A DNA stretch of 64,000 nucleotides, taken from NCBI GenBank assembly GCA_003170275.1, contig PNAM01000017.1, positions 124,001-188,000 of the forward strand, written 5' to 3'. The translations under genes and the position numbers were made by a program. This document shows positions 1 through 64,000 of this stretch, in pieces (position 1 is the stretch's first letter; each line of letters opens with the position of its first letter). The notes under the pieces are model-generated. The model did no database searches. It saw only the letters and a program-made list of their open reading frames with translations, and was not told where the DNA came from. The stretch is from Myxococcales bacterium. Lineage in GTDB: Bacteria > Myxococcota_A > Polyangia > Palsa-1104.

Positions 1-42
1 AGGACCATCGTACCGGGCATCATATGATAAGGTACGCCGCTC

Positions 43-723
43 ATGTCGACAGTTCGCCCAGTCGTCATCGCGATTGACGGTCCGGCCGGCGCCGGAAAGT
101 CGACCGTCGCCAAGGCGCTCGCCCAGCGTCTCGGCTTCTTCCTGCTCGACACCGGCGCGATCTACCGCGCGGTGGCGCTGTCGGCCGCGCGCGCGGGCGT
201 GGCGTTCTCCGACGGAGCGCGCCTGGGCGGGGTGGCGCGCGAGATGGCGCTGCGCTTCGACGAGGCCGGCCGGGTGTGGCTGGGCGACGAGGACGTCTCG
301 ACCGCCATCCGCACACCCGACATGTCGCAGGGTGCGTCGACCGTGTCCGCCCATCCCGCGGTGCGCGACGCGCTGCTCGAGCTGCAGCGACGCCTGGCCG
401 AGAAGGGCCGCTGCGTGGTCGAGGGCCGCGACATCGGCACGGTGGTCCTACCGTGGGCGCCGGTGAAGATCTTCCTGACCGCGTCTGACGAAGTGCGCGC
501 GCGCCGCCGCTACGACGAGCTCAAGGCCAAGGGCGCGGACGTGTCGTTCGAGGAGACGCTGCGAGATCTACGCGAGCGCGATCACCGCGATTCCACCCGC
601 GCGGTGGCGCCCCTGAAGCAGGCGGACGACGCGGTGCCGATGGACACCAGCGACATGAATCAGGCCGAAGTAATCGATCGCCTGGAAGTCATTGCGCGGT
701 CGGCGATTTCCCTTGACGGGTAG
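43..723 (+). CDS. cmk: Cytidylate (CMP/dCMP) kinase
   Basis: Cytoplasmic enzyme that phosphorylates CMP and dCMP with ATP in pyrimidine nucleotide metabolism. The 226-residue product has the family's usual length. It opens with a Walker A motif, GPAGAGKST, near residues 13-21, followed by the DTGAIYR substrate-binding motif and the VVEGRDIGT motif of Cmk proteins. The C-terminal DHRDSTR and PLKQADDA stretch is also typical. The gene precedes rpsA by 92 bases, the cmk-rpsA order seen in many bacteria. Its last codons overlap the proposed -35 box of the rpsA promoter. The ATG start has a weak AAGG about 12 bases upstream. Family assignment is firm. Confidence 0.97.
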   Translation: MSTVRPVVIAIDGPAGAGKSTVAKALAQRLGFFLLDTGAIYRAVALSAARAGVAFSDGARLGGVAREMALRFDEAGRVWLGDEDVSTAIRTPDMSQGASTVSAHPAVRDALLELQRRLAEKGRCVVEGRDIGTVVLPWAPVKIFLTASDEVRARRRYDELKAKGADVSFEETLRDLRERDHRDSTRAVAPLKQADDAVPMDTSDMNQAEVIDRLEVIARSAISLDG

Positions 724-741
724 CTGGTCGGGGCATACCTT
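713..741 (+). promoter_or_regulatory. Putative sigma70-type promoter of rpsA
   Basis: TTGACG, a 17-base spacer and TACCTT. The -35 box lies inside the last codons of cmk. Transcription would begin near 748, just before the leader hairpin at 751-776. The -10 box resembles the TACCGT box proposed at 19170. Inferred by pattern only. Confidence 0.45.
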
Positions 742-750
742 CCGCACCTA

Positions 751-776
751 CTTTTCAGTCCTAACCGTCTGAAAAG
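751..776 (+). promoter_or_regulatory. Hairpin in the rpsA leader
   Basis: Perfect 8-base inverted repeat CTTTTCAG / CTGAAAAG separated by 10 bases, between cmk and rpsA. No T-run follows, so it does not look like an intrinsic terminator. It would sit at the very 5' end of an rpsA transcript started from the promoter at 713-741, which suits a leader control element. S1 autoregulation through its leader is known in enterobacteria; a role here is inference. Confidence 0.5.
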
Positions 777-815
777 AATTCGTACATCGAGAGTGAAGGG
801 AGCATCGCTAGACGC

Positions 816-2534
<1,719 letters not shown>

Positions 2535-2543
2535 GCCGCCCAA

Positions 2544-3428
2544 ATGGAGAAGAGGTCCGCATTCTATGCGTTCCTCGTCTTCGGCGGCCTGCTCGGGCTC
2601 TGCTTCACCTTCCTGCTGTTCCTCTTCTCCTCGCTAGAATCCGACAAGGGCGACACCTCCTGGGGCTCGGGCCTGGGGCCACGCATTGGCATCGTCGAGG
2701 TGACCGGCGTGATCTCGGACGCCAAGGAAGCCATCGCGCGCCTGCACGAGCTCCGCAAGGACAAGCAGATCAAGGCGATCGTGGTGCGCATCGACTCGCC
2801 GGGCGGCGCGGTGGCGCCTTCGCAGGAGATCTACGCGGCGATCCTGCGTGCGAAGAAGGAGAAGAAGGTGGTGTGCTCGATGGGCACCGTCGCCGCGTCG
2901 GGCGGGTACTACATCGCGTCGGCGTGCGATCGGATCTTCGCGTCGGCGGGAACGGTCACCGGATCGATCGGCGTGATCAGCGAGTTCCCGCACGTCGGCG
3001 AGCTGCTCAAGCTGGCCAAGGTCGAGGTCGACACCATCAAGTCGGGCGCGATGAAGGACGTGGGCTCGCCGCTCCGGCCGATGACCGCCGAGGAGCGCGC
3101 GTATTTTCAATCGTTCGTGCTGGCGATCTACGATCAGTTCCTCACCGACGTGGCCACCGCGCGCAAGCTCGACAAGGAAGAACTGCGCAAGATCGCCGAC
3201 GGGCGCGTGCTGACCGGCAAGCAGGCACTGGCGGCCAAGCTGATCGACGAGCTCGGCAACTTCGAGGACGCGGTCGACGGCGCTGCCAAGCTGGCCGGCG
3301 CGTCGGGCGAGCCGGTGCCGGTGTTCGCGCACAAGCCGGCCCGTGGGCTGGTCGGAGAGATCCTGCGCGGCGCGGCGGAGTCGGTGGAGCCGCGCGGCAG
3401 CATCCAACTCCGCGACCCGCGGTTCTGA
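2544..3428 (+). CDS. sppA: Signal peptide peptidase SppA (short form)
   Basis: Membrane-anchored serine protease of family S49 that degrades cleaved signal peptides. A hydrophobic segment spans residues 7-30, followed by a periplasmic catalytic domain. The nucleophile is probably Ser119 in AASGGYY. Lys171 in MKDVGSP lies 52 residues later and fits the Ser/Lys dyad spacing of the short SppA type. At 294 residues it matches the single-domain form rather than the duplicated E. coli form. It starts 9 bases after rpsA and ends 7 bases before the HIT gene, so it belongs to the same operon. Confidence 0.93.
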   Translation: MEKRSAFYAFLVFGGLLGLCFTFLLFLFSSLESDKGDTSWGSGLGPRIGIVEVTGVISDAKEAIARLHELRKDKQIKAIVVRIDSPGGAVAPSQEIYAAILRAKKEKKVVCSMGTVAASGGYYIASACDRIFASAGTVTGSIGVISEFPHVGELLKLAKVEVDTIKSGAMKDVGSPLRPMTAEERAYFQSFVLAIYDQFLTDVATARKLDKEELRKIADGRVLTGKQALAAKLIDELGNFEDAVDGAAKLAGASGEPVPVFAHKPARGLVGEILRGAAESVEPRGSIQLRDPRF

Positions 3429-3435
3429 GGAACGC

Positions 3436-3936
3436 ATGGATCGTCTGTGGGCCCCCTGGCGCATGGCATACATCCTCTCGGGCGACGAGCTGTCCGAGAG
3501 CTGCATCTTCTGCGCGTTCCCCGCGGCCGGTCCGTCGCAGCACCGCAAGCACCTGATCCTGTGCGAGACCGATCGCGCGTTCGTGATCATGAACAAGTAC
3601 CCGTACAACAACGGTCACCTGATGGTCGTGCCGCGCGCGCACATCGGCGATCCGGTCGCGCTCGACGAGGCCGACTACACCGCGACCGCGCTGCTGCTCC
3701 GTAGGAGCATCGCCGCGCTCAAGAACGCGGTGGGCGCGCAGGGCTTCAACGTGGGCATGAACCTCGGCCGCGTGGCCGGCGCAGGGATCGACCAGCACTG
3801 CCACTGGCACATCGTGCCGCGCTGGAACGGCGACACCAACTTCATGCCGGTGGTCGCCGAGGTGAAGGTGATGTCCGAAGATCTGCACGGCACCTACGAC
3901 CGGCTGCTGCCACACTTTCTGCAGGTGGGATCGTGA
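3436..3936 (+). CDS. HIT family nucleotide hydrolase/phosphorylase
   Basis: Member of the histidine-triad superfamily, whose members hydrolyse or phosphorolyse Ap4A-type dinucleotides or nucleoside phosphoramidates. The triad HCHWHIV is visible near residue 120, preceded by NVGMNLG. An N-terminal CIFC pair could bind zinc, as in FHIT/Ap4A-phosphorylase-like proteins. The ORF track starts at 3343, inside sppA. I prefer the ATG at 3436 (166 residues) because it has TGAGGAACGC just upstream and begins with the family-typical MDRLWAPWR. It overlaps the next gene by 4 bases (GTGA). The exact substrate cannot be told from sequence. Confidence 0.9.
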   Translation: MDRLWAPWRMAYILSGDELSESCIFCAFPAAGPSQHRKHLILCETDRAFVIMNKYPYNNGHLMVVPRAHIGDPVALDEADYTATALLLRRSIAALKNAVGAQGFNVGMNLGRVAGAGIDQHCHWHIVPRWNGDTNFMPVVAEVKVMSEDLHGTYDRLLPHFLQVGS

Positions 3937-4352
3937 ACAAGCTGCTGCTCGCCGCGTTGCTGCTCGTCGGGTGCACGCCGAAGACGCCCGTGCAGGTGGC
4001 CGACAAGTTCGTCGATCTGTACTTCGTCGAGGTCGATCAGGCGCGCGCGCTCGCGCTGAGCTCAGGGCTGGCGCGCTCCAAGCTCGAAGAGGAGCTGAGC
4101 CTGGTCGAGAAGGTGCGGCAGAGCTACGATCCGGAGCAGGCCAAGCCGAGCATCTACTACGTGCGGCGCGACAGCCAGGTGCAGGGCGAGCACGCGCGCA
4201 TGACCTACGACATCACGATCAAGCAGGGGCGCGACGAGTCCAAGCGCAACGCGCTGATCTCGGTCGAGCTCACCGACGGCAAGTGGACGGTCGGCAACTT
4301 CATCGTGAAAGAGGAGCACGCGCCGGCGGCGCTGCCTCGACCGGCTCCCTGA
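3933..4352 (+). CDS. Small secreted lipoprotein of unknown function
   Basis: A 139-residue protein starting with GTG, overlapping the HIT stop codon as GTGA, so translation is probably coupled. The N-terminus is a lipoprotein signal, with a hydrophobic run ending in the lipobox LLVGC. The mature part is charged and has no motif I recognise. A fold such as the DUF4878 or NTF2-like lipoproteins is possible, given the VADKFVDLYF start and the ending with a TVGNFIVK strand, but this is weak. It ends convergently with the next minus-strand gene, with a 53-base overlap. Confidence 0.75.
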   Translation: MNKLLLAALLLVGCTPKTPVQVADKFVDLYFVEVDQARALALSSGLARSKLEEELSLVEKVRQSYDPEQAKPSIYYVRRDSQVQGEHARMTYDITIKQGRDESKRNALISVELTDGKWTVGNFIVKEEHAPAALPRPAP

Positions 4353-4779
4353 CGAGCGGGGCGGTGACCGTCTTGCGGCTGACCGAGTCCCAGATGCCGA
4401 TGGTGTCGGCGTCGGGCTGAAGCGGAACGCGCACGGTGGTCGTCGAGGTCACGCCCTTGCGCAGCCGCTCGGCGAGCGCGCGCGCCTCGGTGGTCGCGTC
4501 GGACGATTCGGCCTCGGCGAGCAGCGGGAAGTCGAACTCCAGCTCGACCAGGCTCGTTTTGCCCTTGGACACGATCGCGACGAAGCGCCCGCGAAAGCGC
4601 GGCAGTGAGGTCGGCTGCGCGAACTTGCCCGGCCGCACCTTCAGGATCGTCACCACCCCGCGCGAATAGCGCAGGTCGACGTCCGCGTACGCGAGCACGC
4701 CGGGGATGTCGCGCGCGGGCTTGGGCAGCGCCGGCGGCGTCGGTGTGCAGTACATCACGATGGCCACGAGAGCGCTCAC
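4300..4779 (-). CDS. Hypothetical protein
   Basis: A 159-residue protein I do not recognise. The N-terminus MSALVAIVMYC is short and hydrophobic with a Cys at position 11. It could be a degenerate lipoprotein signal, though VMYC is not a good lipobox. The middle has beta-strand-like stretches and the C-terminus is Pro/Ala rich. It overlaps the plus-strand lipoprotein gene by 53 bases tail to tail. Codon usage looks coding, with GC-rich third positions in this frame, but the overlap lowers certainty. Confidence 0.6.
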   Translation of the reverse strand: MSALVAIVMYCTPTPPALPKPARDIPGVLAYADVDLRYSRGVVTILKVRPGKFAQPTSLPRFRGRFVAIVSKGKTSLVELEFDFPLLAEAESSDATTEARALAERLRKGVTSTTTVRVPLQPDADTIGIWDSVSRKTVTAPLVREPVEAAPPARAPLSR

Positions 4780-4798
4780 CAGGCGAGCCTAGCGCGAA

Positions 4799-4827
4799 TT
4801 GGCAAGGCGGGGGGCGAGTGCTACAAC
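4799..4827 (+). promoter_or_regulatory. Putative promoter abutting a GTG start
   Basis: TTGGCA, a 17-base spacer and TACAAC. Only six bases separate the -10 hexamer from the GTG start of the kinase at 4834, so the transcript would be leaderless. No Shine-Dalgarno sequence is present. Pattern-based inference. Confidence 0.45.
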
Positions 4828-4833
4828 TTTCTG

Positions 4834-6768
4834 GTGACCAGTTGTCCCCGCTGCAGCCGCACGTTCGATGAAGGGGTGCGCTTCTGCCCCGTCGACGGCA
4901 CGCTGGTCACGGCCGCGGTGGAGGACCGCAACCTCGGGCAGGTGCTCCTCGGGCAGTTCGAGGTTCGCGACGTGTGCGGGCGTGGCGCGATGGGCACGGT
5001 GTACCGCGCGTATCAGCGCACCATGGACCGCGTGGTCGCGGTGAAGATCCTGCGCCGCGAGCTGCTCAAGGAGCCCGAGGTGGTGCGGCGCTTCTTGCGC
5101 GAGGCGCGCGCCGCCGCCAAGCTGCAGCACGCCAACATCGTGACCGTGCACCTGGTCGGCGAGACCGACGACGGCGTCCCGTTCCTGGTGATGGAGCACA
5201 TCGACGGCGTGGCGCTCGAGGCGATCTGCGAGGCGCAGGGCGCGCAGCCGGTGGCGCGCATCCTGTCGTTGACGCGACAGATCGCCAACGCGCTGGCCGA
5301 AGCGCACGACGCCGGGATCGTCCATCGCGATCTCAAGCCGGCCAACATCCTCATCACCGACCGCTCGCGCGTGCCCGACCTGGTGAAGGTGCTCGACTTC
5401 GGCATCGCCAAGATCGTCAGCGGCGCCGACCAGTCGATGCTCTCGCGCGACGGGATGATCTTCGGCACGCCGCACTACATCGCGCCCGAGCAGGCCACCG
5501 GTGCGGACATCGATCATCGCGCGGACCTGTACTCGCTCGGGGTGATCCTGTTCCGGCTGGCGACGGGGCGACTGCCGTTCGAGGGCACTCAGGGCATGCA
5601 GGTGGTGCTCAAGCACCTGCGCGAGCTGCCGCCCAAGCCGCGCACCATCGATCCGACGTTGCCCGAGTCGCTCGAGGAGCTGATCCTCTCCTGCCTCGCC
5701 AAGGATCGCACGCACCGGCCCGACGACGCCGAGGCGGTGATCGCCATGCTCGATCGCATCGCGGCGAATCCGGCCGACGCCAAGGCGACCATGCACGGGG
5801 TCGCGCCGCTGTCGGTGCGCCCGGCGGTGACCTCGCAGCCGCACGCCATGACCTTGCGCCCGCCCGACGGCGCCGAGGTGGGCGGGCCGACCGCGGCCGA
5901 CGTCGCGCGCCGGGTCAACGTGGCGAGCCGCGCCGCCAAGCCGACGGTGAAGGTGACCCCCGGGCGCGGCGTTCAGCCGGTGACGACGACCGCCAAGGTG
6001 CGCGCGCTGCGGCCCGATCCGGGCGCGCCCCAGACGCCCGAGCCGCCGCCGCCGTGGTGGGCGGGCAAGTCGCTGCTCATCGGTGCGGGCGCCGCGGTGT
6101 TGATCGGCGCCGGGATCGGAGTCGGCGGGGCGCTGCTGCAAAATCGCGCAGCGCCGATCGCGGCCATCCCACCGCCCGCCGCCAGCTTCGCGATCCCCAG
6201 GCCTGCGCCGCCGCCGCGTCCGGTGGTCAGCGAGCCGCCCGCCGCGACGACGCTGGTGCTGGTCGACGAGCACGTGCTCACCGAGGGCGCCATGACGCTG
6301 CGCGCCGGTTTCGAGCGCACGCCGCAAGTCGGCGGCGCGGCGTTCGACGTGATCCTCACCGACGGGGCGGGCGCGGTGAGCACGGCGCGCGTCGACGTCA
6401 ACGTCACGCCGCCCGGCGGATTCGACGAGCACCTGCCGCCCATGCAGCCCGGCCCGACGCCCGGCCGTTACCGCAGCGACTACACGTTCAAGACCGCCGG
6501 GCGCTACAAGGTGCGCGTGGTGGCGACCGAGCCCGGCCGGCGCGAGCCGATCGTGCTCGCCTTCGACGTGGACGCACACGCGGCCGAGGTGCGCGCCTCC
6601 GGTCGTCGCGCGCGGCCAAACGAAGAGCCGGCGGTGATCGACGTGACGCCGCCCGAGCGCGCCCGCCGCCTGCCACCCGCGGCCGCCGAGCATCCCGACG
6701 ATCGTCCACCGCCCCCGCCAGCGGATCCCACTACGCTGCCGCCGCCGTCTCCCGAAGAGACCCGCTAA
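4834..6768 (+). CDS. Membrane-anchored Ser/Thr protein kinase with N-terminal zinc ribbon
   Basis: Hanks-type kinase of 644 residues. A zinc ribbon (CPRC near residue 4 and CPVDG near residue 18) precedes the kinase domain, about residues 40-310. The domain has a glycine loop (GRGAMGTVY), VAVK lysine, HRDLKPAN catalytic loop, DFG and GTPHYIAPEQ. A Pro-rich linker leads to one hydrophobic segment near residues 410-432 (IGAGAAVLIGAG). The C-terminal part after it looks like beta-sandwich sequence and would lie outside the membrane. All catalytic residues are present, so the kinase should be active. GTG start chosen because it begins the zinc ribbon and sits six bases after a promoter-like -10. 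Substrate unknown. Confidence 0.92.
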   Translation: MTSCPRCSRTFDEGVRFCPVDGTLVTAAVEDRNLGQVLLGQFEVRDVCGRGAMGTVYRAYQRTMDRVVAVKILRRELLKEPEVVRRFLREARAAAKLQHANIVTVHLVGETDDGVPFLVMEHIDGVALEAICEAQGAQPVARILSLTRQIANALAEAHDAGIVHRDLKPANILITDRSRVPDLVKVLDFGIAKIVSGADQSMLSRDGMIFGTPHYIAPEQATGADIDHRADLYSLGVILFRLATGRLPFEGTQGMQVVLKHLRELPPKPRTIDPTLPESLEELILSCLAKDRTHRPDDAEAVIAMLDRIAANPADAKATMHGVAPLSVRPAVTSQPHAMTLRPPDGAEVGGPTAADVARRVNVASRAAKPTVKVTPGRGVQPVTTTAKVRALRPDPGAPQTPEPPPPWWAGKSLLIGAGAAVLIGAGIGVGGALLQNRAAPIAAIPPPAASFAIPRPAPPPRPVVSEPPAATTLVLVDEHVLTEGAMTLRAGFERTPQVGGAAFDVILTDGAGAVSTARVDVNVTPPGGFDEHLPPMQPGPTPGRYRSDYTFKTAGRYKVRVVATEPGRREPIVLAFDVDAHAAEVRASGRRARPNEEPAVIDVTPPERARRLPPAAAEHPDDRPPPPPADPTTLPPPSPEETR

Positions 6769-6775
6769 CGAACCG

Positions 6776-7561
6776 CTAACGACCTTGGTACAGCGGGGCG
6801 CGCTTGGCGAAGAACGCCGCCAGCCCTTCGCGCACGTCTTCGCTCTTCGAGCAGGTCGCTTGCGCCTCAGCCTCGAAGGCGAGGAGCTCGGCCAGCTCGC
6901 GCTCGAGCGACTGGTGCAGCCCCGCCTTGGTGAACGCCATCGCCAGCGGCGGACCGTCGGCGAGCCGCCGCGCATATGCTAGGCCCTCGGCGCGCACCTG
7001 ATCGGGCGGCAGGACCCGCGAGACCAGGCCGATCGCCTCGGCGCGCGTGCCATCGATCAGCTCGGCGCTCATCAACAGGTCCATCGCGCGCGTCGGCCCG
7101 ACTACGCGCGGCAGCAGCCACAACAGCCCGAAGTCGCCGGTGAGCCCGATCTTGTGGAACACCGCGCCCAACTTTGCATTCGCCGCGGCGATGCGCACGT
7201 CACAGGCGAGCGCGAGCGACAGTCCGGCGCCGACCGCGACGCCCTCGATGATCGCGATCACCGGCTTCGGCAATCCGCGCAGCGTCGTCACCACCTGCGC
7301 GTCGCTCAACAGCCCGGCGCGCCGGACGTGGTGCGGCAGCGCCAGGCGCTCGGGCATGGTCTTCAGATCGCCGCCCGCCGAGAACACGCCGCCCGCGCCG
7401 GTCACCACCAGGACGCGCACCTCGGGATCGTCCCCGGCGCGCTGGGCGAGCGTGCGCAACGCCCGCCACTCCTCGGGCCCGAGCGCATTGCGCACCTCCG
7501 GCCGATCGATCGTGAGCGTCGCGATGCGATCCTGCACCTCGTAGCGCACCGTCGCGGTCAT
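6776..7561 (-). CDS. Enoyl-CoA hydratase/isomerase (crotonase) family protein
   Basis: A 261-residue crotonase-fold protein that probably acts on a CoA thioester. The two oxyanion-hole regions are visible as FSAGGDLK and GVAVGAGLSL. The segment after them reads KIGLTGDFG then LPRVVG. This has Asp where classical hydratases carry the second catalytic Glu, and it resembles PaaG-type isomerases more than a standard hydratase. The ORF track fuses it to an out-of-frame reading of the upstream kinase. The true ATG at 7561 overlaps the kinase stop as ATGA, so the two are translationally coupled. Coupling of a fatty-acid or aromatic catabolic enzyme to a kinase is unusual. Exact substrate unknown. 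Confidence 0.88.
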   Translation of the reverse strand: MTATVRYEVQDRIATLTIDRPEVRNALGPEEWRALRTLAQRAGDDPEVRVLVVTGAGGVFSAGGDLKTMPERLALPHHVRRAGLLSDAQVVTTLRGLPKPVIAIIEGVAVGAGLSLALACDVRIAAANAKLGAVFHKIGLTGDFGLLWLLPRVVGPTRAMDLLMSAELIDGTRAEAIGLVSRVLPPDQVRAEGLAYARRLADGPPLAMAFTKAGLHQSLERELAELLAFEAEAQATCSKSEDVREGLAAFFAKRAPLYQGR

Positions 7562-9675
7562 CTCAACAACTCCGAGTAGGCCTGCAGCTCCGCGCCGGGG
7601 TGCAGCACCAGCACGGCCACTTCGGCGAGCTCGTCGGTGACGCCGGCAAAGCGCAGGCGCACCTCGCGCACCAATCCCGGTCCGAGCTTGAGCGCCGGCG
7701 GGTCGACCGAGGGCGCGCCGTCGACGCCGGCCAGGCGTAGGCCGTCGAGCGCCAGCAAGCGCTCCTCGGCGCCCGGGTTGGTGACGCGCAGCTCGACATC
7801 GAGCGAAGCCGCCGCCTCGTCGCGCGCTGCCGCGGTGACCGCCACGCGCAGCCCGGCGTGATCGAGCGGCATGTCGACCGGCGTCGCGGCGAGCCAGCGA
7901 CGGAGCGCCTCGGCGCGCGCACCCGGCTGCGCTTGCGCGTAGCGCGCGACCACCTCTTGCCGATCGCACAGCGCAGCGAAGCCTGCCGGCGCCGGGCTGA
8001 ACGCGGCGCGTTCGCGCCAGCGGTGCAGCGCGCCGTTCTCGCGCAGGAGATCGAGCCAGTCCCCGGCTCGCACCGGCTCGAGCCGCGTGGCCAGGGCGGC
8101 CGTCGCCCAGTTGGGCGCGCCGGGCGAGTAGGCGGGGTGCTTGCCGAGGAACGAGCGAAACGCGCCCGCCACGTCGGGCGGCAGCTCGCCGGCGATCAGC
8201 ACGTACCGGGCGAGCGCGCGCGCCTCCGGCTGAAGACGCAGCGGCTCGAGCCGCGCCGACGCTTCGCCCGAGAACGCCGGCTCCTGCCCGCCCGCGCACA
8301 GCGCCGAGTCCACCGCCGACAAGAGCGCCAGGTAGTCCTCCGAGGTGACGCCGCGGCGGGTGGCGCTCTCTTGCGGCAGCGCCTTGAGCTCGTTGGCCAG
8401 CTTGACCCGTTCCGCCTCCGGCACCATCGGACGCTGAAGACCCGCGGCCGCCGCGTCCGGCGCGCTCGGCGGCAGCTGGCCCGCGTCGAGCCAGGTCAGC
8501 GTCGGCCCGCCCGAGTGCACCGACCGATAGCCGAGCACGCCCGCGCCGCCAGCCACGCCGACGAGCAGCACCAGGAGCACGCCGCGCCCGCTCCTTCGTT
8601 GGGGCGGCGGCGCGGCTTCGGCGGCGGTGCGCTTCTCGGCGCGGGTCGGCAACGGCTCCGGATCGCGCGCCGACGACGGGGTCACGCCCGGCGCGAGCGT
8701 CGGCGCAAACGCGGCGCCCGCTTCCAGCGTAGGCAGCGCGTCGCCGTCGGGCGCCGGCCGCGGCACGAGCTCGCCGACCAGCGCGCCCACGTCCTCGCGG
8801 GTCATCCCGGGCGCCTTCTCGGTGACGAACCGCTGGAGATCGCGCGCCAGGTCCGACGCGCGCTCGTAGCGGGCATCGCGCGCGCGCGCCAGCGCCTTGG
8901 CGCAGATGCGGTCCAGCTCGGCCGGCACGTCCGGCTGCACGGTCGACGGCGCCGGGGCGTCGGCCGCCTTCACCTGATCGGCCACACGCCCCGGGTTGTC
9001 GCCGTCGAACAGGGTGCGGCCGGTGCACAGCTCGTGCAACACCACGCCGAGCGAGAACAGGTCCGAGCGGCCGTCGAGCGGCTCGCCGGTGATCTGCTCC
9101 GGGCTCATGTAGCGCAGCTTGCCCATCACCGCGCCCGACTCGGTCTTGTGCAATTTGTTGATCGCCTTGGCAATTCCAAAATCCGCGATCTTCACCTCGC
9201 CGGCGTAGCTGACCAGCACGTTCTGCGGCGACACGTCGCGGTGGACGATGCCGAGCGGTGTGCCGTTGCCGCCGCGCTTGTCGTGCGCGTAGGCCAATCC
9301 GCGCGCCGCTTCAGCGACGAGATATGCTACGATCGGCAGAGGCAGGCGCATGCCGCGCCGCTTGGCCGCATCGTGGAGCCGCCCGAGGTCGACGCCCTCG
9401 ACCAGCTCCATGGAAAGGTAGTACGCGTTGCCCACCTGGCCGAACTCGAAGACCTGGGCGATGTTCACGTGGGTCAGCGACGACGCGATGCGCGCCTCGT
9501 CGATGAACATGGCGGTGAACTCGGCGGCGCCGTCGAGCTGCGGCAGGATGCGCTTGAGCGCGATCGTCTTCTCGACGCCCGCCGGCCCCTGGATGACGGC
9601 GCGGAACACCTCCGCCATGCCCCCCTGGGCGATGCGCTCGACGAGCAGGTACCTCCCGAATGCCACTGGATCCAT
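7558..9675 (-). CDS. Membrane-anchored Ser/Thr protein kinase
   Basis: Hanks-type kinase of 705 residues. The kinase domain occupies roughly residues 7-280, with AQGGMAEVF, an ALKRIL lysine, HRDVSPQN (Ser replacing the usual Lys, common in myxobacterial kinases), IADFGIAK and RYMSPEQ. A Pro/Ala linker leads to a hydrophobic segment (VLLVLLVGVAGGAG). The large C-terminal domain is of unknown type and presumably lies outside the cytoplasm. I start at ATG 9675 rather than the 9759 start in the ORF track, because the family begins at MDPVAFGRYLL. Upstream is a TAGAAT -10-like box. It is divergent from the giant lipoprotein gene and coupled to the downstream crotonase gene. Confidence 0.92.
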   Translation of the reverse strand: MDPVAFGRYLLVERIAQGGMAEVFRAVIQGPAGVEKTIALKRILPQLDGAAEFTAMFIDEARIASSLTHVNIAQVFEFGQVGNAYYLSMELVEGVDLGRLHDAAKRRGMRLPLPIVAYLVAEAARGLAYAHDKRGGNGTPLGIVHRDVSPQNVLVSYAGEVKIADFGIAKAINKLHKTESGAVMGKLRYMSPEQITGEPLDGRSDLFSLGVVLHELCTGRTLFDGDNPGRVADQVKAADAPAPSTVQPDVPAELDRICAKALARARDARYERASDLARDLQRFVTEKAPGMTREDVGALVGELVPRPAPDGDALPTLEAGAAFAPTLAPGVTPSSARDPEPLPTRAEKRTAAEAAPPPQRRSGRGVLLVLLVGVAGGAGVLGYRSVHSGGPTLTWLDAGQLPPSAPDAAAAGLQRPMVPEAERVKLANELKALPQESATRRGVTSEDYLALLSAVDSALCAGGQEPAFSGEASARLEPLRLQPEARALARYVLIAGELPPDVAGAFRSFLGKHPAYSPGAPNWATAALATRLEPVRAGDWLDLLRENGALHRWRERAAFSPAPAGFAALCDRQEVVARYAQAQPGARAEALRRWLAATPVDMPLDHAGLRVAVTAAARDEAAASLDVELRVTNPGAEERLLALDGLRLAGVDGAPSVDPPALKLGPGLVREVRLRFAGVTDELAEVAVLVLHPGAELQAYSELLR

Positions 9676-9779
9676 GGGGGCGCGCGATTCTAGCACTGCC
9701 GAAAATTCTTCTCTTGTGCGGAATCTCGCGTTTCCCTTAGAGTGGTCTAAAGACTCCATTGAACGGGGGAAAGCAGCAA

Positions 9780-12700
9780 ATGACGCAGCTTGTTAATGCT
9801 GTAATGGTGACAACAGTCCTCAGTGCCGGCCTGTGCGGCTGCTCTGATGACTTCGACACCACCCGAACGGTCGATCCCTACACCTCGTTCGGCGGCGTCA
9901 TCTATCGGGAGGGCTGCCAGCGCGTGGCCTACACCGGCCAGCTCGATCAGAAGGCCGCCGGCCAGATTCAGACCGTCGACGTCTCCGGCCAGCTCGGCCA
10001 CTCGGTGTGCGTCGACGGAATGCCGGCGCCGTCCGACTCGCCCGAGAAGCTCAAGGCGATCCAGGGCAAGAAGGACAGCCTGGTCACCACGGTCGACGCG
10101 ATCCTTCCCAAACCGTTCCTCGGCGATCTGGAAAACTTCCTCGAGCAGCTCCTGCCGCTGCAAGACGACGGCACCATGCAGACCAGCATCAAGTCGCTCG
10201 GCGATCTGCTCGGCACCATGCACGACGACCCGGACTTCTCGCCCGCGTTGGCGCGGCTGGCCAACCGCAACGGCTACCGTCCGACCAAGACCGCCGCCGG
10301 GCTGGTGCACACGGTCATCGAGTATCCGAACATCGACGACTTCCTCGGCAAGGTGCTCGGGCTGATCGCGCCGGGCGGCACCGCGGAGACCGAATGGAAA
10401 CAGGTGCTCACCGCGCTGTCCAAGGCGCTGCGCACCGTACAGCCGGTGGCCAACCCGGGCGATACGGAGCGCACGCTGCGGCTGGCGCTCGATCTGGTGC
10501 TCTCGACCAACCCCGACCTCGCGACCGGAACCGCGCGGCCGCTGGTGGCGCGCGACTATCGCGGCCTGGCGCTGGTGGCGACCTCCGGCGGCAAGGTGAT
10601 GGCGCCGTTCGTCGATCTCAACAACGACGGGCTGGCCGACGCCGACGACATGGGCCACTACGTCGATGCCAACGGCGCGCCGATCGACGTCGCGACCCCG
10701 TTCCCGGAGAACGGCGTAGCCGACACGGCGCCGCGCGACGCGCTCGGCCGCGCGCTCACCGCGACCGGCTCGAGCACCACCGTGTACAAGTACCTCGATC
10801 TCGACGGCACGGTGATCGGCGGCCTGACTCGCGAGACCTTGACGCTGATGGATCCGAAGAAGGACACCACGCTCGGCCTGGTGTGGGGCCTCGGCGCGCT
10901 GCTCGGACCGCGCGCCACCGAGACCAAGATGTACATGGACCCGGCCGGCGGGATGGTGGACTCGATCACCTTCCAGGGCTACGACACCACGCAGGCAGCG
11001 GTGCTCGATCTGTTGCACGGCTTCATCCAGCTGGTCGGCGATCCCAACGCCGACCAGACCTTCCAGACCACCTCGACGCTGCTCGGCACCTACGAGTCGC
11101 AGACTACGCGCGTGATCGGCGCGATGCTCGACGCTTCGGATCGCGGCAAGAACCACCCCGAGGCGGTGATCCCCGAGACCTCGGTCATCTATGACGATCT
11201 GATGCCGCTGCTGCAGCGCATCCTGCGCGTGCCGGGGCTGGGCGAGGATCTGCTGACGGCGATGCAGGATCCGCACGTCAAGGGCTTCGCGCCGATGATC
11301 GCGCGCCTGATGACGTCGAAGAACCAGATCGACTTCAACCACTCGGGGGGGACCGCGTACGCGCTCACCTCGAACCTCGACGGCGTCCAGCCGATCGATC
11401 GCACCCAGCCGGACGTCGACTACAACCAGTCGCTCATGCAGCGCATCGCGCACCTGATCCATGACGCCAACGGCGTGCAGTTCTGCAACAAGGAGGGCGC
11501 CACGCCCGGCATCGGGCCGATCACGCTCGAAACCGACGCCAAGTGCAAGCTGTTCCAGATCGACGATCTGGCGCTGTTCTACGTGCTGAACATGGCCTCG
11601 GCGAACGCGCGCAACGCCAACGCGAGCGCCAAGTCGGGCGCCGACTTCTGCGGCCATCTCACCACCGGCAACGTGATCATCACCGGCGGCTGCACCGCGC
11701 TCATTGGCAGCCTGGTGGGGATCGACGGCTTCGGCCAGTACCCCACGCCCGCCGCGCTCAACCGCTCGCTGTTCCTGCGCAACGCCGACAAGTCGTCGTT
11801 CCTGATGAACACCACCGACGACATCGTGTGCGCCGACGGGGACAAGTTCATCGACGCGCACGACAAGTCGATCTTCGCCTGGGAAACCAACATGGTGAAC
11901 AACCCGTCGGGCTTCCCCGCTGACACCTTCTATGACGCGGTCCGCCCGCTGATCGACGCGTTCGCCAAGCACGATGAGTGCGTTCAGCGCGACGACACCA
12001 CCGGCAACTGCTTGAAGGAACAGAACGCGGCCAAGATCTTCGTCGACATCCTGGCCATGCTGCACACGCACTGGGGCTCGCCCAACGCGTCGAACTTCGG
12101 ACACCAGTACCAGTCGGCGTCGGTCTCGCAGCCGCGCTTCGGCTACCCCGACAACCTGACCTCGTTCGAGCCGCTGCTCGCCGAGGTGCTCGGCCAGGCC
12201 GACTTGATGCCGTCGCTGCTCGACCTCGCGCCGGTGCTCAACACCGTCACCGTCGACGGCACCGCGGGCGGCCAGCCGGCCAAGCCGGTGTTGATCGGCA
12301 CCGCGCGCTATCTCCTCGATCCAGGCGCGGCGCCGGCCGGGCTCGCGTATCGCAACGGCGCGACCACCACCGTCGAGTCCGACGGCACCACCCCGGTCGC
12401 GCGCGCCACACCGTACTACCTCCTCGCCGACGCGTTTGCGCACAAGCGCGCCGCGCTGGCGCAGGCGCCGGCCAACCAGGCGAGCGCCTGGAAGACCGCC
12501 ACCTCGGCGCTGGTCGATCAGATGCTCACCGTCGAGAAGGTGAGCGGCAACTATCGCTTCAAGAACCGCCGCGTGCACGCCGTCACGCTGATCCTGCTCG
12601 ACTTCGTGCGCGGGCGCATGGCCTCGCACGCCAAGGCCGGCGACCTCGATCAGTGGGTGCACAAGGACCTGACGCAGGATCTCACCGACGTGCTGGGCAG

Positions 12701-13220
12701 CCCGACCTTCGCCGCGCTCGGCGACTTCGTCACCAAGGTGGAGGCCGATCCGGACGCGCGCGATCAGCTCTACCAGTTGCTGCAGTATCTCGTCGACGAG
12801 GCGGGCAACGATCTGGTGTTCCAGACCGCGCTCACCACGCTCGCCGATCAGGTGCAGACCTTCCTCGACGATCCGGATCTGGTGCCGGTGGCGCGCGTCC
12901 TCGGCGTGGCGATGGATCCGGTGACCGGCCCGACCAACGCGCAGCTCACGCTGGTGAAGAAGGCGCGCGACGTCGACACCAAGAAGGCGCTGCTCACCAT
13001 CCTGCGCAACCTGTACCGGCAGAACGACGCCGGCGTCTACCCGGCCTCGGATCTCGCCGACGTGATCTCCGAGATCAACCGCACCCAGCCGGGTCACGGC
13101 GGGCCGCTCGATGCAGGCGACTACAAGACCATGCTCGGCGAGGTCCGCGACTTCCTCCTCGATGACCAACGCGGTTTCACCCGCTTCCTCGACATCGTGC
13201 GCGCTCGTGGCCCGCACTAA
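9780..13220 (+). CDS. Very large lipoprotein with EF-hand-like calcium loops
   Basis: An 1146-residue protein I cannot assign to a named family. The N-terminus is a signal sequence ending at LCGC, a plausible lipobox, so the protein is probably lipid-anchored. One stretch, DLNNDGLADADD, fits an EF-hand or dockerin-type calcium loop. A second, DGDKFIDAHDK, is similar. The rest is mixed helical sequence with many DDFL/DDL segments. The ATG at 9780 has GGGGGA ten bases upstream; the ORF track's TTG at 9759 lies before that site. It overlaps the following FadL-type gene by 14 bases, suggesting that the two outer-membrane proteins act together. No enzymatic motif seen. Confidence 0.8.
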   Translation: MTQLVNAVMVTTVLSAGLCGCSDDFDTTRTVDPYTSFGGVIYREGCQRVAYTGQLDQKAAGQIQTVDVSGQLGHSVCVDGMPAPSDSPEKLKAIQGKKDSLVTTVDAILPKPFLGDLENFLEQLLPLQDDGTMQTSIKSLGDLLGTMHDDPDFSPALARLANRNGYRPTKTAAGLVHTVIEYPNIDDFLGKVLGLIAPGGTAETEWKQVLTALSKALRTVQPVANPGDTERTLRLALDLVLSTNPDLATGTARPLVARDYRGLALVATSGGKVMAPFVDLNNDGLADADDMGHYVDANGAPIDVATPFPENGVADTAPRDALGRALTATGSSTTVYKYLDLDGTVIGGLTRETLTLMDPKKDTTLGLVWGLGALLGPRATETKMYMDPAGGMVDSITFQGYDTTQAAVLDLLHGFIQLVGDPNADQTFQTTSTLLGTYESQTTRVIGAMLDASDRGKNHPEAVIPETSVIYDDLMPLLQRILRVPGLGEDLLTAMQDPHVKGFAPMIARLMTSKNQIDFNHSGGTAYALTSNLDGVQPIDRTQPDVDYNQSLMQRIAHLIHDANGVQFCNKEGATPGIGPITLETDAKCKLFQIDDLALFYVLNMASANARNANASAKSGADFCGHLTTGNVIITGGCTALIGSLVGIDGFGQYPTPAALNRSLFLRNADKSSFLMNTTDDIVCADGDKFIDAHDKSIFAWETNMVNNPSGFPADTFYDAVRPLIDAFAKHDECVQRDDTTGNCLKEQNAAKIFVDILAMLHTHWGSPNASNFGHQYQSASVSQPRFGYPDNLTSFEPLLAEVLGQADLMPSLLDLAPVLNTVTVDGTAGGQPAKPVLIGTARYLLDPGAAPAGLAYRNGATTTVESDGTTPVARATPYYLLADAFAHKRAALAQAPANQASAWKTATSALVDQMLTVEKVSGNYRFKNRRVHAVTLILLDFVRGRMASHAKAGDLDQWVHKDLTQDLTDVLGSPTFAALGDFVTKVEADPDARDQLYQLLQYLVDEAGNDLVFQTALTTLADQVQTFLDDPDLVPVARVLGVAMDPVTGPTNAQLTLVKKARDVDTKKALLTILRNLYRQNDAGVYPASDLADVISEINRTQPGHGGPLDAGDYKTMLGEVRDFLLDDQRGFTRFLDIVRARGPH

Positions 13221-14547
13221 GCCCTTCGTCGTCGCAAGCATCCTCCTCGTCTCGTCGCTGGCCTGGGCCGGCGGCATGACGCTCGAGGGGCGCGGCGCCC
13301 GGCCGCTCGGCCGCGCCGGCTCGTTCGTCGCCGGCGCCGACGACGGCGGCGCGTTCGTCTACAACCCGGCCGGCCTCGCCGACATCGACGGCATCAGCAT
13401 CCTCATCGACGGCGGGATGGTGCTCCAGCGCACGCACTACGAGCGCGTCGACTCGGGTGGCAACAAGCAGCCGGCGGTCGACGGCGCGCTCAACTTCCTG
13501 CCGTTCCCCACCGCGGTGATCACCTGGAAGCCGCGCAAGCTGTCCTGGCTCACCGTCGCCGGCGGCGTGTGGGTGCCGTACCTCGGGCTGAACTCGTTCC
13601 CCGACAACGGGCCGCAGCGCTACTCGTCGATCTCGCTCGACGGCTCGCTGGTGGTGGTGATGGAGCTCGCCGCCGCGTTCCGCCTCAACGATCACTTCGC
13701 GCTCGGCGTCGGCTTGCAGAACATGATCCTGCAGTTCAAGAGCCGCGTGGCGCTCTCGACGTGCACCCAGCTCAACTGCGCGCCGGAAGATCCCGGCTTC
13801 GACTCGCTCACCGTGCTCAACGCGGTGTCGGGGTTCACCCCCTCGGGCGTGGTCGGCGCCACCGTCGCCTATCCGAAGATTCGCGCGGGGCTGGCGCTGC
13901 AGCTGCCGTTCTTCGTCAACGCCGACGGCAGCGTCAAGTCGCGCCTGCCCACCGATCCGTTCTACACCAACGCGCAGGTGCAGGGCACCTCGGCGACGGT
14001 GAACTTCACCATTCCGTTGATGCTGCGCGCGGGCGTCGAGTATCGCCCGATCAAGACCCTGCGCGTCGAGCTCGGCTTCGACTACGAGGCGTGGTCGATG
14101 CAGCAGTACTTCACCATCCAGCCGCACGGCATCTACATCTCGGGCGTGCCGGGCATCGGCAACTACTACCTCAACACCTTGCGCGTGGTGCGCCAACTGG
14201 ACGACTCGTTCTCGATCCACGTCGGCGCCGAGTTCGAGGCGATCCGCAAGAAGCTGGTGCTGCGCATCGGCTACTTGTTCGAGACCAGCGCCACGCCCTA
14301 CAACACGCTCAGCGTGCTCACCTCCGACGGCGTTCACAACATGATCACGCTCGGCATGGGCGTGAAGATGTTCGGGGTCCGCTGGGACGTCGGCTACGCG
14401 CACCTGTTCACCGCCGAGCGCACCGTGCGAGACTCGCAATCGCTGCAGCTCAACCCGATCGCGCCCAGCCTCGGCGTTCCGGTGGGCAACGGAACCTACG
14501 ACATCGACACCGATATCATCGCGGTAGGGCTAGATGCCCAGTTCTAG
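13207..14547 (+). CDS. OmpP1/FadL-family outer-membrane channel
   Basis: Predicted 446-residue beta-barrel of the FadL/TodX type, which imports hydrophobic compounds such as long-chain fatty acids. A signal peptide (FVVASILLVSSLAWAGG) is followed by the family signature of a glycine-rich ARPLGRAG stretch and AFVYNPAGLA. Alternating strands run to a C-terminal aromatic residue, Phe, as in barrel proteins. The ORF track's ATG at 13111 would put 32 residues before the signal peptide, so I choose the GTG at 13207. It overlaps the giant lipoprotein gene by 14 bases. Acyl-CoA dehydrogenases elsewhere in the window fit fatty-acid use, but no direct link is shown. Confidence 0.88.
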   Translation: MARTKPFVVASILLVSSLAWAGGMTLEGRGARPLGRAGSFVAGADDGGAFVYNPAGLADIDGISILIDGGMVLQRTHYERVDSGGNKQPAVDGALNFLPFPTAVITWKPRKLSWLTVAGGVWVPYLGLNSFPDNGPQRYSSISLDGSLVVVMELAAAFRLNDHFALGVGLQNMILQFKSRVALSTCTQLNCAPEDPGFDSLTVLNAVSGFTPSGVVGATVAYPKIRAGLALQLPFFVNADGSVKSRLPTDPFYTNAQVQGTSATVNFTIPLMLRAGVEYRPIKTLRVELGFDYEAWSMQQYFTIQPHGIYISGVPGIGNYYLNTLRVVRQLDDSFSIHVGAEFEAIRKKLVLRIGYLFETSATPYNTLSVLTSDGVHNMITLGMGVKMFGVRWDVGYAHLFTAERTVRDSQSLQLNPIAPSLGVPVGNGTYDIDTDIIAVGLDAQF

Positions 14548-14564
14548 CTGCGTATGACGGAAGG

Positions 14565-15575
14565 GTGGCGCAGCGCACCAATCTAGATAGCACCGCGACG
14601 AACGGCACCCAGCCCGTCGCCACCATCCTGATCGTCGACGACGATCCGGACATTCGTACGTTCCTGCGGGCAGTCCTCGAAGGCGACGGACACCAGGTGC
14701 ACGAAGCCTCGACCGGCATGGAAGCCCTCGGTCACCTGCAGCTACACCGCCCCCAGCTCGTGCTCCTCGACGTGATGATGCCCAACATGGATGGGTTCGC
14801 CGTCGCGCAGGCGATGAAGAGCCGCCCCGGCCCGTTCGTGCCGGTGATCCTGCTCACCGCGCTCGATGACCCGGCGTCGCGCGAGCGCGGGATCGCCTCG
14901 GGCGCCGACGAGATGCTCGCCAAGCCGGTCCATCCCTTCGAGCTGCGCCTGCGCGTACGCGCCATGCTGCGCATCGAGCACCTGGCCAGCGAGCTGCACG
15001 TCGCCAACCGCCGCCTGCAGCTGCTGGCGCGCACCGACGAGCTGACTCGCGTTCGCAATCGTCGCGGGCTGCGCTCGACGCTGTTGCGTGAGTTCCACCG
15101 CGCGGGGCGCTACGGATCGAAGCTCTCACTGTTGGCGTTCGACATCGATCGCTTCAAGCTGGTCAACGATACGTGGGGTCACGCCATCGGCGATCAGGTG
15201 CTCAAGGCGGTCGCCCGCGCGCTCAAGGATGGCCTGCGCCAGGTCGACGTAGTAGGGCGCACGGGCGGCGAAGAGTTCGTGGTCGTCGCCCCCGAGACTC
15301 CGTCCAAGGAAGCATTGATGATCGCCGGGCGCCTGCGCTGCGCGGTGGCCGACTCGCGCGTGATCCTACCGGCGGGCGGCACGCTGCAGGTCACCGTGAG
15401 CTGCGGCGTGGCCACGCTCGGCGAGGTGCCGGCCACCACCGCCGACGAGCTGCTCGCGTTCGCCGACGCCGCGCTCTACCGCGCCAAGGCGCTCGGCCGC
15501 GATCGCTGCGAGCTCGCGGTCGAGATCCACGACGCGCACATCATCCAGGGAATGCTCGGCGGAAGCGCGGACTAG
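14565..15575 (+). CDS. Response regulator with GGDEF diguanylate cyclase domain
   Basis: PleD-like two-domain protein of 336 residues that should make cyclic di-GMP when phosphorylated. The receiver domain, about residues 20-140, has the acidic cluster DDD, the phospho-acceptor Asp in LLDVMMPNMDG and the conserved Lys in LAKPVHP. The GGDEF domain, about 165-325, carries GGEEF. An RQVD inhibition site lies five residues before it, so feedback inhibition by c-di-GMP is expected. The ORF track begins far upstream in a wrong frame extension. GTG 14565 is the only start near the domain and lies 18 bases after the FadL stop. No histidine kinase is adjacent. It ends convergently with the next gene, sharing CTAG. 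Confidence 0.93.
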   Translation: MAQRTNLDSTATNGTQPVATILIVDDDPDIRTFLRAVLEGDGHQVHEASTGMEALGHLQLHRPQLVLLDVMMPNMDGFAVAQAMKSRPGPFVPVILLTALDDPASRERGIASGADEMLAKPVHPFELRLRVRAMLRIEHLASELHVANRRLQLLARTDELTRVRNRRGLRSTLLREFHRAGRYGSKLSLLAFDIDRFKLVNDTWGHAIGDQVLKAVARALKDGLRQVDVVGRTGGEEFVVVAPETPSKEALMIAGRLRCAVADSRVILPAGGTLQVTVSCGVATLGEVPATTADELLAFADAALYRAKALGRDRCELAVEIHDAHIIQGMLGGSAD

Positions 15576-16429
15576 GCGGGACGGATCGGGCTGATCTCGA
15601 CGCGCAGGTCGTGATCGACCGAGATGAAATGATCGTTGCCGGCTTCCTGCCAGCCTGTGCCCACGGTGCTCTGCGCCGGCGCGTCGGCGACCACCAGCAC
15701 CGAGCGCAGGTGCTCGTGATCGATGCGCTTGGGATCGCGCCCGAACTGCGGCGTCGCCTCGCGGCACACCGGGCAATCGGTCACCGACTGCGTGCGATGC
15801 ACGTGCACCGGCGACCCGTGCCGCGTCGCCACCAGGATACGCCCGTTGGTGACCGCCAGCGCGCACTCGGACTTGCCATACTCCTCGGGCCCGGCCAGCT
15901 CCTCGACGCGCTTGAGGGTCTCGCGCAGGGCGTCGCGCACGTTGTTGGTCGAGACGCGCCCTTCGTCGATCTTGTTGGCCTTCTGCAGATAGCCGAGGAA
16001 CAGGTGGAACAGCAGCTCCGAGTCGGTCTGCCCGCGAATGTTGCGGCGCAGGAAGTCCGGCACCGTCGCCGCCAGATCGTCCTTGGTGCGATCGTACGCG
16101 GCCACCGTGCCGTGGTGCGCGAACATCCACGAGCGGAAGCGGAATGGATGCGTGTTTTCGTTCTTGGCCGGACCGACGGTGCCGGCGCGCGCGTGACCGA
16201 TGATCGCGTCGGTGCGCAGCTCCTTGGCCATGGCGTAGAAGTCGACCGGCTCGGTCGGCGCCTTGGGCCGGCGCTGCAGGAGCACCTCGCCTTGATAGAA
16301 GCCGATGCCCCAACTGTCGATCGAGGGCGAGGGCGTCTCCAGCCCGACGACCAGCGACTTGCGCGCGGGGTAGAGCGCGCACGCGACGCGGTCGGAATCG
16401 TTTCCCATGTAAGCGAAGAGGCGGCTCAT
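15572..16429 (-). CDS. Class II glutamine amidotransferase-like protein with Ser at the nucleophile position
   Basis: A 285-residue Ntn-hydrolase-fold protein like the YafJ group. It has GIGFY, the GHARAGTVG and NTHPF motifs, and a FAHHGTV stretch that corresponds to the glutamine-binding loop. Members of this family normally begin Met-Cys, and the exposed Cys is the nucleophile. Here the ATG at 16429 gives Met-Ser-Arg-Leu-Phe (codon AGC). Either Ser acts as an Ntn nucleophile or glutaminase activity is lost. A TTG at 16441 could add four residues and would place Ser internally. The leader contains a hairpin that could mask the ribosome-binding site. The stop codon overlaps that of the diguanylate cyclase. 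Confidence 0.82.
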   Translation of the reverse strand: MSRLFAYMGNDSDRVACALYPARKSLVVGLETPSPSIDSWGIGFYQGEVLLQRRPKAPTEPVDFYAMAKELRTDAIIGHARAGTVGPAKNENTHPFRFRSWMFAHHGTVAAYDRTKDDLAATVPDFLRRNIRGQTDSELLFHLFLGYLQKANKIDEGRVSTNNVRDALRETLKRVEELAGPEEYGKSECALAVTNGRILVATRHGSPVHVHRTQSVTDCPVCREATPQFGRDPKRIDHEHLRSVLVVADAPAQSTVGTGWQEAGNDHFISVDHDLRVEISPIRPA

Positions 16430-16441
16430 GATCTGCTGCAA

Positions 16442-16457
16442 CCTCCATCCCTGGAGG
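16442..16457 (-). promoter_or_regulatory. Hairpin masking the Shine-Dalgarno of the amidotransferase-like gene
   Basis: On the minus strand CCTCCA-GGGA-TGGAGG forms a perfect 6-bp stem with a 4-base loop. Its 3' arm contains GGAGG, the only ribosome-binding site before the ATG at 16429, 12 bases away. The 5' arm is an anti-Shine-Dalgarno sequence. Translation control by this hairpin is inference. Confidence 0.4.
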
Positions 16458-16478
16458 CAGGTTTCTCCGTCGAGAACA

Positions 16479-16507
16479 AATATAGTCTACGAACCCTGGG
16501 CGCGCAA
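16479..16507 (-). promoter_or_regulatory. Putative promoter of the amidotransferase-like gene
   Basis: On the minus strand TTGCGC, a 17-base spacer and TATATT. The -10 box is a near-consensus hexamer in a very GC-rich region, which supports it. The leader would be about 40-45 bases and includes the hairpin at 16442-16457. Confidence 0.4.
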
Positions 16508-17353
16508 CTCTGCGGCCGTGGCGGAGGCATGTCGGTCCTTCAACCACGCCACCATCGTCGCCAGGTTTTTCGTTCGGGTCTCCATGATCTCATTGAAGAT
16601 CTCATGGTACTGCCCGGCCAGTACGTGGATCGTCTTGTCCGCTGAGCCGAGCCGCGCGAACACCTCTTCGGCCCGTTTCGAGTCGGCGATCTTGTCGTCT
16701 CCGCCAACCAGGAAAAGGCTCGGCGTCTTGATCTCGGGCGCGCGCGCGAGCAGCTCGGCCTGCGCGTCATTGGTCTCGGTGAACCAGCGAGCGGTCGCCT
16801 TCTTGTTGTTCAGCGGATCGCGATCGTAGAGCGCGACGATCTCCGGGTCGCGCGCGACGTCCGCGCCCTTGAGCCCGCTGGGCAGCGCCAGGCCGGGAAA
16901 GATCTTCGACATCAGTTTGCCCGCCAGCGCCTTGACCTTGGGCACGTGGAGCTTGAGCTTGTAGTAGGGCGAGGAGACCACCATGCCGGCGATCTCCGAC
17001 GAGCGGTCGAGCGCGACCTTGGCCGCGATCAAGCCGCCGAACGAGTGCCCGAGCAGAAACAGCGGCTTGTCGGGCAGCGCCTGGCGCGCCCGCGCGATCA
17101 ACAAGCCGGCGTCGTCGGTGTACTCGCCAAAGCGCATGCACAGCCCGCGCGCGCCCGCCGACTGGCCGTGACCGCGCAGGTCCATGCCACGCACCGACCA
17201 GCCGGCCTCGGCGAGCGCGGCGGCGACGTGCTCGTAGCGGCCGATGTGCTCGCCGTAGCCGTGCAGGATCACCACGGTGCCGATGGGCGTTCCCTTGGCG
17301 GGCCAGATCGCTTCGTGAAGCGAGGTTCCATCCGAGGCGGGGAAGGTGGACAT
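16487..17353 (-). CDS. Alpha/beta hydrolase, monoacylglycerol-lipase-like
   Basis: A 288-residue serine hydrolase resembling monoacylglycerol lipases and lysophospholipases. The oxyanion region is VILHGYGEH, and the nucleophile elbow is GHSFG near residue 123. The acidic residue is in VGGDDKIAD and the catalytic His in GQYHEIFNE. The RGHGQSAG motif after the second strand is typical of this group. No signal peptide is seen, so it should be cytoplasmic. A promoter-like TTGCCT-18-TATACA lies directly upstream, six bases from the ATG. An AAGGAAC ribosome-binding site also fits. Substrate is not known. Confidence 0.88.
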   Translation of the reverse strand: MSTFPASDGTSLHEAIWPAKGTPIGTVVILHGYGEHIGRYEHVAAALAEAGWSVRGMDLRGHGQSAGARGLCMRFGEYTDDAGLLIARARQALPDKPLFLLGHSFGGLIAAKVALDRSSEIAGMVVSSPYYKLKLHVPKVKALAGKLMSKIFPGLALPSGLKGADVARDPEIVALYDRDPLNNKKATARWFTETNDAQAELLARAPEIKTPSLFLVGGDDKIADSKRAEEVFARLGSADKTIHVLAGQYHEIFNEIMETRTKNLATMVAWLKDRHASATAAELRAQGS

Positions 17354-17359
17354 GTTCCT

Positions 17360-17389
17360 TGTATATCCCCCGATCTCGCGTTAAGGCAA
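17360..17389 (-). promoter_or_regulatory. Putative promoter of the lipase-like gene
   Basis: On the minus strand TTGCCT, an 18-base spacer and TATACA, with six bases between the -10 box and the ATG at 17353. It overlaps the start region of the divergent queE gene. The bases after the -10 box also form a Shine-Dalgarno-like AGGAA, so a leaderless reading is uncertain. Confidence 0.35.
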
Positions 17390-17394
17390 CGCTT

Positions 17395-18030
17395 GTGAAG
17401 TTGTACGAGATCTATACGAGCATCCAGGGAGAAACGCAGCACGCCGGACGGCCGTGCACGCTGGTGCGGTTCGCCGCCTGCGATCTGCGCTGCACCTACT
17501 GCGACACCGCGTACGCGTTCACCGGCGGGCAAGACGTGACGCGCGAATCGATCGTCGCCGACGTGGTCGCGCGCAAGACCCGGTTGGTGCTGCTCACCGG
17601 CGGCGAGCCGCTGCTCCAGGCGGAGCTTCCCCAGCTCGCGTCGGAGCTGATGGAGCGCGGCTTCGAGGTGATGCTCGAGACCGGTGGGCATCGCGACGTG
17701 TCGGGCATGCCGGCCGGCGTGTGCATCATCCTCGACGTCAAGACGCCCGGCTCGGGCGAGTCGGCCAAGATGTGCTGGAGCAACCTCGAGCGCCTCGGAC
17801 CCGCCGACGCGGTGAAGTTCGTCGTGACCTGCGAGGAAGACTATCGCTGGTCACGCGGCGTGATCGTCGAGCATCGGCTCGCCGACCGCACGCAGGTGCT
17901 CTTGTCGCCCGGGTTTGGTCAGGTGGATCCAAAAGATCTGGTGGGCTGGATGCTGCGCGATCAGCTGCCCGCGCGCCTGAACCTGCAATTGCACAAATAC
18001 ATCTGGCCGCCCGAGCAGCGCGGCGTTTAG
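17395..18030 (+). CDS. queE: 7-carboxy-7-deazaguanine synthase, radical SAM
   Basis: Radical SAM enzyme that converts 6-carboxytetrahydropterin to 7-carboxy-7-deazaguanine in queuosine and deazapurine biosynthesis. The iron-sulfur motif CDLRCTYC (CX3CX2C) is present. It is preceded by the family-typical EIYTSIQGE and followed by LLTGGEPLLQ. At 211 residues it has the normal compact length. GTG 17395 is chosen because AAGG lies eight bases upstream and the protein then begins at the conserved strand; the track's TTG at 17359 adds 12 unsupported residues. No other queuosine gene is in the window. The stop codon overlaps that of the convergent M23 peptidase gene. Confidence 0.94.
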   Translation: MKLYEIYTSIQGETQHAGRPCTLVRFAACDLRCTYCDTAYAFTGGQDVTRESIVADVVARKTRLVLLTGGEPLLQAELPQLASELMERGFEVMLETGGHRDVSGMPAGVCIILDVKTPGSGESAKMCWSNLERLGPADAVKFVVTCEEDYRWSRGVIVEHRLADRTQVLLSPGFGQVDPKDLVGWMLRDQLPARLNLQLHKYIWPPEQRGV

Positions 18031-19073
18031 CGCATCGCGGTCGCGGTGAGCGCGCTCTTCGGATCCGGGAGCTGCCAGGTGCGCAACAAGGGCTCGGGGT
18101 CGATGTAGATCTCCGCGCCCGAGCGGCCGCCTTCGCGCCGCGAGAGCCCGAAGTGCAGGTGCGGCCCCGAGTACATCGTGCCCGAACGCCCGAGCCGGCC
18201 GATCACCTGGCCGCCGGAGACCCTGTCGCCTTCTTTCAGATCCTCGCGGATGGTGTCGAGGTGGATGTAGCGCGACACCACCGTGCCGTCCTTGTGGCCG
18301 ATGCGCACGTAGCGTCCCGCGCGGCCGCCGTTGGCCTCGTTGCGCTCGATGCGTTCGATGACGCCGTCGAAGACCGCGAACACCGGCTCGCCGAGCGTGG
18401 TGCCCAGATCGACGCCGCAGTGGCCGAGCTCGCACTCCGACGGACGGGGCGGCGGCCGCTGCGCGCCGAAGCGGCGGCCCTCGGTGATGGGCATGGCGCG
18501 ACGCGGTCCGGCGAGCGGATGGAACCACGCCACCACCGTCGGCAACGACTCGGGCGGCACCTCGCCGGGACGCAGCGGGCCGAACGGGATCTTCTTCGGA
18601 TCGGGCGGGATGACGATCGGCGCCAGCTCGGGCGGCGGGTCGAACTTCTCCAGGTACGCGGCCAAAGCGCCGACACTGGAGCGCACGCCGCGCGCGACCG
18701 CGCCGTTGCGCTCGCCGACGAACCAATCCCCGTGACGGCGCAGCGAGCGACCCACGTCGTCGGCGAAGCCGAACGCCAGCGCCGCGGCGACGATCGCGTT
18801 CGAGATGGCGAGGAACCAACCGATCGACGGGCCGCCGCGCTTCTTGCGCGCGCGCAGGAACGCTTCGACGCGCCAGTGCAACAGGAGCGGCAGGCCGAGG
18901 CAGGCCAGGCCGCCGATCGCGTAGCGCCAGCGCTCGCTCTCGACCTCGCCCGAGAGCAGCGCAGTCACGATCACGAACGCGAGCGCGAGCGGCACCGCGA
19001 GCAGCGCCGAACGCACGATCAGGAACAGTGCGACCACCCAACCGGCAAGCTTGACCTCGGGCTCGGTACCCAT
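18027..19073 (-). CDS. Membrane-anchored M23 (LytM-type) metallopeptidase
   Basis: Predicted peptidoglycan endopeptidase or related factor. The 348-residue protein has two or three hydrophobic segments in the first 130 residues (WVVALFLIV, ALAFVIVTALL, AIGGLACLGLPLLL, FLAISNAIVAAALAF), then a periplasmic C-terminal M23 domain. Zinc-ligand motifs are visible as HCGVDLG and GPHLHFGL, so it is probably active. ATG 19073 is preferred; the track's start at 19199 would run through the divergent promoter and palindrome region. It ends convergently with queE, with overlapping stop codons. Confidence 0.87.
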   Translation of the reverse strand: MGTEPEVKLAGWVVALFLIVRSALLAVPLALAFVIVTALLSGEVESERWRYAIGGLACLGLPLLLHWRVEAFLRARKKRGGPSIGWFLAISNAIVAAALAFGFADDVGRSLRRHGDWFVGERNGAVARGVRSSVGALAAYLEKFDPPPELAPIVIPPDPKKIPFGPLRPGEVPPESLPTVVAWFHPLAGPRRAMPITEGRRFGAQRPPPRPSECELGHCGVDLGTTLGEPVFAVFDGVIERIERNEANGGRAGRYVRIGHKDGTVVSRYIHLDTIREDLKEGDRVSGGQVIGRLGRSGTMYSGPHLHFGLSRREGGRSGAEIYIDPEPLLRTWQLPDPKSALTATAMR

Positions 19074-19123
19074 GTGCTGAGGTACTACGCGCGAGACCGT
19101 CCATTCGTGCTGTGGCAAGAGTC

Positions 19124-19137
19124 GCTTACATGTAAGC
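19124..19137. promoter_or_regulatory. 14-bp perfect palindrome, candidate operator
   Basis: GCTTACATGTAAGC is a perfect 14-base palindrome in the divergent region between the M23 peptidase and the TPR lipoprotein genes. It lies 9 bases upstream of the proposed -35 box of the latter. Its AT-rich core stands out from the GC-rich surroundings. A related, imperfect ACATGT-centred palindrome occurs at 48412-48427. Binding by a dimeric regulator is inference. Confidence 0.45.
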
Positions 19138-19146
19138 AAAAAGGCG

Positions 19147-19175
19147 TTGACAGCGTCGGATGCGACTGCTACCGT
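19147..19175 (+). promoter_or_regulatory. Putative sigma70-type promoter of the TPR lipoprotein gene
   Basis: Consensus TTGACA, a 17-base spacer and TACCGT. The transcript would start about six bases before the TTG at 19188, giving a very short leader. Similar boxes are proposed upstream of rpsA. Confidence 0.5.
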
Positions 19176-19187
19176 CTTGACGCTAAG

Positions 19188-20021
19188 TTGGCGAAACAAC
19201 TCATACAGTTACTCCTGGCTGCCAGTGTGGCAGCAGCCCTCGGATGCGGTCCTGCGCATGTCGCAGCCGATCCCGTGGCTTCGGAAAAGCAATATCTGCT
19301 CGGGGCGGATTATTTCAACAAGGGGCTCATGGGCCCGGCGCTCGAGGAGCTACTGAAGGCTGTGGAGCTGAATCCCGAAAATCCCGACGCGCACAATTTG
19401 CTCGGGCTGCTGTTCCTGCGAAAGGCCGCCGACGCCGAGGAGCTGTCGACGCGCACGCAGTGCCTGAAGGGCGAAGAGCTCCATCTCGAGAAGCAGGAGA
19501 TGGACATGCACTTCAAGAAGGCCGAGGAGCAGTTTCGCAAGGCGATCGAGCTCAAGCCGAACTTCTCCGAGGCGCTCAACAACCTGGCGGTCGTCGCAAT
19601 TCACTTCGGCCGCTACGACGAGGCGGTGCAGAGCGAAGAGAAGGCGCTGCAAAACATCATCTACCGCGAGCCATTTGCCGCCGAGGGCAACCTCGGGTTG
19701 GCCTATCTGTCGAAAAACGATCTCGCGCGCGCGGCCAAAACACTTCGACAAGCGCTCTTCGAGCAACCACAATTTTGCGTTGGACGCTATCGTCTGGCAA
19801 AGGTCTATTACGAGCAGAAAGAGTACGACCATGCCGCGGAGGAGCTGGACAAGGTGACCAACGAGAAGGCGTGCCCGATTCAAGAGGCCTTCCATCTGGC
19901 AGGGCTGGTCTCGATCCGGCGGCAGGACCGCGCGCGCGCGGCGGAGATGTTTCAACGGTGTGTGGCTTTGGCGCCCAAGAGCTGCCTGGCCCGCGAGTGC
20001 ACGTTGGCGGCGAATCCATAA
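19188..20021 (+). CDS. TPR lipoprotein, Tgl/PilF-like
   Basis: Predicted outer-membrane lipoprotein of 277 residues with tandem tetratricopeptide repeats. After a signal sequence ending in the lipobox AALGC, TPR helices run through the protein: the YLLGADYFNKG, NLLGLLFLRKA, ALNNLAVVAIHF, NLGLAYLSKND, RLAKVYYEQKEY and LAGLVSIRRQD units. This matches Tgl/PilF, which assembles the PilQ secretin of type IV pili. The adjacent RodZ-like gene supports this, since pilF and rodZ-like genes are neighbours in several proteobacteria. The track starts far upstream; TTG 19188 is the start next to the signal peptide. No other pilus gene is present, so a general TPR scaffold remains possible. Confidence 0.75.
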   Translation: MAKQLIQLLLAASVAAALGCGPAHVAADPVASEKQYLLGADYFNKGLMGPALEELLKAVELNPENPDAHNLLGLLFLRKAADAEELSTRTQCLKGEELHLEKQEMDMHFKKAEEQFRKAIELKPNFSEALNNLAVVAIHFGRYDEAVQSEEKALQNIIYREPFAAEGNLGLAYLSKNDLARAAKTLRQALFEQPQFCVGRYRLAKVYYEQKEYDHAAEELDKVTNEKACPIQEAFHLAGLVSIRRQDRARAAEMFQRCVALAPKSCLARECTLAANP

Positions 20022-20030
20022 GGGAACGAT

Positions 20031-20477
20031 GTGAACCTCGAACACTTCGGAACCTTCTTGAAGCAGCGGCGCGAGGCGCGGGGGATGTCCCTCGCCGATC
20101 TCAGCCGTGCGACCAAGATCAAGGAAGTGAACCTCGAGCTGCTCGAGGCGGGGAACTTGCGGTCACTGCCCGCGCAGGTGTTCGTGCGCGGCTTCGTGAG
20201 CGCCTACGCACGGGTGGTCGGCGCCGACGAGGCCGAGGCGCTCGAGCGCTATCTGGTGCACCTGCGCGCGACGGTGCCTCCGGCCAAGCAGCCGCCGGTG
20301 CCGGCCAAGGCGATCATGCGCTCGTCGAGCGAAGACATCCCTGGCGACAGCCCGATGATGGTCGACCGCCGCCGCTTCGGCGTGGTGGTGGTGGTGCTGT
20401 TGATCCTGGTGGTGGCGACGCTGACCTTGTCGCTGCTGCTCAAGCACGGCCCCGGCCCCGGCGCCGGCCTCAGCTAG
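20031..20477 (+). CDS. RodZ-like membrane protein with N-terminal helix-turn-helix
   Basis: A 148-residue protein with a Cro/C1-type helix-turn-helix (LKQRREARGMSLADLSRATKI) at residues 10-70 and a Pro-rich linker. One strongly hydrophobic segment (GVVVVVLLILVVATLTLSLLL) lies near residues 117-138. The domain order is that of RodZ, which links the MreB cytoskeleton to the envelope. The C-terminal periplasmic DUF4115 domain is missing, so it is a short form. It begins with GTG after AAGGGAACGAT, nine bases behind the TPR lipoprotein, and is probably co-transcribed with it. Confidence 0.78.
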   Translation: MNLEHFGTFLKQRREARGMSLADLSRATKIKEVNLELLEAGNLRSLPAQVFVRGFVSAYARVVGADEAEALERYLVHLRATVPPAKQPPVPAKAIMRSSSEDIPGDSPMMVDRRRFGVVVVVLLILVVATLTLSLLLKHGPGPGAGLS

Positions 20478-20480
20478 CCT

Positions 20481-21011
20481 TCACGGCGCGAGCGGGGCGC
20501 GGTCATTCTTGACCACCGCCTTGACCAGCCGGTCGGCGAGCTCGTCGATCGGCCACGGCATGCGCTTGAAGTCGATCGAGATGCGATAGCCGACCTCTTT
20601 GCCGTCGACGAAGCCTTCGCCGCGCAACAAGAACGAGTCGTCGCGCAGCTTGGCGGAGGCTTCGATCAGGTAGGCGTCGGGTCGACCCGAGCGCGACATG
20701 GCGTTGAGCGAGACCACCACCTCGACGCCGGTGCGGCCAAACGACAGGTTGAAGTCGGCGTTGAGGTTGGGATCGCGCGCCGCGAGCGCCGCCGATTCGC
20801 GCCAGCTGAGACGCAGCTGCGGATCGGCCGCGCCGTTGAACCGGTGCACCGCCTCGCGCAGCTCGCGCGCCAGCGTGAAGAAGCGCTCCGGCACTTCGCG
20901 AGCCAGGCGCTCGGCGCTGAGGCGTGCGCGCACGCGCGTCTCTTCCCGCTCTTTGAGCGCATCCGCCTCGCGGCGCGCCAGCTCTTCCAGGGTGTCTCGC
21001 TTGTCGGCCAT
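20481..21011 (-). CDS. Hypothetical protein with N-terminal coiled coil
   Basis: A 176-residue protein I do not recognise. The first 60 residues are charged and helical (DTLEELARREADALKEREETRV). The C-terminal part has strand-like, alternating sequence and ends in a helix. There is no signal peptide or membrane segment. I place the start at ATG 21011; an in-frame ATG at 21053 would add 14 residues and run closer to the divergent recO start. Neither has a clear ribosome-binding site. It ends three bases from the RodZ-like gene, convergently. Confidence 0.65.
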   Translation of the reverse strand: MADKRDTLEELARREADALKEREETRVRARLSAERLAREVPERFFTLARELREAVHRFNGAADPQLRLSWRESAALAARDPNLNADFNLSFGRTGVEVVVSLNAMSRSGRPDAYLIEASAKLRDDSFLLRGEGFVDGKEVGYRISIDFKRMPWPIDELADRLVKAVVKNDRAPLAP

Positions 21012-21062
21012 CTCGCGCTGCAAAAAGTACCACGTGGTAGTCTTTCCGACCATGGGCCGACC

Positions 21063-21824
21063 ATGGCGCGCCTGATCACGCCGGCGATCGTCGTGCGGAC
21101 CGTCGACTACGGAGAGAGCGATCGCATCGTCACGCTCTTTACCCGCAACGCAGGCAAGCTCTCGGCGATCGCACGCAGCGCGCGCAAGAGCGTCAAGCGC
21201 TTCGGCGCCGGTCTGTCGCTGTTCGGCGTCGGCGAAGCGACCCTGAACGAGCGGCCCGGCGCGGAGCTGGCGACGCTCGAGGCCTTCGACGGAGCGCGCG
21301 GCTTTCCGCAGCTGCTCCTGGACGTGGCCAAGGTGGCGCACGGCGGCTACGCGTGCGAGCTGACCCGCGAGCTGGTGCCGCCGCGCCAGCCCGAGGTCGC
21401 GATCTTCGATCTCTTGATCGAGTTCCTCACCATCCTCGAGGCTGCGCCGGCGCGCGCCGAGACCTTGCGCGTGTTCGAGCTGGCCTTGCTCTCGCTGGTC
21501 GGCCTCGAGCCGGTGCTCGGGCGCTGCCTCGGGTGCAACGGTGAGGACGACGTGCTCGATCAGCCGGGCCAGGTGTTCGACGTGCGGCGCGGCGGCGTGG
21601 TGTGCGCCGGCTGTCACGGAGACGGCAAGCTGCTCGACGGCACCGCGCGCACGACGCTGCTCGCGGCGCAACAGCTCGAGCTGACCGCCGCCGCCGGGCT
21701 GACCATTTCTCCATCGGTGAACGCGATGTGCCGCGACGCGCTGGCGGCACTCATCTCCGATCACCTGGGCCGGCCGCTCAAGTCGCTCGAGTTCATCTCC
21801 AAGCTCAACCAGGCGGCCTCGTGA
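21063..21824 (+). CDS. recO: DNA repair protein RecO
   Basis: RecO helps RecR load RecA on SSB-coated single-stranded DNA in recombinational repair. The 253-residue product begins with the conserved N-terminal OB-fold sequence (PAIVVRTVDYGESDRIVTLFT). Its C-terminal helical domain carries a four-Cys zinc site, CLGC and CAGC. Length is normal. The ATG at 21063 is chosen over the track's earlier start, which lies within the divergent neighbour. The next gene starts at GTG in a GTGA overlap, so translation is coupled. Confidence 0.93.
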   Translation: MARLITPAIVVRTVDYGESDRIVTLFTRNAGKLSAIARSARKSVKRFGAGLSLFGVGEATLNERPGAELATLEAFDGARGFPQLLLDVAKVAHGGYACELTRELVPPRQPEVAIFDLLIEFLTILEAAPARAETLRVFELALLSLVGLEPVLGRCLGCNGEDDVLDQPGQVFDVRRGGVVCAGCHGDGKLLDGTARTTLLAAQQLELTAAAGLTISPSVNAMCRDALAALISDHLGRPLKSLEFISKLNQAAS

Positions 21825-22780
21825 GCGAGCTCGAGCTCGACGTGCTCTCGTTCGGCGAGGCGCTGGTGGACTTCTTTCCGACCGCGCCGGGCGTGCCGCT
21901 CGTCGACTGCGACGTGTTCCACCGCCATCTGGGCGGCGCCCCGTGCAACGTCGCGGTCGGGCTCGCGCGGCAGGGCGTGCGGGTCGGGCTGATGACCCTG
22001 GTCGGCGCCGACGACTTCGGCACCTACGTGCGCAACCACCTGGTCAAAGAGGGCATCGACGTGCGCGGCGTGGGCGTGCACCGCACCGCCAAGACCGGCG
22101 TCACCTTCGTCGCGGTCAAGGCCGACGGCGCGCGCAGCTTCCTGTTCTTCCGCCACCCGTCCGCCGATCAGATGGTGACCGAGCACGATGTCGACGCGCA
22201 GCTGATCGCGCGCGCGCGCGTGCTGCACGTGGGCTCCTCGACGCTGGCGCGCGAGCCGGCGCGGGCCGCCACCTGGAAGGCGATCGCCGCCGCCAAGGCG
22301 AACGGGCGGCTGGTCTCGTCGGATCCGAACTGGCGCGCGCACCTATGGGAGGACCCGCGCGAGGCCACCGGCCTCTTGCGCCAGCTCCTCTCGCAATGCG
22401 ACATCGTCAAGATCTCCGACGACGAGCTCAAGCCGCTGGTGGGCACCACCGAGGTCGAGCCGGCGGCGCGCGAGCTGCGCGCGCTCGGCGTGGGGCTGGT
22501 GGTGATCACGCTCGGCGCGCGCGGGTGCTACTACCAAGCGGCTGGCGGCTCCGGCTATGTAGCGGGCGAGCGGGTGACTATCGTCGACACCACCGGCGCC
22601 GGCGATGCGTTCATGGCCGGGCTGCTCGCCGAGCTGCTCTCGAGCGGGCTGCGGCAGGGCAAAACCCTGAACGATTTCACTAACGACGAGCTTCAGCGCG
22701 CGTGCGGTTGCGGGAATCGGCTGGGTGCGCAAGTTGTTACCCAACTAGGAGCGACCGCCGGCTTGCCGCGAGGTCGCTGA
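21821..22780 (+). CDS. PfkB-family sugar kinase (fructokinase-like)
   Basis: Ribokinase-fold carbohydrate kinase of 319 residues. The N-terminal GEALVDFFP and GGAPCNVAVGLARQG motifs are those of the fructokinase/ketohexokinase branch. The C-terminal signature DTTGAGDAFMAG contains the catalytic Asp and anion hole. The substrate is probably a free hexose such as fructose, inferred from the N-terminal motifs only. It overlaps recO by four bases (GTGA); the functional link between the two is unclear. The ORF track's longer version includes out-of-frame recO sequence. Confidence 0.88.
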   Translation: MSELELDVLSFGEALVDFFPTAPGVPLVDCDVFHRHLGGAPCNVAVGLARQGVRVGLMTLVGADDFGTYVRNHLVKEGIDVRGVGVHRTAKTGVTFVAVKADGARSFLFFRHPSADQMVTEHDVDAQLIARARVLHVGSSTLAREPARAATWKAIAAAKANGRLVSSDPNWRAHLWEDPREATGLLRQLLSQCDIVKISDDELKPLVGTTEVEPAARELRALGVGLVVITLGARGCYYQAAGGSGYVAGERVTIVDTTGAGDAFMAGLLAELLSSGLRQGKTLNDFTNDELQRACGCGNRLGAQVVTQLGATAGLPRGR

Positions 22781-22798
22781 AGTGGGATAAGGCCCCGA

Positions 22799-23041
22799 GT
22801 GACCGACGACCGAGACCAGGAGAAGGACCGCCTGCAGAGCCTGCACGTCGCGCTCGAAGCAGCGCTCGAGCAGCTCACCTACGCGCAGCAGATCGCGTCG
22901 ATCGGCACCGAGATCGACGCGCCGTCGGCGGACGTGTTCGCGATCGAGAAGCTGTTCGGCCAGCTGACCCAGCTGCGCAACGGGGTTCGCGACCGGTTGA
23001 TGAAAGTGCTATCCAGACCAGGGCTGAACATCATCAAATGA
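22799..23041 (+). CDS. Small hypothetical protein
   Basis: An 80-residue, mostly helical, charged protein with no motif I recognise. GTG start after GGGATAAGG. It overlaps the next gene by four bases (ATGA), so the pair is translationally coupled, and the same run continues into a Nudix hydrolase and a lipoprotein gene. It could form a short helical hairpin. No function can be assigned. Confidence 0.7.
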   Translation: MTDDRDQEKDRLQSLHVALEAALEQLTYAQQIASIGTEIDAPSADVFAIEKLFGQLTQLRNGVRDRLMKVLSRPGLNIIK

Positions 23042-24432
23042 GCATGAAGCCGGTCAAGACCTACGATCCGCGCGCCGAGCGACTGCTGTTCGACGCGCTC
23101 AAGGGCAAGGTGCGCGGCCGCACCGAGCTGGTGAAGCTGACCCGCGCCGACGCGGTGGCGCTCACCGGCATGCCGAGCGACCAGGCCGAGCCGGCGCTCA
23201 AGTCGCTGGTCAAGACCTACCGCAGCCACCTGGCGGTCACCGAAGAAGGCGAAGTGGTCTACGAGTTCGATCCGTCGCTCGAGCGGCGCGACAAGGTGCC
23301 GCTCGGCGAGCGGCTGCGCGCGGCCGGCCAGGTGGCCTGGCGTGGGTTCACGTTCTTCTTCAAGATCTGGATCGTAGTGACGCTGATTGCTTACGTAATC
23401 GCGTTCATCGCGATGATGATTTCGCTGATGTTCGCCAAGTCCAACGACCGCAACGATCGGCGCGGCGGCGGCGGCGACATGTTCTGGATCTGGTACCTCT
23501 TGATGCCCGACCTGGCGCCGCGCGGCTATGGACGGCAGCTGCAGCGTCCGGACGACAACCGCCCGAAGAAGCGCTTCTACATCTCGGTGTTCGATTTCGT
23601 CTTCGGACCCAAGGGCAAGCCGCTCGATCCGCACGAATCGGACAAGCGCATGCTGGCGTTCCTGCGCGACCACAAGGGTCGGATCACCACCTCGGAGCTG
23701 GTGGCGCTGACCGGACTGTCGCTCGACGCCGCCGACGAAGAGCTGACCCGGCTGACCGTCGAGTACGACGGCGAGGTCGAGGTGGCCGAGGACGGCACGC
23801 TGATCTACGTGTTCGCCGGCATCATGACCAGCGCAGAGACCGCCGGCACCTGGTGGACCTGGGCGTGGGACAAGCACGAGCCCCAGCCGGCGCTCACCGG
23901 CAACACCGCCGGCACCAACGCGGCCATCGCCGGGTTCTCCGGGTTCAACCTGTTGGCCTCGCTGACCGTCGGGCCCGCGTTCCTGCATCGCATCCACCTG
24001 TCGGGCGATCCGATCGCCACGTTCTTCGTCACCGTGTTCCCGCTGTTGTTCTCGATGGTGTTCTTCGCCATCCCGGGCGGCCGCTACCTGGTCGCCAAGC
24101 GGCGCGACAAGAAGCGTCTCAAGCTCGAGCTGCGTCGCGAGCTGCTGCGCGAGATCTGGACCCGGCCCGACGACAAGTTCGATCCGGAGGCGCTCGCCAA
24201 GACCGCCGCGGAGCGCTCGAAGCAGCCGCTCGAGACCTCGAAGAAGGCGCTCGAGGTGCTGTTGGCCGAGCTGGAGGGCGACGTGGAGACCGACGCGGAA
24301 GGGCGCCTGCGCTACACGTTTCCGCGCATCACCGTCGAGAAAAAGGCGATCGCGGCCTCGCGCGCGGCCGCGCCGGTGCTCGAGCTCGGCAAGGTCGTGT
24401 TCTCCAGCGAAGACGAGCAGCCGGCCAGCTGA
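23038..24432 (+). CDS. Membrane protein with three winged-helix-like repeats
   Basis: A 464-residue protein of unknown function. A module of about 60 residues appears three times, near residues 10-80, 200-262 and 358-432. Each copy starts with a helix pair containing LLFDALK, MLAFLRD or LLREIWT and ends in a beta-hairpin with a G-x-x-x-Y-x-F pattern (GEVVYEF, GTLIYVF, GRLRYTF). This pattern suggests winged-helix domains. Hydrophobic segments lie between the copies: residues 105-130 (FFFKIWIVVTLIAYVIAFIA) and 325-350 (FFVTVFPLLFSMVFFAI). It is coupled to the preceding gene (ATGA) and overlaps the Nudix gene by one base. The track begins in a wrong extension. Confidence 0.75.
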   Translation: MSMKPVKTYDPRAERLLFDALKGKVRGRTELVKLTRADAVALTGMPSDQAEPALKSLVKTYRSHLAVTEEGEVVYEFDPSLERRDKVPLGERLRAAGQVAWRGFTFFFKIWIVVTLIAYVIAFIAMMISLMFAKSNDRNDRRGGGGDMFWIWYLLMPDLAPRGYGRQLQRPDDNRPKKRFYISVFDFVFGPKGKPLDPHESDKRMLAFLRDHKGRITTSELVALTGLSLDAADEELTRLTVEYDGEVEVAEDGTLIYVFAGIMTSAETAGTWWTWAWDKHEPQPALTGNTAGTNAAIAGFSGFNLLASLTVGPAFLHRIHLSGDPIATFFVTVFPLLFSMVFFAIPGGRYLVAKRRDKKRLKLELRRELLREIWTRPDDKFDPEALAKTAAERSKQPLETSKKALEVLLAELEGDVETDAEGRLRYTFPRITVEKKAIAASRAAAPVLELGKVVFSSEDEQPAS

Positions 24433-24989
24433 TGCCCAGGGCCTGGGAGCCGCGCGGCGAGCGCCAGCGGGTCTACGAGACCCGCATCTTCCAGATCGCG
24501 CGCCAGCAGCGCATCTCGCCACGCACCGGCAACGGCCACGATTTCTTCGTGGTGGACTGCGCGGACTGGTGCAACATCGTGCCGGTGACGGCCGCCGGCG
24601 AGGTGGTGATGGTTCGCCAGCATCGCTATGGCACCGATGAGGAGACGCTCGAGATCCCGGGCGGGATGATCGATCCCGGCGATGCGAGCCCGATGGCGGC
24701 CGCACAGCGCGAGCTGATCGAAGAGACCGGCTACCAGGCGCGCGACCTGGTGCAGACCGGGGTGATCGCGCCCAACCCGGCGATGCAGTCCAACCGCACG
24801 TTCTCGTTTCTGGCGCGCGGCGTGGAGAAAGTCCGCGCGCCCGAGCTCGATGCCGGCGAAGAGATCGACGTGGTGCTCGTGCCGCTCGCCGAAATCCCCG
24901 GACGCATCGCGCGCGGCGAGATCTCGCACGCGCTGGTGGTGGTCGCGTTTGCCTATGCGCTGGGCCTCCAGGCGCCGCCGGCCCCGTGA
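24432..24989 (+). CDS. Nudix hydrolase, ADP-ribose pyrophosphatase-like
   Basis: A 185-residue Nudix hydrolase that probably cleaves a nucleoside diphosphate linked to another moiety, such as ADP-ribose or a nucleotide sugar. The Nudix box is visible as GGMIDPGD ending in RELIEETGY. It has one extra residue between the acidic residue and REL compared with the textbook spacing. The overall layout, with an N-terminal beta domain carrying YETRIFQI, matches ADP-ribose pyrophosphatases. It overlaps both neighbours by one base (TGATG), placing it in a coupled operon. Confidence 0.87.
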   Translation: MPRAWEPRGERQRVYETRIFQIARQQRISPRTGNGHDFFVVDCADWCNIVPVTAAGEVVMVRQHRYGTDEETLEIPGGMIDPGDASPMAAAQRELIEETGYQARDLVQTGVIAPNPAMQSNRTFSFLARGVEKVRAPELDAGEEIDVVLVPLAEIPGRIARGEISHALVVVAFAYALGLQAPPAP

Positions 24990-25531
24990 TGCTCTCCCGT
25001 CGGGTCTTGGGTCCGATAATATGCATTATGTCAACTACGGGGATCTCGTGTCAGCAGGACCGCCCGGCTTCGCCCCAAACGGCTCCAGGCGGCGCGCCGC
25101 TGGTGGTCGCCGCGCACCTGGCTGATTCGCTGCCGCACGCGCCCAGCTTCGACGGCGGCGTGACCGAGTTCACCCACGAGAGCTTCGATGACCTGTTCCC
25201 GATCTTCTGCGAGCGCCGCTCGATGCCGCTCGGCGAAAAGGCCGCGCTCTGGACCGGCAAGTACTACGGCAAATGGGTGCGCTGGACCGGCGTCGTGCGC
25301 TCGTTCACCCAGAGCGGCCTGACCATCAAGCAGCGCCCGCAGGCGGTCACCTTCGACATCTCCCTGTGGGTCGAGGCCGACCAGCTCGCCCAGCTACCGG
25401 CGCTGGTGAAACGTGGCGGCCGCGTGACCTACCTGGCGCGCCTGGACAGCTACGACGACATCTTCCAGAAGCTCTACCTCACCCACGGCTCGATCCTGGC
25501 GGTCGCCGACCCGCCCGCGCCCAAGCACTAG
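24989..25531 (+). CDS. Probable secreted lipoprotein of unknown function
   Basis: A 180-residue protein starting with ATG that overlaps the Nudix stop (TGATG). The N-terminus has a hydrophobic stretch ending at TGISC, which could be a lipobox. The mature part has a strand-rich region (GKWVRWTGVVRSF, VTFDISLWVEAD, GGRVTYLARLDSY) that looks like a small OB-like or beta-barrel fold. No family recognised. The stop codon overlaps that of the convergent der gene at CTAG. Confidence 0.65.
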   Translation: MLSRRVLGPIICIMSTTGISCQQDRPASPQTAPGGAPLVVAAHLADSLPHAPSFDGGVTEFTHESFDDLFPIFCERRSMPLGEKAALWTGKYYGKWVRWTGVVRSFTQSGLTIKQRPQAVTFDISLWVEADQLAQLPALVKRGGRVTYLARLDSYDDIFQKLYLTHGSILAVADPPAPKH

Positions 25532-26931
25532 GTCGGCTTCGACTTCGACTTCAGCGGACGGCGGGTCCTGGCCTTGCACACGATGCGCACCGGTGTGCCG
25601 TCGAGCTCGAAGTGCTCGCGTAGCTGGTTGGTCAGGTAGCGCCGATACGAGAAGTGCACGCCCTCGGGATAGTTCACCGACAACAAGAAGGTCGGCGGGC
25701 GCGCCTGCGGCTGCTGGATGAAGTACAGCTTCACCGGATGGCCCTTGTACACCGACGGCGGGTGCTTGGTGACGATGCCCTCGAACCAGCGGTTGAGCTC
25801 GCCGGTCGTGACCCGCTTGGTGAACGCCGCGAACGCGCCCTGCACACCGTCGAGGATGCGCTGCACCCCCTTGCCGGTCTTGGCCGACGCGAACACCACC
25901 TTGGCCCACGGCACGAACTGTAGCTGCCGATTCAAGTTCTCGCGCAGCTTGTCCTGCTGCTTCTGATCGACGAGGTCGAGCTTGTTGAAGCAGATCACCA
26001 GCGCGCGCCCGAGCTCGTCGCAGATGCCGGCGATCTTGGCGTCCTGCTCGGCCAGCCCGTCGGCCGCGTCGATCACCAGCACGCACACGTCGCAGCGACG
26101 GATGGCTTTCTCGCCCATCGAAACGGCGATCTTTTCCATCGGCGCCGAGATCTTCGAATGGCGGCGGATGCCGGCGGTGTCGATCAGCGTGTAGCGCCGC
26201 CCGCCGATCTCGACCGGCGTGTCGATCGGGTCGCGCGTGGTGCCGGCCTTGGCATCCACCAGCATGCGCTCTTCGCCGGCGAACCGGTTCACCAGCGACG
26301 ACTTGCCGGCGTTGGGGCGCCCTACCAGCGCCAGACGGATCGGCCGCGTCGCGTCGTCTTCCTGCTCGTCGGTGGTCTCGCTGATGTGCGGCGCGCCTGG
26401 CAGTCGCGCGACGATCGCGTCGCACAGATCGCCGATCGCGCGCCCGTGCTGCGCCGAGATGCCGAACACCTCGTCGGCGCCGAGCCGATACATGTCGCTG
26501 GTGAAGGTCTCGTCGAGGTTGCGATCGACCTTGTTGGCCACCCACAAGATCGGCTTGCCGGTCTTGCGCAACACCTTCGCCGCGTCGTGATCGCCCGGGA
26601 CCAGGCCCTCCTTGGCGTCGGCGACGAACAGGATCAGATCGGCTTCCTCGACGGCGCGCATGGCCTGCGCGACGATCCCGCGCGCCAAGAGCGCGCCCTC
26701 CGGCTTGGCCGCGCCGAGATCGAGCCCTCCGGTGTCGCAGACGCGGAACAGCCGCCCGGCCCAGTCGGCCTTGCCATAGCGCCGATCGCGCGTGACGCCC
26801 GGCTCATCCTCGACGATCGCGTTGTGGCCGCCCACCAGGCGATTGAACAGCGTCGACTTGCCGACGTTCGGCCGGCCGACGATCGCGACCAGCGGCCGCG
26901 CGATGGTGTCTTCGGACTCAGTCGCGCTCAT
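25528..26931 (-). CDS. der: Ribosome biogenesis GTPase Der (EngA)
   Basis: Essential GTPase that acts in maturation of the 50S subunit. The 467-residue product has two tandem GTPase domains. The first has GRPNVGKST, DTGG and NKVD; the second has GRPNAGKSS, DTAGI and NKLD. A C-terminal KH-like domain (RVTTGELNRWF to GTPVRIVCKARTR) follows. Length is normal. It follows era with a 14-base overlap, so era-der form an operon. Identification is firm. Confidence 0.97.
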   Translation of the reverse strand: MSATESEDTIARPLVAIVGRPNVGKSTLFNRLVGGHNAIVEDEPGVTRDRRYGKADWAGRLFRVCDTGGLDLGAAKPEGALLARGIVAQAMRAVEEADLILFVADAKEGLVPGDHDAAKVLRKTGKPILWVANKVDRNLDETFTSDMYRLGADEVFGISAQHGRAIGDLCDAIVARLPGAPHISETTDEQEDDATRPIRLALVGRPNAGKSSLVNRFAGEERMLVDAKAGTTRDPIDTPVEIGGRRYTLIDTAGIRRHSKISAPMEKIAVSMGEKAIRRCDVCVLVIDAADGLAEQDAKIAGICDELGRALVICFNKLDLVDQKQQDKLRENLNRQLQFVPWAKVVFASAKTGKGVQRILDGVQGAFAAFTKRVTTGELNRWFEGIVTKHPPSVYKGHPVKLYFIQQPQARPPTFLLSVNYPEGVHFSYRRYLTNQLREHFELDGTPVRIVCKARTRRPLKSKSKPT

Positions 26932-27883
26932 AGCCGAGATCCCTGAGCACCGACGGCTTGCCGGTCCACCCTTCGTCGACGCGCACGAACAGCTTGAGGT
27001 GCACCGGGCAGCCGAGCAGGTTCGAGATCTCCTGCCGCGCGCGCGTGCCGATCTCGCGCACCATCCGCCCGCCTTCGCCGACGACGATCTTCTTCTGCGC
27101 TTCCTTCTCGACGTGGATGGTGGCGCTCACCATCACGTTGGCGACGTTGCGATCCTTGGCCGGCCGCTCGTTCCAATCGTCGATCGAGATCGCCACCGAG
27201 TACGGGATCTCCTGCTTGGTGAGGATGAACACCTGCTCGCGGATCAGCTCGGCGCCGAGCCAACGCTCCGCGCGGTCGGTGATCATCTCTTCCGGGTACA
27301 GCGGGTCGCCTTCGGGCAGGAGCTTGATCATTTCGCGCTCGAGCTCGGCCAGGCCGTCGCCGGTCTTGGCCGAGATCGGGATCACCACGGTCCAGCCGTA
27401 CGCCTTGCCGAAGCCGTCGAGCATGGGCAACAGGAGGCGCTTGTCGCGGATCAGATCGACCTTGTTGAGCACCAGGATGGCGGGCTTCTTGACGCGCTTG
27501 AGCTCGTCGATGATGAAGCTGTTGCCGCCGTCGAGCTGGAACGGCTTCTCGCTCTGCTTCTTGAGCTCGGCCGGCAGCGGGCACTCGATGATCACCACCA
27601 GCCCGTCGACCTCGGTCAGCGCAGCCAGCGCCTCGCCGACCATGAACTGGTTCAGGCGCGAGCGTCCACGGCCGGCCGGGCGATGCAGCCCAGGCGTGTC
27701 GACCAGCACCAACTGCGTGTGTTCCTTGGGGTAATTCTTGACGCCGAGGATCCGGTTACGGGTCGTTTGCGGACGCGGCGTGGCGATCGCGATCTTCTGT
27801 CCGAGCACCTGGTTGAGCAGCGTCGACTTGCCGACGTTGGGCCGCCCGACGAGCGCGACGAAACCTGCGTGTGAAGAGCCCAT
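26918..27883 (-). CDS. era: GTPase Era
   Basis: GTPase that binds 16S rRNA and supports 30S assembly. The 321-residue product has GRPNVGKST, the TTRNRI switch, DTPG and NKVD motifs of the GTPase domain. A C-terminal KH domain contains IVVGEGGRMVREIGTRAR. A short insertion around residues 105-125 (LKKQSEKPFQLDGGNSF) is somewhat longer than in E. coli. It is the first gene of the era-der operon and diverges from the DUF4190 gene, with about 50 bases between the starts. Confidence 0.97.
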   Translation of the reverse strand: MGSSHAGFVALVGRPNVGKSTLLNQVLGQKIAIATPRPQTTRNRILGVKNYPKEHTQLVLVDTPGLHRPAGRGRSRLNQFMVGEALAALTEVDGLVVIIECPLPAELKKQSEKPFQLDGGNSFIIDELKRVKKPAILVLNKVDLIRDKRLLLPMLDGFGKAYGWTVVIPISAKTGDGLAELEREMIKLLPEGDPLYPEEMITDRAERWLGAELIREQVFILTKQEIPYSVAISIDDWNERPAKDRNVANVMVSATIHVEKEAQKKIVVGEGGRMVREIGTRARQEISNLLGCPVHLKLFVRVDEGWTGKPSVLRDLGYERD

Positions 27884-27935
27884 GGCGGCGACTCACATAC
27901 CACAGATCTCCCCGAACCTGCCGTATCATGGGATC

Positions 27936-28307
27936 ATGGGCGTCGCCGCGCTGGTCCTTGGAATCATCAGCACCCTGCTCGCGCTCAATCCGTTCATCTT
28001 TTTCATCGCGGTGCCGCTGGGGATTCTCGCGCTGGTGCTGGGGATCGTCGGACGCAAGGCGGCGCTCGCCAACCACACGCAGGCAGGCCCCGCCACCGCC
28101 GGCATGATCCTCGGCATCGTCGCCTGCTGCGTGAGCCTGATGCTGGTGCTGTTCTGCTCGATGGTGATCCGGAGCGCCAAGAAAGCCGTCGACGAGACCA
28201 TCAGCAAGCCGATCCAGGAAGCGATCGAGAAGGCCAAGAAGGACCCCGAGTTCGATGAGGCGTTCAAGAAGGCCATGGAAGACGCCGCCAAACGGCAGCA
28301 GAAGTAA
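27936..28307 (+). CDS. DUF4190-type small membrane protein (copy 1)
   Basis: A 123-residue membrane protein with two hydrophobic hairpin segments and the family-like GIVGRKAALANHTQAGPATAGMILGIV pattern. A charged helical tail rich in Lys and Asp follows. It is clearly paralogous to the next gene, sharing MGVAALVLGII, GRKAA, ATAGM-LGIV and AFKKAMEDAAK. The ATG at 27936 sits six bases after a TATCAT hexamer, so the transcript may be leaderless. The track's longer start overlaps era on the other strand. Function unknown; such proteins are often annotated only as DUF4190. Confidence 0.75.
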   Translation: MGVAALVLGIISTLLALNPFIFFIAVPLGILALVLGIVGRKAALANHTQAGPATAGMILGIVACCVSLMLVLFCSMVIRSAKKAVDETISKPIQEAIEKAKKDPEFDEAFKKAMEDAAKRQQK

Positions 28308-28365
28308 TCGCTTGACCGATCTGGTCGATAATTTGATGATTGAACAACTCTAGGGGAGGTGTTGC

Positions 28366-28755
28366 TTGGGTGTAGCCGCGCTGGTGCTGGGAATCATTGG
28401 AACGATCTTCTCGCTCATTCCGGGCGTCTTCTTCGTCGGTATCGCCCTGTCGCTGATCGGGCTCATCCTCGGCGTGGTCGGGCGCAAGGCGGCGGTGACC
28501 AACAACCTGCCGACGGGCTCGGCGACCGCCGGCATGGTGCTAGGCATCGTCGGCCTGGTAATCGGGATCGCCATGTGGGTGCTGTGCTCGATGATGGTGA
28601 GCGGCACCAAGCACGCGATGGACGACTTCGCCAAGAAGATGAACGACCCCGAGTTCCAGAAGAAGATGAAGGACAACAACAAGGACTTCGACTCGGCGTT
28701 CAAGAAGGCCATGGAAGACGCCGCCAAGCAGCAGCAAGAGCAGCAGAAGAAGTAG
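28366..28755 (+). CDS. DUF4190-type small membrane protein (copy 2)
   Basis: A 129-residue paralogue of the preceding gene with the same two hydrophobic segments and a Lys/Asp/Gln-rich tail ending in AFKKAMEDAAKQQQ. It starts with TTG after a very strong ribosome-binding site, GGGGAGGTG. Copy 1 has no such site and an ATG instead. The pair probably arose by tandem duplication and has diverged mainly in the second hydrophobic segment and the tail. It is followed closely by lgt (10-base gap). Confidence 0.78.
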   Translation: MGVAALVLGIIGTIFSLIPGVFFVGIALSLIGLILGVVGRKAAVTNNLPTGSATAGMVLGIVGLVIGIAMWVLCSMMVSGTKHAMDDFAKKMNDPEFQKKMKDNNKDFDSAFKKAMEDAAKQQQEQQKK

Positions 28756-28765
28756 TCCGCCGCTT

Positions 28766-29545
28766 TTGCACCCCGAGCTGTTTCGCATCCACCTCGGCGG
28801 GTCGTTTCCCGACCGTCCGGTCAATTCGTATGGCGTGCTGATCATCCTCGGCGTGACCGCCGCGCTGCTCCTGTCGGTGCGGCGCGCGCCGCGCTATGGG
28901 CTCGAGCGCTTCGACGAGCTGGCGGTGGGCCTGCTCGCGTTCTGCGGCGGGATCGTTGGCGCGGTGGCGCTGTTCGTGGCGGTTCACCTGTCCGAGTTCG
29001 TGCGCGATCCGTCGCTGCTGCTGCAGCCGGGGCTGGTGTTCTACGGCGGGCTCGGCGGCGGCGCGCTGGCGGCATGGCTGTATTGCCGCGCCTATCGGGT
29101 GCCGCTCTCGGCCGCGGCGGATGCCGGCGCGCCGGGGCTGGCGCTCGGGCACGCGTTCGGGCGGATCGGCTGCCTGCTCGGCGGCTGCTGCTATGGCCGC
29201 GCGGTGGATCCGTCGTTTCCGCTGGCGGTCGACCTCGCGGGTCAGTCGCGCCACCCCGTGCAGCTCTACGAGGCGGCCGGCCTGCTCGCGCTGAGCGCGC
29301 TGTTGCTCCTCCTCTCGCGCCGGCTTTGGCCGCGTCCTGGCGCGCTGTTCGCCGTCTATCTGGGCGCCTACGCGGCGCTGCGTTTTGTCACCGAAGGGCT
29401 GCGCGCCGATGACCTCGAGCGCGGCTTCGTCGGCCCGCTATCGACCTCGCGACTGATCGCACTGGTGGCGATCGGCGTCGCCGCGGTGGTGTTGTATCGC
29501 GGAAAAAAGGAGCCCGCTCATGGCGGACGAGAACGTCCCATCTAG
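28766..29545 (+). CDS. lgt: Prolipoprotein diacylglyceryl transferase
   Basis: Inner-membrane enzyme that transfers diacylglycerol to the lipobox Cys of prolipoproteins, the first step of lipoprotein maturation. The 259-residue product is polytopic and contains the family signature HAFGRIGCLLGGCCYGR. It also has FYGGLGGG and ALRFVTEGLR near the end. TTG start at 28766 gives MHPELFRI, the family's usual N-terminus. The gene overlaps the following acyl-CoA dehydrogenase by 26 bases. Several predicted lipoproteins in this window would be its substrates. Confidence 0.94.
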   Translation: MHPELFRIHLGGSFPDRPVNSYGVLIILGVTAALLLSVRRAPRYGLERFDELAVGLLAFCGGIVGAVALFVAVHLSEFVRDPSLLLQPGLVFYGGLGGGALAAWLYCRAYRVPLSAAADAGAPGLALGHAFGRIGCLLGGCCYGRAVDPSFPLAVDLAGQSRHPVQLYEAAGLLALSALLLLLSRRLWPRPGALFAVYLGAYAALRFVTEGLRADDLERGFVGPLSTSRLIALVAIGVAAVVLYRGKKEPAHGGRERPI

Positions 29546-31256
29546 CTTTTCCAAGAGCCTCTACTTCGGTCACATCCCCGAGCGCATGGTGATCCCCTAC
29601 CCGCGGCTGCGGCCCGAGGAGCGGGACACCCTGAAGCTGCTTCTCGATTCGTTTCGCAGATACGCGAACGATCACATCGATTCGAAAGCGATCGACGAAG
29701 CCGCCAGCCTTCCGCCGGAGGTCTTGAAGGGGTTGAAGGACCTCGGGCTGTTCGGCCTGGCGATCCCCGAGGCGCACGGCGGAATGGGCCTGTCGGTGAC
29801 CGGCTACGCGCGCGCGATGCAGGAGGTGGCCGGCGTGGACGGCTCGATCGCGGTCACGCTCGGCGGGCACCAGTCGATCGGCTGCAAGGGCCTGATCCTG
29901 TTCGGCACCGAGGAGCAGAAGGCGCGCTACATGCCGCGGCTGGCGACCGGCGAGCTGGTGGCGGCGTTCGCGCTCACCGAGCCCGGCTCGGGATCGGACG
30001 CGGCGTCGATCAAGACCCGCGCGGTGCAACAGCCGGACGGCAGCTTCGTGATCAACGGCTCCAAGATCTGGATCACCAACGGCGGGATCGCCGACTTCTT
30101 CACCGTCTTCGCGCAGACCGAGATCGAGAAGGACGGACAGAAGAAGGATCGCATCACCGCGTTCATGGTCGAGCGCTCGATGGGGGTCAAGAACGGGCCC
30201 GACGAGCCCAAGCTGGGCATCAAGGGCTCGTCGACCACCGCGCTCTACTTCGAGGACGTGCGCGTGCCGCGCGAGAATGTGCTCGGCGACGTGGGCGGCG
30301 GGTTCAAGGTGGCGATGGGCGTGCTCAACAACGGGCGGCTCGGCCTGGCCGCGGGCGCGGTCGGCATGGCCAAGCAGGTGATCCGCCTGGCGGTCGCGCA
30401 CGCCACTTCGCGACGGCAGTTCGGCCGGCCGATCAGCGAGTTCGGGCTGATCAAGGACAAGCTGGCGCGCATGATGATCGAGACCTTCGCCGCCGAGTCG
30501 ATGGTCTACATGACCACCGGCCTGATCGATCACGGCGTCGAGGACTACTCGGTCGAGAGCGCGTGCTGCAAGGTCTACGGCTCGGAGATGCTGTGGCGCG
30601 TGGTCAACGAGTCGCTGCAGATCGCCGCCGGGCTCGGCTACATGAAGGAGTACCCGTACGAGCGGCTGATGCGCGACGCGCGCATCAACCTGATCTTCGA
30701 GGGCACCAACGAGATCTTGCGCTGCTTCATCGCGCTCACCGGCATGCAGGGGCCCGGCGATCGGCTGGCGCAGCTCGCCGATTTCATCAAGTGGCCGCTC
30801 AAGGGGTACGGCCTGGCGATCGACTTCGTCGTCGACAAGTTCAAGACGCAATACTACGGCGGTCCCCGGCTCGATCACGTGCACCCGATCCTCAAGAAGG
30901 AGGCGGTGCTGTTCGAGGACTACGTGCCGGAGCTCGCCAAGGCGGTGGAGAAGACCCTGCGCAAGCACGGCAAGGAGATCTCCGAGATGCAGTACGTGCA
31001 GAAGCGGGTCGCCGACGTGACGATCGACCTGTACATGATGATCGCGTGCATCGCGCGCACCACCGCGAGCATGATCGAGAAGGGCCCCGAGGCCGAGCGC
31101 GAGGCCAGGCTGTGTCGCGCGGTGTGCGGGCGGGCCGCGGGCAGGATCAAGCGCAACATCCGCATGTTCGACGACAATGACGACGAGCTGCTCAAGGCCA
31201 TCGCCAAGGATGCGACGGATGCCACCCAATATCCGTTCGATGTCGTCTTGGGGTAA
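29520..31256 (+). CDS. Long-type acyl-CoA dehydrogenase (VLCAD/ACAD9-like)
   Basis: Flavin enzyme for the first step of fatty-acid beta-oxidation. At 578 residues it has the long architecture with an extra C-terminal helical domain of about 180 residues, like mitochondrial VLCAD and ACAD9. FAD and substrate motifs AFALTEPGSGSDAAS and WITNGG are visible. The catalytic Glu is in INLIFEGTNEILR. ATG preceded by AAAAAAGGAG. It starts inside the lgt gene (26-base overlap). No signal peptide. Preference for long chains is inferred from the architecture. Confidence 0.92.
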   Translation: MADENVPSSFSKSLYFGHIPERMVIPYPRLRPEERDTLKLLLDSFRRYANDHIDSKAIDEAASLPPEVLKGLKDLGLFGLAIPEAHGGMGLSVTGYARAMQEVAGVDGSIAVTLGGHQSIGCKGLILFGTEEQKARYMPRLATGELVAAFALTEPGSGSDAASIKTRAVQQPDGSFVINGSKIWITNGGIADFFTVFAQTEIEKDGQKKDRITAFMVERSMGVKNGPDEPKLGIKGSSTTALYFEDVRVPRENVLGDVGGGFKVAMGVLNNGRLGLAAGAVGMAKQVIRLAVAHATSRRQFGRPISEFGLIKDKLARMMIETFAAESMVYMTTGLIDHGVEDYSVESACCKVYGSEMLWRVVNESLQIAAGLGYMKEYPYERLMRDARINLIFEGTNEILRCFIALTGMQGPGDRLAQLADFIKWPLKGYGLAIDFVVDKFKTQYYGGPRLDHVHPILKKEAVLFEDYVPELAKAVEKTLRKHGKEISEMQYVQKRVADVTIDLYMMIACIARTTASMIEKGPEAEREARLCRAVCGRAAGRIKRNIRMFDDNDDELLKAIAKDATDATQYPFDVVLG

Positions 31257-31278
31257 TCGTGCTAAGAACACTGACTTC

Positions 31279-32715
31279 ATGAATCAACCCGAGGCCAGGT
31301 TTTCACGCGCATTTTTCTTCCTGCTGGACGGCGCGCGCATCGACCTGTTTCGCGAGTTTCTCGAGCGCGGAGATCTGCCGAACATCGCGCGCTACCTGGT
31401 CGAGCCGGGACGCTTCACCGCCGCCACCACGGTGTTCCCATCGGTGACGGGCGTGGCGTACATCCCGTACCTCACCGGCATGTTCCCGGGGCGCGCCAAC
31501 ATCCCGGGCTATCGCTGGTTCGATCGCGATCGCTACCAGCGACGGCCGCTGTCGATGATGCGCTTCCGCAACTATCACGGGCTCGGCAGCTACCTGATGG
31601 ATCGCGACCTCTCCAAGGACGCGCGCACGCTGTTCGAGATCGTCAAGCCGTCGTCGAACATCTTCTCGGGCATCTCACGCGGCACCGGCATGCGCCGCAA
31701 CGCGGCCTACTTCCGTCGCATCCCGGCGGCGCTCAAGTTCTTTCGCACCGGCTCGTGGGATCACATCGACAAGGCCGGCGAGCAGTTCCTCATGCGCGCC
31801 GCGCGCCGCCAGAACGAGCGCTTCACGTTCCACACCACCTACTCGATCGACGAGTATTCGCACCACCACGGGCCGTTCTCGGAGCGCGCGCGCGCGTGCT
31901 ACCTCGACTTCGACCGCGTGATCGGGCAGCTGGCGAACGTGCTGCGCGCCACCGGACAGCTCGAGTCGTCGCTGCTGATGATGGGCGCCGACCACGGGCA
32001 CACCGAGGTCAAGGAGCACTTCGATCTCGAGCGGTTCATCGAGAAGCGCGGGCTCAAGACGCTGTACTTCCCCAAGCAGGTCAAGCGCTGGATCGGCGCC
32101 GACGCGGCGGTCATGGTCGCCGGCAACGGCATGGGCCACGTGTACTTAAAGGGGCCCGGCAAGTGGAGCGCGCGGCCGCCGGCCGAGGAGCATCTCGAGC
32201 GGCACCCTGCGCTGATCGAGGACCTCCTCTCCAACGAGGCCATCGGGCACATCATCTACCGCCCGCATGCGTCGGGCGAGGTGCGCGTGCGCTCGCGCCA
32301 GGGCGAGGCCTCGATCACCCTGTCGGCCGAGCGCGTCACCTACCGCGTGCACGGCAGCGATCCGTTTGGTTACGGCGTGCTGCCCGCCGAGATGACCCGC
32401 GCCGAGGCGCTCGAGCGCACCATGGGCTCGGACTTCCCCGACGCGCCGGTGCAGGTCGCGCAGGTGTTCGACTCGCCGCGCGCCGGCGACTTCCTGATCT
32501 CCGCCAGCCGCGGCTACGACCTGCGCCCGCGCGAGGGAAAGATCAACCACAAGTCCTGCCACGGCTCACTGCACCGCGAGCACATGACCGTGCCGTTCGC
32601 CGTGAACCACCCGATCGCCGACCGCACGCCCCGCTCGGTCGACGCGTTTCCCACCATCCTCACGTTGCTCGGCCGCACGGTCCCCTCGGGGCTCGACGGC
32701 GTCACGCTCGCGTAG
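31279..32715 (+). CDS. Alkaline-phosphatase-superfamily phosphodiesterase/nucleotide pyrophosphatase
   Basis: A 478-residue metal-dependent hydrolase of the type I phosphodiesterase/nucleotide pyrophosphatase group. The first metal Asp is in FFLLDGARID and the nucleophile is probably the Thr of FPSVTG. Later metal ligands are in ADHGHT and in the C-terminal SLHREHMTVPF region. There is no signal peptide, although many relatives are secreted. The substrate could be a nucleotide or a lipid-linked phosphate. The ATG at 31279 is used because the track's start lies inside the previous gene. Confidence 0.82.
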   Translation: MNQPEARFSRAFFFLLDGARIDLFREFLERGDLPNIARYLVEPGRFTAATTVFPSVTGVAYIPYLTGMFPGRANIPGYRWFDRDRYQRRPLSMMRFRNYHGLGSYLMDRDLSKDARTLFEIVKPSSNIFSGISRGTGMRRNAAYFRRIPAALKFFRTGSWDHIDKAGEQFLMRAARRQNERFTFHTTYSIDEYSHHHGPFSERARACYLDFDRVIGQLANVLRATGQLESSLLMMGADHGHTEVKEHFDLERFIEKRGLKTLYFPKQVKRWIGADAAVMVAGNGMGHVYLKGPGKWSARPPAEEHLERHPALIEDLLSNEAIGHIIYRPHASGEVRVRSRQGEASITLSAERVTYRVHGSDPFGYGVLPAEMTRAEALERTMGSDFPDAPVQVAQVFDSPRAGDFLISASRGYDLRPREGKINHKSCHGSLHREHMTVPFAVNHPIADRTPRSVDAFPTILTLLGRTVPSGLDGVTLA

Positions 32716-32718
32716 CCG

Positions 32719-33372
32719 CTACTTCGCGGATTTGGCGGGCGCGGGCTTGGCGGCGGGCGCGGCTGCGGTCATCTTGGTCGTGGCGCCGGTGCCGGTCGCG
32801 GTCAGCACGGTGGTGAACTTCCCTTCCGGATCGGACTGCTTGACCAGACCGACGGGGAACGCCTTGTCGCTCATCCACAGATCGAAGGTGCCCTGCGGCA
32901 GCGTCGCGCGGTACTGCTTGCAGTCGAAGGTGCCGACGGCGGTCTTGACCGAGCTCGAGCCGACGACCTGCCCGACGTCGCCCTTCTTGAGGTTGGGCGT
33001 GTTGGGCGGGATTGGCATCTCCTGGGCGTCGGCACCGCCCGCGAGCATGCGCGCGTGGGCCAGCTTCCACTCGCCCGGCGTTGCGGCCGCGGCCGGCTCG
33101 TACTCCATGCGGATGACCACCGCGCCGAGCGGCGGCGTGTTGGTGTCGATCTCGATGGCGATCTTCTTGGCGCTCTTCTCGATCAGCGCGTAGCGCACCT
33201 TGACCACCTTGGGGTTGCCCTTGACCGAAGTCTCGTACTCCGCCCAGGCGCCCGACGGCGCGTGGGTCACGGCCTCGTACGACATCTGCGGCGCGCCGCC
33301 GGCCTGCGCGAACGCGAGCGGGGCTGCGAGGAGAATCGCGAGCGAGGTGAGCGAGGAAACGAAGCGCGTCAT
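32719..33372 (-). CDS. Secreted hypothetical protein
   Basis: A 217-residue protein with a cleavable signal peptide (FVSSLTSLAILLAAPLAFAQA). The mature part has beta-rich sequence and a Cys in FDCKQY, and ends in an Ala/Pro/Lys-rich tail. I do not recognise the family. The start at ATG 33372 has a strong AAAGGAG eight bases upstream; the track's start at 33549 adds an implausible basic extension. Probably periplasmic. Confidence 0.75.
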   Translation of the reverse strand: MTRFVSSLTSLAILLAAPLAFAQAGGAPQMSYEAVTHAPSGAWAEYETSVKGNPKVVKVRYALIEKSAKKIAIEIDTNTPPLGAVVIRMEYEPAAAATPGEWKLAHARMLAGGADAQEMPIPPNTPNLKKGDVGQVVGSSSVKTAVGTFDCKQYRATLPQGTFDLWMSDKAFPVGLVKQSDPEGKFTTVLTATGTGATTKMTAAAPAAKPAPAKSAK

Positions 33373-33421
33373 GCGAGGGCTCCTTTGGAGAATGGACGCC
33401 CTTATAGCATGTGGGATCCGG

Positions 33422-34036
33422 CTACTTGAGCGATTCTTCCTTCTTCTGGCGCGCGGCCTTGAGCTCGTCGGCGAGCGCGCTGTTGCCGGCCTGCGTGGCG
33501 GCGGCGAGGGCTTTGTCGAGGAGCGCGATGTCTTCTTGCGTTCGCGCACGCAACGCGTCGTGCGCGTTCTTGAAGTGCTCGAAGAAATCGACCAGCTCGT
33601 CGCCCTTGCGCAGGTCGTAGACCACGCCCAGCTTGCCGTCGCGGATCTTGTCGAGGTGCATGGAGACCTTGAACAGCGGGCCGGCCACCTTGTGGCTGAG
33701 CACGATGCCGTAGGCGCCGAGCACCACGCACAAGAGCAGGCCGAACGCGATCAGGACCAACATCATGATCGTGTCGTTGTGGGCGAACTGCGCCACCAGC
33801 TCCTGCGCCAGCACGTCCTCGGGATCCATCGCGCGCACCTGCACCACGCGTGAGGCTTCGTGCGCCTTGGACATCACCACGTAGCCCAGCCCGCCCGTCA
33901 GCACCAGCGAGATGCCGACGATGGTGAGCGTGTATTTGAGCTGGTAGCGGAGGTTCAAGAAGTAGTTCTTGAGCTTCCGCTGACTCTTGGACGACGCTTT
34001 TGCCGGCGGCGCCGTCGCTTGGGCTGACTCTGCCAT
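33422..34036 (-). CDS. Two-TM protein with a HAMP-like domain
   Basis: A 204-residue membrane protein. Residues about 35-55 (LTIVGISLVLTGGLGYVVM) and 92-112 (MMLVLIAFGLLLCVVLGAYG) are membrane segments flanking a small outside loop. A HAMP-like segment (SHKVAGPLFKVSMHLDKIRDGKL to ELVDFFEHFKNAHDAL) and a Lys/Ala-rich helical tail follow. There is no kinase, cyclase or chemotaxis output domain, so it may act through a partner. AAGGAG lies upstream of the ATG. It follows the HEAT-repeat gene by 24 bases and is probably in the same operon. Confidence 0.75.
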   Translation of the reverse strand: MAESAQATAPPAKASSKSQRKLKNYFLNLRYQLKYTLTIVGISLVLTGGLGYVVMSKAHEASRVVQVRAMDPEDVLAQELVAQFAHNDTIMMLVLIAFGLLLCVVLGAYGIVLSHKVAGPLFKVSMHLDKIRDGKLGVVYDLRKGDELVDFFEHFKNAHDALRARTQEDIALLDKALAAATQAGNSALADELKAARQKKEESLK

Positions 34037-34060
34037 GTGCCTACTCCTTATGGACTCGAC

Positions 34061-34870
34061 TTATGGACTCAACGTCTTCAAGAATTTCCCAACGTCCTCA
34101 CGCACCGCTTCGACCGCAGCCACCAGACAATCCTTCTTGGCGCTCAGCTCTTCGGCCGGCCCGGAGCCGGTCTGCAGCGAGGCGCCCTCGGTGGCCATCA
34201 TCTTGATGGACTTGCCCGGATAGGTCGCCACCCACGCCTTCAGATCGCAGTCGACCTGCTGCTGCCCGCCCGCGTGCGTCGACGAGAGGCGCTCGATGGT
34301 GCCGTCGACCACGTAGCCCTGCAGCCGCTTGGACGAGAGCGCCTGCGCGCTCGGCTCGGCGCCACCGCCCACCGACAGGGTCACCTCGGGCAGCTTTTGC
34401 AGCTCCTTGGCGAGCGCCGAACGGACCACCTCGGCGTACTGCGGCCCGCCGTGTTGCGACCCGCTGAAGCCGATCGAGAGGTAGAAGCGGGCCCCCGCGC
34501 GCGGCGTCACCGCGAGCTGCGGGCTGGCGTTCGAGACCAGCTCGAGGGCCTTCTTCGCCTGGGTTCGTACGAACTCGGAGGAGTCGTTGGTGGCCTCGAG
34601 CAGCCCGTTGGCGGCGGAGCGGTCGCCGATGCGCCCGAGCGAGGTGGCCGCGACGCCGCGGACCGATTCGTTCTCGTCCTTCAGCGCCTGGATGAGCGCG
34701 GGTACAGCTCGCTTGTCATTGAGCTTTCCGAGGACCAGGGCCGACTGGACCCGGACCTTGTACGACGGGTCCTGCATGAGGGAACGCGTCAAATCATCGA
34801 CCTTGTCGCCACGAGCCGGCGCGCACAGGACGAAGGCGAGCGAGACCACCAGGAGGGCGCGCCGGATCAT
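34061..34870 (-). CDS. Secreted HEAT-repeat protein
   Basis: A 269-residue exported protein. A signal peptide (ALLVVSLAFVLCAPARG) is followed by HEAT-type helical repeats in residues 25-115 (VRVQSALVLGKLNDKRAVPALIQAL, VRGVAATSLGRIGDRSAANGLLEA, VRTQAKKALELV). A beta-rich C-terminal domain with conserved-looking FYLSIGFSG and GYVVDGTIERL follows. HEAT repeats usually mediate protein binding. The function is otherwise unknown. A well-formed promoter (TTGACG-18-TACAAT) lies directly upstream. Confidence 0.8.
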   Translation of the reverse strand: MIRRALLVVSLAFVLCAPARGDKVDDLTRSLMQDPSYKVRVQSALVLGKLNDKRAVPALIQALKDENESVRGVAATSLGRIGDRSAANGLLEATNDSSEFVRTQAKKALELVSNASPQLAVTPRAGARFYLSIGFSGSQHGGPQYAEVVRSALAKELQKLPEVTLSVGGGAEPSAQALSSKRLQGYVVDGTIERLSSTHAGGQQQVDCDLKAWVATYPGKSIKMMATEGASLQTGSGPAEELSAKKDCLVAAVEAVREDVGKFLKTLSP

Positions 34871-34885
34871 GAGAATCCAGCGCTG

Positions 34886-34915
34886 ATTGTAGCGATATTA
34901 GATAACTTCCGTCAA
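34886..34915 (-). promoter_or_regulatory. Putative promoter of the HEAT-repeat gene
   Basis: On the minus strand TTGACG, an 18-base spacer and TACAAT, ending 15 bases before the ATG at 34870. The spacer and -10 are AT-rich in a GC-rich context. The -35 box overlaps the end of the carbonic anhydrase gene. Expected to drive the HEAT, HAMP and possibly secreted-protein genes. Confidence 0.55.
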
Positions 34916-35481
34916 CCTTTAGGTTTCCCCAGACCCGCGGCGACCCACGCCGGGTCCTCGGCATAGACCCGGGCGAGCTCCACGTAATGGGCGGCCGAGC
35001 CGGACAGCCACTCCAGCTCCTCTTCGGTCAGGGGGCGCTTGGGGCGCGCAGGCGAGCCCACCGCCAGGGTGCCGGCCGGGATCTTGGTACCCGGGGTAAC
35101 CAGCGCGCCCGCGCCGATGATGCAGCGGTCGCCGATGGTGGCCTGGTCGAGGATGATCGCGCCCATGCCGATGATGCACAGGTCGCCGACCGTACAGCCG
35201 TGCAGCACGACCGAGTGGCCGATGGTGACGCGCGCGCCCACTTGCGTCGCGTACTGATCGTGGGTCACGTGGATCACGCTGTTGTCCTGGATCGACGTCT
35301 CCTCGCCGATGCGGATGTGGAACACGTCGCCGCGCAGCACCGCGCCGAACCAGATGCTCGCGCGCGCGCCGACGCCGACGTCGCCGATGATGGTCGCGGT
35401 GTCGGCGACGAACGCGGTCGGGTCGACCTGCGGGACGAAGCCGCGCAGGCCGCGGATGAGCCCGCGATGGAGCTCACTCAC
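34912..35481 (-). CDS. Gamma-carbonic anhydrase family protein
   Basis: A 189-residue left-handed beta-helix protein of the gamma-carbonic anhydrase/YrdA group. Hexapeptide repeats run from about residue 25 to 150. The three metal-binding histidines are expected in IHVTH, TIGHS and VLHGC, and all three motifs are present. Many such proteins bind zinc or iron and may lack measurable anhydrase activity, so the activity is uncertain. GTG start at 35481 overlaps the VanZ-like stop by 8 bases. Confidence 0.9.
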   Translation of the reverse strand: MSELHRGLIRGLRGFVPQVDPTAFVADTATIIGDVGVGARASIWFGAVLRGDVFHIRIGEETSIQDNSVIHVTHDQYATQVGARVTIGHSVVLHGCTVGDLCIIGMGAIILDQATIGDRCIIGAGALVTPGTKIPAGTLAVGSPARPKRPLTEEELEWLSGSAAHYVELARVYAEDPAWVAAGLGKPKG

Positions 35482-35848
35482 GACGAAACATCCCGCGTTG
35501 GCTGAACAGCACGACGAAGCTCATGGCGCCCAGCGTAGCGCCAATCAGGTCGGCGGTCATGTCCCCGAGATCGTTTCCCTGCCGCCCGGCGACGAAGGTC
35601 TGGTGAAACTCGTCGCTGACGCCGAAGGCCAGGCCGAGCGCAGCGCACAACAGGACGCGCGGCAGCGGGCGGCGTAGCGGCAGCGCGCGCGCGAGCAGAA
35701 AGCCGAGGCCGCCGTACTCGAGCGTGTGCAGCACCTTGTCGTAGCGCATGAACCACCAGCCGGGCAGCCCGCTCGCGGGCTTGGACGAGAGATAGAAGAT
35801 GAGCGCCGCGTAGAGCGCCACCGGCAGCCAACGGAAGACATTGCGCAT
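35474..35848 (-). CDS. VanZ-like membrane protein
   Basis: A 124-residue polytopic protein of the VanZ family, which includes the teicoplanin-resistance protein VanZ and many unassigned membrane proteins. The family features YDKVLHTLEYGGLGFLLARAL and a later SDEFHQTFVAGR-like acidic segment are visible. Three to four membrane segments are expected. ATG 35848, or the GTG one codon upstream, is the start. It overlaps the carbonic anhydrase gene and lies 22 bases after the DUF151 gene. An antibiotic-resistance role should not be assumed. Confidence 0.82.
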   Translation of the reverse strand: MRNVFRWLPVALYAALIFYLSSKPASGLPGWWFMRYDKVLHTLEYGGLGFLLARALPLRRPLPRVLLCAALGLAFGVSDEFHQTFVAGRQGNDLGDMTADLIGATLGAMSFVVLFSQRGMFRRE

Positions 35849-35870
35849 CACCGGCGGCGCAAGGAAGCAT

Positions 35871-36428
35871 TCACATCTTCCACTTGCCGAACTCGTCGTC
35901 GGTGAGCGTCTCGAGCAGATCTTGCAGGTGCGCGCCGTCGCCCAGCACCTCGGGCTCGTCGCCGTCGTGATGCGGCCGGGCTGCCGACTCGCGCGCCGCG
36001 AGATCGATGTGGCGCGTGCGATCGATCACCTTGCGCGCGACGCAGATGCGCGCGCGGGTGCGCATGGCGAGCGCGATCGCGTCGGACGGTCGCGAGTCGA
36101 CCGCGACGGTCTTCTTCGGGCCCGGCTTCTTGGCCTTCGACTTGTGGCGCGAGCACAGGTGAATGGTCGCGTAGAACGTGCTCTCGCGCACGTCGGTGAT
36201 CTCGATGCGCTCGACCTTCATGCCGCAGTGGCCGACCAGGTTCTTCATGAGGTCGTGGGTCATCGGCCGGTCGAGCGCGATCTGCTCGAGCTCCGACGCG
36301 ATCGCGCCCGCCTCGATCAGGCCGATCCAGATCGGCAAGGTCTCGGCGCCGGTCTCGTCCTTGAGGATCAGGATCGGCATGTTGGTGAACGGATCGACGG
36401 TGAGCTGCGAGACCTTCATCTCCACCAT
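35871..36428 (-). CDS. Bifunctional nuclease family (DUF151) protein
   Basis: A 185-residue protein of the BFN/DUF151 family, whose plant and bacterial members have been reported to have nuclease activity. The core motifs ILILKDETGAETLPIWIG, EAGAIASELE and DSRPSDAIALAMRT are present. A Lys-rich loop sits in the middle (KSKAKKPGPKK) and the tail is acidic. The track includes a false N-terminal extension; ATG 36428 gives the family's usual start. It follows miaB by 14 bases, an arrangement that suggests one transcript. Confidence 0.87.
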   Translation of the reverse strand: MVEMKVSQLTVDPFTNMPILILKDETGAETLPIWIGLIEAGAIASELEQIALDRPMTHDLMKNLVGHCGMKVERIEITDVRESTFYATIHLCSRHKSKAKKPGPKKTVAVDSRPSDAIALAMRTRARICVARKVIDRTRHIDLAARESAARPHHDGDEPEVLGDGAHLQDLLETLTDDEFGKWKM

Positions 36429-36442
36429 GTCCGGTCGTCGTC

Positions 36443-37819
36443 TCAAGCGGACACGACCGGGAGGCGCGTGCGCGCCGCGCCGGCATACGCGCCGGTGAGC
36501 GTGTAGGTGCCGGCGGCGGTGATGCGCACCGGCGCGAGCTGCCCGACGAGATCGAGGCCGGGGGGGCGATCGAAGTTCACCATCTCGTTGCCCGGCAGCC
36601 GCCCACAGAGCTGATGCGACGCGTGTCGAGATTCGCCTTCCACCAACACCTCCCCCACCCTTCCCACAAAGCGTTCGAGTCGCCGTTGCGTGATCTGGCG
36701 CTGCACCGTCTGCACCTGCAGGAGCCGCGCGTCCTTGACGTCGGCCGGCACGTCGTCGCGTTGCAAGAGCTTGAGCGCAGGCGTGTCCGGACGCTCGGAA
36801 TATGTGAACGAATAGATATTGTCGTACTCCACCCGCTCGAGCAGCGAGAGGGTCTCGGCGAACTCCGCGTCGGTCTCGCCGGGGTAACCGACGATGATGT
36901 CGGTGGACAGCGACAGGTCCGGGCACTGCGCGCGCGCGTAGTCGAGCTTCTCCAGATATTCCTCGCGGGTGTAGCCGCGCACCATGCGCTTGAGCGTGCG
37001 CGACGAGCCCGCCTGCACCGGCAGGTGGAGGAACGGCATCACCGACGGGAGCTGGCGGAACGCCTCGGCGACCTTGTGGGTGAAGTCCTTGGGGTGCGAC
37101 GTGATGTAGCGCAGGCGCAGAAGGCCCGGCACCGCACCGACGAGGCGCAGCAACTCGGCGAAGTCGTCACCGTCGGGCGTGCCGATCGCGTGATAGCTGT
37201 TCACGTTTTGGCCGACCAGCGTGACCTCGCGCGCGCCGAGCGCGACGAAGCGCGCCACCTCGGCGACCACCTCGCCGGCGGGACGCGACACCTCACGGCC
37301 GCGCGTCTGCGGCACCACGCAGTACGCGCAGTGGTTGTCGCAGCCCTTCTGGATGGTCACCAGCGCGGTCACCTTGACGTCTCCCGGCTGCGGGTCGGCG
37401 TCGAGGAACTGATAGTCTTCGACGTCGATCACGCCGGTGGCGGCGAAGCGACGACCGTCGCGCATCTTGGCCAACAGCGCGGGCAGCGCGGGAATCTGAT
37501 CGGGTCCGAACGTGAAGTCGGCGGTCGGCACGCGGCGCAGCAGCCGGTCGCCCTCTTGCTGGGCGACGCAGCCGCCGATCGCCAGCGTCACCCCCGGGCG
37601 GCGCGCCTTGAGCTCGCGCAGGCGTCCGGCGGCGCTCTGCACCTTGTGCTCGGACTTCTCGCGGATCGCGCACGAGTTGAGCACGATCAGATCGGCGTCC
37701 TCGACAGAGGTGGCGGCCTCGAAGCCGTCCTTGCGCAACACCTCGATCATGCGATCGACGTCGTAGTCGTTCATCTGACACCCGAAATTCTGGATGTAGA
37801 CGCGTTTCGTCGGCTCCAT
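36443..37819 (-). CDS. miaB: tRNA-2-methylthio-N6-isopentenyladenosine synthase
   Basis: Radical SAM methylthiotransferase that modifies A37 of tRNAs reading U-initial codons. The 458-residue product has the N-terminal UPF0004 domain with its three cluster cysteines (FGCQMN, SCAIREKSE, GGCVAQQ). The radical SAM motif is CDNHCAYC. A C-terminal TRAM domain (GRVGEVLVEGESR) is also present. SAIREKSE-type context and SHPKDF are typical of MiaB rather than MtaB or RimO. The gene is followed by the DUF151 gene. Identification is firm. Confidence 0.94.
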   Translation of the reverse strand: MEPTKRVYIQNFGCQMNDYDVDRMIEVLRKDGFEAATSVEDADLIVLNSCAIREKSEHKVQSAAGRLRELKARRPGVTLAIGGCVAQQEGDRLLRRVPTADFTFGPDQIPALPALLAKMRDGRRFAATGVIDVEDYQFLDADPQPGDVKVTALVTIQKGCDNHCAYCVVPQTRGREVSRPAGEVVAEVARFVALGAREVTLVGQNVNSYHAIGTPDGDDFAELLRLVGAVPGLLRLRYITSHPKDFTHKVAEAFRQLPSVMPFLHLPVQAGSSRTLKRMVRGYTREEYLEKLDYARAQCPDLSLSTDIIVGYPGETDAEFAETLSLLERVEYDNIYSFTYSERPDTPALKLLQRDDVPADVKDARLLQVQTVQRQITQRRLERFVGRVGEVLVEGESRHASHQLCGRLPGNEMVNFDRPPGLDLVGQLAPVRITAAGTYTLTGAYAGAARTRLPVVSA

Positions 37820-37879
37820 GACCTCGTCAGAGGGTAGCTGGCGCCTGCCAGGGGGTCAAGCGAGCCCCCCGTCGAAGAT

Positions 37880-37894
37880 TGGCACTGCAAATGC
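37880..37894 (+). promoter_or_regulatory. Candidate sigma54 (-24/-12) promoter
   Basis: TGGCAC, five bases and ATGC place GG and GC exactly ten bases apart, matching the sigma54 pattern except for A instead of T in the -12 box. Transcription would start near 37906, 24 bases before the ATG at 37930. No enhancer-binding site was identified. Confidence 0.35.
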
Positions 37895-37929
37895 TCGTTC
37901 TCGTCGAAAAGACAACGGAGGCAGATGAG

Positions 37930-38514
37930 ATGGCAACCACAAGCAGGATCGGCGGGACGAACGTCACGACCGCGGCGGCCGCGCGCTGGTCGGCGTCGAT
38001 GCTCGCCTCGTTCGCCGCCAGTCAGATCGGCGGGGCGATCATGGCGGTCGTGCTCGGCGCGATCTACGTGACCGCGTTTCATACACAGCTCTTGCAGCCG
38101 CTCAACATCATCGCCAGCTACCGCTACGGCGAGCCGGCGATCTACAGCTTGCACGCGATGGGCTATGCGTGGGCGTTCGCGTTTCACTTGGCCGTATGCG
38201 CTGCGTGGGGCATCGTGTACGGGCTGCTCGCCACTTCGCTGCGCGTCGACGCGAGCAAGTGGGCGCCGGTGGCGCTCGGCGTGGCGATCGGGCTCGCCAG
38301 CCAGATCGTCGACATCAACCTGGTGACGCCGGTGCTGATGGTCAACCTGCACGGGCACAACCTGTGGGCGGAGAACGTGCCCACCTGGGTGAGCTGGGTC
38401 GGCCATCTCGCGTTCGGCCTCGGCTTCGCCACCTTCCCGGTGATGTTCCGCTCCTTGTGGCTGCGCTGGTCCGGCCGCGGGGACCTCCTGCGCGACGATC
38501 CGCGCATCCGCTAA
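37930..38514 (+). CDS. Four-TM membrane protein of unknown function
   Basis: A 194-residue integral membrane protein with about four hydrophobic segments (ASQIGGAIMAVVLGAIYV, MGYAWAFAFHLAVCAAWGIVYGLL, PVALGVAIGLASQIVDI, WVGHLAFGLGFATFPVMF). Several conserved-looking His and Asp residues lie within or beside them. I do not recognise the family. The ATG at 37930 is chosen because GGAGG lies eight bases upstream; the track's TTG would add 17 residues. It may be expressed from the sigma54-like site upstream. Confidence 0.72.
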   Translation: MATTSRIGGTNVTTAAAARWSASMLASFAASQIGGAIMAVVLGAIYVTAFHTQLLQPLNIIASYRYGEPAIYSLHAMGYAWAFAFHLAVCAAWGIVYGLLATSLRVDASKWAPVALGVAIGLASQIVDINLVTPVLMVNLHGHNLWAENVPTWVSWVGHLAFGLGFATFPVMFRSLWLRWSGRGDLLRDDPRIR

Positions 38515-38536
38515 TCGGTTGAGATAACGTGGAGGG

Positions 38537-40819
38537 GTGAGAACCCTCAGGCCCCTGGTCCTCGGCCTGACGCTGCTCGCGCTGGTGAGCCCGTTCCTGT
38601 TCGGCAAGAGCCTGTGGCTGCGCGACATGGCGCTGTTCGCCTATCCGACCAAGATGTACCTGCGCGATCGGTTGTTCGCCGGCGAGCTGCCGCTGTGGAA
38701 CCCGCTGCTCGGCCTGGGACGGCCGTTTCTCGGCATGGTGCAGCCGGGCGTGCTCTATCCGGGCAATCTGATCCTCGCGCTGCCGTCGCCGTTCGGCGTC
38801 GATCTGTTCTTCGTCGCGCACCTGTTCCTGGCCGCCTACGGCATGCGCGCCTGGCTACGCGCGCTCGGCAGCGACGAGACCGAGGCCAGCGTCGGCGGGA
38901 TCGTGCTCGGGCTGTCGGGCTACCTGGTCTCGATGCTCGCCGGCGAAGGCTTCTACCTGGTCGGCGTGGCGTGGGTGCCGTGGATGCTGGCGACGACGGC
39001 GCGCGCGCCTGCCGACGAGCGCCTGCGAACGCGCGCGGCGCAGGCGGCGCGCCTGGCGCTTCTCGGCGCACTGGCGCTGACCGCGGGGGATCCGCAGGCG
39101 CTGTTCCTGGGCCTGCTCGCGTGCGCGTTCCAGGCGGCGGCCGCGCCGGATCGCAAGAGCGTGGCGCGCGGGCTCGCGGTGGTGGCAGCCGGCGGCGCGT
39201 TGTGCGCGCTGATCGCCGCCGCGCAGATCCTGCCGGGGCTCGAGGTGGGCGCGGTCGGCCGGCCGGGCGGCGCGTTGCTCGAAGACGCCGCGCACTTCGC
39301 GCTCGCGCCCGCGCGCCTGCTCGAGCTGGTGTGGCCGGGCGCGTTCGGCGAGCCCTATTCGCGCGGCTGGTTCGTGCACGCGCTCGTCGACGAAGGGACC
39401 GGCGTGCGCTACCAGCCGTGGGCGGCCGGGATCTACCTGGGCCTGTTGACGCCGATGCTGGCGATCGCGGCGCTCCTCGGGGCGCGCCGTCAGCGGATCG
39501 ATGTGGCGCTGCTCGCGCTCGGGCTGTGCGGGCTGTTGCTCGCGCTCGGGCCGCATGCGCCGGTGTGGCGTGCATGGTTCCAGCTCGTACCGGGCGCGCG
39601 GCTGTTCCGTTATCCGGAGAAATATTTCTTCCTGTTCACGCTCGCCTGCGCAGCGCTGGCGGCGCGCGGCCTGTCGATCGTGGCGGCGCGGCCGCGGCCA
39701 GCGATGTGGGCCGGGCTCGCCGGCGTGGCGCTGCTCGGCGTCGGCGCGCTGGGGGCGAGACTGGCGGGCGCTTCGTTGATGCAAGCGCTGGTCGGGCGCC
39801 TGGGCACGGTGTCACCGGCCGAAGCGGGCCAGGTGGTGGCGCATCGCGCGCTGCTCGCGTTGGCGCTGGGCGCGGCCGCGTGGCTGGCGCTGGTGCTCGT
39901 GCGACGCAGCGGCCCTGGCGAAGCGCGGATCAAGCTGTGCCTCGGAACGCTGCTCACGATCGATCTCCTGATCGCCAGCCTGCACCTCCTGTCGTGGGCT
40001 CCCTCGTCGCTGTATCGCGACCGGCCGCTGCTCGTCGATCACCTGGCGGCGGCCGAAAGGCTGGCCGGCGATGCGGGGCCGAGCCGGCTCTATCGCGCGA
40101 ACAACCTCGATCTCGGCGGCGACGATGCGCAGCTGGTGCGCGCCACGCTCACGCCGGACTGCGGCATGGAGCTGGGCATCGATCACCTCGACGCGTACGA
40201 CAACTTCAAGACCGCCGCCGAGACCGAGCTATGGGGTGCGCTGCGCAGCCGGCCGCTCAAGCTCCTGCAAGTGACCGCCACGCGCTACGCGCTGCTCGGC
40301 GATGGGCAGCTCGGCGCGATCCATCCGGGGCTGACGGTGCGGCAACATTACCAGCAGCTCCACGCGTCGCTGGTCGAGGTCGCGGGCGCGTCGGCGCGCG
40401 CGTACCTGGCGGCCGACGCGCGCCCGATCGCGAACACCGGCGACGCGGCGCGGGCGATGGCGGAGGACGCGTTCGTCGCCGGAACCAACGCGCTCGTCGA
40501 AGGCGGCGAGGCACGCGCGGCGAGCGGGCGCTGCGAGCTGGAACGCTACGCGCCCGAGACCGTGCTCCTGCGCTGCCAGGCTTCGGCGCCGGCGTACGCG
40601 ATCGTCGCCGACAGCGCGTTCCCCGGCTGGGAAGCGACCGTCGACGGCCAGCCCGCGCCGATCCTGATCGCGAACGCAGTGATGCGCGCGGTCCCGGTGC
40701 CGGCCGGCGCCTCACGGGTAGCGCTGCGGTACCGCCCGCGCAGCGTGCGCACCGGCGCGATCGCGAGCCTGCTCGGCCTGTGCATCGCTGCGGTTCTCAT
40801 CCGGCGGGGAAGAGTGTAA
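38537..40819 (+). CDS. YfhO-like polytopic membrane protein
   Basis: A 760-residue protein with about a dozen membrane segments in the first 480 residues and a soluble C-terminal region. This matches the YfhO/GT-C-fold glycosyltransferase-like membrane proteins. Early motifs RDMALFAYPTKMYLRDRL, GELPLWNPLLGLGRPFLG and the loop FRYPEKYFFLFTLA are characteristic. In other bacteria YfhO affects glycosylation of lipoteichoic acid or similar polymers; substrate here is unknown. GTG start with GGAGGG just upstream. It is followed by the acylase gene after 9 bases. Confidence 0.82.
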   Translation: MRTLRPLVLGLTLLALVSPFLFGKSLWLRDMALFAYPTKMYLRDRLFAGELPLWNPLLGLGRPFLGMVQPGVLYPGNLILALPSPFGVDLFFVAHLFLAAYGMRAWLRALGSDETEASVGGIVLGLSGYLVSMLAGEGFYLVGVAWVPWMLATTARAPADERLRTRAAQAARLALLGALALTAGDPQALFLGLLACAFQAAAAPDRKSVARGLAVVAAGGALCALIAAAQILPGLEVGAVGRPGGALLEDAAHFALAPARLLELVWPGAFGEPYSRGWFVHALVDEGTGVRYQPWAAGIYLGLLTPMLAIAALLGARRQRIDVALLALGLCGLLLALGPHAPVWRAWFQLVPGARLFRYPEKYFFLFTLACAALAARGLSIVAARPRPAMWAGLAGVALLGVGALGARLAGASLMQALVGRLGTVSPAEAGQVVAHRALLALALGAAAWLALVLVRRSGPGEARIKLCLGTLLTIDLLIASLHLLSWAPSSLYRDRPLLVDHLAAAERLAGDAGPSRLYRANNLDLGGDDAQLVRATLTPDCGMELGIDHLDAYDNFKTAAETELWGALRSRPLKLLQVTATRYALLGDGQLGAIHPGLTVRQHYQQLHASLVEVAGASARAYLAADARPIANTGDAARAMAEDAFVAGTNALVEGGEARAASGRCELERYAPETVLLRCQASAPAYAIVADSAFPGWEATVDGQPAPILIANAVMRAVPVPAGASRVALRYRPRSVRTGAIASLLGLCIAAVLIRRGRV

Positions 40820-40828
40820 AAGTTGCGC

Positions 40829-43243
40829 ATGGGCTTTGGCGACTGGCTGCGCGAGCTTCCGTCCAATCCGCTGCTCGCACTCACGCGCTTGTACCGCCGC
40901 CCGTTGCCCCGGGTGAGCGGCACGCTGCGCGCGTCGGGCCTGCGCGCGCCGGTCGAGGTGCTGCGCGACCGCTGGGGCGTGCCGCACATCTATGCGCGCT
41001 CGACCGAGGACGTGGTCTTCGGTCAGGGCTTCGTGCAAGCGCAGGATCGGCTGTGGCAGCTCGAGCTCAACCGGCGCGTCGGTCACGGGCGCCTGGCGGA
41101 GATCTTCGGCGAGCTGGCGTTCGACACCGATCGGCTGTTGCGCACCATCGGCCTCGGGCGCGCCGCGCACCTCAACCTGTCGCGCGCCGACGACGAGAGC
41201 CACATGCTGCTCGACGCGTATTCGCGCGGCGTGAACGCGTACATCGAGCAGAACCGCAAGCGACTGCCGCTCGAGTTCACCCTGCTCCGCCTCGATCCCG
41301 AGCCGTGGCAGCCGATCGACTCGCTCGCGTGGGGCCAGATGATGGCCTGGGGCCTGTCGACCAACTGGGATTCGGAGCTGCTCAACGGCGCGATCGCGTC
41401 GCGCCTCGGCCCCGAGCGCGCGGCGCGGCTGCGCGGCGAGTATCCCAAGGACAATCCGATCATCGTGCCCGGGCAGTCGTGGGGATCGCTGCACGCCGAG
41501 GTGATCGCGGAATTTCGCGGCGCACAGAAGTGGCTGCCGCTCTCCGGCATGCAGGGCATGAGCAACAACTGGGTCGTCGACGGGACCAAGTCGGTGACCG
41601 GCAAGCCGCTGCTCGCCAACGACCCGCACCTCGGCCTGCAGATGCCGTCGATCTGGTACGAGAACCATCTGATCGCGCCCGATCTCGAGGCCACCGGCGT
41701 GTCGCTGCCCGGCGCTCCGGGCGTGGTGATCGGCCACAACGCGCACATCGCTTGGGGCTTCACCGCCGCGGTGCCCGACACTGCCGATCTGTTCATCGAG
41801 AAGCTCGATCCGGCGCAGCCGGGCCGCTACGAATATCAAGGCAAGTGGCACGACGCGCAGATCATCCGCGAGCAGGTGCCGGTCAAGGGCGAGGCGGCGC
41901 GCACCATCGAGATCGTGATCACGCGCCACGGACCGCTGGTCACCAGGCTGAGCCCCATCGCGCCGCCGGGGATGGCGCTGTCGCTGAAATGGATCGGCCA
42001 CGAGGAGAACCACGTCTACCGCGCGCCGCTCGAGCTCAACCGCGCGCGCAACTGGACCGAGTTCGTCGCCGCGGTCGCCGACTGGGACGCGCCGTCCATG
42101 AACGCGGTGTACGCGGATCGCGAAGGGAACATCGGCTACCAGATGACCGGGCGCGTGCCGATCCGCAAGAACGGGCGCGGCCAGACCCCGGTGCCCGGCT
42201 GGACCGGCGAGTACGAGTGGGTGGGGACCATCCCGAAGGACGAGCTGCCGTCGAGCTACAACCCGGCGCAGCACTACTTCGCGTCGGCGAACAACCAGGT
42301 GGCCGGCAAGGAATACCCTCACTTCCTCACCACCGAGACCATGAACGGCTTCCGCGCGCGGCGCATCGTGGCCATGCTCACCGAGAAGGAAAAGCTCTCG
42401 GGCGACGACTTCGCCCGTATGCAGCTCGATCAATACTGCGCGCCGGCCAAGCCGTTCTGCGCGCTGTTGGCCCAGCGCAAGGCGACGATCCTGGCGCAGC
42501 CGATCCTCTCGCCAGTGCACGCGCAGGCCGAGCGCGCGCTCGGGGTGATCGAGCGCTGGGATCACCGGCTCACCGCCGACTCGGTGCCGGGCGCGCTGTA
42601 CGAGCTGACGCAGTACTTCGTGTGCCGGCGCGTGCTCGAGCCGCTGCTCGGCGAGCTCACCGAGCCGGCGCTCGGCGTGGGCTTCCACCCGCTGCTCAAC
42701 CCGGTGATCCTCGGGTACCTCGACCGGACGCAGCTGGTGATCCACGATTTGCTGGTGGCGGACGCGCACGACTGGTGGAAGGGACGCACGCGCGACGAGC
42801 TGCTCGCGCACGCGCTGTACGACGCGCTCCACTACCTGACCACCGCTTGCGGCCCCGAGCTCGACGCGTGGCACTGGGGAACGATCCACTTCGCGGCGTT
42901 CAACCATCCGCTCGGCGCCAAGAAGCCGCTCGACAAGATCTTCAGCCGCGGGCCGTTCCCCTACGGCGGCGACACACACACGGTGTGGCAGGCAGCGTTC
43001 GTGCCGCGGCTGCCGCTGCAGGCAGAGGGCGGGTTCACCGCCTCGTGGCGGCAGATCATCGATCTCTCCGACTGGGACGCCTCGCGCGCGATCCACACCA
43101 CCGGGCAGTCCGGGCACCCGGCGTCCAAGCACTACGACGATATGATTCCGATGTGGTTGAACGGCGAATATCACCCGCTGCTCTGGTCGCGCGCCCGTGT
43201 GGAAGCGCACCTCGAGTCGCGCCTGGACCTGGAGCCGGCCTAG
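40829..43243 (+). CDS. Penicillin-acylase-family Ntn hydrolase
   Basis: An 804-residue amidase precursor of the penicillin G acylase/AHL acylase family, expected to self-cleave into alpha and beta chains. The new N-terminal nucleophile would be Ser245 in GMQGM-SNNWVVDG, and the conserved Asn region is ASANNQVAGKEY. The alpha chain shows FGQGFVQAQDRLWQLEL. Relatives hydrolyse beta-lactam side chains, acyl-homoserine lactones or similar amides. I see no signal peptide before the catalytic domain, which is unusual for this family. ATG 40829 is preferred over the TTG two codons upstream. It overlaps the next GTG by one base. Confidence 0.87.
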   Translation: MGFGDWLRELPSNPLLALTRLYRRPLPRVSGTLRASGLRAPVEVLRDRWGVPHIYARSTEDVVFGQGFVQAQDRLWQLELNRRVGHGRLAEIFGELAFDTDRLLRTIGLGRAAHLNLSRADDESHMLLDAYSRGVNAYIEQNRKRLPLEFTLLRLDPEPWQPIDSLAWGQMMAWGLSTNWDSELLNGAIASRLGPERAARLRGEYPKDNPIIVPGQSWGSLHAEVIAEFRGAQKWLPLSGMQGMSNNWVVDGTKSVTGKPLLANDPHLGLQMPSIWYENHLIAPDLEATGVSLPGAPGVVIGHNAHIAWGFTAAVPDTADLFIEKLDPAQPGRYEYQGKWHDAQIIREQVPVKGEAARTIEIVITRHGPLVTRLSPIAPPGMALSLKWIGHEENHVYRAPLELNRARNWTEFVAAVADWDAPSMNAVYADREGNIGYQMTGRVPIRKNGRGQTPVPGWTGEYEWVGTIPKDELPSSYNPAQHYFASANNQVAGKEYPHFLTTETMNGFRARRIVAMLTEKEKLSGDDFARMQLDQYCAPAKPFCALLAQRKATILAQPILSPVHAQAERALGVIERWDHRLTADSVPGALYELTQYFVCRRVLEPLLGELTEPALGVGFHPLLNPVILGYLDRTQLVIHDLLVADAHDWWKGRTRDELLAHALYDALHYLTTACGPELDAWHWGTIHFAAFNHPLGAKKPLDKIFSRGPFPYGGDTHTVWQAAFVPRLPLQAEGGFTASWRQIIDLSDWDASRAIHTTGQSGHPASKHYDDMIPMWLNGEYHPLLWSRARVEAHLESRLDLEPA

Positions 43244-44244
43244 TGCACAACGCGATGCGAATTGCCTTGGGACTCCTGCTCGCTCCGGCGCTGGCCGGCG
43301 CGCAGCCGGTGCCGGGGAAGTTGATCCCGAACGACATCAACCTTTTGATCGGCGGCGACGTGGCGCAGGTGCGCGCCGCCGGGCCGCCCGAGGTGATCAA
43401 GCTGCTGCTCGACGGTGCCCGCGCGGCCGCCGAGAAGATCGGCGCGGATCCGACGACCATCGGCGCGTTCGCCATCGGCGTGCTGGTGCCGCCCGGCGGA
43501 TCGCACGGCGGCAAGGTGACCGCGGTGATGGCCGCCGACATGACCATCGATCCGCAGAAGCTCGAGAAGGAGCTCGACCCGCCGATCACCAGCCGCAGCT
43601 ACCAGGGGATCATGATCCGCGACGCCAAGGCGGACTCCTACGCGGTGCTCCCCGCGAACCGACTGCTGGTCACCGAGCAGCTTCCCATCGAGCGCATCAT
43701 CGATCTCAACGCCGGCAAGGGCGACTCGCTGGTCGACAAGAAGGCCGCGGCGCTGCTCAAGCGGGTCAACGCGACCGGTGGGCGCGGCCCGGCGCTGTTC
43801 GGCTGGCTCGATCTGTCGAACCTCAAACCGGCGCTCAAGTCCCAGGGGCCGGAGCTGGCGTCGCTCGAAGAGGCCGCCGGATCGCTCGGCCTCGGCCCGA
43901 ACGGCGCCGATCTCAAGCTGATCGGCCGCTGCACCACGACCGACGCGGCGCAACAGGCGGCGACGGCCTCACGAAACCTGATCAAGGAGCTGGCGTCCAA
44001 CCCACAGCTGCAGATCTTCGGGCTCAAGCCGCTCCTCGAAGGCATCCGGATCGAGACCGAGAACGCGTTGGTGCTCTACACGCTGCACGTGAGCGCGGCG
44101 CAGTACGCCGACTTGATGACGCGGCTGTCGGGCTTCGTCGCCGCCTCGATGCAGCCGCAGCCGCCGCCCGCGGAGCCGCAAGACGAGATGCCGGTGAAGC
44201 CCAAGAAGAAGCCGAAGAAGAAGGCTACCAAACCAGCGGGATGA
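43243..44244 (+). CDS. Secreted hypothetical protein with Lys-rich tail
   Basis: A 333-residue exported protein with a signal peptide (IALGLLLAPALAGAQ). The mature part shows two similar alpha/beta halves and a C-terminal tail rich in Pro, Lys and Glu (KPKKKPKKK). Myxobacterial genomes contain related proteins without assigned function; I cannot name the family. I use GTG 43243, since GGAG lies eight bases before it; ATG 43255 is the alternative and gives the same mature protein. It is coupled to the acylase gene (TAGTG overlap) and ends 20 bases inside the convergent methyltransferase gene. Confidence 0.75.
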   Translation: MHNAMRIALGLLLAPALAGAQPVPGKLIPNDINLLIGGDVAQVRAAGPPEVIKLLLDGARAAAEKIGADPTTIGAFAIGVLVPPGGSHGGKVTAVMAADMTIDPQKLEKELDPPITSRSYQGIMIRDAKADSYAVLPANRLLVTEQLPIERIIDLNAGKGDSLVDKKAAALLKRVNATGGRGPALFGWLDLSNLKPALKSQGPELASLEEAAGSLGLGPNGADLKLIGRCTTTDAAQQAATASRNLIKELASNPQLQIFGLKPLLEGIRIETENALVLYTLHVSAAQYADLMTRLSGFVAASMQPQPPPAEPQDEMPVKPKKKPKKKATKPAG

Positions 44245-44848
44245 ACATCCACGAGCGCGCCTTGTAGGCCGCGAACTCGGGGTAGCGCGACAGCGACTTC
44301 TCCTTGCGCAACATGTTGGGGATCCAGATCCCCACGATCACCATCGCCAACACACCCAGCGGCGCCCAGTGGTACGCGACCAGGCTGAACCCGCCGTACA
44401 CCAGGAGCTCGCCGAGGTAGTTGGGGTTGCGCACGCGTCCCCACAAGCCCTCGGTGATGAGCACGCCCGGCCGCAGCGTGAGCGACAGGAACTTCTGCAT
44501 GTCGCTCACGTAGTGCAGGAAGATGCCGGTGGTGAACAGGAACACGCACAAGCCCATCCACCACGCGGGCGGCACCGCGGTGCGGTGCGTGGTGATCAAC
44601 CACGGGCTCACCCAGTACATCGACAGCCCGCCCCACGTGAACAGGCCGTAGCCCAGGCCCACCGGCCGATCCCACTGCTTGTCGCCGAAGAACCGGCTCT
44701 TGGTCATCCACAAGATGCCGTAGGTGCCGTGCATGGCCAGGTACAGCCACGCGCGCGGATCGTCCCAGTCGCGAAAGTAGGCGATCATCGCGAGCACCAC
44801 GAGCCCGGTCACGCCCTTGTGCCAGTCGATGTAGAACTTGTGCTTCAC
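44225..44848 (-). CDS. Isoprenylcysteine/phospholipid methyltransferase-like membrane protein
   Basis: A 207-residue membrane protein of the ICMT/phosphatidylethanolamine methyltransferase/steroid-reductase-like group. The C-terminal motif GLWGRVRNPNYLGELL and the closing RKEKSLSRYPEFAAYKARS are characteristic. Several membrane segments precede it. Substrate unknown; lipid or isoprenoid methylation or reduction are both possible. It is divergent from the selenoprotein gene, with -10 elements that overlap. Its 3' end overlaps the preceding plus-strand gene by 20 bases. Confidence 0.82.
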   Translation of the reverse strand: MKHKFYIDWHKGVTGLVVLAMIAYFRDWDDPRAWLYLAMHGTYGILWMTKSRFFGDKQWDRPVGLGYGLFTWGGLSMYWVSPWLITTHRTAVPPAWWMGLCVFLFTTGIFLHYVSDMQKFLSLTLRPGVLITEGLWGRVRNPNYLGELLVYGGFSLVAYHWAPLGVLAMVIVGIWIPNMLRKEKSLSRYPEFAAYKARSWMFIPLVW

Positions 44849-44867
44849 GTGGACCCCCTGCCCTCTG

Positions 44868-44874
44868 TACGATA
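44868..44874. promoter_or_regulatory. Overlapping divergent -10 elements
   Basis: The stretch TACGATA reads as TACGAT on the plus strand, seven bases before the selenoprotein ATG. It reads as TATCGT on the minus strand, about 20 bases before the methyltransferase ATG. One promoter region could therefore serve both genes. A -35-like TTCACG is 18 bases upstream on the plus side. Pattern-based inference. Confidence 0.4.
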
Positions 44875-44880
44875 CACCTC

Positions 44881-45225
44881 ATGCCCAAGATCGACCTCTT
44901 CTGGAAGCCCGGCTGAACGGGCTGCGTGCGCGCGCGGGAGTTTCTCGCGCAGAAAAAAGGCGAAGGTGAGTTCGGCCTTCGCAATCTCATCAAGGAACCG
45001 CTCAGCGCCGACGAGATCCGCGCGATCGCCAAGCAGGTGGGCGACGCAAAGCTGCTGATCGCCCCGAAGCGGCGCGCCGAGGCGGAGGGCCTCGACGGCG
45101 AGAAGCTGATCGTCTGGCTGGCGGCCGACGGCGCTCATCTGCGACGGCCCATCATCATCGCCGGCAAGAAGGTGACGCTCGGGTTCACCAAGACCACGCC
45201 CGACGAGCTGAAGGGCGCGATCTAA
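44881..45225 (+). CDS. ArsC/Spx-like selenoprotein with in-frame UGA (selenocysteine)
   Basis: Thioredoxin-fold protein of the arsenate-reductase/Spx-like family, 114 residues if TGA at 44914-44916 is read as selenocysteine. Before the TGA the frame gives MPKIDLFWKPG; after it TGCVRAREFL. The joined sequence K-P-G-U-T-G-C-V-R-A-R-E-F-L matches the family pattern P-x-C-x-x-C-[RK]-x-A with Sec for the first Cys. The rest fits too: a LIKEPLSADEIR helix and HLRRPIIIAGKKVTLGF near the end. The hairpin at 44932-44950 resembles a bacterial SECIS. The ORF track gives only 44926-45225 with a false GTG start. The reaction is probably redox; the partner is unknown. selA, selB, selC and selD are not in this window. 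Confidence 0.85.
44914..44916 (+). other. In-frame UGA, predicted selenocysteine codon
   Basis: Codon 12 of the ArsC/Spx-like gene is TGA, exactly where the family has its N-terminal redox Cys. Homologous coding sequence continues on both sides in one frame, and the resolving Cys follows three codons later. Confidence 0.82.
44932..44950 (+). promoter_or_regulatory. SECIS-like hairpin
   Basis: GCGCGGG-AGTTT-CTCGCGC forms seven consecutive pairs (one G-U) and a five-base loop. The stem begins 15 bases after the UGA and the loop 22 bases after it. The loop has G in its second position followed by U, as expected for SelB recognition in bacterial SECIS elements. Structure inferred by eye. Confidence 0.7.
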
Positions 45226-45238
45226 GTCAACGCTGCGC

Positions 45239-46654
45239 TTACAGCACCAGGTTGTCGACCACCTTGGCGAGCGACGCGAGGTTGTTCACCACCTCGACCT
45301 TGTCGCAGTACGGCTCATAGTCGCGCATCGCCGAGTCGCCGAACGCCCACGACAACGGCGGCTCCGGATTCAGCCACAGCACGCGCCGCGCGCGCGCCTT
45401 GACGTCGGCCAGCGCCCACGCCTCGGGCGCGTTGTAGTTGTTGCGCGCGTCGCCGATGATGATCACGGTGGTCTTCTGCGTCACCGTGTCGAGGTGATGC
45501 TCGGCGAAGGTCTTGAACGCGCGCCCGAAGTTCGAGTTGGCGTACACGTTCACCACGCCGCCCGCGTAGGCCACGTCGACCGCGCGCTGCAGCTCGTACT
45601 TCTTGAATAGATCGGTGCACTCGCCGAGATCGCTGACGAACACGAACGAGCGCACCTGCGCGAACAGCTCCTGCAGCGTGAACGCGAACTGCAGCATGAA
45701 GCGCGAGACGTGCCGCACCGAGTCCGAGATGTCGCACAGGATGACCAGGCGCGGCTTGTCGATGCGCCGCTTCTTGTACTTGAGGGTGAACGGCACGCCG
45801 CCGGTGGCCAGCGCGCGCCGGAGCGTGCGACGCGCGTCGAGCCGGCCCTTGCGCTCGACCTTGCGGCGCAGCGCGACCATCTGCTTGAGCTTGCGCGCCA
45901 GCCGCGTCACCTCTTCGCGCAACCGGTAGAGCTCGGCCTCGTTCATCGCGCCGAACGGCTTGTGCTCGAGGATCTGCTTGCGCATCTGCTCCAGGTAATT
46001 CAGGTTGCGCCGCTCGAACTCGTCCGAGACGTAGCCGCGCACCTGGCCGCGCACGCGCTCGAGCTGGCGCGCCGCCGCCTCCATCAGCCGGCGCGCATCG
46101 TCGTCGCCGATCTTCTTGCGCAGCCGTCCTTCGAGGTTGTTCAGCTCCTCCTGCGCCTGGCGAAAGTTGAGCGCCTCGAGCAGGTGCTGCGTGAAGAATC
46201 CGATCTGCAGCGGGTTGACCAGCCGATCGAAGTTGATCTGGATCCCCGCCAACCGGATCAACGCCTCGATCTTCGAGCGCCGAAGGCCCATCCCCATACG
46301 CGCCAGCGGCGACATGCGCGCGGTCTCGTCGGCGAGCATGGCCACCAGCGCCTCGATCTGATCCTCGGAGAACCCCTCCAGCAGCAGCGCCTCGACCAGC
46401 GGCGGCGCGCCGTCCTTCTTCGCCTTGTCGAGAAAGTCGCCGCGCCGGAAGAAGAACAGATCGAACAGCTCGTCGAACGGCTCCTCGTCGGACTTGCGCT
46501 TGACCAGCGTGGCCTGCAGCGCGGCCTTGAGCGACTCGGGGTCTTCGATGCCGACGATCTGCGTCGCGCGCACCAGATCGAGCACCTCGGAGGTCGACAC
46601 GCGCATGCCGTTTCTGCGGCACAGGCGGGTGAACTCGAGGAGCCGGTCGAGCAC
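45239..46654 (-). CDS. CoxE-like von Willebrand factor A domain protein
   Basis: A 471-residue protein with a C-terminal vWA domain. The MIDAS motif DISDS lies in VILCDISDSVRHV, followed by FVFVSDLGECTDLF and TVIIIGDARNNY. This matches the CoxE/YeiK-like proteins that work with MoxR-type AAA+ ATPases in maturing metal enzymes. The N-terminal 250 residues are helical with coiled-coil stretches. No MoxR ATPase is adjacent. The GTG at 46654 overlaps the TlpA-like stop by one base, so translation is coupled. The track's longer version is a false extension. Confidence 0.85.
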   Translation of the reverse strand: MLDRLLEFTRLCRRNGMRVSTSEVLDLVRATQIVGIEDPESLKAALQATLVKRKSDEEPFDELFDLFFFRRGDFLDKAKKDGAPPLVEALLLEGFSEDQIEALVAMLADETARMSPLARMGMGLRRSKIEALIRLAGIQINFDRLVNPLQIGFFTQHLLEALNFRQAQEELNNLEGRLRKKIGDDDARRLMEAAARQLERVRGQVRGYVSDEFERRNLNYLEQMRKQILEHKPFGAMNEAELYRLREEVTRLARKLKQMVALRRKVERKGRLDARRTLRRALATGGVPFTLKYKKRRIDKPRLVILCDISDSVRHVSRFMLQFAFTLQELFAQVRSFVFVSDLGECTDLFKKYELQRAVDVAYAGGVVNVYANSNFGRAFKTFAEHHLDTVTQKTTVIIIGDARNNYNAPEAWALADVKARARRVLWLNPEPPLSWAFGDSAMRDYEPYCDKVEVVNNLASLAKVVDNLVL

Positions 46655-47415
46655 TACTTGGCCATGGCGGCGGTGACCGCGGCGTCGACGGCGTCGGGAT
46701 CCGCCACCGAGACCTCGCGCACCACGCCCTGCCGGTCGATCACCACCATGGTCGGCAACGCGTAGATGCGATAGCTGGACGACACGACCTCGCTGTCGTC
46801 CGACGCGATGGTGTACTTGAGGTTGAACTTCTCGGCCACGGTGGCCACCACCTCGGCCGACTCCGAGGAGATGCCGATCACCTTGAGCCCCTTTTGGCCG
46901 AGCCGCTCGTGCAGCGCTTCGATGTGCGGCATCATCGCCACGCACGGCCTGCACCAGGTGGCGAAGAAATCGATCAGCACCACCTGCCCCTTCAGCGACG
47001 AGAGCTTGCCCAGCTTGGCGCCGGTCAGCACCGCCGGCTGGAAATCCGGCGCGGCCTTGCCCACCAGCGTATCGCGCTGCAGCACGTTCATGTCCGGCTT
47101 GGCCTCGAGCTTGATCGCGACCACCCGCAGCTTGCCGGCCGCGTCGCTGATCTTGAGCTTGATGGTCTTGCCCACGCCCGCGCGCCGCACCGCGCCGATG
47201 AGCACCTGCACGCTGTCGGTCTTCTCCGCGTCGAGCGCGAGCACCTCGTCACCCGCCTTGATGCCCGCCTTCTGCCCCGGCGCGCCCTCCATCACCTCGC
47301 GCACGCGCGTGCCGCCCTGCGAGCCGCGCTCGAGCACCAGCCCGATCCACGGATCGGACGCGTGAGCCACCGACGACAACACGAACAACGAGAGCACGAC
47401 CAGCGACGTCTTCAT
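46654..47415 (-). CDS. Secreted PDZ-TlpA/ResA-type thiol-disulfide oxidoreductase
   Basis: A 253-residue exported protein. After a signal peptide (LVVLSLFVLSSVAHAS), a PDZ-like domain occupies about residues 25-105 (GAPGQKAGIKAGDEVLALD). A TlpA-type thioredoxin domain with active site WCRPC follows at about 115-250. The cis-Pro loop is YALPTMVVI. It probably reduces protein disulfides in the periplasm on a client bound through the PDZ domain. It overlaps the epimerase gene by four bases (ATGA) and the vWA gene by one, so the three form a coupled operon. Confidence 0.9.
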   Translation of the reverse strand: MKTSLVVLSLFVLSSVAHASDPWIGLVLERGSQGGTRVREVMEGAPGQKAGIKAGDEVLALDAEKTDSVQVLIGAVRRAGVGKTIKLKISDAAGKLRVVAIKLEAKPDMNVLQRDTLVGKAAPDFQPAVLTGAKLGKLSSLKGQVVLIDFFATWCRPCVAMMPHIEALHERLGQKGLKVIGISSESAEVVATVAEKFNLKYTIASDDSEVVSSSYRIYALPTMVVIDRQGVVREVSVADPDAVDAAVTAAMAK

Positions 47416-48404
47416 GCGTATCCATTGGCCCGAAACCAGCGGACCGATTTCTCAATTGTTGTCTCGAGCGGGGTCACCGGCAAGCCCAACTCGCGTCGCG
47501 CCTTGGACACGTCGTAGAAGTGGGTGGCGGTGGTGTAGCGCGCGGCCTTGAGGGTCGCCAGCGGCCGCTTCTTCTTCAGCTTGACCGCGTAGTTCTCCAT
47601 CATCCAGCCCATGCCGAGCGCCAGCGGCGTCGGGATCTTGCGCTTGGGCCGCGGCACGCCGGCGACGCGCGCGACCACCTCGTAGAAGTCGCGCATCATG
47701 ACGTTGTGGTTGCCGAGGATGTAGCGCTCGCCCACGCGCCCCTTCTCCGCCGCCAGCACATGCCCCTCGGCCACGTCGTCGACGTCGACCGCGCAGAAGC
47801 CGGCGTCGAGGTACCCCGGCACTTCCTTCTTGAGCGCGGCGACGATCATGCTGCCGGTCGGTGTCGGCCCGATGTCGCGCTCGCCGAAGGGAAACGCGGG
47901 ATTCACCGCCACCAGCGGCAGCCCCTCGCGCGCGAAGCGGAGCGCGTCGAGCTCCGACAGCCACTTGGAGCGGATGTAGCCGTTGCCCTCGTCCCAGTCG
48001 TGCTGCCCGAACTGGTTGCCCTCGTCGGCCGGGATGCCGTCGTCGCGCCGCCCGACCGCAGCGATCGAGCTGGTGTACACCACCTTGTCGAGGTTGGCCT
48101 TGAACGCCGCCCACAGCACGGTCTTGGTCCCCTCCACGTTCACGCGGTACATCAGCGGGGGATCTTTGAGCCAGATCGCGTAGATCGCAGCCAGGTGATA
48201 GAGAGTGTCGCAGCCCTTGAGCGCGCGCGCCACGCCGTCACGATCGTTGACGTCCCCGGTCACCTGCTCGACGTCCAGGCCGTCCAGGTTCGAGGTCTTG
48301 GCGCCCGGCTCGATGTAGCAACGCACCTCTTTGCCGCGCTGAAGGAGCTTGCGCACCACCGACGAGCCGATGAACCCGCTAGCTCCCGTTACCAGGGTCT
48401 TCAT
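47412..48404 (-). CDS. NAD(P)-dependent epimerase/dehydratase (HpnA/DFR-like)
   Basis: A 330-residue extended short-chain dehydrogenase. The cofactor motif GASGFIG is at residues 7-13, the catalytic pair is in YIRSK, and TSSIAAVG precedes it. The overall sequence resembles the dihydroflavonol-reductase-like and hopanoid-associated HpnA group rather than sugar-nucleotide 4-epimerases. Substrate unknown. First gene of the epimerase-TlpA-vWA operon and divergent from the PilZ gene. Confidence 0.85.
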   Translation of the reverse strand: MKTLVTGASGFIGSSVVRKLLQRGKEVRCYIEPGAKTSNLDGLDVEQVTGDVNDRDGVARALKGCDTLYHLAAIYAIWLKDPPLMYRVNVEGTKTVLWAAFKANLDKVVYTSSIAAVGRRDDGIPADEGNQFGQHDWDEGNGYIRSKWLSELDALRFAREGLPLVAVNPAFPFGERDIGPTPTGSMIVAALKKEVPGYLDAGFCAVDVDDVAEGHVLAAEKGRVGERYILGNHNVMMRDFYEVVARVAGVPRPKRKIPTPLALGMGWMMENYAVKLKKKRPLATLKAARYTTATHFYDVSKARRELGLPVTPLETTIEKSVRWFRANGYA

Positions 48405-48411
48405 GGAGTTT

Positions 48412-48427
48412 ATCCCACATGTAGGAT
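48412..48427. promoter_or_regulatory. Imperfect palindrome in the epimerase/PilZ divergent region
   Basis: ATCCCACATGTAGGAT is palindromic except for one base pair and is centred on ACATGT, like the perfect palindrome at 19124-19137. It lies 3 bases upstream of the proposed PilZ -35 box. Possible operator; inference only. Confidence 0.3.
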
Positions 48428-48429
48428 AT

Positions 48430-48458
48430 TTGACTTCATTTGACTACCGATCTACGAT
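48430..48458 (+). promoter_or_regulatory. Putative promoter of the PilZ gene, abutting its ATG
   Basis: TTGACT, a 17-base spacer and TACGAT. Six bases separate the -10 hexamer from the ATG at 48465, and no Shine-Dalgarno sequence is present, so a leaderless transcript is likely. Confidence 0.5.
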
Positions 48459-48464
48459 TTTACC

Positions 48465-48821
48465 ATGATGAACAAGCGCCAGGCGTTGCGGTTCGAGAAG
48501 GTGTTCCCGGTCATCCTGTCTACGGAAGAGTTCGGCGAATGTAACGCGATGGCGCGCAATATCTCGGCCAGCGGCATCCTGCTGGAGCTCTCCGACCCGA
48601 TGCCGCTCGGCACCGAGGTGCGCGTCCACTTCTGGATGCCCGACTCGCAAGCGTCGATCATCGCGCGCGGCGAGGTGAAGAACCACTACTTCCTCAACTT
48701 CGCCGATCCGCAGGGCGCGGCCTGCTCGCTCACCGGCATGGCCATCCGCTTCTCCGAGTTCGAGGCCGACAGCGACGCAGTGCTCGGCCTCGGCCTGACC
48801 CGTATGCGCATCCTGCACTAG
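48465..48821 (+). CDS. PilZ domain protein, predicted c-di-GMP receptor
   Basis: A 118-residue single-domain PilZ protein. Both ligand motifs are present: RQALR (RxxxR) at the N-terminus and NISASG (D/N-x-S-x-x-G) near residue 29. GMAIRF comes later in the barrel. It should bind cyclic di-GMP and act on a partner, since no output domain is fused. A diguanylate cyclase lies elsewhere in this window. The start is ATG 48465, or the adjacent ATG at 48468. Confidence 0.9.
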   Translation: MMNKRQALRFEKVFPVILSTEEFGECNAMARNISASGILLELSDPMPLGTEVRVHFWMPDSQASIIARGEVKNHYFLNFADPQGAACSLTGMAIRFSEFEADSDAVLGLGLTRMRILH

Positions 48822-48850
48822 TTGCGACCGCCGCCAGCCACTGCTACACC
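48822..48850 (+). promoter_or_regulatory. Putative promoter abutting a GTG start
   Basis: TTGCGA, a 17-base spacer and TACACC, ending six bases before the GTG at 48857. The same spacing as other leaderless candidates in the window. The -10 hexamer is weak. Confidence 0.3.
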
Positions 48851-48856
48851 CGAGGT

Positions 48857-50566
48857 GTGCTGGCCCTCCTCGTCTCCGTCTTCGCGCTGGTAACCCCCGT
48901 CGCCGGACCGCCGCCGACCAGCGACGCGGAGCTGCAAAAGCGATTCGAGCAGCTCTCCTCTCCCGATGCGAAGGCGCGGCTCGACGCGGCGAGATTCATC
49001 GCCGCCCAGCCCGCCGAGGCCACGCCGATCCTGGCCACGCGCCTGGGGCGGCCGCGCAATACCACCACCGATACCTACCGCAGGCTGTTTCTCGAGATGT
49101 GGGCGCAAGTGCCGAATTGGAAAGGCTCGGACCCGATGTGGATCCGCAAGCCCGAGCCGGCCTGGACGGCGCCGCCGCGGGTCAAGGGCCAGCCGCGAGC
49201 CAAGCGTCCGCCGGGGCACGATCCCGAGGCGCTCGACTGGCTCGAGGCGCTCAACACGCTCGACCTCGACTCGCCGGCGCTGCAGGTGATCGTGCCCGAT
49301 CCGCCGGCGCCCGGACCGGTTCCCAAGAAAAAGAAGACCGCCGTCGTCGAGGAGCCGGCACCCGCGCCGCTGCCGCCCGTGACCAAAGAGCAGCTGGTGC
49401 AGGCGCGCGCCGAGGCGATGGAAGTGGTGGCGCTCATGCGCGCGATCGGCGCATCGAAGCGGCTCGACGCGGTGGATCCGATCTTCAAGGAGGCGTTCGA
49501 GGCCGACGGCGTGTTCCGCGACGAGTGCGGGCGGCAGATCCGATCGATGGAGAGCTTCGCGGTGCCGGCGCTGATCCGGCTGATGCACCAGAAGGGTGCG
49601 GCGGCGCTCCACCTCGGCAAGCAGCGGCGCTACGCCAGCTATCAGCTCGACCGCATGGATCGCGCGCGCCCGTCCAAGGCGATCTCGGCCGCACCCGACG
49701 ATCGCGTTCGTTCGGCGATCATCCACGCGTATGGAGAAGAGCGCGCGCTCGAGGCGGTCGAGGCGGTGCTCGGGCAGGTCGATTCGCCGTCGCACCGCGT
49801 GCGTAAGGAGGCGCGCTGGACCTGGCTGCGCTACGTCACCGGCCGGCCGCCGCCGCCCGCGCCCAAGCGCAAACGCAAGCTGACCGGCGGCCGCGAAGAG
49901 GAAGAGGAGAAGCCCGACTACCTCACCTATCGCGAGATGGCGCTGCTCGCGCTGCAGCACCAACTGCAGGCGATCAACAACGATCCGCCGTCGCCCAAGG
50001 CCACCGCCAAGGAGCTCACCGACGAGCTGTTCGCCTACTACGACAAGCAGCACGCCGCCGAGTGGGACGAGCAGTTCGCGCGCGCTCTTGGCAAGGAGCA
50101 GGCCGGCGACTGGAAGGGGGCGGCCGACGAGTACGGCTGGATCCTGGCGCACGATCCCAACTATGCGCGGCGCGGCGAGATGGCCAAGGCGTACGCGCGC
50201 TATGCCGACGAGCTGCGCAAGCAGCAGCAGGTCTCGCAGGCGCTCGGGTTCTACCGGCAGGCGGTGGACCTCGATCCCAAGGGCGCCGAGGCCAGCTACG
50301 CGGGCGCGCGGGTCGCGCTGCTCGATGGGCTCGAGGCGCTCGGGCGCGGGCGCGCGGAGCCCAACCTGTTCCGCCAGGCGCTGGCGCTCGACCCGTCGCT
50401 CACCGACGCGCGCGAGGGCCTGTCGCGGGCCGAGGCGCTAAAGGGCCGCCGTCGCTGGCTCGAGCTGGGCGAAGCGGTCGGCCTGATCTTCGCGCTGTTG
50501 TTCGGCCTGTGGTTCCTGTGGAAGCGGACCGCGCCGCCTACGCCGCAAAAGCCGCTAGCTTCGTAA
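48857..50566 (+). CDS. Exported TPR/HEAT-like protein with C-terminal membrane segment
   Basis: A 569-residue protein with an N-terminal hydrophobic signal (LALLVSVFALVTPVAG). A HEAT-like region (DAKARLDAARFIA), a Pro/Lys linker and a TPR region near residues 405-505 (GDWKGAADEYGWILAHDP, VSQALGFYRQAVDLDP) follow. A C-terminal transmembrane segment (AVGLIFALLFGLWFLW) ends it. Topology suggests a large periplasmic scaffold anchored at its end. Function not recognised. The 3' end overlaps mug by 29 bases, convergently. Confidence 0.78.
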   Translation: MLALLVSVFALVTPVAGPPPTSDAELQKRFEQLSSPDAKARLDAARFIAAQPAEATPILATRLGRPRNTTTDTYRRLFLEMWAQVPNWKGSDPMWIRKPEPAWTAPPRVKGQPRAKRPPGHDPEALDWLEALNTLDLDSPALQVIVPDPPAPGPVPKKKKTAVVEEPAPAPLPPVTKEQLVQARAEAMEVVALMRAIGASKRLDAVDPIFKEAFEADGVFRDECGRQIRSMESFAVPALIRLMHQKGAAALHLGKQRRYASYQLDRMDRARPSKAISAAPDDRVRSAIIHAYGEERALEAVEAVLGQVDSPSHRVRKEARWTWLRYVTGRPPPPAPKRKRKLTGGREEEEEKPDYLTYREMALLALQHQLQAINNDPPSPKATAKELTDELFAYYDKQHAAEWDEQFARALGKEQAGDWKGAADEYGWILAHDPNYARRGEMAKAYARYADELRKQQQVSQALGFYRQAVDLDPKGAEASYAGARVALLDGLEALGRGRAEPNLFRQALALDPSLTDAREGLSRAEALKGRRRWLELGEAVGLIFALLFGLWFLWKRTAPPTPQKPLAS

Positions 50567-51047
50567 ACCAGATCAGCTTGTGTCGAAAGCCCGGGTAGCT
50601 GGCGTTGAGCCCGCTTGGGTTGGGCAGCACGAACACCCGCGCAGCGCCGAAGGTCTCCGGCTTGTCGCCGGCGGCGCCCGTTCCTGACGGGAAGAGCTGC
50701 CGGTAGATGCTGATCCCGACCAGCGCCACCACCTTCGGTTGGTAGCGCCGCACCTTCTTCTCGAGAGCGCGCGCGCCGGCCGCAAGCTCGGCGCGAGTGA
50801 GCTCGTCGGCCGCGCGGCTGGCTCGCGGACACACATTCGTCAGGCCGAGGTCGAACTCGAGCAGGCGCCGATCTTCCGTCGGTGGCAGCAGCCCCGGCGT
50901 GAGCCCGGCGGCGTGTAGCAGGCGCCAGAACGGATTGCCGGGGCCGCCGAAATGATGGCCGATCTCGGCCGAGCGCAGGCCCGGGTTGATGCCGACGAAC
51001 AGGACGCGCAGCCGCGGGGCGAGGATGTCCGGGAGCGGGCCTTTCAG
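50538..51047 (-). CDS. mug: G/U mismatch-specific DNA glycosylase, apparent CTG start
   Basis: Mug-type glycosylase that removes uracil or thymine from mismatches in base excision repair. The ORF track gives only 50538-50834, a fragment. In the same frame the sequence continues upstream with the family's core: LRVLFVGINPGLRSAEIGHHF and NPFWRLLHAAGLTP. The closing NPSGLNASY is also present. No ATG, GTG or TTG exists in the frame before this core. The upstream CTG at 51047 is part of a CTGA overlap with the kinase stop and has GAGGA nine bases before it, so CTG is the likely start (169 residues). Coupled to the kinase gene. Confidence 0.88.
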   Translation of the reverse strand: MKGPLPDILAPRLRVLFVGINPGLRSAEIGHHFGGPGNPFWRLLHAAGLTPGLLPPTEDRRLLEFDLGLTNVCPRASRAADELTRAELAAGARALEKKVRRYQPKVVALVGISIYRQLFPSGTGAAGDKPETFGAARVFVLPNPSGLNASYPGFRHKLIWFTKLAAFAA

Positions 51048-52621
51048 GTGCCGTCGTCCTCGGCCGGCGGCGGCGACGGCAGGTGCGGCAGCGGACGATC
51101 CGATGGCGCCGGCGACGGCTTGGCGGCCGGCTTGTGCGGCTTCGGCGCCGGCTTGTGCGCGACGGGCCTCGGCTTGGCGACCGGCTTCGGCGCCACCACC
51201 GCCGGCTTGGGCGGCTCCGGCGCGGGCAGCTCGGTCACCGTCGGTGAGGGCTTGTGCGGCTCGACAGGCTTGGGCACCTCGACCACCGTCGGCGCCGGCA
51301 CGACCGCCGGCTCCTTCGGCTCCTTCGGCGACCCTGGCGCAGCCGCGGGCGACGTCACCACCGGTGGCGCTGCGGCCGCAGGCTCGCCCGGCATGTGGCC
51401 ACGCAGGTACCAGAAGCCGACCGCCACCGCGACGATCAGGAAGAACACCACGTACTTCATTCCCCCGCCGCCGCCGCCCAGGTTGCGGCGCACGTCGTCG
51501 TACGCCTGCATGTGTGACGTCGACAGATCGCCGCGCATCACCGGATCCGGCGCGCCCGAGCTGGGACCCTCGCCGCCGGGACGCCCGCCCCCGGACATAT
51601 GCATCGGCACTGTCGGATCGGTCGCGCCGCCGGACAGCGGCAGGTCCGCCTCGCAGGTCAGGTCGCGCCGCCCGGGGAACAGCTCGTCGAGGTACGCGCC
51701 GACGTCGTGCGAGGTGCAGCGAATGCCGCTGGTCATCAGGAACTCGTCGATGGCCATCTGCAGATCGCGCCCGGTGGCGTAGCGATCTTCCTTCCGCTTG
51801 GCCAGCGCCTTCTTGACCACCGCGTCGAGCGGCGGCGGATAGTGCCCGACGACCAGCTCGGGCGGCTGCGGCTCATCGTGCAGGATCTTGAGCGAGAGCT
51901 CCGCCGGGTTGGTGCCGATGAACGGCTTCTGTCCGACGGTGAGCTCGTACAACATGGTGCCCACCGAGAACAGATCCGAGCGTGCATCGATCGCCTCGCC
52001 CTGCACCTGCTCGGGGCTCATGTACGGGATCTTGCCCTTGATGACGCCCACCTCGGTGCGGCCGCCCCGGGCCACCGCCTTGGCGATCCCGAAGTCGCAG
52101 ATCTTGGCCACGCCGTCGAACGATACGATCACGTTCGACGGGGTCACGTCGCGATGCACGATCCCAAGCGGATGGCCGCGCCCGTCGGTGGCGCGGTGCG
52201 CGGCGTCGAGGCCCTCGGCCACGCTCGAGCACAGGCGCAGCGCCACCGCCAGCGGGACGCGCCCGTTGCGCGCATGCTCCGCCTCGAGGATCTGCTGCAC
52301 GTCGACGCCGTGCACGTGCTCCATGGCGATGAAGTGGTCCTGCGGCCCCACCTCGCCGAGCTCGAAGATCTGCACGATGTTGGGATGACTAAGGCGCGCC
52401 GCGATGCGCGCTTCGTCGAGGAACATCTGCACGAACTGCTGGTCGGCGGCGAGCGACGGCAGGATGCGCTTGATCACGCACTCCTTCTCGAAGCCGGCCG
52501 GCCCGCTCTGCTTGGCCAGGTACACCTCGGCCATGCCGCCCACGGCGAGCTGCTTCAGGAGCAGGTATCGCCCGAACGGACGCGGAAACCGCAAGGCGTC
52601 TTGCATCGTCAATTGAGACAT
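51044..52621 (-). CDS. Membrane-anchored Ser/Thr protein kinase
   Basis: Hanks-type kinase of 525 residues. Kinase domain at about residues 15-285 with AVGGMAEVY, VIKRIL, HRDVTPSN, ICDFGIAK and PYMSPEQ. One membrane segment (YVVFFLIVAVAVGFWYL) follows near residue 400. The C-terminal 110 residues are extremely rich in Pro, Ala and Lys, which may reach through the cell wall. Catalytic residues are intact. ATG 52621 chosen; the track's TTG is five codons upstream. It is translationally coupled to mug, a DNA repair gene. Confidence 0.92.
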   Translation of the reverse strand: MSQLTMQDALRFPRPFGRYLLLKQLAVGGMAEVYLAKQSGPAGFEKECVIKRILPSLAADQQFVQMFLDEARIAARLSHPNIVQIFELGEVGPQDHFIAMEHVHGVDVQQILEAEHARNGRVPLAVALRLCSSVAEGLDAAHRATDGRGHPLGIVHRDVTPSNVIVSFDGVAKICDFGIAKAVARGGRTEVGVIKGKIPYMSPEQVQGEAIDARSDLFSVGTMLYELTVGQKPFIGTNPAELSLKILHDEPQPPELVVGHYPPPLDAVVKKALAKRKEDRYATGRDLQMAIDEFLMTSGIRCTSHDVGAYLDELFPGRRDLTCEADLPLSGGATDPTVPMHMSGGGRPGGEGPSSGAPDPVMRGDLSTSHMQAYDDVRRNLGGGGGGMKYVVFFLIVAVAVGFWYLRGHMPGEPAAAAPPVVTSPAAAPGSPKEPKEPAVVPAPTVVEVPKPVEPHKPSPTVTELPAPEPPKPAVVAPKPVAKPRPVAHKPAPKPHKPAAKPSPAPSDRPLPHLPSPPPAEDDGT

Positions 52622-52630
52622 CACTCGACC

Positions 52631-52660
52631 TTGCAAAGTCTAATCCCCGAACGGTACCGT
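52631..52660 (+). promoter_or_regulatory. Candidate promoter of the acyl-CoA dehydrogenase-tmk operon
   Basis: TTGCAA, an 18-base spacer and TACCGT, in the divergent region between the kinase and the dehydrogenase. The -10 box is identical to the one proposed at 19170. The leader would be about 25 bases. Confidence 0.3.
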
Positions 52661-52692
52661 CTCAACTTCCATTCCGAGATATTTTGGTGCCC

Positions 52693-53847
52693 ATGGATTT
52701 GACCCTCACAGCCGTGCAGCGGGACCTGATCGAAGCGGTGCGCAAGTTCGTCGACCGCGAGGTACGACCTGCGGCGCGAGCGCTCGAGCACGCCGACGCG
52801 TATCCGACGCAGCTGGTGTCGCGCATGCGCGAGCTGGGGCTGTTCGGCATGGGCGTTCCCGTCGAGCACGGCGGGCTCGGGCTCGATTACGTCACCTACG
52901 CGCACGTGTTCGAGGAGCTCTCGCGCGGCTGGATGAGCCTGGCCGGCGTGCTCGGCACGCACGGGATCGTCTGCTACCTGGTGCGCACTTTCGGCACGGC
53001 CGGGCAGCAAGCCGCGCTCCTGCCGCGCCTGGCGTCGGCCGAGCTGCGCGGCGGTCTGGCGCTCACCGAGCCAGAAGGCGGCAGCGACGTGGCCAACCTG
53101 CGCACCAGCGCCCGCCTCGACGGCGCCGACTGGGTGCTGAGCGGCTCGAAGCAGTTCATCACCAACACCCACGAAGGCAACCTGTTCGCCACCGTCGCGC
53201 GCACCGGTGGCGCGGGCGCGAGCGGGCTGTCGACGTTTCTCGTCGAGAAGACGGCCGATCGGGCGACCACGCTGCACGAGGGCGCGCCGCTGAAGAAGCT
53301 CGGCTACAAGGGCGTCAAGACCAGCGCGCTCACCTTCGACGCCTGCCGCGTCCCGGCGGCGAGCCTGCTCGGCGGTGAGCCGGGCAAGGGCTTTCAGCAG
53401 GTGATGAGCGGGCTCGAGGTCGGACGGATCAACGTGGCGGCGCGCGCGGTCGGCGTGGCGCGCGCCGCGCTCGAGGACTCGCTGGCCTACGCCGAGGAGC
53501 GGGTGACCTTCGGCAAGCCGATCATCGAGCACCAGGCTGTAGCGCACAAGCTGGCCGACATGGCCACCGACATCGAAGCCGCGCGCTGGTTGTACGTGGC
53601 CGCCGCGGCGAAGAAGGACGCCGGCGAGCGCTGCGATTTGGAGGCCTCGATGGCCAAGCTGTTCGCCTCGACCATGTGCACGCGCGCCACGCTCGAGGGC
53701 ATCCAGATCCACGGCGGCTACGGCTACACCGACGAGTACGACGTGGAGCGCTACTACCGCGACGCGCCGCTGTTCACCGTCGGTGAGGGCTCGAACGAGA
53801 TCTTGCGCACGGTGATCGCCAAGGGGCTACGCCGGAGGGCGAAATGA
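52693..53847 (+). CDS. Acyl-CoA dehydrogenase
   Basis: Flavin-dependent acyl-CoA dehydrogenase of 384 residues, the normal short/medium-chain length. Motifs GGLALTEPEGGSDVANLRT and KQFITNT for FAD and substrate are present. The catalytic Glu is in LFTVGEGSNEILR. The sequence has no obvious long-chain C-terminal extension. It starts at ATG 52693, three codons after the track's TTG, and overlaps tmk by four bases (ATGA). Chain-length specificity cannot be told from sequence. Confidence 0.92.
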   Translation: MDLTLTAVQRDLIEAVRKFVDREVRPAARALEHADAYPTQLVSRMRELGLFGMGVPVEHGGLGLDYVTYAHVFEELSRGWMSLAGVLGTHGIVCYLVRTFGTAGQQAALLPRLASAELRGGLALTEPEGGSDVANLRTSARLDGADWVLSGSKQFITNTHEGNLFATVARTGGAGASGLSTFLVEKTADRATTLHEGAPLKKLGYKGVKTSALTFDACRVPAASLLGGEPGKGFQQVMSGLEVGRINVAARAVGVARAALEDSLAYAEERVTFGKPIIEHQAVAHKLADMATDIEAARWLYVAAAAKKDAGERCDLEASMAKLFASTMCTRATLEGIQIHGGYGYTDEYDVERYYRDAPLFTVGEGSNEILRTVIAKGLRRRAK

Positions 53848-54458
53848 CGGGAAAGCTGATCGTTCTCGAGGGGATCGACGGCTCGGGCACCACCACGCAG
53901 GCGGCGCGGCTGGGCGCGCATTTCTCCGCGTACGTCACGCGCGAGCCTTCGCACGGGCCGATCGGGATGCTGATCCGGCAGCTGCTCGCGATCGAGGTTC
54001 AGCACGTCGATCAAACCGCGATGGCGCTGCTGTTCGCCGCCGACCGCATGGATCACTTGCGACGCGAGATCGAGCCGAAGCTGGCGGCGGGCATTAATGT
54101 GATCAGCGATCGCTACGTAATCTCGTCGTGCGTGTACCAGGCGCGCTTCATCGCGCCCGAGTTCGTGTGGCACGTCAATGCCTCGGCGCGCGCGGCCGAT
54201 CTCACGCTGCTGCTCGCGGTGCCACCCGAGGTCGCGGCGACGCGGCGGGCGACCCGCGGCGGACCGACGGAGATGTACGACGACCTGCAGCTTCAAACCG
54301 CCTTCGCAAATCAGTACGCGAGCCTCGAAGCGGACATCGTTCAGCGCGAGCACGTGGTCTCCATCGACGGCACGCGCTCGCAGGACCAGGTGTTCGCTTC
54401 GCTCGTCGAGGCGGTCAAAACTTGCATCGATCCGACGCGCGGATCATCCTCAACCTGA
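53844..54458 (+). CDS. tmk: Thymidylate kinase with altered P-loop
   Basis: Phosphorylates dTMP to dTDP. The 204-residue product has EGIDGSGTTTQ where the family has GxxGxGKxT. The P-loop Lys is therefore Thr (ACC codon confirmed). The rest is normal: EPSHGPIG, DRYVISSCVYQ and the LID-type Arg-rich segment ATRRATRGG. The K-to-T change may be a lineage variant with another residue taking over phosphate binding, or may lower activity. It overlaps the upstream dehydrogenase (ATGA) and the downstream PDZ gene (TGATG). Confidence 0.87.
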   Translation: MTGKLIVLEGIDGSGTTTQAARLGAHFSAYVTREPSHGPIGMLIRQLLAIEVQHVDQTAMALLFAADRMDHLRREIEPKLAAGINVISDRYVISSCVYQARFIAPEFVWHVNASARAADLTLLLAVPPEVAATRRATRGGPTEMYDDLQLQTAFANQYASLEADIVQREHVVSIDGTRSQDQVFASLVEAVKTCIDPTRGSSST

Positions 54459-54955
54459 TGCGTACCATCATTGCGAGCCTGCTCCTGGCCGGTTGCGCGA
54501 CCATCTCCGACCGGCCCGACCCGAACAAGCCGCTGCTCGACGAGCACGAAGCGAAGGCCGAGAGCGCACCGACGGCGATCACGCCCGTCGCTCCGGCGAA
54601 ATCGACCGGGCTCGCCTCGGCGAAGCTGCCCGCCGGCACGATCGCGCGCAGCGACCTCGAGCTGTTCCTCAACGGCTCGCCCGGCTCGTTCCTGCAGCAC
54701 GTCGACTCCGAGCCGAAGTTCCACGGCGGGCGCTTTCACGGCTGGAGGGTCACCGCCTTCTTCCCCGGCGACACGCGCTTCTCCGCGGTCGACGTGCGCG
54801 CCGGCGACGTGGTCCTGCGCGTCAACGGCAACTCGATCGAGCGGCCCGAGCAGCTGATGCAGGTGTGGCAGGACCTGCGCACCTCCAAGGAGCTGGTGGT
54901 CGACCTCGAGCGCGAAGGCGCCCCGCGCACGCTGCGCTGGAGCATCGCGCCGTAA
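54458..54955 (+). CDS. Secreted PDZ-domain lipoprotein, GspC-like
   Basis: A 165-residue lipoprotein with the lipobox LLAGC near residue 13. After a Pro/Ala-rich linker, a single PDZ-like domain occupies about residues 65-165, with PGSFLQHV and SAVDVRAGDVVLRVNGNSIERPEQLMQVW. The domain resembles the PDZ region of type II secretion protein GspC, but no other secretion gene is nearby, so only the fold is assigned. ATG overlaps the tmk stop by one base. Confidence 0.8.
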   Translation: MRTIIASLLLAGCATISDRPDPNKPLLDEHEAKAESAPTAITPVAPAKSTGLASAKLPAGTIARSDLELFLNGSPGSFLQHVDSEPKFHGGRFHGWRVTAFFPGDTRFSAVDVRAGDVVLRVNGNSIERPEQLMQVWQDLRTSKELVVDLEREGAPRTLRWSIAP

Positions 54956-54972
54956 TCAGCTAAAATCGGGGG

Positions 54973-55314
54973 ATGATCCCCTATGAAGACCTGTGCGCCG
55001 CGCTCGACGCGTTCGCCGGTCGCACCCACGTCCCCCCTCCCGCGCGACACTCCGACGAGGACACGATGCACGGCCGGTCGGCGCACGCGCCGTCGCACTA
55101 CGATCCGCCCACCTCGGACGTCGAGCTGCCCGAGGCGCCCATCGAGGGAATTCACTCGCGCGGCCACGGCGAGGACGGCGAAGAGGCCACGCACGTCGGC
55201 GATCTGCACGGCAACGCCTACGAGGCGCCGGCGCCGCTGGAGCCGGTGTTCGACGACAAGTCCAACGAGCTCGACATCGGAGACGTGCTCTCCGATGAAG
55301 ACGCTTCCAAATAG
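54973..55314 (+). CDS. Small acidic protein of unknown function
   Basis: A 113-residue, strongly acidic, Pro- and His-rich protein, probably disordered, with no recognised domain. ATG is preceded six bases upstream by TAAAAT, a near-consensus -10 hexamer, and by a G-run. It could be leaderless, or the G-run could act as ribosome-binding site. Coding potential is supported only by length and codon bias. Confidence 0.55.
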   Translation: MIPYEDLCAALDAFAGRTHVPPPARHSDEDTMHGRSAHAPSHYDPPTSDVELPEAPIEGIHSRGHGEDGEEATHVGDLHGNAYEAPAPLEPVFDDKSNELDIGDVLSDEDASK

Positions 55315-55340
55315 CCGGCGTTCCCGCTACACAGCTCCCG

Positions 55341-56294
55341 ATGATCTCCGATAGCGCTGCGCGGCCACCCGGGCCGGCGGAAGTGGTCGTGCGGGTGGCG
55401 GGTGTGGCGCTCGGGTGCGAGCCTGCCGCCGAGATCGCCGGCGTGGTCGAGTCCGCCGGCGACGCGGCCGGCGAGTGGCTCGCGCGCCGCGTGGTGGTCC
55501 CGCGCGTGCTGCCGTGCGGCGAGTGCGATCGCTGCCGTCGCGGTCGCGCCGCCACCTGTCTGCAGCGCGCAGAGCGGCACGGGCTGGCGACCTACGAGAC
55601 GGTCGCGGCGCGGCCGCTGTGCTCGGTCGAGCCGCCGCTGTGGCCGGCCGGGATCGAGCTGTGGCAGCTCGCCGCGCTGCCCGACGCCGCGGCCACGCCG
55701 TATGGCGGGCTGGTGCGCGCGGGCCTCGCACCCGGCGAGCTGCTGGTGGTGTTGGGCGGCGGCGTGCGCGGCGCCTTCGCCGTCGCGATCGCACGGGCGC
55801 TCGGCGCGCACCCGGTGCTGGTCGACTCGCACGCGCCCTCCTGCGAACGCGCGCTCTCGCTCGGCGCCCGCTTCGTCGTCGATGCCGACCGCTCACCTGG
55901 TGACGCGCGCGCGGAGATCGAGCGCCAGGCCGCGGCGCTGGGCGTTGCCACCCACTGCTACAAGTTGATCGAAACCACTGCCACCCCGGCCGGCCGGCAT
56001 CGCGCTGCGGCCATGCTGCCCGACGGCGGCACCGCGGTGCTCCTCGACGGCGGCGACGACCTCTTGCACCCGCTGCCGGCGATGCCGTGGGAGAGCCTCG
56101 CGCGCTCAGAGGCGCAGCTCATCGGCGCGTCCGCGTGCCACCCGGATCTGTTCCCCGAGCTGTGCGCGCTGGTCGTGCGCGGCGAGCTGCCGATCGCGCG
56201 CCTGGTCACTCGGGTGTCACCTGCCGACGCTGCCGAGGCGCTCGCCTTGCGCCGTCAGGGACGCCTGCTGGAGCTCCCGATCATCGTCCCGTAG
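55341..56294 (+). CDS. Zinc-type alcohol-dehydrogenase-like protein lacking the catalytic zinc segment
   Basis: A 317-residue medium-chain dehydrogenase-like protein. The structural zinc lobe is intact (CGECDRCRRGRAATC), and the Rossmann region reads VVLGGGVRGAFAVAIARALGA. The N-terminal segment that normally carries the catalytic-zinc Cys and the GHE histidine is missing. The sequence passes from VVVRVAGVALGC to AAEIAGVVE with roughly 25-30 residues fewer than usual. Zinc-dependent oxidoreduction is therefore doubtful. It could bind NAD(P) without the usual chemistry. No operon partner is obvious. Confidence 0.75.
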   Translation: MISDSAARPPGPAEVVVRVAGVALGCEPAAEIAGVVESAGDAAGEWLARRVVVPRVLPCGECDRCRRGRAATCLQRAERHGLATYETVAARPLCSVEPPLWPAGIELWQLAALPDAAATPYGGLVRAGLAPGELLVVLGGGVRGAFAVAIARALGAHPVLVDSHAPSCERALSLGARFVVDADRSPGDARAEIERQAAALGVATHCYKLIETTATPAGRHRAAAMLPDGGTAVLLDGGDDLLHPLPAMPWESLARSEAQLIGASACHPDLFPELCALVVRGELPIARLVTRVSPADAAEALALRRQGRLLELPIIVP

Positions 56295-56310
56295 GACCCC
56301 GTGAACGCGT

Positions 56311-56339
56311 TGACAGCCCTGGAGCGCGTGGGCATACTC
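56311..56339 (+). promoter_or_regulatory. Putative promoter of the KOW-motif gene
   Basis: Consensus TTGACA, 17 bases and CATACT, in the gap after the dehydrogenase-like gene. The transcript would start near 56346, giving a short leader with the GGAGGG ribosome-binding site. Confidence 0.4.
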
Positions 56340-56361
56340 ACCGCCCTCGGAGGGCCAGCTC

Positions 56362-57294
56362 ATGTTTGCCGGTTTCGCGCTCGCCGATTTCGAGGCGTAC
56401 GCGTCCAAGAAGTGGAAGTCCAACGTCTTCAACCGCGAGCGCCTCGAGGTGAAGCAGAAGCTGGTCGCGCTCGGTCGCGAGCTGCAAGGCGCGCTCTCTG
56501 CGGCCGACGGATCGCCGCTCGCGGTCGACGCTTCCGTCGAGCATCCCGCGCTCTGGAACCACAAGCAGGTCGACGCGCAGCACCTGTTCTTTTCGCGCAA
56601 CGAAGGCGCCCGCAAGGAGCTCGACGCGATCATCGACCGCCAGAAGTCGCTGGCCTCGATGATCGACGACCCCACCCCGCTGCGTAACCACGTCCTCCTC
56701 GCGGTCTCGATCAGCTACGAGTCGCTCGAGTTCTCGGTCAAGCTGCACCCCGACGCGAAGGTCGATCGACAGAACCTCGAGCGCAAGTGCGAGGATCACT
56801 TCGAGCGCGAGAAGCTGATGCACCTGCTCCACTCGCTCGACCCGTCGTTTCGCATCGGCATCACGCCGTCGCTGACGCCGGTGGGCGAGCTCGACGAGGC
56901 CAAGTTGGCGACCATCGTCGGCGCGGGCAGCGTGCCGCTGCAGCTGTTCTACATCGGCCGCGCGCTCGGCCGCGACGAGACGCTCGCCGCCGGCCCCGAC
57001 GTGCTCGAGACTGCGCGCGCCTCACTCGCGTCGCTGCTGCAGATCTATCGCTTCATCGCCTGGTCGCGCGACAACGACTTCGTCTCCATGCGCGAAGCGC
57101 TGCAGAAGGAGAAGCAGGCCAAGCGGCAGAAGGGCCTCGCGAAGAACGACAACGTGCGGATCGTCCGCGGCATGTTCGCCGGCAAGAGCGGCGTGGTCAT
57201 GGAGATCGACGCCAAGGGCGCCGGCACGTCGATCCGGGTGCTGGTCGGGAAGCTGGCGGTCAAGGTCGACGTCGAAGACGTCCTGAAGAGCTGA
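56362..57294 (+). CDS. Hypothetical protein with C-terminal KOW motif
   Basis: A 310-residue protein. The C-terminal region (KNDNVRIVRGMFAGKSGVVMEIDAKG to VKVDVEDVL) is a KOW-like module, as found in NusG and some ribosomal proteins, which often binds RNA or a protein partner. The N-terminal 230 residues are mixed alpha/beta and unassigned; the start MFAGFALADFEAYASKKW is distinctive. Strong GGAGGG upstream of the ATG. It ends three bases from the convergent kinase gene. A role in RNA or translation is a guess from the KOW motif. Confidence 0.72.
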   Translation: MFAGFALADFEAYASKKWKSNVFNRERLEVKQKLVALGRELQGALSAADGSPLAVDASVEHPALWNHKQVDAQHLFFSRNEGARKELDAIIDRQKSLASMIDDPTPLRNHVLLAVSISYESLEFSVKLHPDAKVDRQNLERKCEDHFEREKLMHLLHSLDPSFRIGITPSLTPVGELDEAKLATIVGAGSVPLQLFYIGRALGRDETLAAGPDVLETARASLASLLQIYRFIAWSRDNDFVSMREALQKEKQAKRQKGLAKNDNVRIVRGMFAGKSGVVMEIDAKGAGTSIRVLVGKLAVKVDVEDVLKS

Positions 57295-57297
57295 CCG

Positions 57298-59424
57298 CTA
57301 TTTTCGCTTCGCCGCCTTGAGTGAGGCGAGGCGCGCCGCCAGGTTCTTGGCTTCGGTCTCGCCCTCTTTGTCCTTCTTCTTCTTCGCCGTCGCCAGCTTC
57401 TTGGCGATCGCCTTGCCGACGATCGACTCGGCCTTCTTGACCTCCTTCGCGTCCGCGCCCGCGGCCGCCGCCTTGGTCAGCAGGTCGACGGCGAGCGTTG
57501 CGTTGTCCTTCGCGGCGGCGGCCTTCGCGTCGGAGAGCAGCTGAGCTGGAGAGGCGGAAGGCGGTGGGGTCGGAGGCTTTGCGGCGGGAGGAGGCGTCGG
57601 CGGAGGCGTCGGCGTGACCGCCGCGGTCACAGACGGGGGCTTGGCGGCGGGCGGCGCCGCCGCGACGGCTTCGGGCTGGGACTGCGGCGCCTCCGCCTTC
57701 TTGGGCTCCTCGGCCTTCTTCGACCCGAGCACGAAGTAGAGCACCACCGCCAGGATCACCACGCCCACGATCGCGCCGGCAATGATGAACCACTTCTTCG
57801 AGCTGTCGATCTCGGCGAGCATCTCCTGCTCGTCCATGCGCTCGCCCTTGACCACTTCTTTTGGCGCGCTCACCGCCGTCATCATCTGCGTCGCGCCGGT
57901 CTTGAGCGACAGGCGGGCCTTGTCCTGAGCGTCGACGTCGACCTTGGACATGTCGACCTCGCCGTCGACCACCGCCTTGTGCTGGTCGGTGGTGCCGGCC
58001 TTGCCGAGCACGTCGCCGCCCGACGCGTTGGACGCGGCCGCCTGCGCCTTCTCCATCTCTTCCTGGATCTCACCGGCCTTGAACCACGCCGTCTCGCGAA
58101 AGCCAGCCTTTGCGGGAGGCGCCGCAGCGACGGCAGCAGCCTTCTGCGCGGCGACGTTCGCCTGCGCCGCGGCCACCGCAGCCTGCACCTTGTCAGGCGC
58201 GTTGATCGGCTTCTTGTCGACGGTGGTCGGCTGGGCGACGGGCTGCGCCGCAGAGACCGGCGCGGCCCTGGGCGCCTCGGCCATCATGGTGCGCATCTCG
58301 CCCACGTTCGACGCCGCCGGCTTCTGCGAGCTCACGCCCATCACCGTCGAGTCCGCCTGCTTGGCCGCGTTCTCCGGCGACGGGTTGACGCTCGGCGCGA
58401 ACTGCATGACGGTGCGCGCGCCCGCGACGTCGTCCTTGGGCGCCGAGGTGTGGCCCGCCGGCTTGGCCTGGCTCGCCGCCGCTTCGATCTCGCTGAGCAG
58501 CTGGCGCAAGGTCAGGTGCCGCCGCCCGCCGCTCTTCTCGAGCGCCTTGAGGATGATGCGATCGATCTCGGCCGGCAGACCCGCGCGCTGCGAGGACGGC
58601 GGCTGCGGCGTCGCCGAGAGCTGTTGTGAGAGCAGGCTCTGCGCGTCGCCCTGGAACGGCGGCCGCCCGGTCAGCGCGTAATAGAAGATCGCGCCCAGGC
58701 TGTAGATGTTCGACCGCTGATCGACGGCCTTGCCCTCGACCTGCTCCGGCGACAGATAGGCCGGCGCGCCGAACACCTTGTCGTTCACCGCCTCGGCCAG
58801 CCCGAACTCGCCGACCTTGACCTTGTCGCCGCCCTGCACGAACACGTTGCGCGGCGCCACGTCGCGGTGGATGACGCCCACCTTCTGCGCCTCGGTGAGC
58901 GCCTCGCCGATCTGCAAGACGATCGCGGTCGCGCGCTCGACCGGCAGCGGCCCCTCGCGGGTCACCAGGTCCTCGAGGCTCGGCCCGCTCACCACCTCGG
59001 TGGCGACGTACACCGCGCCGTCCGAGCCCTTGCCTTGATCGATCACGCGCACGATGCGGTCGGAGGTCACCTTGGCCAGTTGCTTGAGCTCGCGCAGCGC
59101 GCGATCGGCCATGGTCGGGTTGGGAAGCACCTCCAATTTCACCATCTTGAGGCTGACGACCTGCCCGCCGTTGCTGGTATCGCGTGCCTCGTGGATCTGA
59201 CCGGTCGGCGTGGTCGTGCCACCCCCACCGAGAATCAGGAACCGGCCTCCGATGGCGGTCGCGCCGCCATCCATCACCGTAGGCGCGTCAGGCGCCGAGC
59301 GGGACGGTGGGGACGCCACCGGAATCGTCGCCGCGACCGCAGGAGGTGGCAGCTTGGTGGCGTCCATCGGGCAGAAATTGGCGTCGTCTGGGAACTGATT
59401 GCCGCACGCGGGACACAGCCGCAT
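57298..59424 (-). CDS. Ser/Thr kinase-like protein with EFG in place of DFG
   Basis: A 708-residue protein with an N-terminal zinc ribbon (CPACG and CPMD). A kinase-like domain, about residues 55-325, has a glycine-rich loop, VVSLK, HRDVAPRN and LSPEQ. The magnesium-binding DFG motif reads EFG (VGEFGLAE), so activity may be reduced or absent. An Ala/Pro-rich linker, one membrane segment (FIIAGAIVGVVILAVVLYFVL) and a long Ala/Lys-rich tail follow. ATG 59424 is preferred over the track's TTG at 59430, with GGGG upstream. A strong promoter-like site precedes it. Confidence 0.88.
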   Translation of the reverse strand: MRLCPACGNQFPDDANFCPMDATKLPPPAVAATIPVASPPSRSAPDAPTVMDGGATAIGGRFLILGGGGTTTPTGQIHEARDTSNGGQVVSLKMVKLEVLPNPTMADRALRELKQLAKVTSDRIVRVIDQGKGSDGAVYVATEVVSGPSLEDLVTREGPLPVERATAIVLQIGEALTEAQKVGVIHRDVAPRNVFVQGGDKVKVGEFGLAEAVNDKVFGAPAYLSPEQVEGKAVDQRSNIYSLGAIFYYALTGRPPFQGDAQSLLSQQLSATPQPPSSQRAGLPAEIDRIILKALEKSGGRRHLTLRQLLSEIEAAASQAKPAGHTSAPKDDVAGARTVMQFAPSVNPSPENAAKQADSTVMGVSSQKPAASNVGEMRTMMAEAPRAAPVSAAQPVAQPTTVDKKPINAPDKVQAAVAAAQANVAAQKAAAVAAAPPAKAGFRETAWFKAGEIQEEMEKAQAAASNASGGDVLGKAGTTDQHKAVVDGEVDMSKVDVDAQDKARLSLKTGATQMMTAVSAPKEVVKGERMDEQEMLAEIDSSKKWFIIAGAIVGVVILAVVLYFVLGSKKAEEPKKAEAPQSQPEAVAAAPPAAKPPSVTAAVTPTPPPTPPPAAKPPTPPPSASPAQLLSDAKAAAAKDNATLAVDLLTKAAAAGADAKEVKKAESIVGKAIAKKLATAKKKKDKEGETEAKNLAARLASLKAAKRK

Positions 59425-59450
59425 CCACAACCCCTTGTCAGAACCTCGAG

Positions 59451-59479
59451 ATTGTATCGCCCGAATGGGCGCCAGACAA
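59451..59479 (-). promoter_or_regulatory. Putative promoter of the EFG kinase gene
   Basis: On the minus strand TTGTCT, a 17-base spacer and TACAAT. The spacer contains an inverted repeat CGCCC-ATTC-GGGCG that could be bound by a regulator. The leader would be about 20 bases. Confidence 0.5.
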
Positions 59480-59502
59480 AGTAAAAGTTGTAGGGAGAGA
59501 AA

Positions 59503-59724
59503 CTACTTACTGGCGGCGGCGGTACCGGCGGGCTTCTTGGCTACCTTGGCGCTCGCCTTGGCAGCGACGGCCGCGCCTGCAGGCTTGCCGGGCTCGCCGA
59601 GGCCGGCGAACAGCTCGGTGTAGCTCTGCGTCGAGTGGCGCGCGTCGGCGTTCTTCCGCTTGCGGCCCATGTTGTTGTGCCGGTGGGTGCGCTTGTGCCA
59701 GGTCGCCATCGTGTTCGAAGCCAT
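59503..59724 (-). CDS. Small basic protein of unknown function
   Basis: A 73-residue, strongly basic protein. The N-terminal half is rich in His and Arg (WHKRTHRHNNMGRKRKN), the C-terminal half in Ala and Lys, like histone-tail or ribosome-associated proteins. The start at ATG 59724 has AGGAG eight bases upstream; the track's longer start would translate the 33-bp repeats. Binding to RNA or DNA is suggested only by charge. A consensus promoter and two tandem hairpin repeats lie upstream. Confidence 0.72.
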   Translation of the reverse strand: MASNTMATWHKRTHRHNNMGRKRKNADARHSTQSYTELFAGLGEPGKPAGAAVAAKASAKVAKKPAGTAAASK

Positions 59725-59737
59725 TTCCGTGCTCCTG

Positions 59738-59803
59738 TTGGGCCCCCGCGCGAAGCGCAGGGTGGGTTGCTTGGGTCCCGGCGCGCAGCGCGGGGTGGGT
59801 CGC
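59738..59803. repeat. Two tandem 33-bp direct repeats with hairpins
   Basis: 59738-59770 and 59771-59803 are 28/33 identical. Each contains GCGC-NNN-GCGC, and the differences fall mainly in the loop (GAA versus GCA) and outside the stem, so the hairpin is preserved. They lie in the transcribed leader of the small basic gene. They may be a REP-like or regulatory element. Confidence 0.75.
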
Positions 59804-59813
59804 AATGGGCGGT

Positions 59814-59842
59814 TTTCTAGCGTGAACACTGAAGGTTGTCAA
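59814..59842 (-). promoter_or_regulatory. Promoter of the small basic gene
   Basis: On the minus strand TTGACA, 17 bases and TAGAAA. It lies immediately after the rel stop, so the small gene can be transcribed independently. Its leader of about 80 bases would contain both 33-bp repeats. Confidence 0.55.
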
Positions 59843-59854
59843 GTCATCGCGGCT

Positions 59855-62029
59855 TCACATACGCGAGACCGAGTGCACCCCGTTGATGCGCTGGAGCGCG
59901 CGCATGACGGTCTTGAGCTGCTCCAGATCGTTCACCGAAAACTGAAAGGTATTGATGGCTTTGTTGTCATCCACAGAGCGGCAGTTGGCCTGCGAGATGT
60001 TGACCCCGAGCTGGTTGAACGACTGCGACAGGCTGGCCAGCAGGCCCGGCTTGTCCGCGCACACCACCTGCACCGAGACCGGCCGCGGCGTCTTGAGCTT
60101 GCCGTCCCACTCCACGTCGACCTTGCGCTCCGGATCCTGATCGACCGCCTTGGTGCAGCCCATCGTGTGGACGGTCACGCCGCGCCCGCGCGTGATGAAC
60201 CCGACGATCGGATCGCCGACCACCGGCGAGCAGCACTTGGCAAAACGCACCAGCACATCGTTCTCGCCCGCCACCTTGATGCCCGCCGTCTGCCGGCCGG
60301 TGACGCGCCGGATCAGGTTGGTGGCCAGCTGCGCGATCGGGTTCGCGTCCGCCTGCGGCTCGGCGATCTCCTTGCGCTTGTCCTCCGGAACGATGGCCTC
60401 GACCACGTCGGCGGGCAGCACCTTGCCGTAGCCCACCGAGACCAGCACCTCTTCGGCCGACTGGAGCTTGAGCGTCTGCGCCGCTTTTTCCAGATCGCCC
60501 GACTTCTGCACCTTGGTGAAGCTGTAGCCGTATTTGCGCAGCTCGCGCTCGAGCAGCTCCTTGCCGAGCTGCTTGGACTTCTCGCGCTCGGCGGTGCGCA
60601 TGTAGTTGCGGATCTTCGCCTTGGCCGACGAGGTGACGACGTACTTGAGCCAGTCCTTGTTCGGCTTCTGGTTCGGCGAGGTGATGATCTCGACGGTGTC
60701 CCCGTTGCGCAGCACGTAGCGCAAGGGAACGATCAGGCCGTTGACGCGCGCGCCCGAGCAGTGGTGTCCGACGTCGGAGTGGATGGCGTACGCGAGATCG
60801 ATCGGGATGGCGCCCTTGGGCAGCGCCTTGACGTCGCCCTTGGGCGTGAAGACGTACACCTCGTCGGCGAACAGATCGATCTTCACCGTCTCGATGAACT
60901 CGGTCGGGTCCTTGAGATCGCGCTGCCAGTCCATCAGCTGCCGCAGCCACGCGAAGCGCTTCTGATCCTTGTCGTCCTTGGCGTCGAACGGCCGGCCTTC
61001 CTTGTAGCGCCAGTGCGCGGCGATGCCCTCCTCCGCCACGCGGTGCATGTCGGCGGTCCGGATCTGCACCTCCATGCGCTCGCCGCGCGGTCCGATCACC
61101 GAGGTGTGCAGCGACTGGTACATGTTCGGCTTGGGCAGCGCGATGAAGTCCTTGAAGCGCCCCGGAATCGGCGTCCACTTCGAGTGCACCACGCCGAGCG
61201 TCTCGTAGCACGCGCGCACCGAGTCGACGATCACGCGGAACGCGACGATGTCGAACAGCTGCTCGAGCTCGCGACCGGTGTTGTGGATCTTCTGGTAGAT
61301 CGACCACAGGTGCTTGGGCCGGCCGTACACCTGGCACTCGACGCCGGCCTCCTTGAGCTCCTTCTGCAGGATCTCGGACACCTCGTCGATGTACTTCTGG
61401 CGCTCGCGATGATAGTTCTGGACCTTGCCTGTCAGCTCCTCGAACTCTTTCGCATACAGATACTTGAACGACAGGTCTTCAAGTTCTACTTTAATCCATT
61501 GAATGCCCAGCCGGTTGGCCAGCGGCGCGTAGATCTCCATGGTCTCGCGCGCGATCCGCTCCTGCTTTTCGGGCGGCATCGCATCGAGCGTGCGCATGTT
61601 GTCGACGCGATCGGCGAGCTTGATCAAGATGACGCGGATGTCGCGCGCCATCGCCAGCAGCATCTTGCGAAAGTTCTCCGCCTGCCGCTCTTCCTTGGTG
61701 TTCCACGGGATCTTGCCGAGCTTGGTCACGCCCTCGACGAGGAACGAGATCTCGGCGCCAAACAGCTTGGTGATCTCCTCGGTGGTCGCCGAGGTGTCTT
61801 CGACGCAATCGTGCAACAGCCCCGCGCAGATCGAGGGCACGTCCAGCTTGAGCTCGGCGATGGTCGAGGCCACGCCAAGCGGATGGACCACGTACGGATC
61901 TCCCGACCGGCGCAACTGCCCGTCATGCGCCTTGGCGGCGAAATCATAGGTCTTCTTGATGAGCTCCAGGTCCGCGGCCGGGTGGTACAGCTCGACCTTG
62001 GCGAGGAGATCCTTGAGGCGTAACTGCAT
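59855..62029 (-). CDS. rel: Bifunctional (p)ppGpp synthetase/hydrolase, RelA/SpoT homologue
   Basis: Stringent-response enzyme of 724 residues with the full long-RSH architecture. The HD hydrolase domain (LLHDCVEDT) is at about residues 45-150 and the synthetase domain with FKDFIALPKPNMYQSLHT at about 240-350. TGS follows at about 390-450, a Cys-containing CCSPVVGDPIVGF region at about 555 and a C-terminal ACT domain (VVCADKPGLLASLSQSF). Both catalytic domains look intact. Follows gmk; a gmk-rel order is common. Identification is firm. Confidence 0.95.
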   Translation of the reverse strand: MQLRLKDLLAKVELYHPAADLELIKKTYDFAAKAHDGQLRRSGDPYVVHPLGVASTIAELKLDVPSICAGLLHDCVEDTSATTEEITKLFGAEISFLVEGVTKLGKIPWNTKEERQAENFRKMLLAMARDIRVILIKLADRVDNMRTLDAMPPEKQERIARETMEIYAPLANRLGIQWIKVELEDLSFKYLYAKEFEELTGKVQNYHRERQKYIDEVSEILQKELKEAGVECQVYGRPKHLWSIYQKIHNTGRELEQLFDIVAFRVIVDSVRACYETLGVVHSKWTPIPGRFKDFIALPKPNMYQSLHTSVIGPRGERMEVQIRTADMHRVAEEGIAAHWRYKEGRPFDAKDDKDQKRFAWLRQLMDWQRDLKDPTEFIETVKIDLFADEVYVFTPKGDVKALPKGAIPIDLAYAIHSDVGHHCSGARVNGLIVPLRYVLRNGDTVEIITSPNQKPNKDWLKYVVTSSAKAKIRNYMRTAEREKSKQLGKELLERELRKYGYSFTKVQKSGDLEKAAQTLKLQSAEEVLVSVGYGKVLPADVVEAIVPEDKRKEIAEPQADANPIAQLATNLIRRVTGRQTAGIKVAGENDVLVRFAKCCSPVVGDPIVGFITRGRGVTVHTMGCTKAVDQDPERKVDVEWDGKLKTPRPVSVQVVCADKPGLLASLSQSFNQLGVNISQANCRSVDDNKAINTFQFSVNDLEQLKTVMRALQRINGVHSVSRM

Positions 62030-62067
62030 CAGCGAAGGTTAAACATAATGCATACCTACGGAAATCG

Positions 62068-62718
62068 CTACTCGCGGCTCTCGGCTTCGCGAACCAGCCG
62101 CTCGGCGATCGGCCCCATGCGGTCGATGCCGCACTGCGCCGCCAGGTAGATCGCGCGCAGACGATCGTAGGCGCGCGGCAGCTCGTCGTTGACGATCAGG
62201 TACTGGTAGAAGCCGTACTGCTTGAGCTCGTCGTGCGCCTTCTTGAGCCGGCGCTCGATCACGTCGGGCTCGTCGGTGGCGCGTTTGCGCAGCCGCGATT
62301 CGAGCTCGTCGAGCGACGGCGGCAGCACGAAGATCAACACCGCCTCGTTCTCGAACTTGGCCTTGAGCTGGCGGCCGCCCTGGTAGTCGATGTCGAACAG
62401 CACATGGCGCCCGTCCTCGAGCGCCTGGCGCACCGCCTCGGTGGTGGTGCCGTAGCGGTGCTGGTGCACCTCGGCCCACTCGGCGAACTCGCCCGCCAGG
62501 ACCATGCGCTCGAAGGTGGGCTCGTCGACGAAGTGGTAGTCGGTGCCCTCCTCCTCGCCGCGCCGCATCGGACGCGTGGTGTACGACACCGAGAACACGA
62601 TGTCGGGGAACTCGTCGATCAGGCGGTGGCACAGCGTGGTCTTGCCCGCTCCCGACGGAGACGAGACCACCAGCAACAATCCGCGCGGCGCTTCCGGCTC
62701 GGCTGAGGTCAAGGTCAC
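62068..62718 (-). CDS. gmk: Guanylate kinase
   Basis: Phosphorylates GMP to GDP. The 216-residue product has the P-loop SSPSGAGKTT, the SYTTRPMRRGEEEGTDYHFV GMP-binding segment and the DIDYQGGRQL motif. Length is normal. It overlaps the yicC gene by four bases and lies upstream of rel, linking GMP metabolism with (p)ppGpp synthesis. Identification is firm. Confidence 0.96.
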   Translation of the reverse strand: MTLTSAEPEAPRGLLLVVSSPSGAGKTTLCHRLIDEFPDIVFSVSYTTRPMRRGEEEGTDYHFVDEPTFERMVLAGEFAEWAEVHQHRYGTTTEAVRQALEDGRHVLFDIDYQGGRQLKAKFENEAVLIFVLPPSLDELESRLRKRATDEPDVIERRLKKAHDELKQYGFYQYLIVNDELPRAYDRLRAIYLAAQCGIDRMGPIAERLVREAESRE

Positions 62719-63614
62719 TCCACGTTCTGGATCTGCTCGCGCAGCCGCTCGAGCTCGGCCTTGGCGTCGATCACGCGCGCAGCGACGGGCGCGGACTGCG
62801 ACTTGGCGCCGATGGTGTTGATCTCGCGGTTCACTTCCTGGGTGAGAAAATCGAGCCGGCGCCCCGACGGCGCGGGGTTCGCGAACAGCCGCTCGAGCTC
62901 GGTCAGGTGCGCCGACAGCCGCGTGAGCTCCTCGGTGACGTCCACCTTGTCGGCCAGGAGGGCCACCTCCTGCGCGAGCCGCTGCGGGTCGATCAAGGTG
63001 GGCAAGGGCTGCGGCGCCGGCGAATCGTGGCCGAGCGCGCGATCGAGCCGGTCGAGCAGCCGCTTGCGATACAGATCCGGCGCCTCGCGCGTCAGCTCGC
63101 GCAGATCGGCGACCAGCTTGACCACCACCGCCAGGCGCGCCCGCAGATCCTGCGCGATGGCCTCGCCTTCCCGGCCGCGCGACTCAATGAGACCGCTGAG
63201 CGCATCGTCGATGCCCGGCTTGAGCCCGGCCCACAGCGCCTCGGAGTCGGGCATCCCCTCGCCCACCGAGAGCACGCCCGGCTGCGCAGCCAACAGCTCG
63301 AGCGTGACCGGCTCGCCGAGCGCCAGCCCCTTGCGCAGCTCCTCGAAGGCCCGCGCATAGCCGCGCGCCAGCTCGAGATCCGCGTGCACCGCCTGCGGCA
63401 CGCCGCCGCCCTCGTCGCGCACGCTCACCGTGACCACGCCGCGGTCGAGCCGCGTGCGCAGGAGCTGCGTCACGTGCATGTCGATCGCCGCGTCGGTCCA
63501 CGGCAGCCGCAGCTTCACCTCGAGGAACCGGTGATTGAGGCTGCGCAGCTCGACGATCAGCCGCCGACCGGCGACCTCGCACGTTCCCCGTCCATAGCCG
63601 GTCATGCTGCGCAT
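62715..63614 (-). CDS. yicC: YicC/YloC-family endoribonuclease
   Basis: A 299-residue protein of the YicC family, reported to be an endoribonuclease. It starts with the characteristic MRSMTGYGRG and has LRSLNHRFLEVKLRLP near residue 28. It ends with RRLDFLTQEVNREINTIGAKSQ, all family hallmarks. It is coupled to gmk (four-base overlap), the yicC-gmk order known in many bacteria. Identification is firm. Confidence 0.94.
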   Translation of the reverse strand: MRSMTGYGRGTCEVAGRRLIVELRSLNHRFLEVKLRLPWTDAAIDMHVTQLLRTRLDRGVVTVSVRDEGGGVPQAVHADLELARGYARAFEELRKGLALGEPVTLELLAAQPGVLSVGEGMPDSEALWAGLKPGIDDALSGLIESRGREGEAIAQDLRARLAVVVKLVADLRELTREAPDLYRKRLLDRLDRALGHDSPAPQPLPTLIDPQRLAQEVALLADKVDVTEELTRLSAHLTELERLFANPAPSGRRLDFLTQEVNREINTIGAKSQSAPVAARVIDAKAELERLREQIQNVE

Positions 63615-63629
63615 TGGGCAGCGCCGAGA

Positions 63630-64000
63630 TTACTGAGACTTGCGGTACCAGGCAACCGTTCGTTCGATGCCCTCGGCGAACTTGATGCGGCCCTGGTAGC
63701 CGAGCAGCTTCTTCGCCTTGTCGATGCTGGCGAGCGAATGCTTGATGTCGCCGGCGCGCGTCGGCTCGTGCTTGGGGGCGATCTTGTTGCCGACGATCGT
63801 GCCGATCACGTCGACCGCCTGCAACAGCGTGGTGGCTTCGCCGCACGCGATGTTCATCATCTCGCCGGCCGCCTTGGGCGCGGTGCAGGCGAGCAGGTTG
63901 GCTTCGATGACGTTCTCGATGTAGCAGAAGTCGCGCGAGGTCTCCCCGTCGCCGAAGATGGTCGCGGGCCGGCCCGCCAGCGCGGCCGTGACGAAGTTCG
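63630..64000 (-). CDS. NAD-dependent epimerase/dehydratase, C-terminal part (cut by window edge)
   Basis: The last 123 codons of an extended short-chain dehydrogenase run off the right edge without a stop. IFGDGETSRDFCYIENVIEANLLA and the closing GDIKHSLASIDKAKKLLGY match UDP-sugar 4-epimerases. The catalytic and cofactor motifs lie outside the window. The track's start at 63860 is internal. Lies 15 bases downstream of the yicC start and is read in the same direction. Confidence 0.85.
   Translation of the reverse strand, partial: NFVTAALAGRPATIFGDGETSRDFCYIENVIEANLLACTAPKAAGEMMNIACGEATTLLQAVDVIGTIVGNKIAPKHEPTRAGDIKHSLASIDKAKKLLGYQGRIKFAEGIERTVAWYRKSQ

Follow-up and report, generated by a model that had tools for sequence, protein, structure and literature searches.

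A probable selenoprotein gene of the ArsC/Spx superfamily with UGA at the redox-active cysteine position in a Myxococcales bacterium

The gene at positions 44881-45225 (+ strand) of the window, the 64,000-nucleotide stretch of DNA analysed here, very probably encodes a genuine selenoprotein in which an in-frame UGA specifies the active-site selenocysteine (Sec, U). The case, built on sequence tests, consists of a conserved UGA, a hairpin that follows it, coding constraint on both sides of the codon, the Sec machinery of the same genome and the predicted fold class. Translated with TGA as U, the frame yields a 114-aa protein with an ArsC/Spx-like thioredoxin fold. It starts with MPKIDLFWKPG-TGA-ACG-GGC-TGC, continues as MPKIDLFWKPG-U-TGCVRAREFL... 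and ends at a TAA. The TGA at 44914-44916 (+) is the only in-frame stop within the gene; as Sec12 it replaces the first Cys of a CxxC motif, and the TGC at 44923-44925 (+) encodes the putative resolving Cys15, which gives the active-site motif U-T-G-C. The first-pass annotation had recognized the P-x-C-x-x-C pattern correctly but had written the TGA and the TGC as adjacent codons, whereas a Thr and a Gly codon intervene. It had also expected automatic annotation to truncate or miss the gene. Indeed, the sole ORF that table 11 lists in this frame is the part after the TGA, a 99-aa ORF with a GTG start (44926-45225, +), which is the expected output of a standard gene caller and contains neither strand beta1 nor the redox motif. 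When the entire window was scanned for a TGA near a Cys in CxxU- or UxxC-type spacing, four cases came up, and a recognisable protein was found only at 44914.

Homologues were searched in the family, class and phylum of the window and in GTDB contigs. The resulting protein family has seven distinct members, the window protein and six homologues with 54-65% identity to it: L023 (genome G002), L024 (G001), L040 (G478), L041 (G477), L028 (a deltaproteobacterial MAG) and L029/L030 (a Baikal MAG, with an identical protein in G079). The members span several genera and also extend beyond the order. A search for further members in the class of G079 yielded none, and no close relatives were found in viral contigs. 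The codon for residue 12 is TGA in all seven and a Cys codon in none. The invariant residues include W8-K9-P10-G11-U12-T13-G14-C15, A61-P62-K63, R65, R88 and P90. In a tree of Sec-containing and Cys-containing relatives, the seven members group together with a support of 99/98, and at least three Sec/Cys changes are required among the sampled ArsC/Spx-like proteins. No close homologue with a Cys at the Sec12 position was found, and the Sec/Cys exchange is visible only at about 30% identity. The distant ArsC/Spx homologues do carry Cys there, in agreement with the initial reading that the UGA stands where the first redox Cys would be.

The protein scored 25.5 bits against Pfam ArsC (PF03960; cut-off 24), which places it in the ArsC/Spx superfamily with its thioredoxin-like fold and helical insert. 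The NCBIfam matches, among them Spx, Spx/MgsR, ArsC_rel_Se_1 and Uxx-star, were all far under their cut-offs. The Spx model gave an E value of 4e-11 with 43 bits against a cut-off of 123, and a second Spx-type model gave 30.6 against 75. NF041106 (ArsC_rel_Se_1) gave 22-24 bits against a cut-off of 85 for the window protein and those members that matched at all, and TIGR00014 gave 18 bits against 106. When the family profile was compared with known structures, Spx was matched at an E value of about 1e-12. An AlphaFold model, in which Sec was modelled as Cys, had a pLDDT of 91 and a pTM of 0.83, and Foldseek matched it to structures of Spx and of ArsC-related proteins with TM scores of about 0.8. 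In the alignment to Spx, Sec12 corresponds to Cys10 and Cys15 to Cys13. The Pfam hit and the Spx-like profile and fold matches thus bear out the original proposal of a Sec-dependent ArsC/Spx-like redox protein.

The product is most likely a selenol-based disulfide reductase, or possibly an arsenate reductase, and not a regulator of RNA polymerase. In the catalytic cycle that we envisage, the first step is most likely a selenol attack by Sec12 on a disulfide or some other oxidised compound, with arsenate as one possibility. Cys15 would then resolve the intermediate to form a Se-S bridge, which would be recycled by thioredoxin, glutaredoxin or another thiol. Both the catalytic role of the Sec12 protein and the nature of its substrate are inferred.

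That the protein is a true glutaredoxin-dependent ArsC arsenate reductase appears rather doubtful. The Pfam ArsC score lies barely above its cut-off, and the R/K-P motif is retained as R88-R89-P90. The arginines of ArsC, in the R/K-P motif and near the C-terminus, have catalytic roles. Against this assignment, the C-terminal arginine is replaced by GF, the TIGR00014 score is a small fraction of its cut-off, and no arsenic genes are present among the neighbours examined. A role as a redox-sensing regulator of the Spx/MgsR type, with binding to the C-terminal domain of the RNA polymerase alpha subunit (alpha-CTD), would fit the finding that Spx gives the best matches in both sequence and fold, but we consider it unlikely. 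About seven residues are missing just past the alpha-CTD-binding region of Spx, and the position of Spx Gly52, which we take to have a role in that region, is occupied by A, P or V. The scores far under both Spx cut-offs also argue against such a regulator, as does the selenol itself, since selenols are more typical of catalysts than of regulatory switches.

The genome encodes what is needed to decode the UGA as Sec. The tRNA-Sec scored 74.4 bits (gathering score 47) and was called by ARAGORN as tRNA-SeC with the anticodon TCA. SelB, SelA and SelD scored 305.7, 539.8 and 371.7 bits, respectively, each above its cut-off, so the check for Sec machinery proposed with the initial reading came out in its favour. 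The host genome is a MAG with an estimated contamination of 6%, and the machinery genes are located on other contigs than the window. The pattern recurs across the carrier genomes: tRNA-Sec was detected in six of the seven, the exception being G002, which is 51% complete. SelA is above cut-off in 238 of the 379 genomes of the phylum; because it is so common, its co-occurrence alone is not discriminating. With this machinery, the insertion of Sec at UGA 44914 in the cell is the outcome we would expect. A readthrough of the UGA as Trp or Cys without selenium, through near-cognate suppression or a changed code, would by itself keep the frame open, and UGA does stand for Trp in some bacteria. We judge it very improbable given the complete machinery with its tRNA-Sec and the location of the codon at a site where the superfamily has its redox Cys and a Trp would make no sense. 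UGA as a general sense codon was rejected because TGA serves as the terminal stop of the homologous genes in L023, L029 and L041.

The reading of the UGA as Sec is further strengthened by the way the flanking codons evolve. Upstream of the TGA, 225 codon comparisons among the members showed 26, 43 and 119 differences at the first, second and third codon positions, respectively. The excess at third positions indicates that the segment 5' of the UGA is translated and under protein-coding selection. Downstream, the frame is open to a similar end point in every member. The codons on either side of the UGA evolve as coding sequence. Close homologues start before the UGA and not after it, and the TGA is found in seven separate genomes, which in effect excludes a sequencing error at 44914; neither of the two outcomes that had been named as fatal to the initial proposal was thus observed. 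A true stop, that is, a pseudogene, a sequencing error or the production of the downstream 99-aa ORF alone, can draw on the GTG start at 44926 as the only ORF offered by table 11 and on the lack of a clear ribosome-binding site upstream of the ATG at 44881, but the TGA in all seven members with no other stops, the invariant LxWKPG before it with changes mostly at third positions, and the absence of the first strand and the redox motif from the short ORF exclude it for practical purposes.

A bacterial SECIS element is described as a hairpin shortly after the UGA with a small apical loop that contains a G (PMC1088965). Such a hairpin, GCGCGGGAGUUUCUCGCGC, lies at 44932-44950 (+); it is 19 nt long and begins 15 nt 3' of the UGA. 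It folds with eight base pairs and a GUU loop or, alternatively, with seven base pairs and an AGUUU loop. The latter is the fold that the first-pass annotation had drawn, and the SECIS-like structure that it proposed at this spacing is kept in all seven members. The loop G, the spacing and this conservation fit the description above. In the set of seven, 98% of the pair cells are intact as standard pairs. Among the pair changes, one is a two-sided compensatory change from A-U to G-C and two are one-sided, and the stem is kept throughout. Covariation was weak and not better than in the shuffle control, because five of the eight pairs are invariant and only three vary. Synonymous codons were identical in 82% of comparisons within the hairpin and in 51% outside it (p about 0.003 by permutation), and the best-scoring seven-codon stretch of the gene for synonymous conservation starts six codons past the UGA. 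In this GC-rich stretch the stability of the window hairpin did not differ significantly from that of shuffled sequence (z = +0.29), and folding energy was dropped as evidence; in L028 the predicted minimum is a different fold. A search of the window against Rfam gave no family above its gathering score, and at the locus itself there were only chance matches. We count the hairpin as more than a chance structure because it is conserved, with the TGA present in all seven members, the pairs kept and the synonymous positions constrained. SelB and Sec-tRNA(Sec) would decode UGA 44914 with the aid of this hairpin.

The gene neighbourhood was also inspected. One of the four window neighbours tested recurs, and only in G002. 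It is a CoxE-like VWA protein (45239-46954), downstream of and convergent with the selenoprotein gene and also a neighbour in L023. As it is common to G002 only, the neighbourhood is of little help on function. In the order-level relatives L040 and L041, genes for similar secreted-looking proteins (L040:1947-3296 and L041:1833-2885, both on the - strand) have the selenoprotein gene directly downstream on the same strand, and the two genes possibly form an operon. Elsewhere in the window, 40823-43243 encodes a penicillin amidase family protein (765 bits). The gene at 46654-47415 (-) encodes a PDZ protein with a TlpA/ResA-like thioredoxin domain and the motif WCRPC; among selenoproteins it weakly resembles the WAxxUGC and Trx7/PDZ families, but it has Cys.

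Other ArsC/Spx-like proteins of Myxococcota have a TGA at the same redox position. They are L031 (G043), L048 (G442) and L032/L037 (G257, G008), with the motifs WKSTUTTC, WKKTUTTC and CKRTUSTC, and tRNA-Sec is found in all of their genomes. These apparently represent separate Sec lineages. L048 has a Cys-containing sister, L025, from G003, a genome of the same family as the window. The presence of several Sec-containing ArsC/Spx-like lineages in one phylum suggests that Sec and Cys have been exchanged repeatedly at this active site.

The kind of protein described here is not new. We take cd03032 to be the ArsC_Spx conserved-domain class. Sec-containing ArsC-like proteins were already in a 2006 catalogue (PMC1794560), and a 2008 marine metagenome survey has an entry 'Arsenate reductase 2 (cd03032), UxxC' with 42 sequences (PMC2398784). 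Both NF041106 (UxxC) and TIGR00014 (UxxS) are in a 2026 selenoprotein inventory (PMC13188914). The suggestion of a previously undescribed or uncommon kind of protein, made when the gene was first noticed, is therefore not upheld: ArsC-like UxxC selenoproteins were reported in 2006-2008 and have their own model in NF041106. Our literature searches on Myxococcota selenoproteins and on Sec-containing Spx found no paper. The WKPGUTGC proteins are apparently an undescribed subfamily of a known kind. They fall under the cut-off of every NCBIfam model matched, so automatic annotation would miss the subfamily. Our knowledge of Sec decoding is unchanged by the finding; the Myxococcota selenoproteome gains an apparently undescribed and so far Sec-only subfamily. 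A stronger proposal, in which WKPGUTGC proteins form a Myxococcota subfamily that is Sec-only, has no Cys form and either acts on a novel substrate or senses redox state by means of selenium, is tentative, and we would give it a modest chance at best.

Compared with known systems, the protein is most similar in sequence and fold to Spx (B. subtilis; PDB 1z3e, 3gfk and 6ghb), with a TM score of 0.80 and the CxxC of Spx aligned with UxxC. It differs from Spx in the replacement of Cys10 by Sec, in the shortening past the alpha-CTD-binding region and in scores under the family cut-offs. With the ArsC arsenate reductases and YffB-type proteins (PDB 1rw1, 3f0i and 1i9d) it has the fold and the place of the nucleophile in common, whereas it is far under the TIGR00014 cut-off and the C-terminal catalytic arginine is not conserved. 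The ArsC-type selenoproteins have UxxS where the present family has UxxC. ArsC_rel_Se_1 (NF041106) is likewise a small ArsC-like protein of the superfamily with Sec in the UxxC position, but the window protein, at 22 bits against the cut-off of 85, falls into a subfamily of its own, marked by WKPGUTGC. Arsenate reductase 2 (cd03032) has the same UxxC and, going by its description in the marine survey (PMC2398784), is probably of the same broad kind.
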